Below the pieces are notes generated by a model that worked only from the letters and a program-made list of their open reading frames with translations, made no database searches and was not told where the DNA came from. The position numbers were made by a program, and so were the translations under genes. This document shows, one piece after another, positions 1 to 64,000 of a DNA stretch of 64,000 nt (position 1 is its first letter; each line of letters begins with the position of its first letter). The stretch is from positions 124,001 to 188,000 of the forward strand of contig CALXMP010000005.1 of NCBI GenBank assembly GCA_944389505.1. Direction: 5' to 3'. Source of the DNA: an uncultured Spirochaetaceae bacterium. GTDB lineage: Bacteria > Spirochaetota > Spirochaetia > Sphaerochaetales > Sphaerochaetaceae.

Positions 1-1
1 C

Positions 2-1150
2 ATAGATGATTTCAATAGCCTTGGGATTCCTGGAGTCCATATGTCTGCAGAGAAAGCCGTGAAATGCGGTATTACAGGAACGCATGTATCCATTCTCGTG
101 AACGGAGAAGAGGAAGGCGCCGGACATCATCACCACCATGACCATGAACATGAGCACGAGCATGACCATGAACACGTCCATGAGCACGAACATGAGCATG
201 ACCATCACCATGAGCATCATAGGCTTGCGGATATAGAGCATATTGTATGCCATCATCTCAATCTCCCTGAGAATGTGAAGAATGATGTTATGGCTGTATT
301 CAATCTCATAGCTGAGGCAGAGAGCCATGTCCATGGAGTCCCTGTCACGGATATCCACTTCCATGAGGTTGGGACGATGGATGCCGTTGCTGATATCACA
401 GCAGTATCGATGCTGATGGACCGTATCCATCCAGATGAGGTAGTCGTTTCTCCGATTCATGTAGGGTATGGGCATGTGCACTGCGCGCATGGCATCCTTC
501 CCATTCCTGCACCTGCAACAGCATATATCCTTTCAGGTCTCCCGATATACTCAGGGAGAATCGAAGGTGAGCTCTGCACACCCACAGGGGCTGCGCTTCT
601 TAAGCATTTCGCTACATCATTCGGGCAGATGCCGCTTATGAATGTCGATGGAATCGGCTATGGCATGGGAAAGAAGGACTTTGAGGCAGCTAACTGCGTC
701 AGGGTGATGCTTGGAGAAAGATCGGGTTCTTCTGACAGTGTTATCGGTCTTTCCTGCAATGTCGATGATATGACAGGAGAGGAAATCGGTTTTGCGATGG
801 ACAGGATTTTTGAAGCAGGTGCCAAAGATGTCTATACAGTTCCTATTGGAATGAAGAAATCCAGGCCCGGCATCATGATATGCGCAATCTGCCTTGAAAG
901 CGATATGGACAGGATCGTAAGGACCATATTCCGCTATACCACTACGATTGGAATCCGCAGGTCCGTCTATGACAGATTCGTGCTTGATCGCAGGGCTGAA
1001 TCCGTTGATACGGAATATGGGAAGGCCAGGGTCAAAATTTCCGAAGGCTATGGAGTAAAGCGCATCAAGGCCGAATACGATGATATGGAAAGAATCGCAA
1101 AGGATAATGATATAACGCTGGAGGAAGCCAGGAACGGGATTAATACTTGA
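2..1150 (+). CDS. larC: LarC-type nickel insertion protein, 5' end outside window
   Basis: LarC inserts nickel into the nickel-pincer nucleotide cofactor of lactate racemase (LarA) and related enzymes. The frame is open from base 2 and is already inside the LarC fold before the first ATG at 41, so the gene starts before the window; 382 codons are visible. A segment very rich in His, Asp and Glu (bases about 124-222) is the expected metal-binding loop. After it come the conserved HFHEVG and CTPTGAALL blocks and a C-terminal domain containing SCNVDDMTGE. In some lactobacilli the protein is split by a frameshift into LarC1 and LarC2; here the frame is continuous through that region. No larA, larB or larE lies in the visible part, so the substrate enzyme is unknown. 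The family call is firm; which racemase or epimerase it serves is not visible. Confidence 0.93.
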   Translation: MDDFNSLGIPGVHMSAEKAVKCGITGTHVSILVNGEEEGAGHHHHHDHEHEHEHDHEHVHEHEHEHDHHHEHHRLADIEHIVCHHLNLPENVKNDVMAVFNLIAEAESHVHGVPVTDIHFHEVGTMDAVADITAVSMLMDRIHPDEVVVSPIHVGYGHVHCAHGILPIPAPATAYILSGLPIYSGRIEGELCTPTGAALLKHFATSFGQMPLMNVDGIGYGMGKKDFEAANCVRVMLGERSGSSDSVIGLSCNVDDMTGEEIGFAMDRIFEAGAKDVYTVPIGMKKSRPGIMICAICLESDMDRIVRTIFRYTTTIGIRRSVYDRFVLDRRAESVDTEYGKARVKISEGYGVKRIKAEYDDMERIAKDNDITLEEARNGINT

Positions 1151-1250
1151 GTCTGTTGGCTCCATTCTACCAAATGTGTATTTTCTCTCGGATTTCATCT
1201 TATTTTAATCTTTCTGTGGGATAATCCTCCTGACTAATAGGAGGACTACA

Positions 1251-2234
1251 ATGACTCGGAGAAAAACACACGCAGCCATCGCAATACTCCTGATGGCTGT
1301 TTTTTTCGCTGCTGGCTGCCAGGCTGGCGGTGGCACCGTGCCCTCAACGACAGAGGAGAAGGCTGTATCGGCATTCAGAGCAATGGCTCAGGCCGCAGAT
1401 GTTACATCTCCTTCGGGTGATGAGTACACGGTACGGAATTTCATAGCGGATGATGGCTCGGTCATAAACGGAACATTCAGGATGGATTCTGCAGGCAATG
1501 TTCTTGAGGCAGATCTTGAGATGACTTTTGCTAATAACCAAGTGATCAGATTCGCAATGGTGCCGGAGACTGGAAGTACTGAACCGGTAATCACTGTTGA
1601 TGACACCACTGTTCCAGATGCTGTCATTCCTGATCCGATGACCGATGAGGAGAGAAGAGCTTTTATGCTGTTCCTCATCGGGTTCGATGAAGCACAGGAT
1701 GAGATAAGGGATGAGATTGAGGATGTGTTTGAGCATCTGGAGGACAGAGCTCCTGGAAGATATGATATCCCATCAAACAGACTTGGTATCAGCGGGACAG
1801 TCATAGTTGATTTCGAGGAACGTGGAGATGATGATACAGAGGTCGTAGGTGGCAACGTCGTATTGTCTGGATTCAGCCTAGGTGGAGGCAATAACATATC
1901 CGGATCATACAGCTTCACATCCCGTGATGACTACGAAGATGCTGAGATGGACATCTCAATCAGTTCCTTCACTGACGATGGCATTACACTCAGCAATGTG
2001 AGAATTGATGGAAGGATTACCGAGTCTGAGCTATATGATGACGACAGGTTCGAATTCAGCGGCTCCATCTCTGGAATGTTCAGCGCAAGCAGGGGAGGGA
2101 GCGTAGAGGTATCATTCTCCGGAAAGATGGATGCGATGGAGGATAGGTATCTTAGATTCCCGGAATATGATCTCAGGATCGATGGCAAGCAAGTTGCTAT
2201 CGGAAGGGAAGATGCTACTCCTTTCCGCAGATGA
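1251..2234 (+). CDS. Predicted lipoprotein of unknown function
   Basis: The protein of 327 residues begins with a lipoprotein signal: basic N-terminus, hydrophobic core and an AAGC lipobox with Cys at residue 23, so it should be lipidated and exported. The mature part is acidic and rich in Ser, Gly and Asp. Its second half has alternating polar and hydrophobic stretches (about 190-320) suggestive of beta structure. I recognise no domain. The start is set by an AGGAGG-like site just upstream of ATG 1251. It appears monocistronic, because a strong hairpin terminator follows directly. Function is unknown; a surface or periplasmic structural or binding role is only a guess. Confidence 0.8.
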   Translation: MTRRKTHAAIAILLMAVFFAAGCQAGGGTVPSTTEEKAVSAFRAMAQAADVTSPSGDEYTVRNFIADDGSVINGTFRMDSAGNVLEADLEMTFANNQVIRFAMVPETGSTEPVITVDDTTVPDAVIPDPMTDEERRAFMLFLIGFDEAQDEIRDEIEDVFEHLEDRAPGRYDIPSNRLGISGTVIVDFEERGDDDTEVVGGNVVLSGFSLGGGNNISGSYSFTSRDDYEDAEMDISISSFTDDGITLSNVRIDGRITESELYDDDRFEFSGSISGMFSASRGGSVEVSFSGKMDAMEDRYLRFPEYDLRIDGKQVAIGREDATPFRR

Positions 2235-2240
2235 TGATCC

Positions 2241-2260
2241 AGCCTCCTTCGGGAGGCTTT
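2241..2260 (+). terminator. Rho-independent terminator after the lipoprotein gene
   Basis: A perfect 7-bp stem AGCCTCC/GGAGGCT closes a TTCG tetraloop and is followed by a short T run. It lies 7 bases after the lipoprotein stop codon. Confidence 0.8.
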
Positions 2261-2348
2261 CATTCGTAATATGCATTCTTGCACTTCATATTAGATATCG
2301 ATTGCATATGGAGGATGAAGGTCGTATACTGCTTGCAGAATATAGATG

Positions 2349-2457
2349 AATCTTCAGGGCAGGGTGTGATTCCCTACCGGTGGTATAGCCCACGAGCCGA
2401 AAGGTATGATCCGGTGAGACTCCGGAGCCGACAGTAGAGTCTGGATGGAAGAAGATC
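2349..2457 (+). ncRNA. FMN riboswitch (RFN element)
   Basis: The sequence carries the conserved RFN blocks in order: TCTTCAGGGCAGGGTG near 2351, TCCCTACCGGTGGT, AGCCCACGAGC, GATCCGGTGAGACTCCGGAGCC, GACAGTAGAGTCTGGATGG and the closing GAAGA near 2451. The 5' TCTTC and 3' GAAGA close the multi-helix junction. FMN binding normally turns off the downstream riboflavin genes, and ribD starts about 100 bases further on. A terminator hairpin between the aptamer and ribD fits transcriptional attenuation. Confidence 0.96.
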
Positions 2458-2487
2458 GTACGCAGGTTTCCTGCATATAGGTTGAAG

Positions 2488-2519
2488 CTCTGGATTGCGT
2501 TGCATTCCGGAGTTTTTCT
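2488..2519 (+). terminator. Riboswitch expression-platform terminator
   Basis: The stem CTCTGGA/TCCGGAG (one G-T pair) closes an 11-base loop and is followed by TTTTTCTTTT. It lies between the FMN aptamer and ribD, where an FMN-stabilised terminator is expected. Alternative antiterminator pairing was not computed. Confidence 0.7.
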
Positions 2520-2553
2520 TTTCCCTCATCCTCCCTGATGGTCATGGGAGGAT

Positions 2554-3657
2554 ATGATGGATGACCGTGGTTATATGAAGCTTGCGCTGAAGCTGGCTGA
2601 GCGCGGTGCGGGATGGACTTCTCCGAATCCCATGGTCGGAGCTGTTATAGCACGGGATGGCAGGATCCTTGGAGAGGGCTGGCATAAACAGTACGGTGAT
2701 CTGCATGCAGAGAGGAATGCCATAGCATCCGCTTCTTCATCCCTTAAGGGCGCAACGATGTATGTCACGCTTGAGCCCTGCTGCCATTATGGTCATCAGC
2801 CTCCATGCACAGATGCAATCATCGAGGCCGGGATAAAGCGTGTTGTTATCGCATCAGGAGATCCGAACCCGCTTGTCGCAGGCAAAGGCATAGAGATACT
2901 CAGATCCCATGGGATAGAGGTTGTTGAGGGAGTATTGAAGGAGGAGGCTGACCGTCTCAATGAGATATTCCTCCATTACATAACCGGAAAGACACCATTT
3001 GTTGCAGTCAAATACGCTATGACGATGGATGGGAAGATCGCATGCTATACCGGCGCCTCAAAGTGGATAACAGGAGAGGAAGCCCGGCATCACGTACACA
3101 TGCTGCGGGGTCGTTATTCCGCCATTCTTACAGGTGTCGGGACCGTAATCACAGATGATCCGCTCCTTACATGCAGAATCCCGGGAGGAAGGAATCCTGT
3201 CCGTGTTATTGCCGATACATTCCTTCAGACTCCATTGGAATCTCAGATTGTGCGTACCGCTGGGGATATAAGCACAATCATAGCGACATCTTCCGATGAT
3301 ACCAGTCGTATCCGCCAGTACACCGATTCAGGATGCAGAGTACTGCAGCTTCCATCCAAAGAGGGGCATATAAGCCTTAAGGCTCTTGTTTCGAAGCTAG
3401 GAGAGGAAGGAATCGATAGCATACTTGCAGAGTGCGGCGGGACTCTCGCCTGGAGTCTTTTCAGGGAGGTGCTCGTCAATAAGGTCTATGCATATATCGC
3501 TCCAAAGATATTCGGAGGAGCGAAGGCCTTGACACCTGTCGGAGGCCAGGGAGTAGGCGATCCTGCATCTTCATTCATTCTGAAGAACAGCAGGATAAGA
3601 CAGTTCGGCCCCGATTTCATGATTGAGAGTGAGGTGGAGCAATGTTCACAGGGATAA
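2554..3657 (+). CDS. ribD: Bifunctional riboflavin deaminase/reductase RibD
   Basis: RibD deaminates 2,5-diamino-6-ribosylamino-pyrimidinone phosphate and then reduces its ribosyl side chain with NADPH, early in riboflavin synthesis. The N-terminal deaminase domain (about residues 1-145) has the zinc motifs HAERNA and PCCHYGHQPPC. The C-terminal reductase domain (about 150-367) has the usual KYAMTMDGKIA and TGVGTVITDDPLLTCR motifs. The length (367) is normal. Two adjacent ATGs (2554 and 2557) are possible starts; the GGGAGG site at about 2546 is better spaced for 2557. It is the first gene of the riboswitch-controlled operon and overlaps ribE by 16 bases, suggesting translational coupling. 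Confidence 0.96.
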   Translation: MMDDRGYMKLALKLAERGAGWTSPNPMVGAVIARDGRILGEGWHKQYGDLHAERNAIASASSSLKGATMYVTLEPCCHYGHQPPCTDAIIEAGIKRVVIASGDPNPLVAGKGIEILRSHGIEVVEGVLKEEADRLNEIFLHYITGKTPFVAVKYAMTMDGKIACYTGASKWITGEEARHHVHMLRGRYSAILTGVGTVITDDPLLTCRIPGGRNPVRVIADTFLQTPLESQIVRTAGDISTIIATSSDDTSRIRQYTDSGCRVLQLPSKEGHISLKALVSKLGEEGIDSILAECGGTLAWSLFREVLVNKVYAYIAPKIFGGAKALTPVGGQGVGDPASSFILKNSRIRQFGPDFMIESEVEQCSQG

Positions 3658-4286
3658 TCGAGGAAATAGGAACGGTGAAGGAGGTCCGCCACGGTCATCG
3701 TTCTGCCACAGTGACTATCTGGGCTGAGAAGGTCCTTCTTGGGACATCGATAGGAGATAGCATCGCGGTCAACGGTGTATGCCTGACTGTAATAGCGATG
3801 GATGATGATTCCTTTTCAGCCGATGCGACTCCAGAGACGATATCAAGGTCATCGCTGGGGCAGATGCATAGAGGAAGCAGGGTGAACCTGGAACGTGCCA
3901 TGGCCGCTGATGGCCGGTTCGGAGGCCATATAGTCATGGGCCATATCGATGGGATAGGGAAGGTATCCAGGGTAATTAAGGATGATAACTCTGTTCTGCT
4001 TTCCATCGAGGCGCCCCCTGCTCTCATGCGCTATATCGTTGAGAAGGGATCGATAGCCATCGATGGCATAAGCCTTACTGTAGCGAAGGTCTGGGAATCG
4101 GGGTTCACAGTTTCCGTTATCCCCCATACAGCTTCTGAAACGACTATCGGATGGATGGTGGCAGGGACAGCTGTGAATCTTGAGGCCGACATAATCGGGA
4201 AATACGCAGAGAAGTTCCTAATGCATGAGATCAGTCCCAGAAAGAAGGGAATAACGGCGGAGATGCTCTCCGAATATGGATTCTGA
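3642..4286 (+). CDS. ribE: Riboflavin synthase alpha chain
   Basis: This enzyme joins two molecules of 6,7-dimethyl-8-ribityllumazine to make riboflavin. The protein (214 residues) starts with the family hallmark [10 protein letters not shown] and contains two homologous lumazine-binding barrels (about 1-97 and 98-195), each with a VNLERA/VNLEAD-like motif; the first also has the [11 protein letters not shown] block, the second [11 protein letters not shown]. It starts inside the end of ribD (16-base overlap) and ends just upstream of the ribBA ribosome binding site. Control by the FMN riboswitch is expected for the whole operon. Confidence 0.96.
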
Positions 4287-4299
4287 AGAGGAGGAGATG

Positions 4300-5490
4300 A
4301 TGAATACAATAGAGGAAGCTCTTGAAGAGCTCAGGAAAGGCCATCTGATCATAGTGGCTGATGATCCCGACAGGGAGAATGAAGGCGATCTCATCTGTGC
4401 GGCAGAGCATGCCGATACAGCCAATGTCAATTTCATGGCGAAGTATGGCAAAGGACTTATATGCATGCCCATGGCCGAGAAGTTTGCCAGAAAGCTTATG
4501 ATCCCGAAGATGGTTGAGGTGAATACAGATAACCATGAGACGGCTTTTACCGTTTCGATTGACCATGTATCAACTTCGACGGGTATCTCCGCAGCTGAGC
4601 GTTCCATAACGGCAAAGGCCTGCGTTTCCGATGATGCCCGCCCAGAGGATTTCAGACGTCCAGGGCATATGTTCCCGCTTATAGCAAAAGCAGGAGGCGT
4701 ACTTGAACGCGGAGGACATACTGAGGCAACCGTTGATCTGATGAGACTTGCAGGACTAAAGGAATGCGGGCTCTGCTGCGAGATTATGGACGATGATGGC
4801 TATATGATGCGTGCTGCGGGACTGAGGGAATTCGCTGAACATCATGGTCTTAAGTACATCACGATTGAGGACATCAAGGAGTACAGGAAGGTCCACGATA
4901 AGCTTGTGGACAGGGCAGCTACCGCAAAGCTTCCTACGAAATATGGCGAATTCACTGCATATGGCTATGTCAACCGTCTCAACGGAGAGCACCATGTCGC
5001 GCTTGTCATGGGAGAGATCGGCGATGGCAGGGACATGCTCTGCAGAGTGCACTCAGAATGCCTGACAGGTGATGTCTTCGGTTCGCTCCGCTGTGACTGC
5101 GGTGACCAGCTTGCTGCAGCAATGACCATGATTGCCAAGGAGGGCCGTGGAATCCTTCTGTACATGAGGCAGGAGGGCCGCGGCATAGGCCTGATAAACA
5201 AGCTCAGAGCGTATGAGCTCCAGGAGAAGGGAATGGATACCCTTGATGCGAATATCGCTCTTGGCTTTGAGGCAGACCAGAGGGAGTACTTCATTGGAGC
5301 GCAGATACTCAGGGACTTAGGTGTGAAGAGCATGAGACTGCTTACGAACAATCCCGATAAAGTCTACCAGCTCTCTGAGTTCGGTATAGAGATAACAAAA
5401 CGTGTTCCGATCCAGATTCCTGCGACTGAATATGATCAGAGATATCTGGAGACGAAGCGTGATCGCATGGGACATATTCTCGATTGCTAG
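4300..5490 (+). CDS. ribBA: Bifunctional DHBP synthase/GTP cyclohydrolase II
   Basis: The N-terminal half (about 1-200) is 3,4-dihydroxy-2-butanone-4-phosphate synthase with the acidic [11 protein letters not shown] motif. The C-terminal half (about 205-396) is GTP cyclohydrolase II with the zinc site [15 protein letters not shown] and the RQEGRGIGL motif. Together they make both precursors that enter lumazine synthesis. An ATG at 4276 overlaps ribE, but an AGGAGG site at 4289-4294 points to ATG 4300 (or 4297), giving the usual start MNTIEEAL. The length (396) matches the fused family. It is the third gene of the riboflavin operon. Confidence 0.95.
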
Positions 5491-5499
5491 GAGGAAGAT

Positions 5500-5964
5500 A
5501 TGAGAAAGATTGAAGGCAATCTTGTTGCGGAGGGAATCAGGATAGGAATCGTCGTATCCAGATTCAATGAATTCATTACATCAAAGCTTCTAAGCGGAGC
5601 TATGGATGCTCTTATACGGCATGGCGTCAGCGATGATGATGTCTCGGTTGCATGGGTTCCAGGGGCATTTGAGATTCCTGTGATAGCTTCCAGAATGGCG
5701 AAGAGCGGCAAGTATGATGCTGTAATCTGCCTTGGTGCTGTCATCCGCGGATCAACAGATCACTACAACTATGTCTGCAGCGAGGTCTCCAAGGGTATTG
5801 CCTCCGTCTCGCTTGCAACGGGCGTGCCTGTGCTTTTCGGCGTACTGACCACGGACAGCATCGAGCAGGCTATAGAGCGCGCCGGTACCAAAGCGGGGAA
5901 TAAGGGATATGATTCGGCTTTGAGCGCTATAGAGATGGTCAATCTGCTGAAAAACATCGGCTGA
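5500..5964 (+). CDS. ribH: Lumazine synthase (riboflavin synthase beta chain)
   Basis: RibH condenses DHBP with 5-amino-6-ribitylamino-uracil to form 6,7-dimethyl-8-ribityllumazine, usually as an icosahedral or pentameric assembly. The 154-residue protein has the expected motifs: [10 protein letters not shown] near the N-terminus, WVPGAFEIP, the [15 protein letters not shown] block with the catalytic His, and [11 protein letters not shown]. An AGGAAG site precedes ATG 5500. It is the last gene of the operon; an AT-rich weak hairpin and T run follow the stop, which may end the transcript. Confidence 0.96.
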
Positions 5965-6070
5965 TTGTTTGTTTTTTTAGATATTCTTCACACTCTCCGC
6001 ACTCTGTCCTTTAATGACGCGTCCTGATTTGGTACTATCTGGACATCCGTATAAAAAAGGAAGGTTTTCT

Positions 6071-8719
6071 ATGGCAGAGAAGGAGTATCTCATGCCGAGC
6101 GAGGAGGTTATTTCCTCTCTCGGCTCTTCTAAAGATGGCCTCGCGTCCTCCGAAGTTCCTAAGAGACTTGAGGAGTACGGCCGGAACAAGCTTGAGGAGA
6201 AGAAGAAGGACAGCCTTTTCAAGCAGTTTCTAGGCAAGCTTGTCGATCCAATGCTTATAATTCTTATGGTAGCTGCTGTCCTGTCCGTTGTCGCATCATA
6301 TGCCTCAGGTGAGACAGAATGGTCCGATGCTATCATCATCCTCATTGTTGTTCTTATCAATGCAGTTCTTGGCGTGGTGCAGGAGTCAAAGGCTGAAAAG
6401 GCAATTGAAGCGCTGCAGAATATGTCAAAGGCGAAGTCTAAAGTAAGGCGCGATGGGAAGATAATGACAGTCGAGAGCGAGGAGCTGGTTCCTGGCGATG
6501 TGATAGAGCTCGAAGCTGGTGATAGTGTCCCTGCCGATGCGAGAATTCTGTACTCCGCCTCAATCAAGGCAGAGGAAGCTGCCCTTACAGGCGAATCTGT
6601 ACCTGTCGATAAGGATGCTGCGACCCTTTCCGGAACAGAGATCCCTCTTGGTGACAGACGGAATATGGTTTATATGGGATCTACCATAGTATATGGAAGG
6701 GGAGAGGCAGTCGTAACGGCGACCGGAATGAGAACGGAGATGGGCAAGATTGCTTCTGCGCTCTCTGCCGCTGCTGACAATGAGACTCCGCTCCAGAAGA
6801 AGCTCAATCAGCTCTCAAGAGTCCTTACATGGCTTGTCCTTGGTATCTGTGTATTCATGTTCGCAGTCAATCTCATAAGGATGTCCATTGAGGGCGACAT
6901 CCACCTTGATGGTGTTCTCGATACATTCATGATTGCTGTATCGCTTGCCGTAGCCGCTATTCCTGAAGGGCTTGCAGCCGTTGTCACGATCGTTCTCTCA
7001 ATCGGAGTCACGAAGATGAGCAAGAAGAATGCAATCATCAGGAAGCTCACTGCAGTTGAGACTCTTGGCTGTACAGAGGTTATCTGCTCCGATAAGACAG
7101 GAACGCTGACACAGAACAAGATGACTGTAGTCGATTCCTATGGCTCCGATAAGATGCTCCTTGCCCGCGCTATGTCGCTCTGCTCGGATGCCCATCTGAA
7201 TGATGAGCTGAAGGCTGAAGGTGAGCCTACCGAGGCTGCTCTTGTCAACTGGGCAAGCTCGATGGAGATGAACAAGAACCAGCTTGAGGAGGGACCATAC
7301 AAGCGTGTCGCAGAGGCTCCGTTCGATTCGGAGAGGAAGATGATGAGCACAGTCCATTCCAATCCCGAAGGCGGGTACGTCCAGTACACGAAGGGCGCTC
7401 CAGATGTTCTGCTCTCAAGGTGCACCGAGATCCTCACTATGGAAGGTGTAAGGGCAATGACGGAGGATGACAGGAAGAAGATCCTCGGTAAGAACAAGGA
7501 GTTCGCTGACAAGGCCCTCCGTGTCCTTGCCGGTGCAATGAGAAAGCATGATTCTATTCCTTCCGATTCCTCTCCTGCAGCTCTTGAGCATGATCTCATC
7601 TTCCTTGGCCTGACAGGAATGATCGATCCAGAGCGCCCGGAAGTAAGAGCAGCAATAAAGGAATGCAGATCTGCTGGCATAAGACCGATAATGATCACTG
7701 GAGACCATATCGATACTGCAGTCGCAATCGGAAAGAAGCTCGGCATTGTCGATTCTGCGGCAGAGGCTATAACGGGCGCTGAGCTCGATAAGCTCTCCGA
7801 TGATGAGTTCCAGAAGAAGATAAGGAATTACTCCATCTATGCGCGTGTACAGCCTGAGCACAAGGTAAGGATCGTTAAGACCTGGCAGCAGGTAGGCAAG
7901 ATTACGGCAATGACAGGCGATGGCGTCAACGATGCCCCTTCGATCAAGAATGCTGATATCGGCATCGGAATGGGTATTACCGGAACGGATGTCACGAAGA
8001 ATGTCGCCGATATGGTTCTTGCTGATGATAACTTCGCTACGATCGTCGTTGCTGTCGAGGAAGGCAGGAAGATCTATGATAACATCAGGAAGTCTATACA
8101 GTTCCTGCTTTCATCGAATCTCTCCGAGGTCATAGCTGTATTCATCTCATCGCTTATGGGATTCACGCTTCTCCAGCCTGCCCATCTCCTGTGGATTAAT
8201 CTGATCACAGATACATTCCCTGCAGTAGGACTCGGTATGGAGCATGGTGATCCTGATATCATGAAGAGGCCTCCTCGCTCATCGAATGAAGGACTCTTCG
8301 CGGGTGGTCTTGGCGTAAACTGCGCAATACAGGGCGCGGCTCTTGCTATCATCACGATAGCTTCTTATATCATCGGTGAGATCTTCGAGAGCGGAGCATT
8401 CACATTCGCTACAAGCAATGACGGAATGACGATGGCATTCCTTACGCTCTCAATGGCAGAGCTCTTCCAGTCGTTCAATATGAGATCGCTGGATAAATCC
8501 CTGCTGAAGGTGAAGGGACACAACAAGATCCTCTATGGATCGCTTGTAGGTGCATTCGTGCTTACGCTCGCAGTCCTCTATATTCCTTTCCTCAGGGATG
8601 CATTCCACTTTGCTCATATCTCGCTTGCGGAATTCGCAATCGCCCTTGCAATGGGTTTCCTCATCATTCCTATTGTTGAGATCCAGAAGGCAATCCAGAG
8701 AGCATTGAAGAAGAACTGA
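6071..8719 (+). CDS. Calcium-type P-type cation ATPase
   Basis: This membrane ATPase of 882 residues pumps cations using a phospho-aspartate intermediate. It has the TGESVPV actuator motif (about 172), the DKTGTLT phosphorylation site (Asp about 341), the TGDGVNDAP hinge, the VAAIPEGL sequence in transmembrane segment 4 and NLITDTFPA in segment 6. The last two are typical of type II (SERCA/PMR1-like) calcium pumps. Ca2+ is therefore the likely substrate, though Mn2+ or other cations are possible. An in-frame ATG exists at 6014, but the AAGGAAGG site at about 6058 and the normal start MAEKEYLMPSEEV favour 6071. It seems monocistronic and ends at a shared bidirectional terminator. Confidence 0.92.
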   Translation: MAEKEYLMPSEEVISSLGSSKDGLASSEVPKRLEEYGRNKLEEKKKDSLFKQFLGKLVDPMLIILMVAAVLSVVASYASGETEWSDAIIILIVVLINAVLGVVQESKAEKAIEALQNMSKAKSKVRRDGKIMTVESEELVPGDVIELEAGDSVPADARILYSASIKAEEAALTGESVPVDKDAATLSGTEIPLGDRRNMVYMGSTIVYGRGEAVVTATGMRTEMGKIASALSAAADNETPLQKKLNQLSRVLTWLVLGICVFMFAVNLIRMSIEGDIHLDGVLDTFMIAVSLAVAAIPEGLAAVVTIVLSIGVTKMSKKNAIIRKLTAVETLGCTEVICSDKTGTLTQNKMTVVDSYGSDKMLLARAMSLCSDAHLNDELKAEGEPTEAALVNWASSMEMNKNQLEEGPYKRVAEAPFDSERKMMSTVHSNPEGGYVQYTKGAPDVLLSRCTEILTMEGVRAMTEDDRKKILGKNKEFADKALRVLAGAMRKHDSIPSDSSPAALEHDLIFLGLTGMIDPERPEVRAAIKECRSAGIRPIMITGDHIDTAVAIGKKLGIVDSAAEAITGAELDKLSDDEFQKKIRNYSIYARVQPEHKVRIVKTWQQVGKITAMTGDGVNDAPSIKNADIGIGMGITGTDVTKNVADMVLADDNFATIVVAVEEGRKIYDNIRKSIQFLLSSNLSEVIAVFISSLMGFTLLQPAHLLWINLITDTFPAVGLGMEHGDPDIMKRPPRSSNEGLFAGGLGVNCAIQGAALAIITIASYIIGEIFESGAFTFATSNDGMTMAFLTLSMAELFQSFNMRSLDKSLLKVKGHNKILYGSLVGAFVLTLAVLYIPFLRDAFHFAHISLAEFAIALAMGFLIIPIVEIQKAIQRALKKN

Positions 8720-8741
8720 GATGCTTTGGGGATTATGAAAT

Positions 8742-8778
8742 ATGGCCTGTTCCATTCCAGAAGCAGGCCATTAGTTTT
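8742..8778. terminator. Bidirectional terminator between the P-type ATPase and XRE genes
   Basis: The stem ATGGCCTG/CAGGCCAT encloses a 14-base loop and has T-rich flank on the right (TTAGTTTT) and A-rich flank on the left. It serves the ATPase on the + strand; the XRE gene on the - strand ends at 8771, inside the stem's last base. Confidence 0.7.
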
Positions 8779-9118
8779 CTTCAGGGGAGCCAGATATTTC
8801 CTTGTCAACGAATTCATCAAGCGCTTTATGGAGTCTTTCGATCTCTTTCTTGATATGAGATTTCATAATGCTGTCCAACCCGTTGTATTTTCGTTCCTCT
8901 TCGGACAGGAACAACTCGGCAGGAGAGATATCGAAAGCCTTGGATAGTCTGTATATAGTCTCCGGTTTCGGAAAAGTACCGGCATTCTCTATATTCATGA
9001 TTGTCCTGCCGGTTACATCGATCATGGCCGCAAGATCATCCTGACTGAGCTGTTTTTGCTCTCTGAGGTACTTCAGATTCGATCCCACGAGCCTCTTAAT
9101 GTATTCCGTTCCGTCCAT
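8771..9118 (-). CDS. XRE-family transcriptional regulator
   Basis: A small DNA-binding protein (115 residues from ATG 9118). The N-terminal helix-turn-helix (about 5-62) has the pattern LKYLREQKQLSQDDLAAMID followed by NIENAGTFPKPETIYRLSKA. It is followed by a charged C-terminal helix rich in Glu and Lys. The target is unknown. TTG 9154 and ATG 9148 are alternative in-frame starts, but a near-consensus promoter (TTGAGC, 17 bases, TATACT) lies exactly between them and ATG 9118. The transcript would begin at or within a base or so of that ATG, so the mRNA would be leaderless; no ribosome binding site is visible. Confidence 0.82.
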   Translation of the reverse strand: MDGTEYIKRLVGSNLKYLREQKQLSQDDLAAMIDVTGRTIMNIENAGTFPKPETIYRLSKAFDISPAELFLSEEERKYNGLDSIMKSHIKKEIERLHKALDEFVDKEISGSPEEN

Positions 9119-9125
9119 TGGAAAT

Positions 9126-9154
9126 AGTATAGAGTCCGCAGATTCCATGCTCAA
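9126..9154 (-). promoter_or_regulatory. Promoter of the XRE gene, predicted leaderless
   Basis: On the minus strand, TTGAGC (9154-9149), a 17-base spacer and TATACT (9131-9126) lie so that transcription should start at about 9119-9118, the A of the ATG. Confidence 0.6.
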
Positions 9155-9213
9155 TGAAGTGGTATTTCAGCATTGTCCTGGAATCCATGAAATACTATTT
9201 CTCAAAAGGCAAG

Positions 9214-10248
9214 TCAGCCTCCGTTTCTGTTCCTTCTCCTTGTCTCCGTTGCAAGCTGTCCGCAGGCTCCTGCGATGTTCTGTCCTTTGCTTCTTCTTAT
9301 CGTATAGTTTATGGCGCGGGATCTGAGCTCACTCTCAAAGCGCTGTATCTCCTTACCGCTTGGAGCTCTGAACTCCATCCCTTCAACAGGATTCCATGGT
9401 ATCAGATTAACGATAGCATCGAGTCCCTTCATGAATGATTTCAGCTTGTCGGCGCTCTCCCTGTCTGTATTGATTCCTCCGAGCATGCAGTATTCGAGCG
9501 TTATTCTCTTATCCTGATGGTGCTGGAAAGAGACAAGCGCGCTCTTGAGCTCCGAAAGGGGATAAGTCCTGTTTATGCGCATGATCTCTGAGCGTGTGCT
9601 ATCGTCTGCCGATACAAGGGAGACAGCAAGCCTGACAGGTATGGAGAGCTCGGAGAGTCTACGTATGCCTGGAACATACCCTGAGGTGGAGATTGTCATC
9701 CTCCTGTATGAGATATTGAATCCATCCTCCCTGTGGAGAGCTTTTATGGCATCCATGGCGGCGGTGAAGTTCTGCAGGGCCTCGCCCATGCCCATGAATA
9801 CTATATGTGTTATAGGTTCTCCGAGAAGCGTAAGCTGAAGGAACTGCTCAGCAATCTCCGATGCATCGAGGTTTCTTATGAATCCCATCGTACCGGTGCT
9901 GCAGAAGGCACATCCCATAGCGCATCCCACCTGGCTCGACAGACATGCTGTGTACCTTCCTTTCCCATCGGACAGCCTCACGCATTCGATTATGCTTCCA
10001 TCCTGCAGCAAAAGCGCAAGCTTTACAGCAGAATCCGCTTCGGATCTGTTGACGACCTTGGATGACAGGAGCGATCCATGCTCCTCTGAAAGCCTCTCCC
10101 TGAGAAGTTTTGGAAGCGAGGTCATTTCCCCGAATTCCGTCACTCCGTTTATCAGGGCATGGTAGATTATCTTTGCCTGATATGGTTTCTCCAGCCTGAG
10201 ATTCTTTGCTATATCCTCATAGCTGTCAGTAAGTATCGATCTTTTCAT
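9214..10248 (-). CDS. rlmN: Dual-specificity RNA methyltransferase RlmN
   Basis: RlmN is a radical-SAM enzyme that methylates C2 of A2503 in 23S rRNA and A37 in some tRNAs. The protein (344 residues) has the radical-SAM cysteines in GCAMGCAFC (about residue 114), the GMGEAL motif that contacts SAM, ISTSGYVPGI, SLVSAD, and the essential late cysteine in AGACGQL near the C-terminus. The length is normal. Its start overlaps the end of the OPT transporter by 4 bases, so the two genes are probably co-transcribed, although no functional link is known. Confidence 0.95.
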   Translation of the reverse strand: MKRSILTDSYEDIAKNLRLEKPYQAKIIYHALINGVTEFGEMTSLPKLLRERLSEEHGSLLSSKVVNRSEADSAVKLALLLQDGSIIECVRLSDGKGRYTACLSSQVGCAMGCAFCSTGTMGFIRNLDASEIAEQFLQLTLLGEPITHIVFMGMGEALQNFTAAMDAIKALHREDGFNISYRRMTISTSGYVPGIRRLSELSIPVRLAVSLVSADDSTRSEIMRINRTYPLSELKSALVSFQHHQDKRITLEYCMLGGINTDRESADKLKSFMKGLDAIVNLIPWNPVEGMEFRAPSGKEIQRFESELRSRAINYTIRRSKGQNIAGACGQLATETRRRNRNGG

Positions 10249-11825
10249 AGCATTGAGGCTATGGCGATTATTACGCCTGTGATGCCTTCTCCTCCAAGTA
10301 GTCCTGATGATATAAGAGCTGCATTCTCCTGGCTCTTCTCCTTGTTTTTGCCAAGTCTCTTCGCAACTTCCATGATCACCGCTCCGAGTGCCATTGCCGA
10401 TGAGATGTATGTCGGGAGGTATACTCCAAGGCCGAATGTTGCTGATGGAAGGCCTGTCAGGAACAGGATTATCCCGATGACCGTTCCGATTGCGAATGCT
10501 GTGGGATTGTCCAGACCTCCTGCCATGGCTGCTACAGCTGCCGCCTGAGGTGCCGGAAGCGCTTCTGTCCCGAAGCCTCCCATGCTTGCGGCAAGCACCT
10601 GAAGAGCAACCGCAGCAACGATAGCACCGATTACTCCTCCGATTCCTTCAGCTATTATCTGATAACGGGGTCTTGTCCCGATAAGCGATCCTGACCTGAG
10701 GTCATTCATAACATCGCCTGTGAGTCCGCAGGCTACAGCTGTGACTCCCGCAATGGAGAATGCTGCGCCGATGGTAGGGGAGAACAGTGCAGAGGCTGCA
10801 AGGAGAACAAGAATGGCGAAGATTTCCATCGGATTGACTCCTGTCTGCCCTGTGAGCATTGCAGAGAGGTATGTTGTCAGGTAAACACCAAGTATGAGAA
10901 GAATCCCCTCGGGGATTGTAATCTCAGTGAATAGCGCGAGTATGATGATTGCGAAGACTGAGAATACCGCTGCAGGTACAATAAGCCTTCTGATGCTGCT
11001 TCCTCCGCTGTTTCTGCCGCGGCGTATAAGCGTTATGACTGCTTTTATGGCAACTCCTATGCCTGTTCCTATCATCAAGCCGATTCCAAGGCTGCTTCTG
11101 AATGAATCAGCATCAGCCATTGATGAGAAGAAGCCAGAGGCGAGTCCGATTGGTGTGAGTATGAAGTAGCCGATGACCGTTCCCAGAAACCACATCAGGG
11201 CGAGCACCGGGCCTATTATCGCACCGATGCCAAGTGCCATCGGTGATACCCAGACAGCAAGGAAGGGGAATACAGTGCTTCCTCCGAATACAGTGAGTAT
11301 GGCAGGAATCTTCCCAAGTCCGTCCCTTATGAATGTGAATACTGCTGATAGCGTGAGCGAGGAGAAGAGGATCGGAGCTCCTTTTCCTTCCTTTCCCGCG
11401 ATGAGCGTATTGTAGGCTGCTTCTCCCATTGGATACGGTAGCTTCTCCTTCTCAATCAGCGTATGGCGGAAGATCATTGTGAAGAAAGTGCCGAGAAGAG
11501 CGCCTGTCACAGCGATTACTGCAATCTGGAAGAGTGAGATCTCTGCTTCTGAATCGAGCATCCAGAGACCGGGCAGGGTGAATGCAAGACCTCCTGCGAC
11601 CATAGCTCCTGCGCTCATCAGCGTATGCGTGCAGTTTATCTCTTCAAGAGTTGAATTCTTTGCTTTGCCGAGAATTGCCATTGATACGACAGTTACGAAG
11701 ACTGTTGGCCATGGCAATGCGCCCATGCGGAGAGCAACATACATGCTGGATGCTGTTATTATTATCAGGCCAATGATACCAACAGCCAGACCACGTACTG
11801 TAATGGGGTTTCTAGAAGTATCCAT
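10245..11825 (-). CDS. OPT-family membrane transporter
   Basis: A very hydrophobic protein (526 residues from ATG 11825) with about 13-15 predicted membrane segments. It has oligopeptide-transporter (OPT) features: an N-terminal ITVRGLAVG segment, GALPWPTVF, PYPMGEAAYNTL in the first half, and a CGLTGDVMNDL-type motif with LIGTRPRYQ in the second half. Bacterial OPT members move peptides or metal-chelate complexes; the substrate cannot be read from sequence. It is somewhat shorter than many OPT proteins (600 or more residues). ATG 11867 is an upstream alternative start, but the conserved family start fits 11825. It overlaps rlmN by 4 bases. Confidence 0.85.
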   Translation of the reverse strand: MDTSRNPITVRGLAVGIIGLIIITASSMYVALRMGALPWPTVFVTVVSMAILGKAKNSTLEEINCTHTLMSAGAMVAGGLAFTLPGLWMLDSEAEISLFQIAVIAVTGALLGTFFTMIFRHTLIEKEKLPYPMGEAAYNTLIAGKEGKGAPILFSSLTLSAVFTFIRDGLGKIPAILTVFGGSTVFPFLAVWVSPMALGIGAIIGPVLALMWFLGTVIGYFILTPIGLASGFFSSMADADSFRSSLGIGLMIGTGIGVAIKAVITLIRRGRNSGGSSIRRLIVPAAVFSVFAIIILALFTEITIPEGILLILGVYLTTYLSAMLTGQTGVNPMEIFAILVLLAASALFSPTIGAAFSIAGVTAVACGLTGDVMNDLRSGSLIGTRPRYQIIAEGIGGVIGAIVAAVALQVLAASMGGFGTEALPAPQAAAVAAMAGGLDNPTAFAIGTVIGIILFLTGLPSATFGLGVYLPTYISSAMALGAVIMEVAKRLGKNKEKSQENAALISSGLLGGEGITGVIIAIASML

Positions 11826-11888
11826 GCCCCGGATTTTATAAACTAATCCGGGTCTTGTATACTCCATTTATGTGGACTAGGATAAAAG

Positions 11889-11913
11889 TATAATATTATA
11901 GAAAACCAGGAGG
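11889..11913 (+). promoter_or_regulatory. -10 box and ribosome binding site for the small outer-membrane protein gene
   Basis: A perfect TATAAT at 11889-11894 is followed by an AGGAGG site at 11908-11913, just before the ATGs at 11916 and 11919. The -35 region (TTTATG near 11867) is weak. Confidence 0.5.
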
Positions 11914-11915
11914 AA

Positions 11916-12413
11916 ATGATGAAGAAAAAAGTACTGGTGCTTCTTGTTATTGCTATTTTGGCAACAGTTCCTGCCATGGCAGCATCTACCCGCGGGGCTG
12001 CAAAAGACGGTTCTATCGGAGTAGGCCTCAACCTTGGAACGAATTCCGGTCTTGGACTCAAATTCGGCATGGGAAAATTCGATATTTTCGCTGATGTTGG
12101 TCTTAGCGTCATAGGTGGTACAGGTCTTGGTGTAGATGCTGGTGTCAGCTATGAAGTTTATGATGCTGATTTCGGCGGTGGGCATCATATGCCAATCACT
12201 GTAGGTATTATGGTCCCAATGTCTTTCCGCTGGAATAATCCTTTTGCATGGGATCTGGGAGTTCTTGCCCAGGTAGGTCTTGAGTATCAGATTCCTGATG
12301 TTCCTGTTCTTTTCTATCTGCGTGTCGGCTTGGGTGTAAATCTTCTTATTGCTCCAGAATTCAAACCTGATGTTGGTGGAGCAGGAAGCCTCGGAGTTCT
12401 CTACGTCTTCTGA
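11916..12413 (+). CDS. Small predicted outer-membrane beta-barrel protein
   Basis: The protein (165 residues) has a signal peptide (MMKKKVLVLLVIAILATVPAMA, cleavage after AMA). The mature region is Gly-rich with alternating hydrophobic strands and ends in Val-Leu-Tyr-Val-Phe. A C-terminal aromatic residue is typical of bacterial outer-membrane barrels. I recognise no named family. A strong AGGAGG precedes two ATGs; 11919 is better spaced. It lies alone between the OPT gene and hflX and ends at a strong terminator. A small surface barrel is the best reading, but function is unknown. Confidence 0.8.
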   Translation: MMKKKVLVLLVIAILATVPAMAASTRGAAKDGSIGVGLNLGTNSGLGLKFGMGKFDIFADVGLSVIGGTGLGVDAGVSYEVYDADFGGGHHMPITVGIMVPMSFRWNNPFAWDLGVLAQVGLEYQIPDVPVLFYLRVGLGVNLLIAPEFKPDVGGAGSLGVLYVF

Positions 12414-12433
12414 TAGAAGATATGCACAGTTCA

Positions 12434-12464
12434 GGGCTATCCTTCGGGATGGCCCATATATTTT
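12434..12464. terminator. Terminator between the small outer-membrane gene and hflX
   Basis: The 9-bp stem GGGCTATCC/GGATGGCCC (one G-T pair) with a TTCG loop is followed by ATATATTTT. On the minus strand its left part contains the hflX stop codon region (12437-12439), so the hairpin serves both convergent genes. Confidence 0.75.
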
Positions 12465-13666
12465 GCCATCATCTCCTTCCTCATCCTCGCCGTTACCGTG
12501 ATCTCTCCATCTCCGTATTCGATATTCTTCACAGTGCCATCATGATACAGGTCGCTTATAAGGGATTCAGAGCATGCTGCTGTTATTGTGATATCCCCAA
12601 AAGCTTCATCCGTGACCTTCATCATCGCTGAAAGCAGGCTGTCGATGCCTGTTCTGTCCTTCATGCTTGTTTCTGCAATTATGTATTTCCTTGCTTTCAG
12701 TGCAGCATATGAGATGTCATCTGCTATCGCATCGGTCTTGTTTATGACGAGAATACGGGCTTTATCCAGAGCCCCGAGATTGCGCAGTGTGTTCTCTGTC
12801 TCCTCCAGGCATCCTGCAGCATCGGGATGCGAGGCATCTGCGACGATGATGAGGGCATCTGCCGAGAGCGCCTCCTCCAATGTTGATGAGAATGCCTTCA
12901 CCAGCCCTTCCGGAAGATTCGATATGAATCCTACCGTGTCTGAAAGGAGGACTCTCTGCCCATTCGGGAGCTTCAGAGCACGTGTGGTTGTATCTAGAGT
13001 TGCGAAGAGCTTATCCTCAGCCAGCACCTCGCTCCCAGTGAGGGCATTGAGTATCGTGGATTTCCCTGCATTGGTATATCCAAGGAGGGCAAATGAGAAG
13101 ATGCCGGACCGTTCACGGCTTTTCCTCTGCGTCCTGCGTACATCCTCCGTCGCCTTTATCTCCCTGTCCAGAGCTCTTATACGTTCGGAGATCCTTCTGC
13201 GTTCAAGCTCTATTTTCCTTTCACCTTCGCCCTTGGCTCCTCTTACTCCACCGCGCTGCTGAGAGAGCTTTGCCTCTCTGTCAGCCAGCCTTGGCCTGAG
13301 ATACTCGGCCTCTGCTTTCTCAATCTGTAGCCTTGCCTCCCTGCTTCTTGCATTCTGGAAGAATATTGCAAGGATGACAGCCTCCCTGTCAGATACAGGG
13401 ACTCCGAAGATGCGTTCAAGGTTGTTCTCCTCGCGTGGTGTGATGAATGCATCTATGATCACCTCATCCGGAGAGTAGGCAAGGACTGCTTCCCTCACCG
13501 ATTCTGCCTGTCCTTTGCCAATATACGTCGTATTGATCCGCTCCTTAATGGTGAATTCCATCGAGTAGATGATCCTCAGTCCAAGCGTCGATATAAGGCT
13601 TCTGATCTCTGCAGAGCGGAGGAATACCGCTCTTTCATCCTCGCCAGGTTTTCTGAGAGTAATCAA
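12437..13666 (-). CDS. hflX: GTPase HflX
   Basis: HflX is a ribosome-associated GTPase that rescues or splits stalled 70S ribosomes under stress. The N-terminal HflX domain has GKGQAESVREAV and the Gly-rich linker QQRGGVRGAKGEGE. The GTPase domain follows with GYTNAGKST (P-loop), DTVGFI (G3) and NKTD (G4). The open frame extends to 13786, but the upstream part is not family-like and overlaps a strong promoter. Transcription should start near 13686, leaving GTG 13684 (almost leaderless) or TTG 13666 (with a GGAAAG site upstream) as starts; I prefer TTG 13666, giving 409 residues. It is divergent from ychF. Confidence 0.93.
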   Translation of the reverse strand: MITLRKPGEDERAVFLRSAEIRSLISTLGLRIIYSMEFTIKERINTTYIGKGQAESVREAVLAYSPDEVIIDAFITPREENNLERIFGVPVSDREAVILAIFFQNARSREARLQIEKAEAEYLRPRLADREAKLSQQRGGVRGAKGEGERKIELERRRISERIRALDREIKATEDVRRTQRKSRERSGIFSFALLGYTNAGKSTILNALTGSEVLAEDKLFATLDTTTRALKLPNGQRVLLSDTVGFISNLPEGLVKAFSSTLEEALSADALIIVADASHPDAAGCLEETENTLRNLGALDKARILVINKTDAIADDISYAALKARKYIIAETSMKDRTGIDSLLSAMMKVTDEAFGDITITAACSESLISDLYHDGTVKNIEYGDGEITVTARMRKEMMAKYMGHPEG

Positions 13667-13692
13667 TAATGCACTGCTTTCCACAGCTGGAT

Positions 13693-13720
13693 ATTCTACA
13701 GTGAATATTGGACTAGGCAA
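13693..13720 (-). promoter_or_regulatory. hflX promoter
   Basis: Minus-strand TTGCCT (13720-13715), a 16-base spacer and TAGAAT (13698-13693). The predicted start is about 13686, which argues against any hflX start upstream of 13684. Confidence 0.6.
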
Positions 13721-13727
13721 AGCACCG

Positions 13728-13756
13728 TTGACAGAAATGCCATGTTGGTTGATTAT
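13728..13756 (+). promoter_or_regulatory. ychF promoter
   Basis: Consensus TTGACA (13728-13733), a 17-base spacer and GATTAT (13751-13756), 23 bases before the ychF start. It is back-to-back with the hflX promoter. Confidence 0.75.
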
Positions 13757-13779
13757 TCGAACGGAAAAGAGGTGAATGC

Positions 13780-14886
13780 ATGGCACTTAACTGCGGTATC
13801 GTGGGACTTCCCAATGTAGGTAAATCGACAATATTCTCAGCCGTGACTTCCGCTCCGGCAGAAGCTGCTAATTATCCATTCTGCACGATCGATCCGAATA
13901 TCGGAATCGTATCCGTTCCTGATAAGAGGCTGGATGAGATTGTAAGGCTTATCCCGACAAAGCGTGTTGTTCCTGCGACTGTTGAGTTTGTTGATATAGC
14001 AGGTCTTGTCAAAGGCGCGAGCCAGGGAGAAGGACTTGGAAACAGGTTCCTTGCATCGATAAGGGAAGTGGGTGTCATTGCCCATGTCGTAAGGTGCTTT
14101 GATAATGGCGATATCATCCATGTGAACAATAAGATCGATCCCGCTTCAGATATCGAGACAATCAATATCGAGCTGGCACTGGCCGATCTTGAGACTGTCG
14201 AGAAGCGCTATGACAAGCAGTCAAGGCTTTCAAGGGTCTCAAAGGAACAGCAGAAGGAGAATGAGAAGCTCCTGCCTCTTTATGAGAGGCTTATCAAATG
14301 CCTCGGGGATGGGATACCGGCCCGCACGCTCGGTCTTGATGAGGATGAGATGGCTCTTGTGTATGATCTTCATCTTATCACTCTTAAGCCTGTAATCTAT
14401 GTCTGCAATGTCGATGAGGATTCCATCACAGAGGACAACGATTACGTGAGAGAGGTAAGGAAGATCGCGGAAGGCGAGAATGCTCCAGTCGTTGTGATCT
14501 GCGGAAAGATCGAGAGCGAGATTGCAGCACTCGAGAGCGAGGAGGACAGGAAGGAGTTCCTTGAAGCCTCTGGTCTGACTGAGAGCGGCCTTAATCCGCT
14601 TATCCGTGCAGCATATAAGGCGCTGGGTCTCAGGACTTTCTTCACCGCAGGTCCCGATGAGGACAGGGCATGGACCTTCCATGAAGGTTCGAAGGCTCCG
14701 CAGTGCGCAGGAATAATCCATACGGATTTCGAGAAGGGCTTCATCAAGGCAGAGGTCTACAGCGTTGATGATCTCATCAAGTATGGATCGGAAGCACATG
14801 TCAGGGAAGCTGGAAAGCTCCGCCTTGAGGGCAAGGAGTATATCGTTCAGGATGGCGATATAGTCTTCTTCCGCTTCAATGTCTGA
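13780..14886 (+). CDS. ychF: Redox-regulated ATPase YchF
   Basis: YchF (OLA1 family) is an Obg-type P-loop protein that prefers ATP and associates with ribosomes. The 368-residue protein begins MALNCGIVGLPNVGKST (P-loop), has the DIAGLVKGAS G3 motif, the variant NVDE in place of NKxD that explains the loss of GTP specificity, and a C-terminal TGS domain (about 280-368). The length and start are canonical. A strong promoter lies upstream. The gene stands alone and is divergent from hflX. Confidence 0.96.
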   Translation: MALNCGIVGLPNVGKSTIFSAVTSAPAEAANYPFCTIDPNIGIVSVPDKRLDEIVRLIPTKRVVPATVEFVDIAGLVKGASQGEGLGNRFLASIREVGVIAHVVRCFDNGDIIHVNNKIDPASDIETINIELALADLETVEKRYDKQSRLSRVSKEQQKENEKLLPLYERLIKCLGDGIPARTLGLDEDEMALVYDLHLITLKPVIYVCNVDEDSITEDNDYVREVRKIAEGENAPVVVICGKIESEIAALESEEDRKEFLEASGLTESGLNPLIRAAYKALGLRTFFTAGPDEDRAWTFHEGSKAPQCAGIIHTDFEKGFIKAEVYSVDDLIKYGSEAHVREAGKLRLEGKEYIVQDGDIVFFRFNV

Positions 14887-14902
14887 TATATTCATATAAT
14901 CC

Positions 14903-14931
14903 TTCGCTGACTTGCTGTCCCGTGCTACTAT
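14903..14931 (+). promoter_or_regulatory. Probable promoter of the aconitase-X operon
   Basis: TTCGCT (14903-14908), a 17-base spacer and TACTAT (14926-14931), about 17 bases before ATG 14949. The -35 is imperfect. Confidence 0.4.
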
Positions 14932-14948
14932 TGTTCCAGAGGTTTGCT

Positions 14949-16217
14949 ATGGAACTGACTAAGAGACAGCAGGACATCCTTGATGGAAAGGAAGGGGATG
15001 TCAAAGCGAAGGTAATGAAGACCCTGATAATGTACGGGGAGACATTCGGTGCGCCGAAGATGGTTGATGTCACAGGTAAATATGGCCACCTGGTGACAAG
15101 CTTCGGCCTATCTGTGATGAAGCCTGTGTATGACTTAATGGATACGCTGATCGATGGAGGTGCCTTGTCCTCACAGAAATTCTCCGTCGACCCTCGACCT
15201 CTTGAGAATTGTGTTCCCCGGAATCTCATACAGAATATATTCTTCAAGGTCATGTACTCTAAGCAGGCCGATTACGACAAGCAGCTGAAGACTCTTGGCA
15301 TAATGGCAGATGATGCATATACATGCACGTGCTATATGGATGAGGTTGGGAATATCCCTGATGAGGGTGATATCCTCTCATGGGCAGAGAGCTCTGCTGT
15401 CGTATACGCCAATAGCGTACTTGGCGCCAGATGCAACCGCAACAGCGGTATTCTCGATCTCTTCGGTTCAATTGTCGGATGTGTCCCATACTTCGGTCTG
15501 CTGACAGACGACGGAAGGAAGGCGGACTGGCTTATCGAGGTCAGGACCTCATCGCGTCCGGAGGCACAGCTCCTTGGATCCGCTATCGGTATGAAGGTCA
15601 TGGAACAGGTGCCATATGTCACAGGCCTCGATAGATACTTCTCTGAATTGGATGATGAGGCCAAGGCATACTTCAAGGATTTCGGCGCAGCGACTGCGTC
15701 TAACGGGGCTGTGGGCCTCTACCATATAGAGAATCTGACTCCTGAGGCCAGAAAGCAGGGCAGGAGCCTTCTTCGTGAGAATTACAGGACATTCGTCATC
15801 GATGATGCTGTTCTGGAGGAGACAGAGAGGAACTATCCTGTGATCTGGAAGGACAGGAGTGCCTCTCCTAAGCTTGCATTCATAGGCTGTCCCCATCTGT
15901 CGGCAGCTCAGCTCGAGTCCTGGAGCGATAGAATCGATGAGGCTTTGAAGCGGAATGGCAAGGATAAGGTTTCCGTAAAGACCGTCATGACCGCCGCTCC
16001 TGCTGTGATGGAGAATTTCAAGAAGAGCGATAAGGCTGTCAGGCTGCAGAAGGAAGGTGTCATCCTGAGCCATATCTGCCCGCTGATGTATATGAACAAT
16101 CCCAAGTGTGCGTCCATGCCTGTCATTACATGCTCGAACAAGCTCAGGACATATACCTCCGCAAAATACTGCAAGGAAGCGGATCTGCTTGAGGCTATCA
16201 CAGGAGGTGCAAGATGA
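14949..16217 (+). CDS. Aconitase X large (catalytic) subunit
   Basis: Aconitase-X enzymes are Fe-S dehydratases. Characterised members are cis-3-hydroxy-L-proline dehydratase in bacteria and phosphomevalonate dehydratase in archaea. The 422-residue protein has the family blocks TKRQQDILDGKEGD, YGETFGAPKMVDV, GARCNRNSG, IGCPHLS and NPKCASMPVITCSN. Their cysteines are candidate cluster ligands. ATG 14949 is chosen over the longer frame because it matches the family start and has an AGAGG-like site. It overlaps the small subunit by 4 bases (ATGA). With no proline genes nearby, the substrate is unproven; hydroxyproline is the leading guess in a bacterium. Confidence 0.88.
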   Translation: MELTKRQQDILDGKEGDVKAKVMKTLIMYGETFGAPKMVDVTGKYGHLVTSFGLSVMKPVYDLMDTLIDGGALSSQKFSVDPRPLENCVPRNLIQNIFFKVMYSKQADYDKQLKTLGIMADDAYTCTCYMDEVGNIPDEGDILSWAESSAVVYANSVLGARCNRNSGILDLFGSIVGCVPYFGLLTDDGRKADWLIEVRTSSRPEAQLLGSAIGMKVMEQVPYVTGLDRYFSELDDEAKAYFKDFGAATASNGAVGLYHIENLTPEARKQGRSLLRENYRTFVIDDAVLEETERNYPVIWKDRSASPKLAFIGCPHLSAAQLESWSDRIDEALKRNGKDKVSVKTVMTAAPAVMENFKKSDKAVRLQKEGVILSHICPLMYMNNPKCASMPVITCSNKLRTYTSAKYCKEADLLEAITGGAR

Positions 16218-16666
16218 CGAAGAAGGTATTTCAGGGCAGGGCAGTTGTAAAAGGTTCCGTGACAGCTGAGGCTTTGGTGTCGAAGGGCGGATTCAATACG
16301 CTTGCGAGCTATCAGCACGCACTGATGTTCGGAGATAAGGAGGGAAAGTGCTCCGATCAGAATAATCAGGATCTTTATAAGAAGCCTATGTCCGGGAAGG
16401 CGCTGTGCATGCCACAGACAATAGGGTCAACGACGGGAGGCCTTGTGCTGTACTGTGCGGCTTCGATGTCACGGCAGCCTGCATGTCTGCTCTTTTCAAA
16501 GGAGATAGATTCGCTTGCCGCAGCCGGCGCAATACTTGCTGATGTCTGGACAGAGAGCTCGATGCCAACTATCGATAACCTCGGGGATGAATTCCTGTCC
16601 TATGTTCAGACAGGCGATAAGATCACAGTGAGCGAGGACGGAACGGTCACAGTTGAGAGGGAGTAG
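16214..16666 (+). CDS. Aconitase X small (swivel-domain) subunit
   Basis: The 150-residue protein is the separate swivel domain of aconitase X (formerly DUF126). It contains KPMSGKALCMPQTIGSTTGG, with the Ser/Gly-rich active-site loop, an AAAGAILADVWTESSMPTIDN region and a closing GDKITVSEDGTVTVE strand. In many bacteria both domains are fused; here they are two genes with overlapping stop and start codons, so the proteins should be made in equal amounts and form a heterodimer. A terminator follows immediately. Confidence 0.87.
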   Translation: MTKKVFQGRAVVKGSVTAEALVSKGGFNTLASYQHALMFGDKEGKCSDQNNQDLYKKPMSGKALCMPQTIGSTTGGLVLYCAASMSRQPACLLFSKEIDSLAAAGAILADVWTESSMPTIDNLGDEFLSYVQTGDKITVSEDGTVTVERE

Positions 16667-16667
16667 A

Positions 16668-16690
16668 GGCCGGATTGCTCCGGCCCTGGC
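16668..16690. terminator. Terminator hairpin after the aconitase-X operon
   Basis: A perfect 7-bp stem GGCCGGA/TCCGGCC with a TTGC loop lies 2 bases after the small-subunit stop. The T run is poor on either strand. The oppositely oriented oxidoreductase gene ends just beyond it. Confidence 0.55.
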
Positions 16691-16692
16691 TT

Positions 16693-18744
16693 TCATATCT
16701 TCATCGCTGTCTCATACGCTCCCCAGATAACGCTTCTCAGGTTGCCGACCTTGAGGGAGTCTCCTATGACATAGATGCCCTGACCCTTGCCTGCAAGAGG
16801 AGCAGGGATGTATCCGACACTGCTTATTGCGCTGTCGCACGGGATGGACTTCTCTGTTCCGTCCTTGAACTTTATAACGACAGTTGCATTCTGGATCTCC
16901 TTCACGCATGCTTCAAGGTAGACAGGGGTCTTATGGAGCGCAAACCACTCCCTGAGGTATGAACTGTTCGCAAGACAAACACCTTTCTGCGAGATAAGGT
17001 CATCCTTCATCTCGACAATGCTCACATCCTTTCCATTGAGCGCCAGCTCATATGCGATCTCACAGCCTGTAAGGCCTCCTCCGATGACGACAACCCTATC
17101 TCCTACCGGCGTTCCTGTAAGATACTCGCATGCCTCGATTGTCTTCTCGAAGCCAGGTATATCGAGCTTGCGGGGTTTTGCTCCTGTCGCTATTATCACC
17201 TCATCCGCATGCAGGTCTGCGGGGTTGCTGACCTCGGTACCAAGCCTTACATCAATGCCTAGCTTATCCATCTGGCGTCTGTACCAGGCAAGAAGATCCC
17301 TGAGCTTTCCTTTGTATGACTCAGCGCTTGCTGCGATGAATGTTCCTCCGAGCTCACTCCCTTTTTCATATATGACAGGGTTGTGGCCTCTGAGCTTAAG
17401 CACCCTTGCAGCTTCCATTCCGCCGATGCCCCCTCCGATGATGGCGACGGTCTTCGGCTTATCTGTCTTCTTTATGTAATGCTTGTCCCACTGCATGGTC
17501 TCGGCATTCACAGCACATCTTGCCAGATGGAGGCTGTCAGCAAGGTCCTGGTCATTGGGAACACCTTTATAGTGGCACATGTTGAAGCACCCGTTATGGC
17601 AGAGGATGCATGGCCTTATATCCTCGCTCTCGTCATTGATCATCTTTGTGACCCATTCCTGATCTGCGAGGAACTGCCTTGCGAATCCTGCTCCGTCAAG
17701 CTTTCCTTCCTTTATGGCTTCTGCCGCTGTAAAAGGATCGAGTCTGCCTGCAGCTACTACCGGGATGTCGACAAACTGCCTGATGTGCTCCACATCATCC
17801 AGATTGCAGTTCTCAGGCATATAGATCGGCGGATGGGCCCAGTACCAGGCATCGTATGTGCCGTTATCGCAGTTGAGCATATCGTATCCGGCATCCTGGA
17901 GAAGCTTTACAGCTTTCTCCGATTCCTCCATATCGCGTCCTACCTCGATGTAGTCCTCGCCCGGGAGAGCACCTTTCCTGAAGCCCTTTGTCTTCGATAC
18001 GACACTGTATCTCAGAGAGACAGGGAAGTCCTTCCCGCATCTTTCCTTGATTGCCTGTACGATCTCTATTGCAAAGCGGTACCTGTTCTCCATCGATCCG
18101 CCATACTCATCCGTCCTTTTGTTGACATAGGGGAGTGTGAACTGGTCAAGGAGGTATCCTTCATGGACCGCATGGATCTCCACGCCATCAACCCCTGCTT
18201 CCATTAAAAGCCTGGAGCTTTCAGCGAATGCCTCGACCATCTGACTGATTTCCTTCTTCGTCATCTCCCTAGACGGGACCTTGTCCGACCACCGGTTGGG
18301 AGAAGGACTTGCTGATGCAGTGATCCTGTCAAGATCCATCACTGGTTTTGACAGCACCCTCAGCAGTGGATTTGTGTACAGCATCTCCATCATGCTGCTT
18401 ATGGTGAAAGAGCGTCCGAAGCCTGCTGTGAGCTGGATGAACAGCTTCGCGCCTGTTCTATGGAATTCGGGCATCCATTCAGCCAGATCCTTATACATCT
18501 TCTTGTTCTTATGGAGCCACTGCCCGAACATCGGGTTGTAGACGGGCTGGCATCCAGGAAGCACAAGCCCCGCGTTGTTCTTCGCAACTTCAAGGATGAA
18601 TCTGGCACCTTCCTTATCGAAATGGTTCTTCTCCATCCATCCAAAGAGATCCGTGCCTCCCATGCTTGTGAGCACGATTCTGTTCTTGATCTCGCACTTG
18701 CCGATCTTCCACGGCGTGAATAATGGGTTCAGTCTGGTATCCAT
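16693..18744 (-). CDS. OYE-family NADH:flavin oxidoreductase (2,4-dienoyl-CoA reductase type)
   Basis: A large flavoenzyme (683 residues) of the FadH/BaiH/trimethylamine-dehydrogenase class, which reduces activated double bonds of enoates or steroids. An N-terminal FMN TIM barrel (about 1-330) includes FTPWKIGKCEIKNRIV, a GVDGVEIHAVHEGYLLDQF catalytic loop and RRTDEYGGSMENRYRF-like sequence. A 4Fe-4S motif, CILCHNGCFNMC, follows at about 345. Then come a FAD-binding fold (AIIGGGIGGMEAARVLKLRGH) and an NAD-binding fold (VVVIGGGLTGCEIAYELA). The open frame runs to 19122, but only ATG 18744 gives the family start MDTRLNPLFTPW. The substrate is unknown. It is convergent with the aconitase-X genes. 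Confidence 0.9.
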   Translation of the reverse strand: MDTRLNPLFTPWKIGKCEIKNRIVLTSMGGTDLFGWMEKNHFDKEGARFILEVAKNNAGLVLPGCQPVYNPMFGQWLHKNKKMYKDLAEWMPEFHRTGAKLFIQLTAGFGRSFTISSMMEMLYTNPLLRVLSKPVMDLDRITASASPSPNRWSDKVPSREMTKKEISQMVEAFAESSRLLMEAGVDGVEIHAVHEGYLLDQFTLPYVNKRTDEYGGSMENRYRFAIEIVQAIKERCGKDFPVSLRYSVVSKTKGFRKGALPGEDYIEVGRDMEESEKAVKLLQDAGYDMLNCDNGTYDAWYWAHPPIYMPENCNLDDVEHIRQFVDIPVVAAGRLDPFTAAEAIKEGKLDGAGFARQFLADQEWVTKMINDESEDIRPCILCHNGCFNMCHYKGVPNDQDLADSLHLARCAVNAETMQWDKHYIKKTDKPKTVAIIGGGIGGMEAARVLKLRGHNPVIYEKGSELGGTFIAASAESYKGKLRDLLAWYRRQMDKLGIDVRLGTEVSNPADLHADEVIIATGAKPRKLDIPGFEKTIEACEYLTGTPVGDRVVVIGGGLTGCEIAYELALNGKDVSIVEMKDDLISQKGVCLANSSYLREWFALHKTPVYLEACVKEIQNATVVIKFKDGTEKSIPCDSAISSVGYIPAPLAGKGQGIYVIGDSLKVGNLRSVIWGAYETAMKI

Positions 18745-18783
18745 ATCTAAATGATACGATGACATGGAGCAAATCTCCACCAT

Positions 18784-18811
18784 TTCATGGAATGCATATT
18801 GGGAGTAGTAT
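18784..18811 (+). promoter_or_regulatory. Possible promoter of the Nudix gene
   Basis: TTCATG (18784-18789), a 16-base spacer and TAGTAT (18806-18811), about 20 bases before ATG 18832. A weak match. Confidence 0.35.
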
Positions 18812-18831
18812 AGGAGAAGGCGGAATCCGGA

Positions 18832-19218
18832 ATGAGGGCAATACGTGTAAGCGCTGCTGTGATTATAGATGGCAATCGTGTATTGGCAGCAGAGCGTGGC
18901 TATGGAGAATACAGAGGGTACTGGGAATTTCCCGGAGGCAAAAGAGAGTCCGGTGAGACAGGTGAGGATGCAATTGTCAGGGAAATCAGGGAAGAGCTGG
19001 GTGCTGTCATAGCTGTCGATGGCTTTCTTGGCACAATCGAGCATAGCTATCATGATTTCCATCTTGTGATGGACTGCTATATAGCTCATATCCAGAAAGG
19101 AGCGATTGAGGCAAAGGAGCATATGGCACTTAGATGGCTTTCCTTGGATGAGCTTGATAGTATCAGCTGGCTCCCTGCTGATATAAAGATACTCCCTGCA
19201 GTCAGAAATCTACTGTAA
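18832..19218 (+). CDS. MutT-type Nudix hydrolase
   Basis: A 128-residue Nudix protein with a complete box: GGKRESGETGEDAIVREIREELGA (about 36-59), matching Gx5Ex7REUXEExGU. The YWEFPGGK context is typical of MutT-like 8-oxo-(d)GTP pyrophosphatases and related (deoxy)nucleoside triphosphate hydrolases. The probable role is cleansing damaged nucleotides; the exact substrate is not determined. It is divergent from the oxidoreductase gene and convergent with cstA. Confidence 0.9.
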   Translation: MRAIRVSAAVIIDGNRVLAAERGYGEYRGYWEFPGGKRESGETGEDAIVREIREELGAVIAVDGFLGTIEHSYHDFHLVMDCYIAHIQKGAIEAKEHMALRWLSLDELDSISWLPADIKILPAVRNLL

Positions 19219-19250
19219 GAAAAACAGCACCGGAGAGGCTCCGATGCTGT
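19219..19250 (-). terminator. cstA terminator
   Basis: The stem ACAGCA-CGGAG/CTCCG-TGCTGT with one internal mismatch, read on the minus strand, is followed by TTTTTC. It lies 23 bases past the cstA stop. Confidence 0.75.
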
Positions 19251-19273
19251 ATGAATGCTGATGGAAGAGTCTA

Positions 19274-20968
19274 TCAGACCTTCTGTCCAGCTTTCTTCGT
19301 GATGAGCTCCTTGCCCGATGTGATGACGATTGTCGCACCGAGGATCATGAGAAGGATTGCAACGATAAGCTGGAGACCTTCGACCATGAACACACCTGTT
19401 CCTGCAGAGAATGCTTTGATGAGAGCGATGAATCTCTGTACAAGTGCGGAGAACGTAACGATGATCATGATGACAAATGGAGGAATGAGTGTCCTCATCT
19501 CTCTTCCTGTCACCTTGAGGAATACGCAGAGCGTGATGAGAACAAGCGCACTCAGGAGCTGGTTTGCGCTTCCAAAGAGCGGCCAGATGTTGGAATAGCC
19601 GACCTGGGTGAGGATGTATCCGAATACAAGTGTGATCAGTGTGGATACGTACTTGTTGCAGAGCACCTTCCTCCATGATGCGGCATTTGCCATATCGTCG
19701 ACGCTGAAGAGCTCCTGGAAGGACATGCGTCCGATACGTGCAACGGAATCAAGCGTTGTGAATGCAAGTGCTGATACACACATTGTCATGAAGCTCTGTG
19801 CAACGTATACAGGGATTCCGAACATCTCAAGAAATCCTGCAACTCCTGAGGAGAAGATCTGGAACGGTGTTCCTACAGCTGGTGTTCCATCAATGCCTGC
19901 CGCAGCACCTGCGACACAGAGTGCGATAACTGCGAGTACACTCTCAAGAACCATGGCACCATATCCTACCTTGAGCATATCCTTCTCATTGGATACGGTC
20001 TTTGAGGATGTTCCTGAGGATACAAGGCTGTGGAATCCTGATACAGCTCCGCATGCTACCGTTACGAAAAGGATCGGGAAGAGCGTTCCGAGCTGAGGAT
20101 TGTTGAAGCCTGTGAATGGCTGAAGGTTCATTGTCGGATGAGCAAAGAGAAGGCCAAGCGCTGCGCCGAGGATCATGCCGATGAACATGAATGTGGACAT
20201 GAAATCCCTTGGCTGCATGAGAAGCCACATCGGGAGTACTGCAGCGACGAAGATGAATCCGAATGCAAAGTATACCCATGCATCCTTACCCCAGAGAATA
20301 GGAAGATTCATACCGCAGACGAATGAAAGAACCGTGAACGCAAGCCCGAGCACGATTTCCTTCCAGCCTGTAAGCTTTGCCTTGCGCTGGATGAGGCCGA
20401 CAACGACTGCGAAGATGATGAAGAAGATGGAGATACTGCCTGCAGCTCCATTTACAACTGCATTCTCAACAAGCGTTTCCGTGCCATCGACTACTGTATA
20501 TGCATTGAATGTGCCTGCAACCATATCGGCGAATGCTGCGATGACGATGAGGCAGAAGAGCCAGCAGAATCCAAGGAAGAGCTTGCGTCCTGTCTTTCCG
20601 ATATACTTCTCAATGAGAAGTCCCATTGACTTTCCGTCATTCTTCACGCTGGCATAGAGCGCTCCGAAGTCTGTTACAGCACCGAAGAAGATGCCTCCGA
20701 TGACAATCCAGAGGAATACAGGAACCCAGCCGAATACCGCTGCCTGGATAGCACCTGTTACAGGGCCTGCGCCCGCTATCGACGAGAACTGATGGGCAAA
20801 TACGGTCCATCCATCTGTGGGCACATAGTCCTGCCCGTCATTATGAACGACAGCAGGGGTCTTCGCCTTCGGGTCGATTCCCCACTTCTTTGCAAGCCAG
20901 CGTCCGTAGAGCATGTATGCTGCTGCAAGACACACAGCTGCGATCAAAACTATTACGAGAGTATTCAT
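19274..20968 (-). CDS. cstA: Carbon starvation protein CstA (pyruvate/peptide transporter)
   Basis: CstA-family proteins are multi-pass membrane carriers induced on carbon limitation; E. coli relatives (CstA, BtsT) import pyruvate or peptides. The protein (564 residues from ATG 20968) has family blocks YGRWLAKKWGIDP, HQFSSIAGAGPVTGP-like (here GPVTGAIQAA), GGIFFGAVTDFGALYAS, FHSLVSSGTSSKTVSNE and PLFGSANQLLSALVLI. The frame is open to 21091, but residues upstream of MNTLVIVLIAA are not family-like. It is transcribed alone and ends at a strong terminator. A CRP-like palindrome lies in the upstream region. Confidence 0.93.
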   Translation of the reverse strand: MNTLVIVLIAAVCLAAAYMLYGRWLAKKWGIDPKAKTPAVVHNDGQDYVPTDGWTVFAHQFSSIAGAGPVTGAIQAAVFGWVPVFLWIVIGGIFFGAVTDFGALYASVKNDGKSMGLLIEKYIGKTGRKLFLGFCWLFCLIVIAAFADMVAGTFNAYTVVDGTETLVENAVVNGAAGSISIFFIIFAVVVGLIQRKAKLTGWKEIVLGLAFTVLSFVCGMNLPILWGKDAWVYFAFGFIFVAAVLPMWLLMQPRDFMSTFMFIGMILGAALGLLFAHPTMNLQPFTGFNNPQLGTLFPILFVTVACGAVSGFHSLVSSGTSSKTVSNEKDMLKVGYGAMVLESVLAVIALCVAGAAAGIDGTPAVGTPFQIFSSGVAGFLEMFGIPVYVAQSFMTMCVSALAFTTLDSVARIGRMSFQELFSVDDMANAASWRKVLCNKYVSTLITLVFGYILTQVGYSNIWPLFGSANQLLSALVLITLCVFLKVTGREMRTLIPPFVIMIIVTFSALVQRFIALIKAFSAGTGVFMVEGLQLIVAILLMILGATIVITSGKELITKKAGQKV

Positions 20969-21070
20969 GCTCAGCACTCTACCGCTTTCTTTTATATGAA
21001 TAAAGTGTTTGAGGGGTATGAATTGGAAAATAAATATATTTTTTTCGATTAATCTTCTACCGGATGCGGA

Positions 21071-21086
21071 TGTGAAATAAACCACA
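21071..21086. promoter_or_regulatory. CRP/FNR-like palindrome upstream of cstA
   Basis: TGTGA-N6-CCACA differs from the CRP consensus TGTGA-N6-TCACA at one base. It lies 103 bases upstream of the cstA start, between divergent cstA and eno. No matching promoter geometry is clear. The rest of the 271-base cstA-eno gap is AT-rich, with a minus-strand TATAAT at 21129-21124. Confidence 0.3.
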
Positions 21087-21170
21087 CGCAATCTGGTGGA
21101 GTTTTAAAATCCTGTAGCATAAAATTATAGCTAAGATCACCTTCTGCAGGGCTATCACGGCCGGCTTTCC

Positions 21171-21199
21171 TTGACTTTTAATATGAAACAATCGATATT
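21171..21199 (+). promoter_or_regulatory. eno promoter
   Basis: TTGACT (21171-21176), a 17-base spacer and GATATT (21194-21199), 41 bases before the eno start codon. Confidence 0.6.
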
Positions 21200-21230
21200 T
21201 AAAGCAATAAAACTGAAACTTATTTATTAG

Positions 21231-22535
<1,305 letters not shown>

Positions 22536-22555
22536 TAGATTCTGAAGCAAACATA

Positions 22556-22588
22556 AAGCCCTGGGGTCCCTGATTCCGGGGCTTTTAT
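22556..22588 (+). terminator. eno terminator
   Basis: The stem AAGCCCTGG/CCGGGGCTT (one G-T pair) is followed by TTTTAT, starting 21 bases after the eno stop. Confidence 0.85.
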
Positions 22589-22762
22589 CATGACTGCATG
22601 TTCGGGATTTTTGCTGAAACCATTATTTTCCAGTTTGAATTCTGCAATTTCCCAAAATTTTCAAAACCCGTTTACATCCCCATTTCCGGGAGGGTAAAAG
22701 CCCTCTGAATAATCCTGACAAATTCTTCATAACTGTAAAGGATAGTTAGACTTAGCTAGTAT

Positions 22763-22796
22763 TTATCGAACAGTAGAGCGCTGCATTGTTCGATAA
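22763..22796. repeat. Inverted repeat upstream of the porin-like gene
   Basis: TTATCGAACA at 22763-22772 pairs exactly with TGTTCGATAA at 22787-22796 across a 14-base loop. It sits about 73 bases upstream of the porin -35 box. It could be a repressor or activator operator. The rest of the 437-base gap between eno and the porin start (22536-22972) is AT-rich and contains only the eno terminator, this repeat and the porin promoter and leader. Confidence 0.55.
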
Positions 22797-22868
22797 CTCC
22801 AGTTTTGTGAGCTTTTTAAAAAAATATCGTTTTTATAGTGTAACCATTGTGTTGAATATGAATTTAAC

Positions 22869-22898
22869 TTGACAGTTGAATGTAGTGGTTGCTACAAT
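22869..22898 (+). promoter_or_regulatory. Strong promoter of the porin-like gene
   Basis: Perfect TTGACA (22869-22874), an 18-base spacer and TACAAT (22893-22898). The predicted transcript has a leader of about 68 bases before ATG 22973, ending in a GGAGGAAG ribosome binding site. Confidence 0.8.
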
Positions 22899-22972
22899 TC
22901 TACACAAGAATAACGGAAAAGGGGAAAATCGGCCTCCTTCGAGACTGCCCCTGGGATTATTTGGAGGAAGTA

Positions 22973-24109
22973 ATGAAGAAAGTACTTGTTTCACTGCTCG
23001 TTCTTGCTCTCGCAATGACAAGCGCATTCGCAGCAGTTGATTTCACAGGTGAAGTTGTTGCTGGTTATGTTTTCCAGCTTTACAATGATGAGTGGAACTT
23101 CGCTACAATGGGTGAGGATGGAACAGGATCTGCTCCTATCAAGCTCAATGCTAGCGTTGCTGATGAAAATGGTTATTGGAATGTAACTCTCAAGGGCGAC
23201 CTTGTTGCTGATAGCAGACTCGGTGGAAATGCTAATGTTGATCTTGGAAAGATCATCATGGGTGCTGACAGTGATGTTTCCATTAAGCTTGGTATGTATG
23301 CTATGGATCGTGTTACTGGCTACAGAGCATATGCAAACCAGTCTGGTCTCAACCTTGACAGAGTCAGAACAGACAAGGAAGGACTCTGGTTCAACCTTGA
23401 TGTTGCTTATGGCGATCTCGTAGCTGTTCAGGTTGCTGGTGGTCCATCTCTTTCAAGCATGATTCCTGGCATGGATAAGCCAAATGGTGAGACAGCAGAT
23501 TATACAGCTGGTGCAGACCTCCTCGTTTCTGCAATCGTAAGACCTATTAATGGCCTTGCAATTTCTGCAGCTTATGCTCTTGGTGGTGATAACTCCATTC
23601 CTTTCGCAGCAGGAACAGATGGCTATGTAAATGGTGCTGTTAATGTTGACCTTGGAGCAATCCTTGGAACAGATTGGACACTTGGTATTTCTGCTGCTGA
23701 TAAGTATGCTATCGGCGATAATACAAACCTCTTCCTTGCTTCTGTCTACGGTGGCATCGATGTATTCCAGCTCGCTGTTGAGTATGGTCTTATCAATGGT
23801 TTCGATAAGAATCTTACAGCAACTTCCAGCAACGAGATGGTTAACATGCTTTATGTTGGCGCTGACATCAACGTTCTTGAGGGTCTCCTCCTCAATGCTT
23901 ATTTCGGATCTGTTGATCTTGTTAGCTTCGATACAAGCTGGTATCTTGGTGCTAATATTGGTTATGAGGTCTATGATGGAATCACACTTCAGGTTAACCT
24001 GCAGTATGCTGCAGACGATGCTCCTGGTGTTATCGGTGGCGATATCTCCGAGGGCTCTGTCAAGGCTGCTGGATTCTCCATCACGCCGAAGATGTCCATT
24101 GCATTCTAA
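22973..24109 (+). CDS. Predicted major outer-membrane porin-like protein
   Basis: The protein (378 residues) starts with a clean signal peptide (MKKVLVSLLVLALAMTSAFA, cleavage before AVDF). The mature part is Gly, Asp and Ala rich, lacks cysteine, and alternates short amphipathic strands and acidic turns. It ends in Ser-Ile-Ala-Phe, the terminal Phe expected for BAM-dependent outer-membrane barrels. The frame opens at 22889, but the GGAGGAAG site and signal peptide fix ATG 22973. A consensus promoter, a strong site and a restricted codon set suggest abundant expression. I infer a porin-like barrel; the substrate is unknown and the exact family was not identified. Confidence 0.78.
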   Translation: MKKVLVSLLVLALAMTSAFAAVDFTGEVVAGYVFQLYNDEWNFATMGEDGTGSAPIKLNASVADENGYWNVTLKGDLVADSRLGGNANVDLGKIIMGADSDVSIKLGMYAMDRVTGYRAYANQSGLNLDRVRTDKEGLWFNLDVAYGDLVAVQVAGGPSLSSMIPGMDKPNGETADYTAGADLLVSAIVRPINGLAISAAYALGGDNSIPFAAGTDGYVNGAVNVDLGAILGTDWTLGISAADKYAIGDNTNLFLASVYGGIDVFQLAVEYGLINGFDKNLTATSSNEMVNMLYVGADINVLEGLLLNAYFGSVDLVSFDTSWYLGANIGYEVYDGITLQVNLQYAADDAPGVIGGDISEGSVKAAGFSITPKMSIAF

Positions 24110-24137
24110 TAGAACGCAATCAATCTTGGGTGAAAAA

Positions 24138-24167
24138 AACAGGCTCCATCTGGGGCCTGTTTTAATT
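24138..24167 (+). terminator. Terminator of the porin-like gene
   Basis: The stem AACAGGC(T)CC/GG(G)GCCTGTT is followed by TTTTAATTTG, 29 bases after the stop codon. Confidence 0.85.
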
Positions 24168-24317
24168 TGTCAACACTTGCTTTGTGATATCCCACATCAT
24201 CAGAATGTAACTTCAATTTTGAATCAACCATTAAGTTTTTCTCGGAAAATTCATCCATCGATTGGCAGTGATGGGCACCTGAAGCGTATAGATATCAAAT
24301 CAAGGAGGAAGATATCT

Positions 24318-25964
24318 ATGTCTTCAAATGCAGGTGAAAACAACTATAATGATGGTGTGAAAGGAATCATAACCGACAGGTTCAGCTTCGAATATTTCAT
24401 AACGAATGATTTTCTGTACGTCGACAAGACGATGTACGCTTATGAGCTAGTAGAATCGGATAAAAACTTCTTCTTCGTCTCCCGCCCGAGGAGATTCGGC
24501 AAGTCCCTCTTCTGCTCTATGCTCCATTCAATATTCGATGGAAGGAAGGATCTCTTCAAAGGGCTGTATATAGCAGAGAAGACGGACTATTCCTTTGAGA
24601 AGTATCCTATCATCCACCTGGACTTCAGCAATCTTACACTGATATCAGAGGAATTTGTCCTCAGCGAGATTCAGGGGAAGATACTCAGTGAGGCAGATAG
24701 CAATGGGGTATCGCTGGAGAGCGGGACTCCAGCAATGATGATGGACAGCCTGATAAAAGGAGCCGTTAGAAAGACAGGCAAGCAGGTTGTCATAATAATC
24801 GATGAGTTCGATTCGCCGTTCACATCCGAGCCTGATCTTGGAGATGATCTCATCGGATACATGAGGAAGCTCTTCAATTCCCTATACAAGACGATAAAGG
24901 CAGACAGCGCATATATAAGGCTCTTCTTCATGACAGGATGCGTTAGGCTGTCCAATCTCTCGATATTCTCAGCTATGAACAACCTCTATGACATATCTAT
25001 GGACAGGAGGTTCGCAGGGGCATTCGGGTATACGGAGAAGGAGCTTGAGGACAATTTCGGTGAAGGGATGGATGAGTACCTTGAGGCAAATCCCGGGATA
25101 TATGGATCGAAGGAAGAGTTCATAGGAAGGATAAGGGACTACTATGATGGGTACAGGTTCTCACCTGACTCTGAGGTGAAGGTATACAACCCTGTATCTA
25201 TAGGCAGGTTCTTCGACAGCCTTGAATGCAAGTTTGATAACTATTGGGAAAAAACAGGTGTCTCTAGGATGGTTGTTGAACTTGCGACGAAGTATGATCT
25301 CCTGTCCATTGTTGAGGAAGAGCCTGCTGTAGGCAAGGGATCCTTCACCTCATTCGATATCTCGCTTCTTGCTGAGAAGAAGCTCCGTGTCAATGATATC
25401 TATGCGCTGCTGTACTATGCAGGATACCTGACGATAAGCAGGAGCAATGAGTACACGCTGTATCTCCGCTTTCCAAACAAAGAGATATCATCGACATTCT
25501 CCACATCCCTGATGAGCAGGTACACGGATACCGATGTGGAGTCAATCATTGGCAATGTAGCCGAGGCAGCGGATGCATGCAATATCGAGGGGATGATTGG
25601 AGGCATCAATACGTATTTATCTAGCTTTCCGTATCATTTCTATGAGAGGAAGGATGAGAGGCTCTTCCATACTATGATGCATGGGTTCTTCGTCTGCATG
25701 AAAGGTGAAGCATATGCGGAGGATGCAGGGAAAGTCGGGAGGGCCGATGAGGTCTTCATAAGAGGCAGGCATATTTACATCTTCGAGCTGAAGGTAGATG
25801 GGGATGCTGGAGAGGCGCTCCAGCAGATAAAGGAGAGGCACTACGCTGACAAGTACATCCATATGGCAGGGGAGAAGGGGATGGAGATCATCCTTATTGG
25901 TCTCAGCTTCTCTTCCAGCGATAGATGTATTGCTGAGTGGAAAAAGGAAATTCTTGAACTGTGA
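24318..25964 (+). CDS. AAA-ATPase-like protein with C-terminal PD-(D/E)XK nuclease domain
   Basis: This 548-residue protein belongs to a large, mostly uncharacterised family, common in gut bacteria, that joins an AAA-ATPase-like domain (PF09820 type) to a PD-(D/E)XK nuclease-like domain (PF08011 type). The N-terminal part has FLYVDKTMYAYELV and the variant P-loop SRPRRFGKSLF; a Walker B-like VVIIIDEFDSP follows (about 155). The C-terminal part has DEVFIRGRHIYIFELKVDG, an acidic plus E-x-K arrangement of the nuclease fold, at about residue 480. The ATG at 24318 is set by an AAGGAGGA site; the longer upstream frame overlaps the porin gene. Roles proposed for the family (defence, mobile elements) are not proven. 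A decayed paralogue lies just downstream. Confidence 0.88.
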   Translation: MSSNAGENNYNDGVKGIITDRFSFEYFITNDFLYVDKTMYAYELVESDKNFFFVSRPRRFGKSLFCSMLHSIFDGRKDLFKGLYIAEKTDYSFEKYPIIHLDFSNLTLISEEFVLSEIQGKILSEADSNGVSLESGTPAMMMDSLIKGAVRKTGKQVVIIIDEFDSPFTSEPDLGDDLIGYMRKLFNSLYKTIKADSAYIRLFFMTGCVRLSNLSIFSAMNNLYDISMDRRFAGAFGYTEKELEDNFGEGMDEYLEANPGIYGSKEEFIGRIRDYYDGYRFSPDSEVKVYNPVSIGRFFDSLECKFDNYWEKTGVSRMVVELATKYDLLSIVEEEPAVGKGSFTSFDISLLAEKKLRVNDIYALLYYAGYLTISRSNEYTLYLRFPNKEISSTFSTSLMSRYTDTDVESIIGNVAEAADACNIEGMIGGINTYLSSFPYHFYERKDERLFHTMMHGFFVCMKGEAYAEDAGKVGRADEVFIRGRHIYIFELKVDGDAGEALQQIKERHYADKYIHMAGEKGMEIILIGLSFSSSDRCIAEWKKEILEL

Positions 25965-26101
25965 TGCTATGAGAAGGGGGTATCTGTAGCCATTTGTGGA
26001 TTGCTATGGGAGCATTGATGCTTTTCTTAACCCCTCTATAAAAGATTCATGTTTTTTCTATTTTGATTGGCAAAGATGAGGGGCTAGAGCGTATAGATAG
26101 C

Positions 26102-26444
26102 ATGGAAATACGCTATGAATACGTGAGACCGATAAGCATTTCATCTTCCATCTTTGAGAATTATATCCGTAGGGGATGACTTTATGTTGACAAAAGCGAG
26201 TATGCCTATAGATTGCTGACTATGGATGATGATCCTATATTTTGTTTTATATCAAGACCGAGAAGATTTGGTAAGAGCCTCTTTGTATCGATGCTTGAAG
26301 CAGCTCTAAGAGGGCGAGCAGAGCTTTTCAATGGATTGTATCTGGGAAATTCCGATTACGATTTCCATCAATATCCTGTGATACATCTCGATATGTCTGA
26401 TCTGTCTTTTGTTCATGGCGTCTGCAATTTCACAGCCCAGCTTA
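26102..26444 (+). pseudogene. N-terminal remnant of a second AAA/PD-(D/E)XK gene
   Basis: From ATG 26102 the frame encodes a start that resembles the intact gene upstream, reaches an in-frame TGA at 26177-26179 (before LYVDK), then continues with LYVDKSEYAYRL, CFISRPRRFGKSLF and YPVIHLDMSDLSF. These match FLYVDKTMYAYEL, FVSRPRRFGKSLF and YPIIHLDFSNLTL of the neighbour. Homology stops at about 26444, where the TnpB element begins. The 5' flank (about 26064-26100) also resembles the flank of the intact gene (about 24260-24300), so this is a diverged duplicate that has decayed. Confidence 0.8.
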
Positions 26445-26560
26445 GTGAACCACTCCATTCTAGCTAACGCTTGAGGCTGGAGCTTCCGGCTTCATCGCAG
26501 AACGCTTCCATGCCCCTCATACGAGGCATCAAAGCCTGACATCCGCTCCACCGGAGTAGG
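26445..26560 (-). ncRNA. Predicted omega-RNA region of the TnpB element
   Basis: TnpB elements make a guide RNA from the 3' end of tnpB through the right end of the element. Here the predicted scaffold covers the tnpB 3' end and the following GAAGCCGGAAGCTCC...TGGAGTGGTTCAC sequence, in which CTCCA and TGGAG can pair. The guide would then be the flanking sequence, beginning TAAGCTGGGCTGTGAAATTG. The exact 5' end is not known. Confidence 0.4.
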
Positions 26561-27796
26561 TGTCTGTCCCGGACACCTGCAGGCTATCTCATGCTTGCCT
26601 GCAAGAAGCAATGTCTTAGCACTCTTAACATCACGGTCCTCCGTGTACCCGCATATAGGGCATGCGAATATCCTGTCCGAGAGTGCGATGCTTTCATGCA
26701 TATGCCCGCATATGGGGCACATCTTCGTCGATGGGAAGAATCTGTCTATCACAAGGACATCGGGATTGGACATGAGCTTCCTCCTCAGCGTGCCAAGCGC
26801 AGAGCTCTGCACCTCCTTCCCGAAGAGCCCTTTGTGCCATCCCTTGATGTTCTCGTACTGCATTACAACAAGCTTTCTTCCCGTGACGATGTCATGATAT
26901 ACCTGATTGGCCTTTGCCCGCCGCCTGTTGGCGAGCTTTTCGTATTCCCTCCTGATGAGAAGCTTTGTGCTATACCAGCCCCTGGAACCCTTCTTCTGGC
27001 GGGCAAGCTTCCGCTGAAGCCCCTTGAGGCGTTCCGATTCTCGGACCGATATATCATATTTCTCTCCATCGGAGGTCGTTATTGCTGTCTTTATCCCGAA
27101 GTCGATGCCGAGATCAGGCTTCGTCTCTGATTCCGTGCTGTCTTCATGCTTCTGTATATAGCATGTCAGCATTAGGTATATGCCCGAAGGCTTCTTCACG
27201 AGCTTCGCATTAGCGTATTCAGCTCCGGCAGGTATCTGCTCCATGCCGAATGTGCGGATTAGGCGTTTTATGCCTACGATGTGGATCGTATTCTTATATT
27301 TCCCGTGTTTATTGCCAGATGGACCGAAGCATATCCAATGGGTATCTCCATACTGGTTGAGCTCTATCGAGTCATATGATGACCTGAACTTCAGCTTCCC
27401 GTTCCTCTTACCTGTCTTCCTGCGCTTTGCGGCAAGGGATGCCATGTCCTGCTTCAGGGATGTGTATACCGTCTGTATGAACTTTGCTGGCATCGTCAGT
27501 TCTCTTTGGACAGTATTGCCATCCTTATCAAGGGATGTGATGCATCGTGTCCTGGTATCGAAGCCCCTGAACATATCATTGCTGAGGCCAAGGAGATGGT
27601 TGCAGAGCCATCTGCATTCAGCGAAGAAGAGAAAGAGCTTATTGCGTTCTGCGTTGTTCAGGCACTTCAGATCCAGCTTGAGCTCCACTGTGAGAGGGCG
27701 CATAGAGGCATGGCGGAGGCGTGTGGCCTCGCCCTTTTCCCTTATCCTTCTGCTCTTGTCTTCCCTCTCCTCTCTTGTCATATCATATTTTACCAT
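26492..27796 (-). CDS. tnpB: TnpB RNA-guided endonuclease of an IS605-type element
   Basis: The protein (434 residues) has the RuvC-like catalytic triad of TnpB: Asp in LGIDFGIKTAI (about 230), Glu in VVMQYENIKGW (about 315) and Asp in EDRDVKSAKTLL (about 398). A zinc finger with CPICGH and CPICGY pairs lies before the last Asp. The N-terminus is unusually basic and extends about 30 residues before the typical TnpB start; ATGs at 27796, 27781 and internal ones are possible, with no clear ribosome binding site. TnpB homologues cut DNA next to a TAM using an omega-RNA and help keep the element in place. The triad is intact, so the enzyme may be active. Confidence 0.92.
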   Translation of the reverse strand: MVKYDMTREEREDKSRRIREKGEATRLRHASMRPLTVELKLDLKCLNNAERNKLFLFFAECRWLCNHLLGLSNDMFRGFDTRTRCITSLDKDGNTVQRELTMPAKFIQTVYTSLKQDMASLAAKRRKTGKRNGKLKFRSSYDSIELNQYGDTHWICFGPSGNKHGKYKNTIHIVGIKRLIRTFGMEQIPAGAEYANAKLVKKPSGIYLMLTCYIQKHEDSTESETKPDLGIDFGIKTAITTSDGEKYDISVRESERLKGLQRKLARQKKGSRGWYSTKLLIRREYEKLANRRRAKANQVYHDIVTGRKLVVMQYENIKGWHKGLFGKEVQSSALGTLRRKLMSNPDVLVIDRFFPSTKMCPICGHMHESIALSDRIFACPICGYTEDRDVKSAKTLLLAGKHEIACRCPGQTPTPVERMSGFDASYEGHGSVLR

Positions 27797-27838
27797 GGAT
27801 CGGAATATTATGCAAAAGGAATATGCGATATCCCATGA

Positions 27839-28002
27839 TTCATCTCTCCTCTTATGGAAACGGGAGTCTTCTCACGGAGCAAGGATAAAAGATACTGGGA
27901 TGGATACAGTGGTCTGGATACTTATCTGATAGGGATGGATATCGATCTGGAGAATGATAGGAAGCTATCATGCGAGGTACAGCATCTGGAACGTGATAGT
28001 TA
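27839..28002 (+). pseudogene. C-terminal remnant of the interrupted AAA/PD-(D/E)XK gene
   Basis: The open frame after the stop at 27836 ends KDKRYWDGYSGLDTYLIG, MDIDLENDRKLSCEVQHLE and a stop at 28000-28002. It lines up with the C-terminus of the intact neighbour (ADKYIHMAGEKGMEIILIG, LSFSSSDRCIAEWKKEILE): shared DK-Y, the LIG strand, DR and the final Glu helix. It has no credible start. With the N-terminal remnant on the other side of the element, about 380 middle codons are missing, so a deletion accompanied or followed the insertion. Confidence 0.6.
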
Positions 28003-29376
28003 ATCCTTCTTCCTTAGAAGCTTAGCTGATACGCATGCGCAGATTATCGTGGTAGGAATCGATACCCCGACATTTGAGATAAGCATCATAATGCCAAGTG
28101 CAGTGGCTCCATCGCTTATGAAGCGCTGAAGTATGAAGAGGACAGGTATTCTCAGGACGAATATCTTCACGAAATTCAGCACAAGTGTTATCTTCGTTCG
28201 TCCAAGTCCCAGGAGGAAATCCATGCCTGCACCGTTGAGGGCTATGCCAAGACAGCTGAAGGCATCGAAGAGGAAGATCCTGCTTATCGTGTCATGGAAT
28301 GATGCATCGAGACCCGATCTGCTTGTTGAGAAAAGCCTTATCAGGGGTTCATCAAGCATGAAAAGGAATGCAAGGGCTATGAGGCTCACTGTGAATGTTA
28401 TGACGATATTGGCTACATATGCCTTTATGGCCCTGTCATATTTCTTTGCGCCATAATTCTGGCTTACAATCGCACTGGAGGCATCGGAGAAGCCGTTTTC
28501 GAAGTTCGATGCTATCCCGCACATATTGTTTGATATCCCCAAGGCTCCTATCATCTCGGCACCATATGATGCGGCCAATGAGCTTACGACCACCTTTCCC
28601 AGAGAGAATGTCGAGTCCTCTATGGCAACCGGATATGAGATTCCTATGAGCGATTTTGTGTATTCCTTCTTTCCTTTGAAGATAAGTCTGGGATTCACGT
28701 AGAAAATACTCGATCTATCGAAGATGTGCGTAAGTGAATATGCTGCGAAGAGCGCATAGGTGATCAGGGTTGCAAGTGCTATGAACGTTATGCCTTTATC
28801 AAGGGCATAGATGAAGAATGCAGATAGGCCAAGCTTTACGATCATGGAGGCTATATTGATGACCATGATTACACCGGTGCGTCCACGGGTCTTCTCTATA
28901 TTTATGTAGACAAGATTGATGAAGTTCAGAGCAGATGCGATAAGCAGGATTCTGAAATACAGGGCGCCTTCCTTTATGAATTCCTCTGGTGTGCTTATTG
29001 CTCTGAGGATATCGGGGACAAATGGTATCATCAGGATGAAGAGAACCGAGAGAGCCATAAGCAGTCTGATAAGCGTATTCATCAGTATGCTTACCTTTCC
29101 ATTATCCCCTGCACCATATGCCCTGTTTATAAGGATCATCGATCCGGTGATTAGTCCTGAGCCTATTGCATTCAGGATCATCCTCAGCTGGTTGAGATAG
29201 GCTACTGCTGATACATCGATCGTGCCCAGATGGCTTGCCATCATCGTATCAAGGATGGAGAAGAGGCAGTTGAACAGGGCAAAGACTGCCAGAGGTGTCC
29301 CTACCTGGATTATAAGACCATAGAGATTTCCCGAGAGCGAATACTCTCGGAATTCCGTTTCAGTCATCCGTCCCAT
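28000..29376 (-). CDS. MATE-family efflux transporter
   Basis: A 12-helix multidrug/toxin extrusion protein (458 residues from ATG 29376), exchanging drugs or metabolites for Na+ or H+. Two homologous halves are visible; the first holds FSILDTMMASHLGTIDVSAVA and GSMILINRAYGAGD, the second DASSAIVSQNYGAKKYDRA and GAGMDFLLGLGRTK. The upstream frame begins at 29436, but MGRMTETEF with a GGTGGG site is the better start. It is divergent from the next MATE gene; its stop codon coincides with that of the C-terminal AAA-family remnant on the other strand. Confidence 0.87.
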   Translation of the reverse strand: MGRMTETEFREYSLSGNLYGLIIQVGTPLAVFALFNCLFSILDTMMASHLGTIDVSAVAYLNQLRMILNAIGSGLITGSMILINRAYGAGDNGKVSILMNTLIRLLMALSVLFILMIPFVPDILRAISTPEEFIKEGALYFRILLIASALNFINLVYINIEKTRGRTGVIMVINIASMIVKLGLSAFFIYALDKGITFIALATLITYALFAAYSLTHIFDRSSIFYVNPRLIFKGKKEYTKSLIGISYPVAIEDSTFSLGKVVVSSLAASYGAEMIGALGISNNMCGIASNFENGFSDASSAIVSQNYGAKKYDRAIKAYVANIVITFTVSLIALAFLFMLDEPLIRLFSTSRSGLDASFHDTISRIFLFDAFSCLGIALNGAGMDFLLGLGRTKITLVLNFVKIFVLRIPVLFILQRFISDGATALGIMMLISNVGVSIPTTIICACVSAKLLRKKD

Positions 29377-29477
29377 CAGCGTATCCCACCGCTGATTCTG
29401 CTCCAAATCGTCTTGCAATGGAAGCCATAATTGCAAAAAACTCTCAGCTGATGCTACATTGTCCTCCGGAGGGATGT

Positions 29478-30797
29478 ATGGAGAGCAGACTTACGGAGGG
29501 AAGCGTTGCGAAGGCGCTTATTGGATTCACGCTTCCGCTTGTTCTCAGCGGCCTGTTCCAGCAGCTGTTCAATTGGGTTGATGCATTCATTGTAGGCAAT
29601 GTGAACGGGGAAGCTGCTTTGGCAGGTATAGGAGCAACTACCTCCATATATAATCTCTTCGTAACAGTGCTTACAGGATTCACAGCAGGCGTCTCTGTTC
29701 TCACAGCGCAGCAGTATGGCAGAGGGGAGAAAGACAGGATAAGGTCTACGCTCTCTTCCTATTCGCTTCTCCTCGGTATTGTATTTCTGATAATCGCATT
29801 GGCTGGGATAGCATTCACTGACAGGATTCTGGCTATCATGGATACGCCAGATAGGATACTGCCGAGTGCTTCAGGCTATCTGGGGATAGTCCTTGCCGGA
29901 GTTCCGTTCCTTGCTGTCTACAATGTATTCTCTGCTGTCCTTCGCGGTATAGGCAACAGCAGAGCTCCGTTCATGGCAATCCTTGTCTCTTCCGTATCGA
30001 ATGTCATCCTCGATCTTGTCTTTGTCGCAGGTATGGGGTGGGGTGCTACAGGCGCTGCCGCCGCAACTGTAATTGCACAGGCGGCAATGACCCTGTTCAT
30101 TGTATTCTATGCATGGATCAGGTATCCGGAGCTGAGGTTCATGGTCTCACTTTCCTCTATCCATGGAAGATCTGTCCATGAAGGTCTTTCATTCGGTATG
30201 CCCACTGCAATCCAGTCCGGAGCAACCTCAATCGGCAGTGTGATCCTTCAGCAGTTCATGAATGGATTCGGGGCTGCTACGGTTGCTGCGATCACGACGG
30301 CTTATCGTATCGATACGGTAATACTCCTTCCAATCATCAATTTAGGCTCTGGCATAGCGACCGTCGTGGCCCAGAACATAGGAGCAGGGAAGAATGACAG
30401 AGCCAGAAGTGCCATACATGCAGGGCTTAAGATGATGACTGCTGTCTCTCTGATACTGACCATGCTTGTATTCATAGCAGGGGAGCCTCTGATATCGCTT
30501 TTCGGACTTACCGCCGAGACTACGGCAATCGGAGGAGCATTCTTCAACAGGATTGCGGCCTTCTATATTGTGTTCGGCCTCAGCACTGCTATCAGGGGAT
30601 ACATCGAGGGAATCGGGGATATGCTCTTCTCGGGTTTACTCGGAGTGGTGTCTCTTATTGTCAGGATTGCCTGTTCATATATCTTCAGGGATGTATTCGG
30701 GAATATGGTGATAGCCTATGCTGAGATATTCGCATGGATCTTCATGCTGATTGTCTATATTCTCCGCTATCTTCAGAAGACCCGGCGATTAGGATGA
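29478..30797 (+). CDS. MATE-family efflux transporter
   Basis: A second MATE protein (439 residues), with FTLPLVLSGLFQQLFNWVDAFIVG at the N-terminus, GVSVLTAQQYGRGE, VLRGIGNSRAPF and GIATVVAQNIGAGKNDRA. This is the DinF/NorM-like arrangement of two six-helix halves. ATG 29478 is chosen because a GGAGGG site lies at 29468-29473 and the conserved first helix follows. It is divergent from the MATE gene at 28000-29376, with only about 100 bases between them. The substrates of both pumps are unknown. Confidence 0.88.
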   Translation: MESRLTEGSVAKALIGFTLPLVLSGLFQQLFNWVDAFIVGNVNGEAALAGIGATTSIYNLFVTVLTGFTAGVSVLTAQQYGRGEKDRIRSTLSSYSLLLGIVFLIIALAGIAFTDRILAIMDTPDRILPSASGYLGIVLAGVPFLAVYNVFSAVLRGIGNSRAPFMAILVSSVSNVILDLVFVAGMGWGATGAAAATVIAQAAMTLFIVFYAWIRYPELRFMVSLSSIHGRSVHEGLSFGMPTAIQSGATSIGSVILQQFMNGFGAATVAAITTAYRIDTVILLPIINLGSGIATVVAQNIGAGKNDRARSAIHAGLKMMTAVSLILTMLVFIAGEPLISLFGLTAETTAIGGAFFNRIAAFYIVFGLSTAIRGYIEGIGDMLFSGLLGVVSLIVRIACSYIFRDVFGNMVIAYAEIFAWIFMLIVYILRYLQKTRRLG

Positions 30798-30802
30798 GGC
30801 AG

Positions 30803-30832
30803 AAAAAATCCTGCGCCATCTCTGACGCAGGA
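30803..30832 (-). terminator. adhE terminator
   Basis: The 7-bp stem TCCTGCG/CGCAGGA with a 10-base loop is followed on the minus strand by TTTTTTC. A second small hairpin, AATCAGC/GCTGATT (30838-30853), overlaps the adhE stop. Confidence 0.8.
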
Positions 30833-30851
30833 ATTACAATCAGCAAGCTGA

Positions 30852-33512
30852 TTATTTCTCTTCTGTCCAGGCTCTTCCGTAGAAGGAGTCGAGATAGAGC
30901 TGCTTGATCTGGCTGATCAGCGGATAGCGCGGGTTGGAACCTGTGCACTGATCATCGAATGCCTTCACTGAAAGCTCATCGACCTGAGCGAGGAACTCAT
31001 TCTCATCGACGCCCCAGTCCTTGATCGATGCAGGGATGTTCAGCTCTTTCTTGAGCTTCTCGATGCCATCGATAAGAGCCTGTACCTTATCTTCCATGCT
31101 CATCTTCGAAGTGGTTGCGATGTAATCGGTGTTCTTCGTATCGTTGAGAGCCATAGAGATGTAGTCGGCTGCACGTGCATACCTTGAGATTACAGAAGGA
31201 TACTCGTACTGCGGGAAGGATGCCTGCTTTGTAGGATTGTCATTTGCATTGAAGCGGATGATGTTCGTAAGAAGCAGAGCATTTGCCATTCCGTGTGGTA
31301 CGTGGAATGCAGCACCGAGCTTATGAGCCATTGAGTGGCAGAGACCGAGGAATGCATTGGAGAATGCCATACCCGCCATTGTGGATGCATCGTGCATCTT
31401 CTCCCTTGCTTTCTTGTTTGTTCCATCGGCATAGGCCTGCGGCAGATACTTGAATACGATCCTTGCAGCCTCAAGAGCCAGCGGATTCGTGAAATCCGTG
31501 CTCATTGATGAGACGAGAGCCTCAAGCGCATGGGTGAGTACATCGATACCGCAGGAAGCTGTAAGTCCCTTTGGCTGACCCATTGCGAGCTCGCTGTCGA
31601 CGATAGCCATGGTCGGTGTGAGCGCATAGTCTGCGATAGCCCACTTCATTCCTGTGTTCTCGTCTGTGATGATTGCGAATGGTGTGACCTCAGAACCTGT
31701 TCCGGATGTTGTCGGGATACATACGAGATCGGCCTTCTTGCCCATGTCTGGGAATGAGTAGATTCTCTTCCTGATATCCATGAACCTGAGAGCAAGACCC
31801 TCGAACTTTACTTCCGGGTGCTCATAGAGAAGCCATATGATCTTTGCCGCATCCATCGGAGAGCCACCGCCGACTGCGATGATTACATCCGGCTTGTATG
31901 CATTGACAAGCTCCATAGCTGTGTTGATTGTACCGAGTGTCGGATCTGGCTTGACCTGATGGAATACCTCTGTCTCAACGCCGATCTTCTGCAGGGTCTC
32001 TGTGATGCGGTCAATCATACCGGAGGAGAAGAGGAAGCTGTCTGTTACGATGAATGCTCTCTTCTTTGTCTCAAGCTCCTGAAGAGCAACTGGCAGAGAA
32101 CCGTACTTGAAGTAAATCTTCGGTGGAAGCTTGAACCAGAGCATGTTTTCCCTCCTTTCCGCTACTGTCTTGATGTTCAGAAGATGCTTCGGGCCTACAT
32201 TCTCTGATATAGAGTTGTTTCCCCAGCTTCCGCATCCGAGCGTGAGAGATGGCTCAAGACGGAAGTTGTAGATGTCACCGATAGCGCCCTGGGATGCAGG
32301 CATATTGATAAGAACACGGCTTGTCTTTACTGTCTTGCCGTATGTGTTGATCTTATCCTGCTCCTTCTCATCACAGTAGAGAACGGATGTATGGCCGAAA
32401 CCACCGAGTGCGATGAGCTTTGCAGCCATTGCAGCGCCTTCGCCGAAGTTATCGCATGAATACATTCCAAGGACAGGGGAGAGCTTCTCATGTGCGAATG
32501 GCTCGTCCATCTCGATTCTCTTGACCTCACCGATGAGGACCTTTGTTGTTGATGGAACTGTGAATCCTGCAATCTCTGCGATCTTTACAGCAGGCTGTCC
32601 TACGATCTTCGGGTTTACAGAGCCCCTCTTCGGATCAAGGATGATTGGCTCGAGAAGCGCAAGCTCTTCCTTTGTGAGGAAGTGTGCTCCCTGCTCCTTG
32701 AATTCCTTCTTTACCTCATTATAGATGTCCTTGTGGACGACAACGGCCTGCTCGGAAGCACAGACAACACCGTTATCGAATGTCTTTGACATAAGAATCG
32801 ATGCAACAGCCATCTTGATGTTGCAGTTCTTGTCCAGGAGGGCAGGTGTGTTTCCAGCACCTACGCCGATTGCAGGCTTACCCGATGAATAAGCGGACTT
32901 GACCATTCCAGGACCGCCTGTAGCGAGGATGAGGTTTACGAGAGGATGCTTCATCAGATAGTCTGTCTTCTCCATCGTAGGCTCTTCGATGAATGCGATG
33001 ATATCCTCAGGAGCACCTGCCTTCACAGCAGCCTCAAGAACGATGCGTGCAGCATCGCATGTGCACTTCTTTGCTCTCGGATGAGGGGAGAAGATGATTG
33101 CATTCCTTGTCTTGAGTGCTATGAGTGACTTGAAGATAGCTGTTGATGTCGGGTTTGTTGTCGGGATGATTCCGCAGATAACGCCCTTTGGCTCTGCGAT
33201 CTTCTTGATTCCGAAGCCCATATCATCCTCGATGATGCCGCAGGTCTTATCATCCTTGTATTTATGGAAGATATATTCAGCAGCGAAGTGATTCTTTATT
33301 ACCTTGTCCTCGATGATTCCCATGCCGGTCTCAGCGACAGCATCCTGTGCAAGAGAGATTCTTGCGTTGTTTGCCGCGATTGCAGCTGCACGGAAGATCT
33401 CATCGACCTTTTCCTGCGGATAGTTCGCATATACGAGCTGTGCGCGCTTGACTCTCTCGATCATTTCCTGAAGCTCGAGCTGGCCAGGGAAGAGTTCATT
33501 GACTTCTGCCAT
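30852..33512 (-). CDS. adhE: Bifunctional aldehyde-alcohol dehydrogenase AdhE
   Basis: AdhE converts acetyl-CoA to acetaldehyde and then ethanol with two NADH, the main redox-balancing step in mixed-acid and ethanol fermentation; it assembles into spirosomes. The N-terminal CoA-acylating aldehyde dehydrogenase (about 1-440) contains the catalytic Cys in NGVVCASEQAVVV. After a linker, the C-terminal Fe-dependent alcohol dehydrogenase (about 455-886) has GGGSPMDAAK, PTTSGTGSEVTPFA and the metal-binding FLGLCHSMAHKLGAAFHVPHG. The length (886) is normal. A TAAGGAG site precedes the ATG and a consensus -35 lies upstream. Confidence 0.97.
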   Translation of the reverse strand: MAEVNELFPGQLELQEMIERVKRAQLVYANYPQEKVDEIFRAAAIAANNARISLAQDAVAETGMGIIEDKVIKNHFAAEYIFHKYKDDKTCGIIEDDMGFGIKKIAEPKGVICGIIPTTNPTSTAIFKSLIALKTRNAIIFSPHPRAKKCTCDAARIVLEAAVKAGAPEDIIAFIEEPTMEKTDYLMKHPLVNLILATGGPGMVKSAYSSGKPAIGVGAGNTPALLDKNCNIKMAVASILMSKTFDNGVVCASEQAVVVHKDIYNEVKKEFKEQGAHFLTKEELALLEPIILDPKRGSVNPKIVGQPAVKIAEIAGFTVPSTTKVLIGEVKRIEMDEPFAHEKLSPVLGMYSCDNFGEGAAMAAKLIALGGFGHTSVLYCDEKEQDKINTYGKTVKTSRVLINMPASQGAIGDIYNFRLEPSLTLGCGSWGNNSISENVGPKHLLNIKTVAERRENMLWFKLPPKIYFKYGSLPVALQELETKKRAFIVTDSFLFSSGMIDRITETLQKIGVETEVFHQVKPDPTLGTINTAMELVNAYKPDVIIAVGGGSPMDAAKIIWLLYEHPEVKFEGLALRFMDIRKRIYSFPDMGKKADLVCIPTTSGTGSEVTPFAIITDENTGMKWAIADYALTPTMAIVDSELAMGQPKGLTASCGIDVLTHALEALVSSMSTDFTNPLALEAARIVFKYLPQAYADGTNKKAREKMHDASTMAGMAFSNAFLGLCHSMAHKLGAAFHVPHGMANALLLTNIIRFNANDNPTKQASFPQYEYPSVISRYARAADYISMALNDTKNTDYIATTSKMSMEDKVQALIDGIEKLKKELNIPASIKDWGVDENEFLAQVDELSVKAFDDQCTGSNPRYPLISQIKQLYLDSFYGRAWTEEK

Positions 33513-33539
33513 ATTTTACTCCTTATATATCGATAAATT

Positions 33540-33569
33540 TATATACATAGAATCGGGCAACAGTGTCAA
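33540..33569 (-). promoter_or_regulatory. adhE promoter
   Basis: Minus-strand TTGACA (33569-33564) is followed after 17-18 bases by GTATAT or TATATA (about 33546-33540). The region is nearly pure A/T on both sides, with overlapping short palindromes. Confidence 0.65.
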
Positions 33570-33588
33570 TATATATTATATAATCAGG

Positions 33589-34632
33589 TCATAAAAAGAG
33601 ATAGTCCGATATTGAAAATAAAATTAAAAGAACAGTTATGGCTATTAATGTGAATGCAGGAATATTATTTGATGAGATGTGGCTATTTTTGTGCATGTCG
33701 GATGCAAGAGTTCTCTGTACTTTCTCTGCAAGGGATCCTTTCTGTTCATGAAAGGATGCCAGAAGTGCGCTGAAGATCGATAGTACCTGTCCGAGGAAAC
33801 CGCTCTGGGGTGCAATGGCCCTTGAGAACCCCTGTGAGAGCGCTATTGAGGCAGACAGTTTGAAGCTTTTAAGCATCGCAGCCTGCACAGCACCGTCAGT
33901 GATGGGGAATGAGAGAATCCTGAAGAGGACCTTCCCGGATGGGGTAAGGATGGAGGAGATCATGAGGAATATGAACAGCAATATGTGGGGCAGGATTCTG
34001 ACCTTCCTGCCTGTGGCTCTCTGGAATATGATGCATGAAACCGCTGCTGCCGCTGCTATTGCTGGATTTCCGATTGGGATCAGTGCCAGAGCAGATAGGA
34101 TGAAAGCAAGGATTGCTATCCTGCTGCTTTTTTCTTCCCCGCTGTTTTCTATCGTATAGGATATCTCCGGGATCTCGATCCTTTTTGATACTGCTGCTGT
34201 CAGGATGGAGGCGGGGAGGGATAGTATAAGCATAATAGGAAGGATGGATAGTGCGCCATTTCCTGCATACAGTGAGGCAATGCCGATCTGTGCCGCATCA
34301 GAGACAAGAGCGCCTGCTGCGGATATGGAATAGACAGAGATTCTTTTAGAGAATCTTTTCAGGAAGAACATCGTAAATCCTGCAAGTACTGTCTGGGTGA
34401 GGGACATAAGAAAGAAAGGGGAGAATAGCGTACCGGAGATATATGATGTTCCGATTGCCTTTACCAGCAGAAGAATGGAGAACTCATTGATAGGCAGGCT
34501 GAGTGCAGCCATGACCGGGATATTCGCAAGACCGATTCTGAAGAATGGCACGACCCTTGGAATGAGAAGCTCTATAGCGGAAAGAAAGAGGGATAACGCC
34601 CCGAGGTATGCTATTCTATCCCGATATCGCAT
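33589..34632 (-). CDS. Gx (HepPP synthase I-like)/EcfT-like fused membrane protein
   Basis: A hydrophobic protein (347 residues) with about 9-10 predicted membrane segments. The N-terminal part (about 1-165) matches the Gx or heptaprenyl-diphosphate-synthase-component-I membrane family: AYLGALSLFLSAIELLIPR, PFFRIGLANIPVMAAL and GTLFSPFFLMSL. The second part (about 170-340) resembles the CbiQ/EcfT transmembrane subunit of ECF transporters, with FQRATGRKVRI and SQGFSRAIAPQ. The name 'heptaprenyl diphosphate synthase component I' is probably wrong for such proteins, which have the topology of ECF S-components. It overlaps the NusG-II gene by 17 bases, a common pairing in anaerobes. The substrate is unknown. 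Confidence 0.75.
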   Translation of the reverse strand: MRYRDRIAYLGALSLFLSAIELLIPRVVPFFRIGLANIPVMAALSLPINEFSILLLVKAIGTSYISGTLFSPFFLMSLTQTVLAGFTMFFLKRFSKRISVYSISAAGALVSDAAQIGIASLYAGNGALSILPIMLILSLPASILTAAVSKRIEIPEISYTIENSGEEKSSRIAILAFILSALALIPIGNPAIAAAAAVSCIIFQRATGRKVRILPHILLFIFLMISSILTPSGKVLFRILSFPITDGAVQAAMLKSFKLSASIALSQGFSRAIAPQSGFLGQVLSIFSALLASFHEQKGSLAEKVQRTLASDMHKNSHISSNNIPAFTLIAITVLLILFSISDYLFL

Positions 34633-34960
34633 CGGCTTCTCCTTCTGATGAGCTTACTGCTATTACTCTGTTTGGCAGGCAGCAGAGGGTATCGGACCAT
34701 CCTGCCTTGATACATATCCCATTAGGACAGGGGGAGGAGACAACCCTCGCTTTCCCATCCCTGATCTCTATTACCGTTTCTCCGAGAGGACCGTCAAAGC
34801 TATGGAAGCCATCCTCTGAGAGTGAGAATGCGTACTCATGTCCATCGGCGCTGACTTCAAGGATATCCCCTCCGCTTCCCGCTGCGGCTATCGCTGACAG
34901 AACTATCGCCCCACCATAGATCAGGAATATTATGAAGTCTGGAAGCTTTGGTCCGGCCAT
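34616..34960 (-). CDS. NusG domain II-containing membrane-anchored protein
   Basis: A short protein (114 residues from ATG 34960). One N-terminal membrane helix (LPDFIIFLIYGGAIVLSAIAA) is followed by a periplasmic NusG-domain-II fold (PF07009 type), with GPLGETVIEIRDGKARVVSSPCPNGICIKAG and SDTLCCLPNRVIA. Three to four cysteines in the CPNGIC and LCC motifs could bind a metal or cofactor. The frame extends to 34978, but neither start has a clear ribosome binding site. It overlaps the Gx/EcfT-like gene, which strongly suggests a joint function at the membrane. The usual ApbE flavin transferase partner is not in the window. Confidence 0.82.
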   Translation of the reverse strand: MAGPKLPDFIIFLIYGGAIVLSAIAAAGSGGDILEVSADGHEYAFSLSEDGFHSFDGPLGETVIEIRDGKARVVSSPCPNGICIKAGWSDTLCCLPNRVIAVSSSEGEADAISG

Positions 34961-35076
34961 GCTCTGATGATAATCCATTCAGGAGGTTTGTGACATATCG
35001 CGGATGTCTGTTCTTTCTGTGAAGTTTGGGGGCTATCTATTGAAATTGGCTTTGCCTTCCGGGAAACTTCCGTTGT

Positions 35077-35772
35077 ATGAAACTGATATACATTGTCGAG
35101 GATCATGAAGTAATCTGCCAGGGCGTTGTCCAGTATCTGTCCCTCTCCGGATATGATGCAAAGGGTTTTAAGTCCCTGGAAGAGGCGAGGACTGCTTTCT
35201 CAGAAGCAGTGCCTGATCTGCTTGTCGAAGATGTCATGCTCCCAGATGGAGACGGGTTCTCATTTGTAAAGGAGATGAAGGCAAAGTATCCTTCGCTTCC
35301 TGTGATATTCCTTACAGCACGCGTCGATGAGTCGGACAGGATTCTTGGGTTCGAGCTGGGTGCTGATGATTACATCACGAAGCCATTCAGCCCGAAGGAG
35401 CTTGTACTCAGGATTCAGGCGCTGTTCCGCAGACTTGATGAATCAGGCACTGTCTTAGGCCATGTATACTCATACTCCGATCCCGATGGCAATTCGCTTG
35501 TGATCGATGATAATGAACACGTACTTACGATCAATGGAAGCCCGGTATCGCTGACAGCAGCGGAATGGAGAATCGTGTTCTGCCTTGCAACGAATGCCCC
35601 GAATCTCATAACAAGAGCGCAGATACTTGAGGAGTGCTTTGATTATAGCTTCGAGAGCTATGAACGCGTCGTAGATACCCATATAAAGAACATAAGGGCG
35701 AAGCTTAAGCCTGGGACATGGATAGATACAGTCCGTGGATACGGCTACCGGTTCTCCGGAAAGAAGGGCTGA
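35077..35772 (+). CDS. OmpR-family response regulator
   Basis: The receiver domain (about 1-120) has the acidic pocket IVEDH, phospho-acceptor Asp-52 in VEDVMLPDGDG, Thr-80 in IFLTAR and Lys-102 in YITKPFSP. The C-terminal winged helix (about 140-231) has LTAAEWRIVFCL, RAQILEECF and RVVDTHIKNIRAKLKP, ending in the wing VRGYGYRF. It should be phosphorylated by the sensor kinase encoded 6 bases downstream and bind DNA as a dimer. The regulon is unknown; no adjacent transporter or resistance gene points to a signal. Confidence 0.93.
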   Translation: MKLIYIVEDHEVICQGVVQYLSLSGYDAKGFKSLEEARTAFSEAVPDLLVEDVMLPDGDGFSFVKEMKAKYPSLPVIFLTARVDESDRILGFELGADDYITKPFSPKELVLRIQALFRRLDESGTVLGHVYSYSDPDGNSLVIDDNEHVLTINGSPVSLTAAEWRIVFCLATNAPNLITRAQILEECFDYSFESYERVVDTHIKNIRAKLKPGTWIDTVRGYGYRFSGKKG

Positions 35773-35778
35773 TAGAAA

Positions 35779-37290
35779 GTGCGTCACCAGTTCTTCCGCA
35801 TGTTCCTTTCCATAGCCCTGATTATCTTCGTGCTTGTCATGGTACAGATAGCTATGGTCTTTGTGGGGAATTACCGCTTTCTTGCGGAGAACTGGAAGCG
35901 TGAGGTATTCGAGGAGTTCGCCTCCTCTGTTCGCCGTGCTATCCAGCGCATAGGCTCTGCCGATAATGAGGCTGTCATAAGCATGATTGCCGATAGCTCT
36001 TCCGAAAGGGTCTCAGGCCTTATACTCAGGGATGGCAATGGTGATTTCGTTGCTTCCCTTGGCTTCTCTCCCGATGGAGAAGAGGTTCCGAGCCCGCGTG
36101 AGGCCGATTCCCCGCGGATACCGTCTGGGAGGCTGTCTGCATTCTATCAGAAGAAAATAGATTATAAGGAGGTCAGGATAGCTCCCGCCCGCTATGAGCT
36201 GGCAATAGCAGCATCCGGAGAGCTTCCATTTGTCCAGAGCATAGATTTCCGTCCGATAGCCGCCAGGACACAGCCTTCATCCAGGGTTAGCCTTCCGGCA
36301 GTCCTTACAGATCAGGACATCGCAGGAACGATAATGGTCTCATTCAACGGCGATCCGCAGGGATATATCGATGTCCTTGTATATAAGCTCAGCCTGTATG
36401 CTCCTACAGCATTCGCCCTGCGTGAGATAATCGTTGTGTTCATAATCTCCCTCCCTCTTTCCTTCCTAATCGCGCTGCTGCTAGCTGCGCTGTATTCAAA
36501 GAGGACCGAGCGGGGAGTCCGGGATATCCAGACGGCGCTTCAGAAGCTTTCCGCTGGCGATTTTGATATCAGGCTACCAAAGCAGAATACAGTCGAGATG
36601 TCAGAGATCGCCTCTTCAATCGAGACGCTGGCTATGGATCTCAAGCGGCATCAGCAATCCAGGAAGGAGTGGATAAGGAATATCTCCCATGACCTGAATA
36701 CGCCTCTTGCCTCAATACAGCTTCTGGTAGATGGAGCAATTGATGGTATATTCCCTGTGGATCAGGAATTCCTGGATAAGCTGAAGGCAGAGGTCGGAAC
36801 TCTTGCGATGAGGATATCATCGGTAAGGTACTATTCATATCTCCTGTCGCCCGATGCTGAGGCTAGGAAGGAGCACCTGTCCCTGCCTTCTGCATTCCCT
36901 GGGGATATCATTGAGGGATGTACTGTCGATGGCGATGCTGTGCTCGACGCAGATCCACAGCTCCTGTGGAGGGCTATGAAGGAGATCGTGGAGAATGCCA
37001 GGGAGTATGGCAACCCCGAAGAGAGTCCTTTCATAAAGCTTTACAGAGGCTTAGGCAATGGTGTTATCGAGGTCAGGAACCATGGATCACTTCCAAAGCC
37101 GCTGCCTCAGTTCTTCGAGCCATGGGCAAGAGGGGATGATTCCCGCACCGAAGGGGGCTCGGGAATGGGTCTCCCGATTGTCTATCAGATAATGGATCTC
37201 CACGGGGGAAGCATTACGATAGGGGAGAAGGGAGGATATGTGTATGTCTCCCTCATCTTCCCAGATGCATCATCCGCTCTCCTGTCTTGA
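35779..37290 (+). CDS. Sensor histidine kinase
   Basis: Membrane-bound kinase (503 residues; GTG start with a weak AGAAAG site). It has a first membrane helix (about 7-30), a periplasmic sensor region of about 185 residues, and a second helix (about 217-238). These are followed by a HAMP domain, the HisKA dimerisation domain with His-304 in NISHDLNTPLAS, and the HATPase domain with the N-box EIVENAREYG and G-box GGSGMGLPIV. It pairs with the upstream OmpR-type regulator. The sensor domain is not recognisable. The last 38 bases overlap the convergent phosphodiesterase gene. Confidence 0.92.
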   Translation: MRHQFFRMFLSIALIIFVLVMVQIAMVFVGNYRFLAENWKREVFEEFASSVRRAIQRIGSADNEAVISMIADSSSERVSGLILRDGNGDFVASLGFSPDGEEVPSPREADSPRIPSGRLSAFYQKKIDYKEVRIAPARYELAIAASGELPFVQSIDFRPIAARTQPSSRVSLPAVLTDQDIAGTIMVSFNGDPQGYIDVLVYKLSLYAPTAFALREIIVVFIISLPLSFLIALLLAALYSKRTERGVRDIQTALQKLSAGDFDIRLPKQNTVEMSEIASSIETLAMDLKRHQQSRKEWIRNISHDLNTPLASIQLLVDGAIDGIFPVDQEFLDKLKAEVGTLAMRISSVRYYSYLLSPDAEARKEHLSLPSAFPGDIIEGCTVDGDAVLDADPQLLWRAMKEIVENAREYGNPEESPFIKLYRGLGNGVIEVRNHGSLPKPLPQFFEPWARGDDSRTEGGSGMGLPIVYQIMDLHGGSITIGEKGGYVYVSLIFPDASSALLS

Positions 37291-37792
37291 GTGAGATCAC
37301 GTCTATATCCCCGTCATCGTAGACCGCATATGAAGGATCAAAGCCTCCTTTCGGTATCGAGGTCGAGCCGGGGTTCAGGATAATCAGGCCATTCTCATTC
37401 TTCAGAACAGGTATATGCGTGTGCCCTGAGAAGAAGGCATCTATTCCGCCGGGATGCTTCTCTTCCGTCCAGATATGCCCATGGGTGAGGAATATGGAAA
37501 GGCCATCTGCGAAGACAAGGGCGCTTTCGGAGAGAACGGGGAAGGGCAGTACCATCTGGTCTACCTCTGCCTCGCAGTTTCCCCTTACTGCCATTATGGA
37601 ATCGGAAAGCTCTGAGAGTATGCTGATCACTTTCTTCGGAGCATAGCTTTCGGGCAGTTCGTTCCTCGGCCCATGATAGAGAAGGTCTCCGAGAAGCAGA
37701 AGCCTGTCGAAGTTTCCTGCCCTGTATATTCTGCTGATTTCCGCAGCTGGCTCAGCTGATCCGTGTATATCTGAAGCAATAAGGAATCTCAT
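37253..37792 (-). CDS. yfcE: YfcE-type metallophosphodiesterase
   Basis: The 179-residue protein is a compact calcineurin-like phosphoesterase: SDIHGS (metal site 1), LLGDLLYHGPRN (second motif), VRGNCEAEVD, LTHGH and FSGHTHIP. This is the YfcE/MJ0936 pattern, which hydrolyses phosphodiesters in a Mn2+-dependent way; the natural substrate is uncertain. It is transcribed against the histidine kinase gene and shares 38 bases with its 3' end, so each transcript is antisense to the other's end. Confidence 0.9.
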   Translation of the reverse strand: MRFLIASDIHGSAEPAAEISRIYRAGNFDRLLLLGDLLYHGPRNELPESYAPKKVISILSELSDSIMAVRGNCEAEVDQMVLPFPVLSESALVFADGLSIFLTHGHIWTEEKHPGGIDAFFSGHTHIPVLKNENGLIILNPGSTSIPKGGFDPSYAVYDDGDIDVISLKTGERMMHLGR

Positions 37793-37911
37793 GCCGTGAT
37801 TCTAGCCTCATGTTCACATCTTCTGCAAGAATACTCCATCTTTCTGCAGACTATCTGCACCCACAGATCCATATACCGGAATTATCTTTAGATTGTAAAA
37901 GGAGAAAAGAT

Positions 37912-38328
37912 ATGGAAGAAAATCCGATGAGACTGGCAGGATGTCTTTTCTGGACAGAGAGGAATGGCAGCAGGTATGTCCTTCTATCGCTCCCGGAGGG
38001 TAACAGCCCATTCTTCCCTCCCGGATACTATTCCGTTCCATCCGCTGTAGCAGATCCTGGCGAGGATCTTCTCGATGCCGCGATGCGTGCTGGCTTTGAG
38101 CGTACAGGTGTGCTTGATAATAAAGCAAAGGCTGTGCTTTTCTGGAGTACGGCAGGGGATGGCCTCGATTATTCCATCTATTCTGTACGTGTATCACCCT
38201 CAGTGAAGGCCGGAAGGAATTCTGCATGGATTCCACTTGATGGAAGTCTTGACGATGTTTCCGCGCTTGGCCGTTTCCATCTCAATGCATTCCGTGGATC
38301 GATAGCAGAGAAGAAGGCTGTATCCTGA
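37912..38328 (+). CDS. Nudix-fold-like protein with a degenerate Nudix box
   Basis: The protein (138 residues from ATG 37912, with an AAAGGAG site) looks like a Nudix hydrolase: RLAGCLFWTERNGSRYVLLS at the N-terminus and PSAVADPGEDLLDAAMRAGFERTGV in the place of the box (about 47-71). The key REUXEE residues are changed (R-A-G-F-E-R), so hydrolysis is doubtful. It could be a ligand-binding Nudix domain or an unrelated fold; the call is tentative. It lies between the phosphodiesterase and copA and ends 10 bases before the copA promoter. Confidence 0.5.
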   Translation: MEENPMRLAGCLFWTERNGSRYVLLSLPEGNSPFFPPGYYSVPSAVADPGEDLLDAAMRAGFERTGVLDNKAKAVLFWSTAGDGLDYSIYSVRVSPSVKAGRNSAWIPLDGSLDDVSALGRFHLNAFRGSIAEKKAVS

Positions 38329-38337
38329 TATCATACC

Positions 38338-38367
38338 TTGACACCACACCCCCGTGGGGTGTATATC
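38338..38367 (+). promoter_or_regulatory. copA promoter with CsoR-type operator
   Basis: TTGACA (38338-38343) and GTATAT/TATATC (about 38361-38367) flank the palindrome ACACCCC-CGT-GGGGTGT (38346-38362), which fills the spacer. C-run/G-run palindromes of this kind are typical copper-sensing CsoR operators, and csoR is encoded in the same operon. A bound repressor would block RNA polymerase directly until Cu(I) releases it. Confidence 0.75.
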
Positions 38368-38373
38368 GAGAGT

Positions 38374-40974
38374 ATGAAACAAGAACAGTTCGATGTGACC
38401 GGGATGAGCTGCGCTGCATGCTCTTCCCGCGTAGATAAATGCGTCAGGGCCCTGGACGGGGTTTCCGATGTATCGGTGAATCTGCTCAAGAACAGCATGT
38501 CAGTTGTGTTTGACGAGTCAGCAATTGACGATGGCACGATAATCTCCGCTGTCGAGAAGGCCGGGTATGGTGCTTCCGTGAAAGGTGCAAGCCCTGCCGC
38601 AAAGGAATCGGGGCAGGGAAAGGATGCTGCAAGAGAAGAGTATCTCAGGATGAAGCATCGTCTCATCGCATCCATCGTCTTTGCAGTTCCTTTATTCTAT
38701 ATTTCGATGGGTCATATGATGGGCTGGCCTCTTCCAGGGTTCCTTTTAGGAACAGAGAACTCGATGGTTTTTGCCCTTACTCTTTTCATCGTTGTCATTC
38801 CGCTTCTTTTCATAAACAGGAAGTTCTTTGTAAATGGCTTCCGTGCATTATGGAATAGGGCTCCGAACATGGATTCGCTTATAGCTCTCGGCTCGGGTGC
38901 CGCAGTCATATATGGCATATATGCGCTTTACAAGATCGCATCTGCTCTCGGACATGGCAATATGGAGGTCGCACATGCATTTGCAATGGATCTCTATTTT
39001 GAATCCGCTGGAATGATTCTTACCCTGATTACGCTTGGCAAGTTCTTTGAGGCGAGAGCGAAAGGAAGGACATCTGACGCAATCAGAAAGCTGATGGATC
39101 TTGCGCCGAAGAGAGCAGTGGTGATCAGAGATGGCAGAGAGATCGAGATTGATGCTGCTGATATCATGAAAGGGGATATAGCAGTGATAAAAGCAGGGGA
39201 TTCCATACCTGCCGATGGGCTTGTCAGGGAGGGAAGCGGTGCTGTTGATGAGGCTGCGATAACAGGCGAGAGCATACCTGTCGAGAAAGGTCCTGGAGAT
39301 AAGCTGATAGGCGGTACTGTCCTTGTATCAGGCTATGTAAGGATGGATGTGCAGCATACCGGAGATGAGACTACGCTGGCAGGCATCATAAGACTGGTCG
39401 ATGAGGCAACATCATCCAAGGCTCCCATCGCCAAAATGGCAGACAAGGTCAGCGGGGTTTTCGTCCCTATCGTTATCTCAATTGCGATTGTCGCATTCGT
39501 CTGCTGGATGATCGCAGGTGAAAGCCTTGAATTCTCCCTCTCTATTGCTATATCCGTGCTGGTGATTTCCTGCCCATGTGCGCTCGGGCTTGCGACTCCT
39601 ACTGCCATAATGGTCGGTACGGGAAAGGGGGCGCAGAATGGTGTCCTGATAAAATCAGCGGAGGCGCTTGAAATCCTGCATGATGTCAGGACAGTTGTTC
39701 TGGACAAGACAGGTACGATAACGGAAGGGCATCCTGCTGTCACCGACATAATCATACAGAAGGGCTGGGATCATGACAGAGCAGTTTCCTATGCAGCTTC
39801 TGTGGAGAAGCTTTCCGGCCATCCTCTTGGGGAGGCTATTGCAGAGTATGCATCCATGAATTCAATCGCTTCAGCGGAGGCTTCAGGGTTCAGAAGCATC
39901 CCGGGCGAAGGCATAAGCGGAATGGTTGACGGGCATCTCATCGAGGGCGGCAACAGAAAGCTCCTGGAGAAAAATGGACTCTATGGAGAGGAGGAGAGAA
40001 AGCTTGATGAGCTTCTTTCCAGTCAGGGCAAGACACCGCTTTTCTTCCTTTCTGACGGGGTGCTGTTCATGGTGATTGCTCTTGCCGATACCGTCAAAAA
40101 GACGAGCAGAAGCGCAGTATCCGAGCTGAGGAGCATGGGAATACGCACAGTTATGCTTACCGGCGACAATCTCCGCACAGCTAAAGCCATACAGCAGAAG
40201 GTGGGTGTTGATGATGTTATCGCAGAGGTTCTTCCCGAAGATAAGGAGAAGGCTGTCAGGCGGTATCAGGAGGAAGGGGCAAGGACTGCGATGGTTGGCG
40301 ATGGAATAAATGATGCGCCGGCACTGGCCAGAGCCGATGTCGGTATCGCAATCGGTGCAGGAACCGATATAGCGATTGAGTCCGCAGACCTTGTGCTGAT
40401 GAAGAGCGATCTGATGGATGTTCCGGGGGCTATACAGCTTGGCAAGGCTACGCTGAGGAATATAAAGGAGAATCTTTTCTGGGCGCTCTTCTATAATGCG
40501 ATATGTATCCCAATTGCAGCTGGTGTCCTTTACCCAGCTTTCGGGATAAAGCTAAGCCCTATGATCGGGGCATTTGCGATGAGTTTCTCATCTGTATTTG
40601 TCGTATCGAACGCGCTCCGTCTGAGGTTCTTCTCCCCGAAGCATCCTGCGATTGACGATGAGGATTCAGCTGGTGCGGATGGAAGAACATGCAATATATC
40701 GGAAACTATCTTCACAGATAGAGGAAATACTGGGAATATACCAGAGGAGGAAGGTAAAGCTATGGTAAAGAAAATCGGTGTAGAGGGAATGATGTGCCAG
40801 CACTGCGTAAAGCACGTTCATGATGCCCTTATGAAGGTAAATGGCGTTGAGAATGCAGAGGTATCCCTTGAAGGGAAGTCAGCTACTGTAAGCTATACTG
40901 GCAATGTCTCGGATGATGATCTGAGGAACGCTGTCGTCGATGCTGGATACGAGGTGACCGGGATTGAAGGCTGA
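38374..40974 (+). CDS. copA: Copper-exporting P1B-type ATPase CopA with fused C-terminal CopZ-like domain
   Basis: CopA pumps Cu(I) out of the cytoplasm. The protein (866 residues) has an N-terminal metal-binding domain with GMSCAAC (10-16), the TGESIPVEKG actuator motif, the transmembrane CPC (about 399-401) in SCPCALGLATPTA, DKTGTIT (Asp about 444), the SGHPLGEA HP motif and GDGINDAPAL. An extra C-terminal domain (797-866) has GMMCQHC and looks like the chaperone CopZ. A ribosome binding site and ATG precede this tail (see the separate entry). ATG 38374 is set by the promoter position. It overlaps csoR by 11 bases. Confidence 0.95.
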   Translation: MKQEQFDVTGMSCAACSSRVDKCVRALDGVSDVSVNLLKNSMSVVFDESAIDDGTIISAVEKAGYGASVKGASPAAKESGQGKDAAREEYLRMKHRLIASIVFAVPLFYISMGHMMGWPLPGFLLGTENSMVFALTLFIVVIPLLFINRKFFVNGFRALWNRAPNMDSLIALGSGAAVIYGIYALYKIASALGHGNMEVAHAFAMDLYFESAGMILTLITLGKFFEARAKGRTSDAIRKLMDLAPKRAVVIRDGREIEIDAADIMKGDIAVIKAGDSIPADGLVREGSGAVDEAAITGESIPVEKGPGDKLIGGTVLVSGYVRMDVQHTGDETTLAGIIRLVDEATSSKAPIAKMADKVSGVFVPIVISIAIVAFVCWMIAGESLEFSLSIAISVLVISCPCALGLATPTAIMVGTGKGAQNGVLIKSAEALEILHDVRTVVLDKTGTITEGHPAVTDIIIQKGWDHDRAVSYAASVEKLSGHPLGEAIAEYASMNSIASAEASGFRSIPGEGISGMVDGHLIEGGNRKLLEKNGLYGEEERKLDELLSSQGKTPLFFLSDGVLFMVIALADTVKKTSRSAVSELRSMGIRTVMLTGDNLRTAKAIQQKVGVDDVIAEVLPEDKEKAVRRYQEEGARTAMVGDGINDAPALARADVGIAIGAGTDIAIESADLVLMKSDLMDVPGAIQLGKATLRNIKENLFWALFYNAICIPIAAGVLYPAFGIKLSPMIGAFAMSFSSVFVVSNALRLRFFSPKHPAIDDEDSAGADGRTCNISETIFTDRGNTGNIPEEEGKAMVKKIGVEGMMCQHCVKHVHDALMKVNGVENAEVSLEGKSATVSYTGNVSDDDLRNAVVDAGYEVTGIEG
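40762..40974 (+). CDS. Possible internal CopZ-like copper chaperone start within copA
   Basis: In frame with copA, ATG 40762 would give a free 70-residue heavy-metal-associated domain: MVKKIGVEGMMCQHC, then KVNGVENAEVSLEGKSATVSY and the closing VVDAGYEVTG. It has the length and fold of CopZ chaperones. AGGAGGAAGG at 40745-40754 lies just upstream. So the same DNA could encode both the tail of CopA and a separate chaperone. Whether the internal start is used is not known. Confidence 0.45.
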   Translation: MVKKIGVEGMMCQHCVKHVHDALMKVNGVENAEVSLEGKSATVSYTGNVSDDDLRNAVVDAGYEVTGIEG

Positions 40975-41233
40975 TCACGCTGATGCGACAAAGAAGATAA
41001 AGATTGCCAAGGGGCAGCTCGATGGGATTCTCCGCATGATCGATGATGATCGCTATTGCATAGATATCTCCACACAGCTCATGAGCACAATAGCCCTGCT
41101 GAAGAATGTGAACAAGATGATTCTCAGGGCCCATGTCAGAAGCTGTGTGAAGGAGGCCTTGAGTACCGATGAGGATAATCCGAAGGTTGAGGAGGCTCTG
41201 GCCGTGCTTGAGAAGATGGCAGACCAGGCCTGA
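40964..41233 (+). CDS. csoR: Copper-sensing repressor CsoR
   Basis: A small all-alpha DNA-binding repressor (89 residues) of the CsoR/RcnR family. It carries the Cu(I) ligand set Cys-x(n)-His-x3-Cys: Cys-32 in YCIDIS, and His and Cys in AHVRSC (about 57 and 61). This is the copper type rather than the nickel or sulfide type. The start is TTG 40964 with GAGGTGA upstream; no in-frame ATG fits. It overlaps copA by 11 bases, so the repressor is made with the pump it controls, a negative feedback loop through the operator at 38346-38362. Confidence 0.92.
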   Translation: MKADHADATKKIKIAKGQLDGILRMIDDDRYCIDISTQLMSTIALLKNVNKMILRAHVRSCVKEALSTDEDNPKVEEALAVLEKMADQA

Positions 41234-41247
41234 GCTATATTGCTCTG

Positions 41248-41276
41248 TTGACATTATTTTCTGCAGTCCATAGAGT
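41248..41276 (+). promoter_or_regulatory. Promoter of the third MATE gene
   Basis: TTGACA (41248-41253), a 17-base spacer and TAGAGT (41271-41276), 15 bases after the csoR stop. Confidence 0.65.
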
Positions 41277-41285
41277 AGCTGTTGC

Positions 41286-41310
41286 CCAGGAATTGGGATT
41301 CCATTCCTGG
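41286..41310 (+). promoter_or_regulatory. 5' leader hairpin before the third MATE gene
   Basis: The perfect 8-bp stem CCAGGAAT/ATTCCTGG with a 9-base loop begins a few bases after the predicted transcript start and is followed by pyrimidine-rich sequence. It may stabilise the mRNA or act as a weak attenuator. Confidence 0.4.
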
Positions 41311-41341
41311 CTTCTTGCGTTTCTTTCTGCCAGGAGAGTCA

Positions 41342-42700
41342 ATGAGAAACAAAGCACAGTATGATCTTTTCGTAAGAACAAGTCCCGGGAGGCTTTTCCT
41401 CAAGGCATCCGTCCCGGGGGCAATCGGCATGCTTGCATCTGCTATGTATCAGACACTGGATGGTGTATTCGTGGGCAATCTGCTTGGGGATACATCGTTT
41501 GCGGCTCTGAATCTTGCCATGCCGTTTGTCATCATCAATTTCGCTATTGCTGATCTGATAGGAGTAGGTTCCGCAGTCCCTATTTCAATCGCACTAGGTG
41601 AGGGGCGGAAGAAGGATGCAGACAGGATATTCACGCTTTCCTGCATACTCATAGTCGTTCTTGGTGCGGCCATGGGAGCTTTTCTTTTCATGATGGCTCC
41701 TGTCTTCATGCGCCTGATGGGGGCAGAAGGGAAGTTCGCTTCCGATGCCGTGGCATACTTAAGGACATATGCCATGATGTCTCCTCTTTCGACGATGGTT
41801 TTCGCCTCGGATAACTATCTGAGGATCTGTGGCCGCATACGCACAAGCATGGGGCTTAATATCTTCATGTCTATATTCTGCGGTGTTTTCGAGTTTTTCC
41901 TTCTGGGAATCTGCGGATTCGGCATATGGGCAGCTGCATTCGCATCATGCACTGGCATGATCATCACAGCATTCCTTTCACTGCTGCCGTTCTTCCGTGG
42001 GAAACTTGCTCTTGGATTTGTACGTCCCGTGTTCTCTCTCAGGATAATCGAGAAGATTGTTGCATGCGGGCTTCCGAGCTTTCTGAATAATATCGCAGGA
42101 AGGCTCACCTCGATAATCATGAATATCATGCTGGTACGTTATGGCGGGGAGGCCGCGGTCTCGGTATATGGTGTTCTTATGTATGCCGATGGAATCGTCT
42201 TCCCGATAATGTATGGCTCATGCGATTCCCTGCAGCCTGCTATAGGCTATAACTGGGGAGCAGGCTATCCATCGAGAGTGCGCTCCATCGAGAAGCTCTG
42301 TTATTCTGTTGCTGCATCGATCTGTACGGCTGCATTCCTGATCTGTTTCCTCAACCCCGAGGGAATACTCTCGGCATTCATCGCAGGAGAGGTGCCTGCA
42401 TATGCTCCATTTGCTGTGACAGTCTTCGCATTCACATATCTGACGAGATGGATATCATTCTCGACCCAGAGCTTCATGCTGGCGCTTGAGCGTTCACGCT
42501 ATGCTGCTGTGATTTCCGTATCAATGGCATTTGTCTTCCCCGTTGCGCTTCTTTTCGCAATGCAGGGACTGGGGCTGACAGGCATATGGCTCAACTTCCC
42601 GCTCACATCGCTTCTGGGAGCCATGCTTTCGGTCTTCGTGCTCTCAAGAGAGCGCCATACGATAATGATGAAGGATCATCCTGAGAGCATCGATCAGTAG
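41342..42700 (+). CDS. MATE-family efflux transporter (MepA-like)
   Basis: A third MATE protein (452 residues) of the MepA-like branch: VPGAIGMLASAMYQTLDGVFVGNLLGD, GSAVPISIALGEGRKKDADR, a central LVRYGGEAAVSVYGV motif and GSCDSLQPAIGYNWGAG. Twelve membrane segments are expected. The AGGAGAG site at about 41332 fixes ATG 41342; the longer frame from 41282 covers the promoter and leader hairpin. It sits downstream of csoR but with its own promoter. Six bases separate it from the convergent DUF47 gene. Confidence 0.88.
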   Translation: MRNKAQYDLFVRTSPGRLFLKASVPGAIGMLASAMYQTLDGVFVGNLLGDTSFAALNLAMPFVIINFAIADLIGVGSAVPISIALGEGRKKDADRIFTLSCILIVVLGAAMGAFLFMMAPVFMRLMGAEGKFASDAVAYLRTYAMMSPLSTMVFASDNYLRICGRIRTSMGLNIFMSIFCGVFEFFLLGICGFGIWAAAFASCTGMIITAFLSLLPFFRGKLALGFVRPVFSLRIIEKIVACGLPSFLNNIAGRLTSIIMNIMLVRYGGEAAVSVYGVLMYADGIVFPIMYGSCDSLQPAIGYNWGAGYPSRVRSIEKLCYSVAASICTAAFLICFLNPEGILSAFIAGEVPAYAPFAVTVFAFTYLTRWISFSTQSFMLALERSRYAAVISVSMAFVFPVALLFAMQGLGLTGIWLNFPLTSLLGAMLSVFVLSRERHTIMMKDHPESIDQ

Positions 42701-42706
42701 TAAAGA

Positions 42707-43330
42707 TCAGGTATTGTTCATCAATACCTTCTCACAGGCATCTGCAACGTGCTCGCATGCATCGGCGCACTGCTCGAGGTATCTGTAGATATCACGCCAG
42801 ATGATGATTTCAAGCGGATCTGTCTCGGAGGTATGAAGGCGGCGCATGCTTGCTATGAAGAGTTTATCCGCTTCCTCTTCCATCGTATTGATGTTGATTA
42901 TCCTCTCCTTGAGCGTCTTCGAATGCCTGAAATCAGCAAAATCCTCCGTCATGAGGAGCATTTCCTTGCAGCAGCGCTCAACGACATCCACGGATTCTGC
43001 CATATCTGGGCGTATTGAGCGTACGTTGTCGCAGTAAAGTCTGAGGACGACATCCTCGAGCTTGTCCACGACCTCATCGAGGCACTGGCTCATCAGCATG
43101 ATATCCTCTCTTTCGATAGGAGTGATGAAAGCCTTCACAAGCACATTGATGAGATCATGCTTCTTCATATCCGCATCATGCTCGACCTTGTGTATCTCTT
43201 CGAGTATCGGGTCAAGATTATCCGGATCATAGTCCGTTATGCACTTGCGGAGTATTTCCGATGCCTTTACGGCATGAGCTGCGCATGCTGTGAATGTATC
43301 AAAATAGAATGTGTCCTGTTTCTTTGCCAT
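42707..43330 (-). CDS. DUF47/PhoU-like Pit accessory protein
   Basis: An all-helical PhoU-like protein (207 residues, DUF47 family). It has HKVEHDADMKKHDL, KAFITPIEREDIMLMSQCLDEVVDKLEDV, which carries a metal-binding E-x2-D-like pattern, and WRDIYRYLEQCADACEHVADACE near the end. Members regulate the Pit phosphate carrier beside them. The gene is directly downstream of pit (12 bases), so it is co-transcribed; the order pit then DUF47 is the reverse of the common one. Confidence 0.9.
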   Translation of the reverse strand: MAKKQDTFYFDTFTACAAHAVKASEILRKCITDYDPDNLDPILEEIHKVEHDADMKKHDLINVLVKAFITPIEREDIMLMSQCLDEVVDKLEDVVLRLYCDNVRSIRPDMAESVDVVERCCKEMLLMTEDFADFRHSKTLKERIININTMEEEADKLFIASMRRLHTSETDPLEIIIWRDIYRYLEQCADACEHVADACEKVLMNNT

Positions 43331-43342
43331 AATCCAGACTCC

Positions 43343-44398
43343 TTATCCAAAGATGGCTAGGAATATCTTTGCCATCACAAAGCTTATCAATCCGCATCCT
43401 GGGAATGTGAATATCCAGGTAAGCATCATGTCCTTAACAACCGAGAAATTTATCGCACTGATTCTTTTCGAGGCTCCGACGCCCATAATCGCACTTGTTT
43501 TCGTATGCGTTGTTGATACAGGGATGCCGAATACCGATGAGAAGAGGAGGCATAGCGATGCTGCTATATCAGCGCTGAAGCCCTGGTATTTCTCAAGCTT
43601 CACCATGTCCATTCCGACTGATCTGATGATCTTCTCTCCTCCGACGCTTGTTCCAAGACCCATGACGATTGAGCAGAGGACCATCAGCCATACTGGAATC
43701 ATGACGCCATGGACGCTTGTCTCACCGTTGGCGAATGCGAGACCGAGAAAGAGAACGCCGATAAACTTCTGCCCATCCTGTGCTCCATGCATGAAGCTCA
43801 TTGCTGCAGCGCCTGCAATCTGCGCATAGCGGAAGAATCCATTGGCTTTCCTTCTATCAAGGTTTCTGAACAGGAAGGCGACAACACGGCATACGGCATA
43901 TCCTGCAATGAATCCCAGGAGAAGGGAGAGAACAAGACCGTAGAGGACCTTCACCCATTCAGCTCCATTAACAGCCGCAAGTCCTTCCTGCGTTGCTATC
44001 GCAGCGCCTGTGAGACCTGCGATAAGGCTATGGCTCTCGCTTGTGGGTATTCCGAAGTATGATGCAGCTGTACTGTATACGACAATCGAGAACAGAGCCG
44101 CAGAAAGCGCAAGCAGGGCTGTGGTGGTATCAGCACCGAAATCAACCATATTGCTTATTGTTGAGGCAACAGATGCATTGATCCGTGTCATTATGAGAAC
44201 GCCCAGGAAATTGAACGCAGCGCTCATCATTATCGCAGGGCGTGGCCGCATGCAGCGAGTCGTTATGCATGTGGCTATCGCATTCGGCGCATCTGTCCAT
44301 CCATTGACGAAGATGACGCCCAGCGTAAGGGCTGCTGTTATCATCAATGCAGGAGAAGAGAAGATCTGCTGCCAGAAATTCGCAAATGAAACATCCAT
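43343..44398 (-). CDS. pit: PiT-family inorganic phosphate transporter
   Basis: A low-affinity phosphate (or metal-phosphate) symporter, 351 residues. It has two PiT signature regions: GWTDAPNAIATCI with VYSTAASYFGIPTSESHSLIAGLTGAA in the N-terminal half, and FMHGAQDGQKFIGV with FGIPVSTTHTKTSAIMGVGA in the second. The ATG at 44398 has no strong ribosome binding site but fits the family start. It is followed by the DUF47 gene and preceded by a TTGCAC-17-TATTTA promoter on the minus strand. Confidence 0.93.
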   Translation of the reverse strand: MDVSFANFWQQIFSSPALMITAALTLGVIFVNGWTDAPNAIATCITTRCMRPRPAIMMSAAFNFLGVLIMTRINASVASTISNMVDFGADTTTALLALSAALFSIVVYSTAASYFGIPTSESHSLIAGLTGAAIATQEGLAAVNGAEWVKVLYGLVLSLLLGFIAGYAVCRVVAFLFRNLDRRKANGFFRYAQIAGAAAMSFMHGAQDGQKFIGVLFLGLAFANGETSVHGVMIPVWLMVLCSIVMGLGTSVGGEKIIRSVGMDMVKLEKYQGFSADIAASLCLLFSSVFGIPVSTTHTKTSAIMGVGASKRISAINFSVVKDMMLTWIFTFPGCGLISFVMAKIFLAIFG

Positions 44399-44422
44399 CA
44401 GAAGAAAGCGTAAATTAATCGT

Positions 44423-44451
44423 TAAATACGTGTAAAGTGTGTGTTGTGCAA
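44423..44451 (-). promoter_or_regulatory. pit promoter
   Basis: Minus-strand TTGCAC (44451-44446), a 17-base spacer and TATTTA (44428-44423), 25 bases before the pit start. Confidence 0.45.
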
Positions 44452-44524
44452 AAATGTGTTAGGAGTTTGTTAAATGTTTGGCTCTGTGTTTTCCTGTTCT
44501 AGAGTGATACTTGATAGGCAACTC

Positions 44525-44553
44525 TTGACACTTATTGTTAAGGATGCTAATGT
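44525..44553 (+). promoter_or_regulatory. tRNA-Val promoter
   Basis: Perfect TTGACA (44525-44530), a 17-base spacer and TAATGT (44548-44553). The predicted start is about 5 bases before the tRNA. Confidence 0.7.
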
Positions 44554-44564
44554 TGCAGAGCAAT

Positions 44565-44636
44565 GGGCGGTTAACTCAGCGGGAGAGTGTCACGTTGACA
44601 TCGTGGAAGTCGCCAGTTCAATCCTGGCATCGCCCA
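44565..44636 (+). tRNA. tRNA-Val (anticodon GAC)
   Basis: A 72-base cloverleaf: acceptor stem GGGCGGT pairs with ATCGCCC (one G-T pair), a D arm with CTC/GAG, an anticodon stem TCACG/CGTGG with loop TTGACAT (anticodon GAC at 44597-44599), and a T arm GCCAG-TTCAATC-CTGGC. The discriminator base is A. CCA is not encoded. A consensus promoter precedes it and a hairpin terminator follows. It marks the left edge of an AT-rich island. Confidence 0.95.
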
Positions 44637-44639
44637 CTA

Positions 44640-44685
44640 AAAGGCATCTTATTGCTGGATAAGCGATGAGGTGCCTTTATTTATG
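44640..44685 (+). terminator. tRNA-Val terminator
   Basis: AAAGGCA pairs with TGCCTTT, with an inner CTTAT/ATAAG helix, and the hairpin is followed by ATTTATGC. It starts 4 bases after the tRNA. Confidence 0.7.
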
Positions 44686-44743
44686 CTTGCAAATGTTTTG
44701 GTCCGTTGAGTAGCATCAATTATATTAGGAGAATCATAAGAAG

Positions 44744-45673
44744 ATGCTGTTTCAGAAAGTCCAGAATGCATTGAAGGAAATAAACCCCATCGATTTCAAA
44801 CTGGAAAAAGATATTCAGAGATTGCTGGATAATAATCTTGGAACAGTGTTTGGCTTGCAGTTTCTTGAGACTGAATTCCCTTTAAAGGATATGCGGTTTG
44901 ATACTGTTGCATATGATGAAGAGAATGGATCTTTTGTCATTATCGAATATAAGAAAGTCCGCAGCACAAGTCTCGTGGATCAGGGATATGCTTATCTTCA
45001 TACTGTTCTTGATCGCAAGGCAGAATTGGTTCTGCTTTACAACAAAGTAAAGAATGATAGAAAGCAGGTCTCTGATTTCAGCTGGGATATGACAAGAATT
45101 TATTTTGTATCGCCATATTTCAGCAAGTTCCAGCTTGCTGCTACGGGCTTTGCAAAAATGCCATTCAAGCTTTTTGAGATCCGGCAATATGAAGGCGGTT
45201 TAATCGAGATAATCGAACAGGAAAACAGTACTAAAACAGAATTTGAGCTGTCTAAGCAGGATAAAGTTATCGAATCGGTGAACAAGGAAGTCAAAGTCTG
45301 GACTTTTGATGATTATTGCAATAAGACAAATCCCGGCGATGAAGTGCTTGAGCTGTACTATCGTCTTATTGATAACGTGTCAGATATAGCCTCATTCACA
45401 ATCGACTATAAGAAAGTCTATATTGCCTTTAAAGTAAAGCATACGAATATCTTTGATTGTGCCTTCACTAAGAAAAAGCTAAAAATATGGCTTAATCTTA
45501 GATGGAATGAGTTAGGAGAGATTCCTTCTGAACTGCATGTAATTGATGTCTCGAACATAGGGCATCATGGTAATGGTGATTATCAGTTTGATGTCTCAAC
45601 AGAGGCTGAGATTGAAATGCTTGTTCCGTTAATCCGGAAGACTTACGAGAAAAAGCAGAATAAACTGTTGTGA
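44744..45673 (+). CDS. DUF5655 protein with N-terminal PD-(D/E)XK-like nuclease domain
   Basis: The 309-residue protein joins an N-terminal nuclease-like region to a C-terminal DUF5655 region. DMRFDTVAYDEENGSFVIIEYKKV (about 48-71) has the Asp, then Glu-x-Lys spacing of PD-(D/E)XK nucleases. The C-terminus has GEIPSELHVIDVSNIGHHGNGDYQFDV, typical of DUF5655. It is AT-rich and uses codons unlike the surrounding core genes. It is followed 9 bases later by the Schlafen/AlbA-2 gene, probably co-transcribed. The position next to a tRNA and beside other nuclease and regulator genes suggests a defence or mobile-element role; no activity is proven. Confidence 0.8.
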   Translation: MLFQKVQNALKEINPIDFKLEKDIQRLLDNNLGTVFGLQFLETEFPLKDMRFDTVAYDEENGSFVIIEYKKVRSTSLVDQGYAYLHTVLDRKAELVLLYNKVKNDRKQVSDFSWDMTRIYFVSPYFSKFQLAATGFAKMPFKLFEIRQYEGGLIEIIEQENSTKTEFELSKQDKVIESVNKEVKVWTFDDYCNKTNPGDEVLELYYRLIDNVSDIASFTIDYKKVYIAFKVKHTNIFDCAFTKKKLKIWLNLRWNELGEIPSELHVIDVSNIGHHGNGDYQFDVSTEAEIEMLVPLIRKTYEKKQNKLL

Positions 45674-45682
45674 GGATTGGGA

Positions 45683-47068
45683 ATGGAAGATAGGACAATT
45701 GAATATAAGCGTGAGCTTACAAAAGATGTAGAAGGTCTTGAGAGGGAAGTCGTATCTTTTCTCAATACATATGGTGGAGAGCTGCTTTTCGGAGTAAACA
45801 ACGATGGAACGGTGTACGGTATCGAAGATGCAGATGCTGTCCAGACAAAGATAGCTCAGAGACTTGATTCCAATATCCATCCTTCCTGTCTTGGCCTTTT
45901 TGATATCCATGTTGAGAGACGAGGGGATAAGCACATTGTTAAAGTCGTCGTTTCAGCAGGATCTGAACGGCCATATTATCTCACAAAATATGGAATGACT
46001 CCAAAAGGCTGCTATTATCGTGTTGGCTCTTCATGCCGCCAGATGCCTGAAAGCAGGATTAGAGAACTATATTCAAAGCGTATTCCTCGAACGATAGCGA
46101 ATATAGAATCCCCTGATCAGGATCTGTCTTTCCAAGTATTGGAGATATATTACAGGAATCATGGACTGACACTTACAGATCAGTTTGCGAAGAATCTTGA
46201 TTTCCTTACTCCCGATGGAAAGTACAACTTCGTTGCTTACCTTTTTTCAGATAATAATCATATGACATTCAAAGTTGCTAAGTATGAGGGAACTGACAAA
46301 TGTAATCTTATTGAGAGTTCGGAGTATGGCTTCGGATGTCTTCTTCAGACCGCAGACAGAATAATTGACCGTCTGCACGTAGAGAATAGGACATGGACAA
46401 GGATCACTTCAAAGTATCGTATTGAAAGGCATATGTTTGAACCTGTTCCTGTAAGAGAAGCGGTCATTAACATGCTCGTCCACAATGATTACACCCATGG
46501 TTATACCCCTGTTGTTGAGCTCTTTTCAGACAGGCTTGAACTGACATCCCATGGAGGGCTGCCTGAAGGCCTTTCTGAAGATATGTTCTTCAAAGGAGTC
46601 AGCAGACCTCGCAACAGGGAGATAATGAGAATCTTTCATGATGTTGATATGGTTGAGCAGCTTGGATCTGGGATGAACAGGATTCTGCAGTATTACGACA
46701 AAGGAATATTCGAAATCTATGAGGATACCATCAAGGTTGTTTTCAAGTTTGCAATGTCTGTGGATGAAGCCATTCCGAATGGTTCGCAAATAACTCGCGA
46801 ACAGTCCGCGATTAGTCCGCGGACTGATGAAAAGACTGTGATTAGTCCGCGGACTGATAAAACAATCCGTAAATCTGTTTCAAAAGAAGCTGTAAAAGCT
46901 GACATTCTTTCTTTTCTTCGGAATAACCATTCGGCTTCTTATCATGAAATAAGTGAGACTGTCGGTGTTGCTAGAAGTACTGTAGGAAAATATGTGAAAG
47001 AATTGGTGGGAACAGGATTGCTCAGACGAGAAGGTAATACGAGAACAGGATGTTGGAAAGTTCTTTGA
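45683..47068 (+). CDS. Schlafen/AlbA-2-type ATP-binding regulator with C-terminal winged helix
   Basis: The 461-residue protein begins with an AlbA_2 (Schlafen-like) domain (about 1-115: TIEYKRELTKDVEG, VVSFLNTYGGELLFGVNNDG, YYRVGSSCRQM). It continues with a GHKL-type ATP-binding region (about 245-345: PVREAVINMLVHNDYTHG, ELTSHGGLPEGL, VEQLGSGMNRIL). It ends with a winged helix (about 400-461: HEISETVGVARSTVGKYVKELVGTG). A linker holds two copies of a VISPRTD/AISPRTD motif. The start ATG 45683 lies 10 bases after the previous stop and uses TGAGG as ribosome binding site. Members are predicted regulators; cellular targets are unknown. Confidence 0.85.
   Translation: MEDRTIEYKRELTKDVEGLEREVVSFLNTYGGELLFGVNNDGTVYGIEDADAVQTKIAQRLDSNIHPSCLGLFDIHVERRGDKHIVKVVVSAGSERPYYLTKYGMTPKGCYYRVGSSCRQMPESRIRELYSKRIPRTIANIESPDQDLSFQVLEIYYRNHGLTLTDQFAKNLDFLTPDGKYNFVAYLFSDNNHMTFKVAKYEGTDKCNLIESSEYGFGCLLQTADRIIDRLHVENRTWTRITSKYRIERHMFEPVPVREAVINMLVHNDYTHGYTPVVELFSDRLELTSHGGLPEGLSEDMFFKGVSRPRNREIMRIFHDVDMVEQLGSGMNRILQYYDKGIFEIYEDTIKVVFKFAMSVDEAIPNGSQITREQSAISPRTDEKTVISPRTDKTIRKSVSKEAVKADILSFLRNNHSASYHEISETVGVARSTVGKYVKELVGTGLLRREGNTRTGCWKVL
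46810..46858 (+). repeat. Two direct copies of a palindromic 19-mer inside the Schlafen-type gene
   Basis: GATTAGTCCGCGGACTGAT occurs at 46810-46828 and 46840-46858. Each contains the perfect palindrome AGTCCGCGGACT. They encode the duplicated ISPRTD linker motif. A third copy of the core lies at 48754-48769 in a relic of a related gene. Confidence 0.85.
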
Positions 47069-47120
47069 TGCATTATCAAATGCAAATGCACTGCATTCGT
47101 ATTTATATCGAAATGATAGG

Positions 47121-47159
47121 AGTCTTTCGGATTCAGTTCAAAATAGAGTCCGAAAGACT
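47121..47159. repeat. Eleven-bp inverted repeat in the gap after the Schlafen-type gene
   Basis: AGTCTTTCGGA (47121-47131) and TCCGAAAGACT (47149-47159) are perfect complements around a 17-base loop. No T run follows on either strand, so it is not a classic terminator. It lies between convergent genes; nothing else stands out in the 169-base gap 47069-47237. Confidence 0.6.
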
Positions 47160-47237
47160 ATGAAAGGATACGCTCTTAATTTCTTACAAAATCTGAAAAT
47201 ACTAGCCCATTCAGTTGTTGCTATATTGGGTAATGAT

Positions 47238-47507
47238 TCAGATGAACCTAGAAACAGAAACGTTGTAGATTTCGGAGGGCTTCTTTGCCATCATCCTACT
47301 AATAGGCTTTCTGTCATTCTCAAGATTTGATATGAACTGTTTTGTGGTTCCAAGCATTTTAGCAAGTTCAGGCTGAGTCATTCCTTTCAACTTACGATAG
47401 AAACGGAGAGCTCTGCCGGGAGTATCCTTTGCAGCTTCCTCCTTATACCATTGCATATCCTCTACATTCAACATGTCATCAAGCGAAATTTGCTTTTTAT
47501 CTATCAT
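47238..47507 (-). CDS. Small XRE-type DNA-binding protein, antitoxin-like
   Basis: An 89-residue helix-turn-helix protein. The DNA-binding part (about 30-80) has ALRFYRKLKGMTQPELAKMLGTTKQFISNLENDRKPISR, followed by a short tail ending in VSVSRFI. An N-terminal stretch rich in Asp and Glu precedes it. It lies 6 bases downstream of the YhcG-type gene on the same strand, so it is in that operon. Antitoxins and small regulators have this form, but no toxin-like partner is obvious unless YhcG itself is the partner. Confidence 0.78.
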   Translation of the reverse strand: MIDKKQISLDDMLNVEDMQWYKEEAAKDTPGRALRFYRKLKGMTQPELAKMLGTTKQFISNLENDRKPISRMMAKKPSEIYNVSVSRFI

Positions 47508-47513
47508 TGCGGA

Positions 47514-48551
47514 TTATTCTTTGTCTTTTTCTTCCCAGTCTTCGATGAATGTCTGTACTTCATCTTCTAATGTTTTCTTATCAGGAAGATAGAGAACATA
47601 TTTTGATGCGAAGATTCTGTTCTCGAGTCCTCCGAGTACATATTCAATCTTTGTTGAGGGCTTATCAGTACATAGGATGATACCGATTGGATCGTTATCA
47701 TCGAGATCATTAACCTCCGCCTTGTAGTAGTTGAGGTACATATTGAGCTGTCCGACAGCGGCAGGTAATAGCTTCCTTGTCTTCAGCTCGATTATTACAT
47801 AGGCTCTGAGAATCTTATTATAGAAGACCATGTCAGCATAGTAGTGCTCATTGTCGAATGTGATTCTCTGCTGTCTTCCCACGAACATGAATCCTTTTCC
47901 AAGTTCCAAGAGGAATTTCTCAATATGGTTGATCAATGCATCCTCAAGATCAGCTTCCATTACAGGCTTGTTTTCAGGTAATCCCACAAACTCGAATACA
48001 TAAGGATCTTTCAGGATATCTTCAGGCTTCTCAATCTCCTGTCCTTTCTCAGCAAGTCTTTTGACTTCCTCCTTATTCTCTTTTCCACAGGAAAGGAGAA
48101 AACGCTCATAAAGTGATGAATCAAGCTGTCTATTGAGTTCTCTTACAGACCACTTGGAAGCAATGCATTCCTTCTCATAGAAGCCGCGTTTGTTATCATC
48201 GGATATTGTCAGAAGCTCACAGTAATGAGACCAACTCAATTTAACAGACAGTGTCTGTTGATTTGGATAGGCAAGGAATAGACGGCGCATGAATTGGAGA
48301 TTTGAAATCGAGAAGCCATTTCCAAGTTCTGCTCTCAGGCGCTTTGATATATGTTTCAGCGTCTGCTCTCCATACTGTGCTCTTTCCTGATTCTTCTGCT
48401 CGACCTCAACAATGAGTCTCCCGATATTCCAGTAAGCGGAAAGCATCTCGGTATTTACGCTGCGTACAATGTTCTTGCGAGAGGTAAGGATTATCTCCTT
48501 GATGCTTTCTATAAGGCTGTTTTTATTTACTGTGATATCGGCTTTATCCAT
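47514..48551 (-). CDS. YhcG-type PD-(D/E)XK nuclease domain protein (DUF1016)
   Basis: The 345-residue protein matches the YhcG family: an N-terminal helical DUF1016-N domain (NIVRSVNTEMLSAYWNIGRLIVEVEQ, FSISNLQFMRRLFLAYPN, LSWSHYCELLTISDD) and a C-terminal nuclease domain. The nuclease part has YADMVFYNKILRAYVIIELKTRKLLPAAVGQLNMYLNYY, in which Asp and Glu-x-Lys form the PD-(D/E)XK core. ATG 48551 is set by an AGGAGATT site; the longer frame covers a structured leader. Homologues often sit in defence islands or near type I restriction systems, but the function is unproven. It is the first gene of an operon with the XRE gene. Confidence 0.88.
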   Translation of the reverse strand: MDKADITVNKNSLIESIKEIILTSRKNIVRSVNTEMLSAYWNIGRLIVEVEQKNQERAQYGEQTLKHISKRLRAELGNGFSISNLQFMRRLFLAYPNQQTLSVKLSWSHYCELLTISDDNKRGFYEKECIASKWSVRELNRQLDSSLYERFLLSCGKENKEEVKRLAEKGQEIEKPEDILKDPYVFEFVGLPENKPVMEADLEDALINHIEKFLLELGKGFMFVGRQQRITFDNEHYYADMVFYNKILRAYVIIELKTRKLLPAAVGQLNMYLNYYKAEVNDLDDNDPIGIILCTDKPSTKIEYVLGGLENRIFASKYVLYLPDKKTLEDEVQTFIEDWEEKDKE

Positions 48552-48585
48552 TCTGAATCTCCTGATTAGAATTTTACGTGGTAGC

Positions 48586-48636
48586 CTACGGACTATGCAT
48601 GGAGTGCTGTTTCTGTGCACTCTGTAGTGCCCGTAG
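48586..48636. repeat. Nested hairpin upstream of the yhcG-like gene
   Basis: Three nested helices: CTACGG/CCGTAG (48586-48591 with 48631-48636), ACTA/TAGT (48592-48595 with 48625-48628) and GAGTGC/GCACTC (48602-48607 with 48617-48622). On the minus strand it lies about 35 bases before ATG 48551, so it would be in the mRNA leader. It may be an attenuator, a structured RNA or an element end. Confidence 0.5.
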
Positions 48637-48689
48637 CAAGGTCCTGAAAAGTACCAAGAATAGGGAGAGAATCAGGATTTCCTGCCTCA

Positions 48690-48776
48690 TGTTTGCCAAG
48701 TCTCTAGGTGAAGCTATTCCAAATGGTTTTGAAATGACTCACGATTAGTCCGCGATTAGTCCGCGGACTAATGAAA
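48690..48776 (+). pseudogene. Relic of a second Schlafen/AlbA-2-type gene
   Basis: About 87 bases match the 3' part of the intact gene (46749-46832). Translated, MFAKSLGEAIPNGFEMTHD corresponds to KFAMSVDEAIPNGSQITRE. The GATTAGTCCGCG repeat follows, partly duplicated (48743-48754 and 48754-48769). The frame ends at TAG 48746-48748 and nothing of the rest of the gene remains. The 306-base gap 48552-48857 holds only this relic, the nested hairpin and the next promoter. Confidence 0.65.
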
Positions 48777-48778
48777 TA

Positions 48779-48807
48779 TTCGCGCAGGGAGACTTTTCCT
48801 ATATAAT
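48779..48807 (+). promoter_or_regulatory. Probable promoter of the GNAT gene
   Basis: A perfect TATAAT at 48802-48807 with TTCGCG at 48779-48784 (17-base spacer); the -35 match is partial. Confidence 0.5.
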
Positions 48808-48857
48808 GCAGCACAGTCCAAGACTGCGTGGATTATAGGATGAGAAGAGGTGAGGAT

Positions 48858-49319
48858 ATGAGGATATATGAAGTACAGAACAGGACTCCCGAGTTGATAA
48901 ACAACCTGCTTTCAGTATGGGAGTCATCGGTCAGAGCTACTCATCTTTTCCTTTCAGAGTCCGAGATTCTGAACATCAGGGAGTATGTGCCTGAGGCATT
49001 GTCTGGTGTTGCCCATTTGATTGCAGCTGAAGATGAGACAGGTGTTCCTGTTGCCTTTATGGGGGTGGAGAATGGTTCTCTTGAGATGCTTTTCATAGCG
49101 GCAGAGGCCCGGGGGAAAGGTCTTGGACGACAGCTTATCGAGAAGGGAATCAATGATTATTCGATTAATCGTCTTGCAGTGAATGAGCAGAATCCTCTAG
49201 CAAGGGGATTCTATGAGCACATGGGCTTTGAGGTTTACAAGCGTACGGATCTTGATGAGCAGGGCAATCCATATCTGCTGCTGTATATGAAGCTTTCCGA
49301 AGGCAGACAGACTACTTGA
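48858..49319 (+). CDS. GNAT-family N-acetyltransferase (YjaB-like)
   Basis: The 153-residue protein has the GNAT fold with the acetyl-CoA loop EARGKGLGRQLIEKGI (about 89-104). It resembles E. coli YjaB in layout: WESSVRATHLFLSESE, FMGVENGSLEMLFI, LAVNEQNPLARGFYEHMGFEVYKRTDLDEQGNPYLLLYM. YjaB-like enzymes acetylate unknown small molecules or peptides. The start ATG 48858 follows an AGAGGTGAGG site; ATG 48828 is an upstream alternative. It stands at the right edge of the AT-rich island and returns to normal base use. Confidence 0.88.
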   Translation: MRIYEVQNRTPELINNLLSVWESSVRATHLFLSESEILNIREYVPEALSGVAHLIAAEDETGVPVAFMGVENGSLEMLFIAAEARGKGLGRQLIEKGINDYSINRLAVNEQNPLARGFYEHMGFEVYKRTDLDEQGNPYLLLYMKLSEGRQTT

Positions 49320-49419
49320 TACGCACCTGACAGATTTAGCCCGAATGCTAAGAACTTTTCTTATTCCTCTGGGTCTTTCATCTGGTATCATCATAAGAGG
49401 TTCAGGAATTGAAGATAGG

Positions 49420-50598
49420 ATGTCAGGTGCTCTTTTTGCCAGGCGTATAGGTATAAATGTAATATTCGTGGCATTCTTTTTCTATGCCATCGCATACAAT
49501 GTCATCGGTACGCTTGTGACGGATGTCATGGAAACAACGGGTATGGATCTCTCCCATGTTGGTTTCCTCATGAGCGCAATTCAGGTCGGGATACTCATTG
49601 CCATCTGCTCCTCCATGCTGTTCCTGCGGAGATTCCCCAGGACAGCCATAATACGCACAGGGATGCTTTTCATAGTCATCGGTTTATTTATGATACTGCT
49701 CCTGCCATATGAATGGTCCCTGTATCTGGCTTTCATTGTATTCGGCTTCGGTGGCTTCTGTATGGACTCCGGCTCGAATTCCTATCTCTCATCATCTCCT
49801 GATTCAGATAGCAGGAGGAATGTTCCGCTTATCCATTTCGTATACAGCACGGGCGCACTGCTCTCTGGCTATATAATAATTCCGTTCAGGGATCTGTCCT
49901 GGAGGATTGGGTACGCAGCCTTTGGCCTTGCCATACTTATTGTCCTTATATCTTCTTTTGCTGGCAGCGCCCAGCAGGAAGATGGAAAGAGCAGGAGAGG
50001 CGAATCCAAGCCTGTTCCGATCAGAAGTATTGTAAGCAATCCTTCATTCATTGCATTGACGATATCCCTAATGCTTTATATGACCGCTCAGCAGATTGGA
50101 TCGAACTGGTATCCATATTACATAGAGACAACATTCAAAGCTTCTGATGCTATCGCAGCGGCGGCGATGATGTCTTTCTGGATAGGTATAGCGGCCATGC
50201 GGTTCCTTTCGAGCATTCTCCTGTCAAAGGGATTAAGCCCCATCCTGCTTTCAGCCATAGGCTTGGCTATTTCCGGGACAGGGCAGGTGCTGGCTGCTCT
50301 TTCCGGCAATGCGGCCATGGCCCTTGTCTTCATTGCTATATCAGGATTCGCGGCCGGAGCAAACATTCCATGCTATATCGTCGAGGTTAGTTCGTGGTAT
50401 CCTGGCAACACGTTCTTCGTATCTACTCTCTATCTGCTCAGTGGTACGATAGGCCGTATGGTGATGCAGCCGATTGCAGCGTTTGCCGTGGATCGGATTG
50501 GACCGGGCAGCATGCTCCTTCTGTTCTCATCATTCCTCTTTGTGGGTGCTTTACTTACTCTATATGTGATGCTCCGCAGAAAGAGAAGCAGATTATAA
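49420..50598 (+). CDS. MFS-type transporter
   Basis: A 12-helix major-facilitator protein of about 392 residues from ATG 49420 (the frame opens at 49345). It has FVAFFFYAIAYNVIGTLV in helix 1, an SMLFLRRFPRT loop, a FGFGGFCMDSGSNSYLSSS segment in helix 4 typical of the FucP/sugar-like MFS branch, a basic central loop and a final FAVDRIGPGSMLLLFSSFLFVGALL helix. The substrate is unknown, perhaps a sugar. A weak site precedes 49420. It is followed 11 bases later by the SGNH esterase gene, likely in one operon. Confidence 0.82.
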   Translation: MSGALFARRIGINVIFVAFFFYAIAYNVIGTLVTDVMETTGMDLSHVGFLMSAIQVGILIAICSSMLFLRRFPRTAIIRTGMLFIVIGLFMILLLPYEWSLYLAFIVFGFGGFCMDSGSNSYLSSSPDSDSRRNVPLIHFVYSTGALLSGYIIIPFRDLSWRIGYAAFGLAILIVLISSFAGSAQQEDGKSRRGESKPVPIRSIVSNPSFIALTISLMLYMTAQQIGSNWYPYYIETTFKASDAIAAAAMMSFWIGIAAMRFLSSILLSKGLSPILLSAIGLAISGTGQVLAALSGNAAMALVFIAISGFAAGANIPCYIVEVSSWYPGNTFFVSTLYLLSGTIGRMVMQPIAAFAVDRIGPGSMLLLFSSFLFVGALLTLYVMLRRKRSRL

Positions 50599-50609
50599 TG
50601 AGGTGAAAT

Positions 50610-51230
50610 ATGAAGCATATTCTTTGTTTTGGCGATTCCAATACTCATGGCTCAACGACGGAGTTCCTTGGCCGCTATGATTATGATGACAGATGGACGA
50701 TCATCCTGGAGAAGCTTCTTGGGGATGGGTATCATGTAATTGAGGAAGGGCTTGGTGGAAGAACAACTGTCTTTGATGATCCGTTCAGCCCCGGGAAGAA
50801 CGGCTCTGCGGCTATCTCATCCATACTCCAGACGCATAAGCCGCTTGATCTTGTGATAATCATGCTTGGAACGAATGATACGAAGCAGGTCTACAACGCC
50901 TCGGTCAAAAGCATTGCGTATGGTGTCGAAGTGATAATCGAGAAGATACGGAATGAGGATATGCCAAAGCCTGAGATTCTGATAGTCTCCCCGATACGTA
51001 TAGAGCAGGGGATCGAGAATGGCCGGTTCGAGTCCTATGATATCACATCCCATACCAAGAGCCTTGAATTCCCTTTCTGGATGAAGCGCACTGCTGAGAG
51101 AACGGGATCGTACTTCTTCGACGCCGCATCTGTCGCCCATGCAGGAAGCGACTTTCTGCACATGACAAAGGACAGCCATAAAGCTCTTGCGGAAGCTCTC
51201 TGTCCGATTGTTAAGGGTATTATTGGCTGA
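50610..51230 (+). CDS. SGNH/GDSL-family hydrolase
   Basis: A 206-residue esterase-fold protein without a signal peptide, so cytoplasmic. It has block I GDSNTHG, block II-like EGLGGRTT with an active-site Gly, block III GTND and block V DFLHM with the catalytic His. This is the arrangement of arylesterases and carbohydrate esterases that remove acetyl groups. It probably acts on an acylated substrate brought in by the neighbouring MFS carrier; that is inference from position only. Confidence 0.9.
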   Translation: MKHILCFGDSNTHGSTTEFLGRYDYDDRWTIILEKLLGDGYHVIEEGLGGRTTVFDDPFSPGKNGSAAISSILQTHKPLDLVIIMLGTNDTKQVYNASVKSIAYGVEVIIEKIRNEDMPKPEILIVSPIRIEQGIENGRFESYDITSHTKSLEFPFWMKRTAERTGSYFFDAASVAHAGSDFLHMTKDSHKALAEALCPIVKGIIG

Positions 51231-51314
51231 AATCGGGAAATCTTTTATCAATCTGCCCTCTGCATTGCTTATTTCTTTTACCTTTTGTGTTACAAAAATT
51301 CTGGGGGGTAAGCT

Positions 51315-51806
51315 ATGCAGTGTCCACAGTGTGGAAGAGAGATCGATGACAGATATGCCCATTGTCCTTTTTGCGGTGCTGAGATATGGCATGGACGCCG
51401 ACGTACCTTCCGTCCTCATGTCGCGCTCTTGGCATCATTGAGCATAGCATTGATACTGGTTCTTTTTGCCGTAGTATTTGCCTTCACCCGCATAAATAGC
51501 AGGGAGACAGCCGCGCAGGGCGCTGTCCAGCAGCATATGTACCGTGGACTTCCCATGGATGATATATTCCGGTCTCTCGATGGCTGCCGCTGGCGTATAA
51601 GCGGAGACAGAATCGTGAGCGTAAGCGGCACGCTCTCTCATGATGGCTATTCAGCCGATGTCAAAGTGGATTTCGGGGTCGATGGGCCGGATGACATATA
51701 TGTGCGCTCTCTCTTTGTCAATGGAGCGCTGCAGCTAGTCTCTTCTGTAAGATCCATGCTTGACAGACTGTATGGCATGTCAAAGGCCGGTAATGTGCCT
51801 TATTGA
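51315..51806 (+). CDS. Zinc-ribbon membrane-anchored protein of unknown function
   Basis: The 163-residue protein starts with a zinc ribbon (CPQCGREI and CPFCGAEI, Cys-x2-Cys pairs). It then has a membrane helix (about 37-62: VALLASLSIALILVLFAVVFAFT), and the rest would be outside the cytoplasm, with several beta-strand-like stretches. The start follows a run of six G, an unusual ribosome binding site. I do not recognise the C-terminal domain. It stands alone between the SGNH and HD genes. Confidence 0.75.
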   Translation: MQCPQCGREIDDRYAHCPFCGAEIWHGRRRTFRPHVALLASLSIALILVLFAVVFAFTRINSRETAAQGAVQQHMYRGLPMDDIFRSLDGCRWRISGDRIVSVSGTLSHDGYSADVKVDFGVDGPDDIYVRSLFVNGALQLVSSVRSMLDRLYGMSKAGNVPY

Positions 51807-51809
51807 GCA

Positions 51810-52301
51810 CTATGCGAGCATCGTTCTGAATATGCTCTTTCCTGTCTCTGTCCTGAAAATCCTGTCATAACCTTCCTGAAGTGCTTTCCCTGTCAGAGCA
51901 TGCTCAAAGGCATTCACTAGGAAATCAGCTTCGAGGAGTATCCTCCAGTCGATGCCTTCCACCCCGCTGTATGTGTGATGATGGCCGACAAGGAAAGCAA
52001 TCCTTTCAGTCCTTTTTCTGTCTGTTCCGATTGCCTCAAGCATTCTGGTAGCCACTTCAGGACCTTCTTTCTCCTGAATAGGTCCATCGGAACGGCCATA
52101 CTTCTCCTCCGCTATCTTTATGCCGGCATCATGGACAATCGCGGCTAGGACTATTGTCTTCCGCAGATCCGCACCAAGCTTCTCTCCTGTGGCAATCATA
52201 TCGGCAAATGAATATACCTTCAGAGCGTGCTGAATCCTCTTTGGCTGCCCAGCGTAATAATCTATGAGTTCTCCAATTAGCCTGTATTCATCATGTTCCA
52301 T
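51810..52301 (-). CDS. HD-domain phosphohydrolase
   Basis: A 163-residue protein with a compact HD domain: QHALKVYSFADMIA (first His), AAIVHDAGIKIAE (the HD pair) and VGHHHTYSGVEGIDWRILLEADFLVN (later His and Asp ligands). Such proteins hydrolyse nucleotides or phosphodiesters with two metal ions; this one is of the small YedJ/YpgQ-like kind. The substrate is unknown. It is convergent with the Zn-ribbon gene, the stops being 4 bases apart. Confidence 0.85.
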   Translation of the reverse strand: MEHDEYRLIGELIDYYAGQPKRIQHALKVYSFADMIATGEKLGADLRKTIVLAAIVHDAGIKIAEEKYGRSDGPIQEKEGPEVATRMLEAIGTDRKRTERIAFLVGHHHTYSGVEGIDWRILLEADFLVNAFEHALTGKALQEGYDRIFRTETGKSIFRTMLA

Positions 52302-52397
52302 ACCCTGATGATACTCCCGTATTGGTGCTGAATATAGTCCCTCCAGTCTTCTGCTCTATCGCCAGAACACGGCTATTCCTGCTAAAATGCATCTGCG

Positions 52398-53543
52398 ATG
52401 AAAGGACTTTGCGTCTACATTAAGGCAGGGAAGGGACATTACGTTCCTGCCAAAGCCGTGCATGAGCAGCTGGAAGCCATGGGTATGGATTCCGAGCTTG
52501 TGGACTTCTTCAGCTATCTCGATCTTGAGTGGATGGAGCGGCTGAATCAGGGAATGTGGCGGCTTATGCTCAAAATTCCATTCCTTGAGGAGCATCTCTT
52601 CAGGTCTCTTGATCGTTCAGGATGGGGAATAAAGCTTGTTGAGAAGTCAATCGACAGGCTGAGGCGGAAGAAGCTGGCTTCACTTATCAGCACATCTCGC
52701 CCCGATTTCATATTCGCTACCCATCCGTATCCGGGGACAGTGCTGTCGACAATGCTTCACGATATGGGTGAGTATATACCTGTGTATTTCTACTCAACCG
52801 ATGTCTTCTCTGCCCCGGTAGTCTCAATCTGTCCTTATCTGAGGAAGTTCCTCCTCCCTACGGAGGAAGGTGTGGAGCGCGTGCGGGCCATGGGGCAGAA
52901 TCCTGATTCCATCATGCTCTGTCCATTCCCCCTCCAGGGATCCGTAGCAGATCAGCCAAAGCTTTCGAAGAGGGAGGCAAGGAAGAGAATAGGGTTGGAT
53001 GAGGATGCGTTCACGCTGCAGCTTAATCTTGGTGGAGAAGGGCTCGGTTCCCTTAATCTTCTTGAGGATATCCTGAAAGAAGATCTTCCTGTGCAGATAG
53101 TGATCATAGGAGGAATCCGAAAGGATATGGAGAGGCGTATCCGGAAGGTGATGGAACAATACAGAGGTGGAAGATCTTCCGTGCAGATCCGCGGCTTTGT
53201 CGATAATGTCAGCGAATATCTTGCTGCTTCGGATGTCATAGCGGGAAGGGCTGGCATCAATACTATAGTCGAAGCAATATATGCGCATAGGCCGTTCTTG
53301 ATCACAGAGCTTGTCTATATTGTCACGGCATCTGCTGAATATATTGAGAAGTATGGCGTAGGGTGGAATGCCACAGGGGATAGGGAGAAGCAGATAGGTA
53401 TTATCCGCGATCTGGTTTCCAATCCTGACAAGCTGGAAAGGATATCCTCTGCGTTCGATGCTGTGCCTATTGAGTATAGCGCAAGGCACCTTGCCCAGAT
53501 GGTTGCTATGGATGCTGCTTCCTATGCGGAGGAGAGATTATGA
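52398..53543 (+). CDS. Glycosyltransferase family 28-like, MGDG-synthase type
   Basis: The 381-residue protein resembles the MurG/monogalactosyl-diacylglycerol synthase family. The N-terminal domain has KAGKGHYVPAKAVHEQLE, the acceptor-side GHxxxA motif. The C-terminal sugar-nucleotide domain has QIRGFVDNVSEYLAASDVIAGRAGINTIVEAI, the glycosyltransferase-28 signature. Members add a sugar to diacylglycerol; spirochaetes without LPS are known to use such glycolipids, which fits. The sugar and lipid are unproven. It overlaps the DUF3089 gene by 4 bases (ATGA), so the two are translationally coupled. Confidence 0.85.
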   Translation: MKGLCVYIKAGKGHYVPAKAVHEQLEAMGMDSELVDFFSYLDLEWMERLNQGMWRLMLKIPFLEEHLFRSLDRSGWGIKLVEKSIDRLRRKKLASLISTSRPDFIFATHPYPGTVLSTMLHDMGEYIPVYFYSTDVFSAPVVSICPYLRKFLLPTEEGVERVRAMGQNPDSIMLCPFPLQGSVADQPKLSKREARKRIGLDEDAFTLQLNLGGEGLGSLNLLEDILKEDLPVQIVIIGGIRKDMERRIRKVMEQYRGGRSSVQIRGFVDNVSEYLAASDVIAGRAGINTIVEAIYAHRPFLITELVYIVTASAEYIEKYGVGWNATGDREKQIGIIRDLVSNPDKLERISSAFDAVPIEYSARHLAQMVAMDAASYAEERL

Positions 53544-54508
53544 GGAATATAAGGCGCTTTCTGCTTTCCTTCATGCTGCTAGCCATGGTCTTCCAGGTCT
53601 ATGCCGGAACCATTGTCGACTATTCCGACAGGTCGAACTGGGCATACTTTGCAGAAGGGACCGGAAAGGATGCAGATCTCTTTATCATCTGCCCGACTGT
53701 CGATCTAGGCAGGGCTGGCAATTTCAATATGAGCATGGATGATGAGGCTATGAAGAAGAGCTTCGTCGGTGCACTCAATATGGAGAGGGGGATATATGAG
53801 GATTCTGCGCTGCTGTATGCTCCATTCTACAGGCAGATGACATTCCCTCTCTATGAAGGAACGGAGGAGGCGATGCAGCCCTATCTCTCGATTGCCTATG
53901 GCGATGTGAGGGATGCGTTCATCTATTATATGGAAAATGAAAATGATGGACGTCCTTTGATTCTTGCGGGGTTCTCCCAGGGGGCACAGCTAGCTCTGAT
54001 GCTTCTTGAGGAGTTCTTCGATGAGGCTGAATACAGCGATAAGCTCATTGCCGCATACTGCATAGGCTGGAGGATCACAGAGGAGGATCTCGAGGAGTAT
54101 CCTCACCTGAGGATGGCCGAGGGGGAGAGCGATACTGGCGTCATAGTCTCATTCAACACTGAATCCCCTGCCTCAAATGGATCGATAATCGTTCCTGAGG
54201 GCATAAGGACGATAGGCATAAATCCCCTGAACTGGAGTACCGAATCTGAATTTGCTGACCGCTCGCTGAATGCAGGAGCATGCTTCACGGATTATTCCGG
54301 GAGTATAACCAAAGAGATTCCAAAGCTGACAGGCGCTTATCTGGATCCGGAGAGAGGAACGCTCAAGGCTGTCGATGTTGATCCAGCCGATTATTCGAAT
54401 TCGCTCTTCCCAGATGGGGTGTACCATCTCATGGATTATCAGTTCTTCTACAGGAATCTCCAGGAGAATGTCAGAGTGCGTACTGATGCATGGCTTTCTG
54501 CTTCATGA
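53540..54508 (+). CDS. Exported DUF3089-family alpha/beta-hydrolase-like protein
   Basis: The 322-residue protein has a signal peptide (RNIRRFLLSFMLLAMVFQVYA, cleavage after VYA). The mature part matches DUF3089: NWAYFAEGTGKDADLFIICPTVDLGRAGNFNM, RQMTFPLYEGTEEA, LAYGDVRDAFIYYM-like sequence and the nucleophile elbow GFSQGAQL (Ser about 146). The predicted role is an esterase or lipase outside the cytoplasm. Coupling to the glycolipid-type transferase suggests action on envelope lipids or acyl groups, but this is inference. Confidence 0.82.
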   Translation: MRNIRRFLLSFMLLAMVFQVYAGTIVDYSDRSNWAYFAEGTGKDADLFIICPTVDLGRAGNFNMSMDDEAMKKSFVGALNMERGIYEDSALLYAPFYRQMTFPLYEGTEEAMQPYLSIAYGDVRDAFIYYMENENDGRPLILAGFSQGAQLALMLLEEFFDEAEYSDKLIAAYCIGWRITEEDLEEYPHLRMAEGESDTGVIVSFNTESPASNGSIIVPEGIRTIGINPLNWSTESEFADRSLNAGACFTDYSGSITKEIPKLTGAYLDPERGTLKAVDVDPADYSNSLFPDGVYHLMDYQFFYRNLQENVRVRTDAWLSAS

Positions 54509-54579
54509 TATCTCCATCCGTGGATATATGTCCGTGCTATAGGTTTTCTGCTATACTTTGAAAATATACGGAGGACGCA

Positions 54580-56025
54580 TTGGATATTCTGAAGCAGCTG
54601 AAGGAAGTCACTATATCTGTATTGCCGATAGCTGTGTTCGCTTCTGTCTTGTCGCTGCTGCTTGGAGTGATGGATGGCGGTGAATTCAGGATGTTTATAG
54701 TTTCCTGCGTATTTGTGATAGCTGGCCTTACCATCTTCCTCACCGGCGCTGATGTCGGACTCCTGCCTATGGGAACAAGGATCGGTACGACTCTTACGAA
54801 AAGCAGGTCCCTTCCGATTCTGCTTGCTGTCGCGGCAATCCTTGGATTCATAATCACAGTCCCTGAGCCGGATGTCCAGGTCCTTGCTTCACAGGTAAAC
54901 CAGATCAGCAATGATATTCCCATACCGGTCTTCATATGCGCAATCGCGGTCGGAGTAGGCATTTTCCTGGCGCTTTCGCTCGCGAGGACGATATTGTCAC
55001 TTCCGCTGAAGGTGATTCTATTCATCGGCTACATAGTCATATTCTCATGCGCACTCTTCTGCGATGGCTTCTTCGTTTCGGTTGCATTCGATTCAGGCGG
55101 TGCTACGACTGGACCGCTTTCCGTTCCATTCATAATGGCAATCGGAATGGGTGTTGCATCGATGAGGAAGCACTCTGAGGAATCTGAGTTCGGATACGTA
55201 GCTATGGCATCGATTGGTCCTGTGCTTGCAGTTCTTATACTGGGAATCATATACGGGTCGGGCGGCAGCATGCCTGATACGGCGGAGACATCTGCCGATA
55301 TAAAACTTCTTACGCTGTTTGGAGAGAAGCTTAGCGGTGTCGGGATGTCCTTCTTCCCTTTGCTTATCGTATGCATCCTTATGCAGATCTTCTTCATAAA
55401 GATGCCGCACACGCAGGCTATCAGGGTATTCGTAGGTATTTTCTATTCATTTGTTGGACTTGTCATATTCTTCACAGGTGTTGAATACTCATTCTCCGAT
55501 GTAGCAAAGGAGCTTGGAGTCGCGCTTGCAGATCATCCAGTCCTCCTTTATTCATCCGGTTTCATATTCGGTCTCTGTGTTGTGCTTGCTGAGCCAGCGG
55601 TAATCGTCCTTACTGGTCAGGTTGAGGAGATAAGCGGGGGGCATATCCGCAAGCCGATAATGCTTGCTGCCCTCTGTCTTGGTGTCGGTCTTGCTGTTGT
55701 CCTTGCTCTGATCAGGACCGTATATTCCCTCCCGATCCTTCTCTTCCTTGTCCCAGGATATATCCTGATAATGGTCTCAATGATATGGACGCCTGGGCTC
55801 TTTTCTGCAATCGCTTTTGATTCAGGCGGGGTCGCGACAGGCCCGATGAGCTCGACATTCCTGCTTCCCCTTGCTATCGGGGCAGCTTCGGGGACGGCTT
55901 CTGCCTCCCTTGCATCATCGTTCGGCATGATTGCGATGATTGCGATGATGCCGATTCTCCTCATTGAGATTCTCGGTATAGTCTATAAAGCACGGCTCAG
56001 GAAGGCCGAAAGGGGTGGAAGATGA
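54580..56025 (+). CDS. DUF1538-family membrane protein, internally duplicated
   Basis: The 481-residue protein is two homologous membrane units of about 235 residues each (DUF1538). Matching motifs are PEPDVQVLASQV (95-106) with AEPAVIVLTGQV (337-348), and FDSGGATTGP (170-179) with FDSGGVATGP (413-422). The acidic and Gly-rich motifs in the helices suggest ion or solute transport. I recall a report of a paired DUF1538 system as a cation/proton antiporter in Halomonas (UmpAB); I could not check it here. TTG 54580 follows GGAGG. It overlaps the tandem PII-like gene by 4 bases, which implies direct regulation. Confidence 0.85.
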   Translation: MDILKQLKEVTISVLPIAVFASVLSLLLGVMDGGEFRMFIVSCVFVIAGLTIFLTGADVGLLPMGTRIGTTLTKSRSLPILLAVAAILGFIITVPEPDVQVLASQVNQISNDIPIPVFICAIAVGVGIFLALSLARTILSLPLKVILFIGYIVIFSCALFCDGFFVSVAFDSGGATTGPLSVPFIMAIGMGVASMRKHSEESEFGYVAMASIGPVLAVLILGIIYGSGGSMPDTAETSADIKLLTLFGEKLSGVGMSFFPLLIVCILMQIFFIKMPHTQAIRVFVGIFYSFVGLVIFFTGVEYSFSDVAKELGVALADHPVLLYSSGFIFGLCVVLAEPAVIVLTGQVEEISGGHIRKPIMLAALCLGVGLAVVLALIRTVYSLPILLFLVPGYILIMVSMIWTPGLFSAIAFDSGGVATGPMSSTFLLPLAIGAASGTASASLASSFGMIAMIAMMPILLIEILGIVYKARLRKAERGGR

Positions 56026-56621
56026 AGTGGCATACGATGATAGCTATTGTCGGCCGCGGCCAGGCTGATAAAGTCATGGCTGCTGCAAGGGAAGCCGGTG
56101 CTCCCGGTGGCACCATATGCAATGCACGCGGGACGGCCTCCAGCTCCATCCTGGCAGCTCTCGGACTGGGGGATACGAGGAAGGAAGTACTTTTCAGCGT
56201 AATAAGCAGGGGCAATCCGGATGCTATCCTTTCAGCTGTGCATAACGTGAAGGCCAAAGGTGTCGTGATGATGACCGATGCAGTGGTCGATGAGGATTAC
56301 GAGGAGGGGAAGATGGATTATAAATGGGTGCTTATAGAGGTGATCTGCGAAGAGGGCTACAGTGAGGATATCATGGTGACAGCCAGGAAGGCAGGCGCTT
56401 CCGGCGGTACCGTCATCAATGCCCATGGAACAAGCACAGAAGATGATGTGAAGTTCTTCGGAGCCCCTCTGGTTCCTGAGAAGGAAATCCTCATGATCGT
56501 GATGGAGAAGGAGAAGGCCGACAGCGTTGTCGAGGCAATCAGTTCCATGGAGATCCTGAAGAAGAAGGGAATGGGGATAATATTCAGCATCCCTGTCAGA
56601 ACATTCTCTAATCTTGGATGA
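56022..56621 (+). CDS. Tandem PII-like regulatory protein coupled to DUF1538
   Basis: The 199-residue protein contains two PII-like units in one chain (about 1-95 and 100-199). Each has the GGT-loop: GAPGGTICNARGT (27-39) and GASGGTVINAHGT (125-137). Classical GlnB has one such unit per chain and works as a trimer; two fused units would assemble differently or give a pseudo-trimer. PII domains bind ATP, ADP, AMP or small anions and control a partner. The partner here is the DUF1538 protein, whose gene it overlaps by 4 bases. The ligand is unknown, and the tyrosine-uridylylation site of GlnB is absent. Confidence 0.85.
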   Translation: MKWHTMIAIVGRGQADKVMAAAREAGAPGGTICNARGTASSSILAALGLGDTRKEVLFSVISRGNPDAILSAVHNVKAKGVVMMTDAVVDEDYEEGKMDYKWVLIEVICEEGYSEDIMVTARKAGASGGTVINAHGTSTEDDVKFFGAPLVPEKEILMIVMEKEKADSVVEAISSMEILKKKGMGIIFSIPVRTFSNLG

Positions 56622-57698
56622 TCATCCGCTCTGGCGGCTTATCAGCTCCCATCGGAGCAGTACCGATTCTGCTGCAGTCCCTTCAAGCATCTTCAGAAGA
56701 AGCTCTGCCGCAGCGATTCCGCTTCTAGGGGCCTTATGTCCGAGCGAGGTTATAGGGACGGAACCTATCTGGCTGTAGAAGCTGTTGTCGAAGCTTACAA
56801 CCGCGATATCATCAGGGATTGTCCTTCCGCGCCTGAGAAGGTGCTGTATAGCAGAATATGCTATCTCATCGTTGTAGCAGACAAGCGCAGTCGCATCCCC
56901 AAGCCGTTCATCGATGAATCTGCTCAGCTTTGTTTCCTCCATCAGGTCCCCTGACAATATATCCTTCCTGTCCTCCGTATCGTACCAGCAGAATCTGCTG
57001 TCATCGATCCGTATCTGGGAATCGGTCATCGCTGAAGTGACGCCGTAGTATCTTTCAGGCCCCTGTGAATCATCGCTCTTGAATATTCCCGCTATCCGCG
57101 TATGGCCTTTTCCGATCAGGTACTTTCCAAGCTGGTAGCCTCCACCGACGTTGTCATCGAGCACTGAAGGGAATCCTGGGAGATTGCTGTACTTCCCATG
57201 TAGGAAGAGTACCGGTATCCCACGCTTCCGGAGGCAGGTGAAGAGCGATGTGTTAGGGGTAGGGTATGCTGTCCTGGATCCTTCGATGAGTATCGCATCT
57301 ATCTCCCTGTAAAGGAGCTCTGATAGTATCTCATTCTCCTTGCCGACACTGTTCTCCGTTGTGTAGACAAGTGTAGAGTATCCATGGTCGGAAAAGATCC
57401 TCTGCGCATCATGGAGTATTGAAGGGAAGATATAGTCATCGATGAATGTTGTCACGACAGCGATATGATTCGAGCTATGTACTGGTCTTGCGGGATTGAT
57501 ATACGATCCGCTTCCCTGCCGTCTTTCGATAAGGCCTTCGTCCTCAAGTTCCTTTAGCGCACTTCTGACGGTCTGCCTGCTTACGCTGTAGGATGCGGCA
57601 ATCTCCATCTCTGTCGGAAGTCTGCTTCCTCCTTCCTCCTGTATCTTTCCGGCATCGCGCCTCAGCATGTCAGCAAGCTGCTTGTATTTAGCTGGCAT
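56622..57698 (-). CDS. AraR-like GntR/LacI chimeric repressor
   Basis: The 358-residue protein joins a GntR-type winged helix (about 1-70: KYKQLADMLRRDAGKIQEEGG, LPTEMEIAASYSVSRQTVRSALKELEDEGLIERRQGSGSYI) to a LacI/periplasmic-binding ligand domain (about 78-358). The ligand domain holds HIAVVTTFIDDYIFPSI, FPSVLDDNVGGGYQLGKYLI and PDDIAVVSFDNS. This is the architecture of the arabinose repressor AraR. ATG 57698 follows AAGGAGGGG; the longer frame to 57902 lies over the operator region. It is divergent from the ABC operon and shares its control region, so it very likely regulates the transporter and itself. The ligand, an arabinose-like sugar, is inferred. Confidence 0.88.
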   Translation of the reverse strand: MPAKYKQLADMLRRDAGKIQEEGGSRLPTEMEIAASYSVSRQTVRSALKELEDEGLIERRQGSGSYINPARPVHSSNHIAVVTTFIDDYIFPSILHDAQRIFSDHGYSTLVYTTENSVGKENEILSELLYREIDAILIEGSRTAYPTPNTSLFTCLRKRGIPVLFLHGKYSNLPGFPSVLDDNVGGGYQLGKYLIGKGHTRIAGIFKSDDSQGPERYYGVTSAMTDSQIRIDDSRFCWYDTEDRKDILSGDLMEETKLSRFIDERLGDATALVCYNDEIAYSAIQHLLRRGRTIPDDIAVVSFDNSFYSQIGSVPITSLGHKAPRSGIAAAELLLKMLEGTAAESVLLRWELISRQSG

Positions 57699-57738
57699 TT
57701 CCCCTCCTTTTTTTATTAGGATATCATCAGATTGAAAT

Positions 57739-57869
57739 ATTTGTATTAATTTTACAAAATTTATGAGAATTTGTATTAAAATCGTAAAGTCGAACAATGT
57801 GTTTGATCTGTTCACTTCATTAATCCGTATTATTTGTATTGAAATTCTCATAATGTATGAATTTGTATT
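57739..57869. promoter_or_regulatory. Operator-like array between the AraR-like gene and ytfQ
   Basis: ATTTGTATT occurs four times: 57739-57747, 57769-57777, 57832-57840 and 57861-57869 (spacings 30, 63 and 29, close to whole helical turns). The first is part of the palindrome TTTGTA-N7-TACAAA (57740-57758). In addition, TTATGAGAATTT (57761-57772) and AAATTCTCATAA (57842-57853) form a long-range 12-bp inverted repeat. AraR of Bacillus uses similar ATTTGTAC/GTACAAAT sites with looping. The 287-base divergent gap (57699-57985) holds this array and the ytfQ promoter. Confidence 0.7.
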
Positions 57870-57908
57870 CATCCCAGCTCGTTTTTTAGGCAGGAAGAGC
57901 AAAATTCA

Positions 57909-57937
57909 TTGACAGATGAAAATTCCCATGCTCCAAT
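57909..57937 (+). promoter_or_regulatory. ytfQ operon promoter
   Basis: Perfect TTGACA (57909-57914), a 17-base spacer and TCCAAT (57932-57937), 49 bases before ATG 57986, just downstream of the fourth operator-like site. Confidence 0.65.
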
Positions 57938-57985
57938 TTTTTTAGATATCGGGAATTCCGATAACACAAAAAGAGAGGTTAGAAT

Positions 57986-58960
57986 ATGAAAAAGGTTTTG
58001 CTTTCACTCCTTGTACTCATTCTGTCCGTATCCGCAGTATTCGCTCAGGGCGCTGCTGAGGCATCCGGATCGGATAGTGGTCTCATCAGAGTTGGTATCA
58101 TCAATAATGACCCGAACGAATCGGGATACCGCACAGCAAATGATGCAGATCTGAAGAGAGTATTCAATGAGGAGAATGGTTATGACGCATCGTTCTATTA
58201 CAGCCTCAGGAATGATGAGCAGATCGCAGCTGCACAGCTCTTCATCCAGGATGGCGTTGATTACCTTCTTCTTTCCGCTGCTGGTACAGCAGGTTGGGAT
58301 TCCGTTCTCCAGGATGCATATGATGCCGGTATCTATGTAATCCTCTTTGATCGCACAGTCGATGCAGATCCAAGCTTGTATGTTGCTGAGGTTGTCTCCG
58401 ATACTAACCTCCAGGGACAGACAGCTGTTGACTGGCTCGTTTCCCAGAATCTTGATGAATACAACATCATCCATATCCAGGGCGTCATGGGATCATCTGC
58501 TCAGATTGGAAGAACAACTGCCCTTGATGAGATGGTTGCAAGCAATGACAACTGGAAGCTCGTGACACAGCAGACAGCTGAATGGAATGCAGAGACAGCA
58601 CAGCAGATCACGCAGGCTGTCATCGATTCCGGCGAGCCGTTCAATGTCATCTATGCTGAGAATGACGATATGGCAAGAGGCGCAGTAGCTGCTCTCGACA
58701 GAGCCAACATCTCCCATGGCGTCGATGGTGATGTCATAATCATGGGCTTCGACTGCAACAAGTGGGCTCTTGAGGAGCTTCTTGCTGGCAGATGGAACTA
58801 TGATGGCCAGGCCAATCCGTTCCAGGCAGATACAATCGATGGAATCATCAGGAATCTTGAGAATGGCATAGAGCCAGAGAGCAAGACAATCTACCTTGTC
58901 GAGCAGGGCTTCGATGCAGCTACAATCACTCAGGAAGACGTTGATAAGTACGGAATCTGA
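57986..58960 (+). CDS. ytfQ: Sugar ABC transporter substrate-binding protein, YtfQ-like
   Basis: An exported periplasmic-binding protein (324 residues). A signal peptide (MKKVLLSLLVLILSVSAVFA) is followed by a type-1 sugar-binding fold: VGIINNDPNESGYRTANDADLKRVF, FIQDGVDYLLLSAAGTAGWDSVL, VILFDRTVDAD, IIHIQGVMGSSAQIGRTTALDEM and VIYAENDDMARGAVAALDRA. The two-permease, one-ATPase context and the sequence style are those of YtfQ, which binds galactofuranose; close relatives bind arabinofuranose. With an AraR-like repressor next door, a furanose pentose is a good candidate, but the specificity is not shown. Confidence 0.9.
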   Translation: MKKVLLSLLVLILSVSAVFAQGAAEASGSDSGLIRVGIINNDPNESGYRTANDADLKRVFNEENGYDASFYYSLRNDEQIAAAQLFIQDGVDYLLLSAAGTAGWDSVLQDAYDAGIYVILFDRTVDADPSLYVAEVVSDTNLQGQTAVDWLVSQNLDEYNIIHIQGVMGSSAQIGRTTALDEMVASNDNWKLVTQQTAEWNAETAQQITQAVIDSGEPFNVIYAENDDMARGAVAALDRANISHGVDGDVIIMGFDCNKWALEELLAGRWNYDGQANPFQADTIDGIIRNLENGIEPESKTIYLVEQGFDAATITQEDVDKYGI

Positions 58961-58984
58961 TCATAGATATCAGAGATAGTAGAT

Positions 58985-59027
58985 GCAAGGCACGAAGGAG
59001 CATTAGGATGCAGTCCGCGTGCCTTGC
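58985..59027 (+). promoter_or_regulatory. Intercistronic hairpin between ytfQ and ytfR
   Basis: A perfect 10-bp stem GCAAGGCACG/CGTGCCTTGC with a 23-base loop, followed by only a weak T-containing stretch. It probably protects the ytfQ 3' end or partly terminates, so the binding protein is made in excess over the rest of the transporter. Confidence 0.65.
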
Positions 59028-59057
59028 TGTGTTTCTGGCAAAAGGAAGGTTATTGGG

Positions 59058-60566
59058 ATGCAGAAGGATTCTGTTCTTGAAATGAGGGGAATCTATAAGA
59101 CTTTCTATAGCGTAAAGGCTCTGCAGAATGTCGATTTCACGCTCAGGGAAGGTGAGATACATGCTTTGATGGGTGAGAATGGCGCAGGCAAGTCAACGCT
59201 GATAAAAGTTCTTACAGGTGTTTATTCCAAGGATGCAGGACAGGTATTCCTCAAAGGACATGAGGGACCGATCAGCATCAGATCCCCGGAAGAGGCCCAG
59301 AAGGCAGGTATAAGCACCGTTTATCAGGAAATCACTCTCTGTCCGAATCTCACGGTAGCGGAGAATATGTATATTGGGCGCAGCAAGGGTATTCTGACGA
59401 ACTGGCATAAGATGAATGCCGCTGCGGATAAGATTCTTGAGTCGCTTGGTATTCCGGCAAAGGCGGAGCAGCAGCTTGGTTCCTGCTCAATAGCTGTGCA
59501 GCAGATGGTGGCAATCGCCAGAGCTGTCGATATGGAGTGCAAGGTCCTCATCCTTGATGAGCCTACATCATCGCTCGATGAGTCCGAGGTTGCAAAGCTT
59601 TTCCGTCTCATGCTTGATCTCAAGGCACGCGGGGTTGGAATCATCTTTGTTACTCACTTCCTAGATCAGGTATATGAGGTCTGCGACAGGATAACGGTTC
59701 TCCGCGATGGACAGCTTGTCGGCGAGTATGCAATAGAGAATCTGCCTCGTGTTGAGCTTGTATCCAAGATGCTTGGCAAGGATCTCGATGATCTTTCGGA
59801 GATCAAGAGCGGCGATGAAGAGGCTAATATCGGAAGCGAGATCGTATATGAGGCCGATGAGCTTTCAAGTGTCGCAGCGAGATTCCCATTCCATTTCTCA
59901 ATCCATAAAGGCGAGGTCAATGGCTTTACAGGACTTCTTGGATCGGGACGCAGCGAATGCGTACGTGCTATATTCGGTGCTGATAAGGTCACCGGCGGCA
60001 AGGTCCGGATCGATGGCAAGGATATCCATATAAAGAAGCCCAGAGACGCTATGAAGCATGGTATAGGATATCTTCCTGAGGACAGGAAGAGGGATGGTAT
60101 AGTCGGCGATCTCTCCGTCAGGGACAATATAATCCTTGCGCTTCAGGTTATGGAGGGATTCTTCGGACCTATATCGAAGGCCAAGGCCGAGAAGTTCGCT
60201 GATGAGTATATAAAGCTTCTTGAGATCAAGACAGCATCCACGGATACACCGATCAAGTCCCTTTCCGGAGGTAATCAGCAGAAGGTTATACTTGCAAGAT
60301 GGCTTCTGACGAATCCTCAGTATCTCATCCTCGATGAACCGACGAGGGGAATAGATATCGGAACAAAGATCGAGATCCAGAAGCTTGTGCTCAAGCTGGC
60401 AGGGGAAGGAAAGAGCGTTACCTTCATCTCCTCCGAGATCGATGAGATGCTCCGCACCTGCTCGCGTCTTATCGTCATGAGGGATGGAAAGGAAGTGGGA
60501 GAGCTTTCCGGAAGCGATCTTACTCAGAGCAAGGTTATGAGCACGATTGCAGGAGGTGCGAGATGA
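59058..60566 (+). CDS. ytfR: Sugar ABC transporter ATP-binding protein, YtfR-like
   Basis: A double ATPase (502 residues) driving furanose uptake. The first domain has ALMGENGAGKST (Walker A), the altered signature LGSCSIAVQQM and VLILDEPTSSL (Walker B). The second has FTGLLGSGRSE in place of a canonical Walker A, the intact signature LSGGNQQK, and YLILDEPTRGID. This asymmetry is usual for RbsA/YtfR-type carbohydrate ATPases. ATG 59058 is chosen after the AAAGGAAGG site at about 59041-59050; the longer frame from 59019 overlaps the hairpin. It ends 4 bases inside ytfT. Confidence 0.93.
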   Translation: MQKDSVLEMRGIYKTFYSVKALQNVDFTLREGEIHALMGENGAGKSTLIKVLTGVYSKDAGQVFLKGHEGPISIRSPEEAQKAGISTVYQEITLCPNLTVAENMYIGRSKGILTNWHKMNAAADKILESLGIPAKAEQQLGSCSIAVQQMVAIARAVDMECKVLILDEPTSSLDESEVAKLFRLMLDLKARGVGIIFVTHFLDQVYEVCDRITVLRDGQLVGEYAIENLPRVELVSKMLGKDLDDLSEIKSGDEEANIGSEIVYEADELSSVAARFPFHFSIHKGEVNGFTGLLGSGRSECVRAIFGADKVTGGKVRIDGKDIHIKKPRDAMKHGIGYLPEDRKRDGIVGDLSVRDNIILALQVMEGFFGPISKAKAEKFADEYIKLLEIKTASTDTPIKSLSGGNQQKVILARWLLTNPQYLILDEPTRGIDIGTKIEIQKLVLKLAGEGKSVTFISSEIDEMLRTCSRLIVMRDGKEVGELSGSDLTQSKVMSTIAGGAR

Positions 60567-61660
60567 CAATAGCTAAGACCGGAGAAGCCGGGCTCCTTAA
60601 GTCCGGAAGCATCTTCCGCAGGCAGATATTCATTCCTATCGCAGCCCTGCTTGCGCTTGTGCTGTTCAATCTGATCACGGATCCATCGTTCTTTGAGATC
60701 AATTACTCCCTCAATAGCGCTGGCGATCCTGTTCTTTCGGGATATCTTATAACGATACTCGACAATGCCTCTGAGCTTGCCATCCTTGCTATCGGAATGA
60801 CGCTGGTTACAGCTGCATCCGGAGGTCAGGATATAAGCGTCGGAGCTGCGATTGCCATAAGCGGAAGCGTGGTTCTGCGTGTTCTCTGCGGTGACAACCC
60901 GCGCCCAGAGGAGATGCAGGCCTCGATCCTCACAGCATTCCTTGTCAGCTGTGTTGTCTCGATGCTGTTCGGGGCATTCAATGGAACGCTTGTCGCATAT
61001 TTCAATATACAGCCGATGATCGCTACGCTGATTCTCTATACGGCAGGGCGCTCGATTGCAGCATGGATCAACAACAACCGCCTTCCGATCATCAGCGATC
61101 CTTCGTTCGGATATTTCGGGTCATTCCTTCCTGGTATACCGATACCGACCCCGATCTTCATAGCGATTATATGCATGATCATCATTGCGCTTGTGCTTAA
61201 GTTCACGACGCTCGGTCTCTATACGCAGGCTGTTGGAATAAACCCCCATTCTGCTAAGCTGAACGGTATCAATCCGGCATTCATAAAGTTCATCACATAT
61301 GTGATCATGGGCCTCTGCGTCGCTGTCGCAGGATTCATCAAAGTCACCAGGTTCTCTACGATCAACTACTCGGTCGTTGCTCTCGATATAGAGATGGATG
61401 CGATTCTTGCGGTCGCACTTGGAGGGAATGCGCTTTCTGGAGGCAAGTTCAGCATGGCCTCATCGATTCTCGGCGCGTATGTCATACAGTTCCTTACGAC
61501 AACACTCTTCAAGTTCAATGTCTCATCCAGCGCGCTCCCGGCTTATAAGGCGGTGGTAGTTATCATCCTTGTTGTCCTCAGCGCTCCTACTGTCAGGGAG
61601 AAGCTTGGCAAGGTCTGGAAGAGCATCCAGCATGCAAGAACCGGAAAGGAGGCTGCCTGA
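60563..61660 (+). CDS. ytfT: Sugar ABC transporter permease, YtfT-like
   Basis: An inner-membrane permease (365 residues, about 10 predicted helices) of the RbsC/YtfT family. It contains LAIGMTLVTAASGGQDISVGAAIAISG, FGAFNGTLVAYFNIQPMIATLILYTAGR and the QAVGINPHSAKLNGINPAFIKF cytoplasmic loop that contacts the ATPase. It overlaps ytfR by 4 bases and yjfF by 1 base (TGATG), so the three genes are translated together. It forms the channel with YjfF as a heterodimer. Confidence 0.92.
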   Translation: MTIAKTGEAGLLKSGSIFRRQIFIPIAALLALVLFNLITDPSFFEINYSLNSAGDPVLSGYLITILDNASELAILAIGMTLVTAASGGQDISVGAAIAISGSVVLRVLCGDNPRPEEMQASILTAFLVSCVVSMLFGAFNGTLVAYFNIQPMIATLILYTAGRSIAAWINNNRLPIISDPSFGYFGSFLPGIPIPTPIFIAIICMIIIALVLKFTTLGLYTQAVGINPHSAKLNGINPAFIKFITYVIMGLCVAVAGFIKVTRFSTINYSVVALDIEMDAILAVALGGNALSGGKFSMASSILGAYVIQFLTTTLFKFNVSSSALPAYKAVVVIILVVLSAPTVREKLGKVWKSIQHARTGKEAA

Positions 61661-62697
61661 TGAAGATCGGAGTTGATAAGAAAACCAGAAGACTTGCACC
61701 GATGTCAGACACGAATCTGCTTTTGACGATAACCATTGTCGTATTCTTCGTGATGTACATAGCTGCCATGCTTTTCATCGGAAGGGGATTCCTTCGTGTC
61801 CAGACATTCTTCAATATCCTGAATGAGAATGCTGCCCTCATAATCCTCTCATGCGGAATGAGCATTGTCATGATTGCCGGCGGTATCGATATATCTGTCG
61901 GAAAGCTTACCGCTCTCATATGCATGAGCGCCGCTGTCAATCTTGATTACCATGGCGGAAGCGTCATGAGCACTGTGCTCCTTTCGCTTGCAATCGGTCT
62001 GGCATTCGGTATTGTGCAGGGAGCACTTGTTGCCTTCCTTGATATACAGCCCTTCATCGTGACGCTCGCTGGAATGTTCTTTGCGAAGGGAATGACGACG
62101 ATAGTCAATTCAACCCAGTTCAACGTCCAGAATGAAGCATTCGTTGCACTGAAGAATACAAGGATCTATATCCCGTTCCTCGGCTCAGTGAACAGAAGGG
62201 GTGTATTCGTTCCTGCCTATGTTGAGATAGGAGTCGTAGTAGCGATTGTGACCGTCATCGTACTGTTCTTCATTCTGCGCTGGACGAAGCTTGGAAGGAG
62301 CTTTTATGCCGTAGGTGGAAATCCGCAGAGTGCTAACATGCTTGGCATCAATGTCAGGAAAACAAGATTCCTTTCGCACCTGCTCTGTGGTCTTCTCGCT
62401 GGTATCGGAGGTTTTGTCTACTTCCTCCATGTCGGCTCTGGTGCTCCTTCGCATGCTACAGGTGCGGAGATGAATGCAATTGCCTCATCGATCATAGGAG
62501 GCACGATGCTCACAGGAGGTGTCGGGAATATCATAGGGACATTCTTTGGTGTACTGTCGCTCAGCACAATCAAGAATATCGTCTCGCTTCTTGGCCTGGA
62601 TGATGCGTGGTGGACGAACATTACGGTAGCAGCAATGATCTGCATATTCCTTGTTGTACAGTCCGTCGTGCTTCTCAGGAAGAACAAGAACAGCTGA
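61660..62697 (+). CDS. yjfF: Sugar ABC transporter permease, YjfF-like
   Basis: The second permease (345 residues) has LSCGMSIVMIAGGIDISVGKLTALICMSAAV, FGIVQGALVAFLDIQPFIVTLAGMFFAKGMTTIV and the YAVGGNPQSANMLGINVRKTRF coupling loop. It is closest in layout to YjfF, the partner of YtfT. It starts on the ytfT stop codon (TGATG). A terminator follows the stop within 30 bases, closing the operon. Confidence 0.92.
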   Translation: MKIGVDKKTRRLAPMSDTNLLLTITIVVFFVMYIAAMLFIGRGFLRVQTFFNILNENAALIILSCGMSIVMIAGGIDISVGKLTALICMSAAVNLDYHGGSVMSTVLLSLAIGLAFGIVQGALVAFLDIQPFIVTLAGMFFAKGMTTIVNSTQFNVQNEAFVALKNTRIYIPFLGSVNRRGVFVPAYVEIGVVVAIVTVIVLFFILRWTKLGRSFYAVGGNPQSANMLGINVRKTRFLSHLLCGLLAGIGGFVYFLHVGSGAPSHATGAEMNAIASSIIGGTMLTGGVGNIIGTFFGVLSLSTIKNIVSLLGLDDAWWTNITVAAMICIFLVVQSVVLLRKNKNS

Positions 62698-62716
62698 TCA
62701 GGAATTCATTCTATTT

Positions 62717-62746
62717 GCCGGAGGTCTGACCCGCCTCCGGCTTTTT
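62717..62746 (+). terminator. Terminator of the ytfQ-yjfF operon
   Basis: A perfect 8-bp stem GCCGGAGG/CCTCCGGC with a 9-base loop and TTTTT, 20 bases after the yjfF stop. Confidence 0.9.
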
Positions 62747-62751
62747 CCGTA

Positions 62752-62757
62752 TATAAT
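62752..62757 (+). promoter_or_regulatory. -10 box of the MBL-hydrolase gene
   Basis: A perfect TATAAT directly after the previous terminator; the -35 would lie inside the terminator hairpin and is poor. The predicted leader is only about 10 bases, with a GGAGGAAAG site. Confidence 0.45.
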
Positions 62758-62772
62758 GGCATAGGAGGAAAG

Positions 62773-63600
62773 ATGCTCAGGATAACTGCGCTGATGGAGA
62801 ATAAGGCATCTGCAAACAGGGCTCTAGTGAATGAGCATGGACTTAGCCTGCTTCTGGAATCAGATGGAAGGCGAATCCTGTTCGACTGCGGGCAAGGTGC
62901 CCATTTCATTGATAATGCCCATAGGCTGGGTATTTCCCTTCATGGCCTTGATGCTGCGGTCATAAGCCATGGGCACTATGATCATGCCGCTGGCTTCCGG
63001 GATTTCCTTGAATCCGGCTATGCTGTCCCATTCCTATCTATCGGTAAGGGGTTCTTTGATAAAAAATACTCTAGGAAGGGCATACGCTATGCAGATCTCT
63101 CCGCGGGCTGGAACGAGGCATTCGCGCTTTCTCATGGTATTGCTGTGAGGGAAATCGATTCTGATACTGAACTCTTTCCCGGTATGACTATTTTCCATGG
63201 ATTTCCTCGTATACATGTAGAGGAGATAATCCCCGAGCGCTTCGTCAGAGAGACAGAGGAGGGTATCATCCACGATGATTTCAGCGATGAGATAGCTATT
63301 GGGATCGATACTGATAATGGCCTTGTCCTGATAACAGGATGCTCCCATCCTGGTGTGATGAACATCCTGGATGCTGTAATGGAACGCACTGGTAAGGATG
63401 TCTATGCTGTAGTAGGAGGCTCCCATCTTTCTGAGGCCGATGATGTCCGAATTGCGGATACGCTCTCATATCTCAGGGCAGCAGGAGTTGAGATCGCAGC
63501 ACTCTGCCATTGCTCTGGGGCAAGGGCAGAGGAGCTTGCTGGCGATATATTCGGCGAGAAAGCTGCAGGACTAGCCGTAGGGGAAAGCATTTTCCTCTGA
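62773..63600 (+). CDS. MBL-fold metallohydrolase
   Basis: A 275-residue metallo-beta-lactamase-fold protein with the metal motif SHGHYDHAAGF (about 65-75), GCSHPGVMN and a late CHCSGARA. It resembles proteins annotated as 7,8-dihydropterin-6-yl-methyl-4-aminobenzene-5'-phosphate synthase (MptE/PqqB-like MBL family), a label often applied loosely. The actual substrate is unknown. It is transcribed alone, convergent with the butyrate-kinase-type gene; the two stop codons abut. Confidence 0.88.
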   Translation: MLRITALMENKASANRALVNEHGLSLLLESDGRRILFDCGQGAHFIDNAHRLGISLHGLDAAVISHGHYDHAAGFRDFLESGYAVPFLSIGKGFFDKKYSRKGIRYADLSAGWNEAFALSHGIAVREIDSDTELFPGMTIFHGFPRIHVEEIIPERFVRETEEGIIHDDFSDEIAIGIDTDNGLVLITGCSHPGVMNILDAVMERTGKDVYAVVGGSHLSEADDVRIADTLSYLRAAGVEIAALCHCSGARAEELAGDIFGEKAAGLAVGESIFL

Positions 63601-64000
63601 TCAGAACGCGAAGCCTGAGAATACAGGATGCCCTGTATAATCGAACGCCTCCTCCTTGCCTTCAAGCACATCCAGGACAGAGTATGCCATGGCTTCCTGC
63701 TCAACCTCGCCGGGATAAACCTCGACAGGTGCGATGAATGAGCAGCGTTTCTTTATGCCATCGATTATATCTTTGAATCTCATAAGCCCGCCTGTAAGGA
63801 TGATTGCATCAACATCCCCCTCCAGGACAGTAGCCATCTCCCCGATGGCTTTCGCAATCTGGTAGATCATGGCATTCCATATGAGAACAGCTTTTCTGTC
63901 GCCTTCCTCTACGAGTCTGTGGATTTTATTGGAATCCGATGTGCCGAAGTGGCTGACAAAGCCTCCCGAGCGCGAGCATAGCTCCTCGGTCTTCTTCTCC
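63601..64000 (-). CDS. buk: Butyrate kinase-type acyl kinase, 5' part outside window
   Basis: The last 132 codons of an ASKHA-fold acyl kinase are visible and run off the right edge. SHFGTSDSN, NAMIYQIAKAIGEMATVLEG, the phosphate-loop-like IILTGGLMRFKDII and the closing VEVYPGEVEQEAMAYSVLDVLEG match butyrate kinase, which makes ATP from butyryl-phosphate. Branched-chain acyl kinases look the same at this end, so the substrate is open. An inner ATG at 63870 is not the start. Confidence 0.85.
   Translation of the reverse strand, partial: EKKTEELCSRSGGFVSHFGTSDSNKIHRLVEEGDRKAVLIWNAMIYQIAKAIGEMATVLEGDVDAIILTGGLMRFKDIIDGIKKRCSFIAPVEVYPGEVEQEAMAYSVLDVLEGKEEAFDYTGHPVFSGFAF

Follow-up and report, generated by a model that had tools for sequence, protein, structure and literature searches.

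This locus raises the question whether a membrane protein of the DUF1538 family and the small PII-like protein whose gene overlaps its own make up one system, a transporter with a dedicated cytoplasmic regulator, and how the repeated units of both proteins are arranged. The window is the whole stretch of DNA that was analysed (64,000 nucleotides, from an uncultured Spirochaetaceae bacterium); the features of the gene pair are collected in Table 1.

Table 1 Features of the DUF1538 and PII-like gene pair. Positions are those of the window; TM, transmembrane helices; aa, amino acids.
Feature	Position	Strand	Basis
DUF1538 two-unit (D1-D2) membrane protein, 481 aa, TTG start	54580..56025	+	Pfam PF07556 x2, ORF call
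Unit D1 with linker, predicted 7 TM, predicted N-terminus in, C-terminus out	54580..55296	+	K/R loop bias, helix pattern
D1 motif E96-P97-D98, at helix break	54865..54873	+	Alignment A5, AlphaFold2 model
D1 motif FDSGGATTGP, second helix break	55087..55116	+	D171, G178 kept, all unit classes
Unit D2, predicted 7 TM, predicted inverted relative to D1, C-terminus cytoplasmic	55297..56022	+	K/R loop bias, identity to D1
D2 motif E338-P339-A340	55591..55599	+	E338, P339 invariant, 68 homologues
D2 motif FDSGGVATGP	55816..55845	+	D414, G421 invariant, 68 homologues
ATGA overlap (4 bp), both genes	56022..56025	+	Sequence
PII-like protein, two PII units (P1-P2), 199 aa, ATG start	56022..56621	+	Pfam P-II (PF00543), two stretches
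PII unit P1, more divergent	56022..56315	+	32% identity to P2; own clade in PII tree, 0.93
PII unit P2, more conserved; GGT..A.GT.., KFFG..PEKE, GxGxxF	56316..56618	+	Alignments
P2 B-loop equivalent GMGIIF, replacing GDGKIF	56568..56585	+	Profile alignment to solved PII structures

The gene pair, its linkage and its architectures

The larger protein contains two copies of PF07556 (386 bits; gathering cut-off 22.6), which are 33% identical over 224 columns (BLASTP, E 5e-33; profile-profile comparison, E 1.6e-43) and present one helix pattern twice in the AlphaFold2 model (pLDDT 91.6); its start codon is preceded, at 5 nt, by GGAGG (54570-54574). The smaller protein matches P-II in two stretches (49.8 bits; gathering cut-off 25); its two units, aligned over 84 columns (E 4e-13; profile-profile comparison, E 4.4e-25), are modelled as two ferredoxin-like PII units (AlphaFold2, pLDDT 90.3). 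The preliminary description of both proteins as internal duplications, encoded by genes that overlap by 4 bases, is thus borne out. On the same strand, a gene for a DUF3089 lipase-like protein (53540-54508) ends 71 bp 5' of the DUF1538 start; the stretch 56622-62697 holds a GntR/LacI-type regulator, divergent to an operon for a sugar ABC transporter with its binding protein, ATPase and two permeases.

Conservation of the pairing had been set beforehand as the test by which the proposed coupling could be refuted. The window's phylum (296 genomes, 84 of them positive for DUF1538) and Bacillota (249 genomes) were each searched for DUF1538 and with a tandem-PII profile, and strong PII matches in the window's phylum were counted by hand from the match tables. 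PII is present in 82/84 genomes with DUF1538 and 3/212 without it in the window's phylum, and in 83/84 and 1/165, respectively, in Bacillota (Fisher p ~9e-67 and ~2e-64, kinship being ignored in both); the pairing is near-universal, and natural fusions of the two proteins exist. In the first locus survey, the PII gene lies directly downstream on the same strand for 149 of 161 DUF1538 ORFs; the other 12 are mostly contig ends, a reading-frame artefact, or DUF1538-PII fusions, and three loci (L041, L049, L050) are truly without an adjacent PII gene, PII being encoded elsewhere in their genomes. Two genomes (G281, G295) have no PII beside DUF1538 and a two-unit PII elsewhere, and in genus g14 (G091, G291) a two-unit PII is found with DUF1538 absent from the genome; there, the PII gene (L193, L194) stands between genes for a Pfs-like nucleosidase and a biotin-ligase-like protein.

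Plasmid records from Clostridia and Alphaproteobacteria also contain the pair, under the names DUF1538 and 'P-II family nitrogen regulator'; in Methylocystis and Chelativorans, DUF1538 is followed by a single-unit PII gene; and the DUF1538 family occurs in gut and host-associated anaerobes and also in halophiles. No consistent third operon gene was found among 93 same-strand neighbours (LuxS, 8/93; the rest scattered), and no relatives were found in viral contigs. LuxS near the pair, together with Pfs, hints at the methyl cycle and may only mirror kinship.

Architectures are written here with D for a DUF1538 unit, P for a PII unit and a slash for a gene border: D/P, 9 loci; D/D/P, 13 loci, plus 2 tandem; D/D/P/P, 4 loci; D/D/PP, 5 loci; DD/P/P, 5 loci; DD/PP (the window's type), 122 loci; long DD/PPP, 14 loci; PP/DDP, 5 loci. 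In PP/DDP, the transporter carries one fused PII unit at its C-terminus, with a gene for two PII units immediately upstream, so that this type and the PPP type alike carry three PII units per transporter; the five PP/DDP loci cluster in trees, and the fusion probably arose once. PII is coupled to the transporter across phyla and can be covalently joined to its C-terminus, which is predicted to be cytoplasmic.

PII chains at DUF1538 loci carry one, two or three units. In the PII tree, the P1 units of DD/PP group in a single clade (0.93); a second clade (0.94), nested among the single-unit PIIs of D/D/P, unites the first units of D/D/PP and D/D/P/P; most PPP units branch apart. From this branching, the PII unit seems to have been multiplied at DUF1538 loci at least two times, probably three, with moderate evidence since single-domain trees are short. 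In the tree of DUF1538 units, fused D1 lies within separate-gene D1, fused D2 lies within separate-gene D2, and the single units form a clade of their own (0.99), which fits the order duplication, divergence, fusion that has been put forward for DUF606 (PMC3962082). By model scores, D1 is closer to UmpA models and D2 more UmpB-like; on these computations, D1 and D2 correspond to what other bacteria encode as two genes of umpA/umpB type, here fused.

These architectures bear on whether PII is instead a soluble metabolic regulator that acts on other targets and shares only its transcript with the transporter. The orphan two-unit PII beside Pfs and BirA (G091, G291) and the two-unit PII apart from DUF1538 in G281 would agree with such a role, which we nevertheless consider quite improbable, given that PII and transporter are fused in single chains, that their co-occurrence is near-perfect, and that PII units were multiplied independently at the same locus type.

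Probable orientation of the DUF1538 units and proposed ion exchange

Charge bias was counted as K+R in the N-terminus and loops 2-3, 4-5 and 6-7, minus those in the other loops and the C-tail; the idea of complementary charges came from the loops of the window protein and was written down, with the prediction for single units, before the family-wide count. Fused D1 units are positive in 122/122 homologues (+5.4) and fused D2 units negative in 122/122 (-8.0); the separate genes of split pairs in other lineages have the same signs (D1, +2.9, 26/26 positive; D2, -6.7, 26/26 negative); single-unit genes are near balance (-0.3, range -3 to +2) in a small sample of nine from one clade. When the loop margins were moved by -1 to +4, the signs of paired units were unchanged and the single units still stood at ~0. 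Both marks of inverted-pair membrane proteins, an odd number of TM helices per unit and opposite K/R bias in pairs, are thus found.

Seven being an odd number, end-to-end fusion inverts the second unit. From their opposite charge patterns, D1 and D2 should be inserted in the membrane in opposite orientations; the functional core would be an inverted pair, and the K/R-rich C-tail of D2 would be cytoplasmic. UmpA and UmpB are predicted to have 7 TM each, with long loops at III-IV in UmpA and II-III in UmpB (PMC5484666); these loops share one side of the membrane only if the two proteins are antiparallel, which favours an antiparallel pair. D1 and D2 are probably such a pair of 7-TM units, and the near-balanced charges support the single-unit genes as dual-topology candidates. 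Two parallel units, with the opposite charge pattern as a by-product of sequence drift, are very improbable: orientation is read from charge counts, and these are not independent since homologues are related by descent, but the sign is constant in every fused D1, reversed in every fused D2 and found again in all split pairs, the odd helix number forces inversion upon fusion, and the long loops of UmpA and UmpB (PMC5484666) become co-sided only in the antiparallel arrangement. Long DUF1538 proteins (630-750 aa; L089-L104) have ~80 extra residues in D2 after TM2, in the loop whose UmpB counterpart is also long.

Two motifs, xEPx and FDxGGxxxGP, are conserved best, and they coincide with two broken helices per unit in the AlphaFold2 model; plasmid-derived rows were left out of the input for structure prediction. 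E96 and P97 are invariant in alignment A5; across all unit classes, the E96 position is occupied by E or, in 9 split-D1 units, by D; whatever the class, almost all units retain E96, P97, D171 and G178; and the membrane acids, E96/D171 in D1 and E338/D414 in D2, are conserved across unit classes. Acids at helix breaks, as placed by the model, would suit a cation/H+ exchanger. Compared with the PDB, this large model (>400 residues) gave a best Foldseek match of E 0.017 and TM 0.11 and a best VIA-align match of Z 4.7, neither of them significant; matches to the EAAT and CLC folds were weak and were not trusted, and no new fold is claimed.

UmpAB of Halomonas zhaodongensis, the sole characterised DUF1538 pair found, is a hetero-dimeric Na+(Li+,K+)/H+ antiporter (PMC5484666); a cation/H+ antiporter is therefore more likely at this locus than the channel suggested preliminarily. 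In the same study, UmpAB was active in E. coli when cloned without a PII gene, so that PII would be dispensable for basal transport. A machine-learning study places DUF1538 among pH-adaptation genes (PMC13255231). Against the UmpA and UmpB equivalog models (NF041627 and NF041628), the window protein scores 128 and 113 bits, far below the cut-offs of 490 and 500, so that its substrate may differ and antiport is an extrapolation. In genome G295, a homologous two-unit PII gene (L192:3073-3717, +) immediately precedes a gene for an NhaC-type antiporter (3791-5362, +; PF03553, 4e-56), a neighbourhood that gives an independent hint of Na+/H+ exchange.

There is a minor but real chance that PII does regulate DUF1538 while the physiological substrate is not Na+/K+ but another cation, or a carboxylate with Na+; one family pair has been assayed so far (PMC5484666), the window protein lies far under both cut-offs, and members of the family occur not only in halophiles but also in gut and host-associated anaerobes. 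Speaking against another substrate are the E96/D171-type membrane acids in every unit class, the homologous PII adjoining NhaC in G295, and the choice of DUF1538 as a pH-adaptation gene by machine learning.

The PII units and the proposed control

The smaller protein belongs to the PII superfamily by Pfam score and fold: archaeal GlnK1-3 are among the best Foldseek matches of the pair model, and GlnB (5l9n) is matched with Z 8.3, rmsd 1.6 and 85 aligned. RND-pump porter domains, at the top of the VIA list for the pair (Z 9.9), share the ferredoxin-like two-unit arrangement and were set aside as not kin. The three-unit PII L098, partner of a long DUF1538 protein, gave no Pfam match at E 0.01.

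The PII fold is trimeric; in canonical GlnB and GlnK, the lysine of the B-loop GDGKIF contacts ATP, and Tyr51 in the long T-loop is the uridylylation site. When the family is aligned by profile with PII proteins of solved structure, its B-loop reads GxGxxF and the lysine is lost; the T-loop is ~5 residues shorter, and the Tyr51 segment is missing. The units are thus not canonical GlnB/GlnK; conserved instead are GGT..A.GT.., K.FG..PEKE and G.G..F. The absence of the GlnB modification site, pointed out in the preliminary description, holds by alignment only, and the nucleotide gating proposed with it is doubtful, the lysine being gone. Lacking both the ATP lysine and the modification site, these PII units probably read their ligand in another way than GlnB/GlnK do. 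In the window's genome, an Amt-PII fusion in one chain (PF00909 + PF00543; L105:2802-4697, - strand, contig C1) has GDGKIF intact; given this separate fusion with the canonical motif, a nitrogen-sensing role is unlikely for the DUF1538-linked PII.

AmtB and SbtA are already gated by PII partners, and the transporters of the reviewed PII-transporter pairs are trimeric (PMC10710835), so that an inverted-pair target would be exceptional unless the pairs assemble in threes. The three-unit PII chains and the 2+1 fusions are consistent with a PII trimer; the structure models cover single chains. The earlier suggestion that transporter and regulator were both fused as dimers stands for DUF1538, a probable antiparallel pair, and falls for PII, whose fold is trimeric and which comes with 1, 2 or 3 units per chain.

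Family membership, linkage, fusion, the inverted charge pattern and the loss of canonical PII residues are shown by computation. We regard as rather probable an antiporter resembling UmpAB, exchanging Na+(Li+,K+) for H+, with an inverted-pair core and a dedicated cytoplasmic PII regulator, for which we infer PII-transporter binding, ligand, direction of control and ion as follows. The PII units would assemble as trimers or pseudo-trimers at the cytoplasmic face; a small ligand would bind at the interfaces between PII units; PII, by docking on or leaving the transporter, would lock or release the cycle between inside-open and outside-open states; and Na+/K+/H+ exchange would thereby follow a metabolic signal. 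Chances appear about even for a wider reading, in which a PII ring, with units multiplied to 2-3 per chain several times at one locus type and with a non-canonical ligand, would gate a 7-TM family that is built on an inverted pair rather than a trimer and has all evolutionary stages present (dual-topology gene, gene pair, fused chain).

PII might also act as an assembly factor or structural subunit that stabilises the pairing of DUF1538 units, with no ligand-controlled gate. The canonical nucleotide residues are lost, and both the fusions and the chains of several units speak for a permanent complex; this role is improbable all the same, since the interface positions in GGT..A.GT.., PEKE and GxGxxF are conserved across classes, as for a ligand site, and since UmpAB is active in E. 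coli without PII (PMC5484666).

Relation to known systems and significance

DUF1538 and PII are already named in databases, and UmpAB is published. UmpAB and the window pair are alike in belonging to the DUF1538 family and in having two homologous 7-TM units, which in UmpAB are required together (PMC5484666); they differ in that the window's units are fused in one chain, score far below the equivalog cut-offs and are followed by a PII gene. The UmpAB study makes no mention of PII, and its passages considered here make none of inverted topology (PMC5484666). No paper tying DUF1538 to PII or giving it inverted topology was found in a literature search that lay mostly outside subscription journals.

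With GlnK-AmtB, the locus shares the PII fold and a small PII protein encoded beside a membrane transporter; there PII gates the transporter, whereas here it would do so, and the DUF1538-linked PII is without the uridylylation-site segment and the B-loop lysine and has a shorter T-loop, while its transporter is no Amt and would be built on an inverted pair. SbtB-SbtA likewise combines a PII-like partner with a secondary cation-coupled transporter and is controlled by ligand rather than uridylylation; SbtA, however, is a trimer, SbtB has one unit, a redox loop and another sequence, and no relation to DUF1538 was found. The units of DUF606, SMR (EmrE/EbrAB) and CrcB/Fluc have 3-5 TM; unlike DUF1538, these families are without 7-TM units and a PII partner. 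Like DUF1538, they include single unbiased, two-gene opposite-bias and fused forms within one family (PMC3962082). BB0017 (DUF2179), also from a spirochaete, is a membrane protein with a PII-like C-terminal domain (PMC6516651); its membrane part is YitT-type and not related to DUF1538.

If the proposal is true, a widespread antiporter family would join the short list of PII-controlled transporters, perhaps as the first that is not built on a trimer, and DUF1538 would be unusually large for a candidate family of dual-topology transporters. Since single, paired and fused forms of DUF1538 are all extant, the disputed route from dual topology to fused inverted repeat would be open to experiment. 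Two widespread gene names, 'DUF1538' and 'P-II family nitrogen regulator', the latter misleading, would also gain a suggested function in gut and host-associated bacteria.
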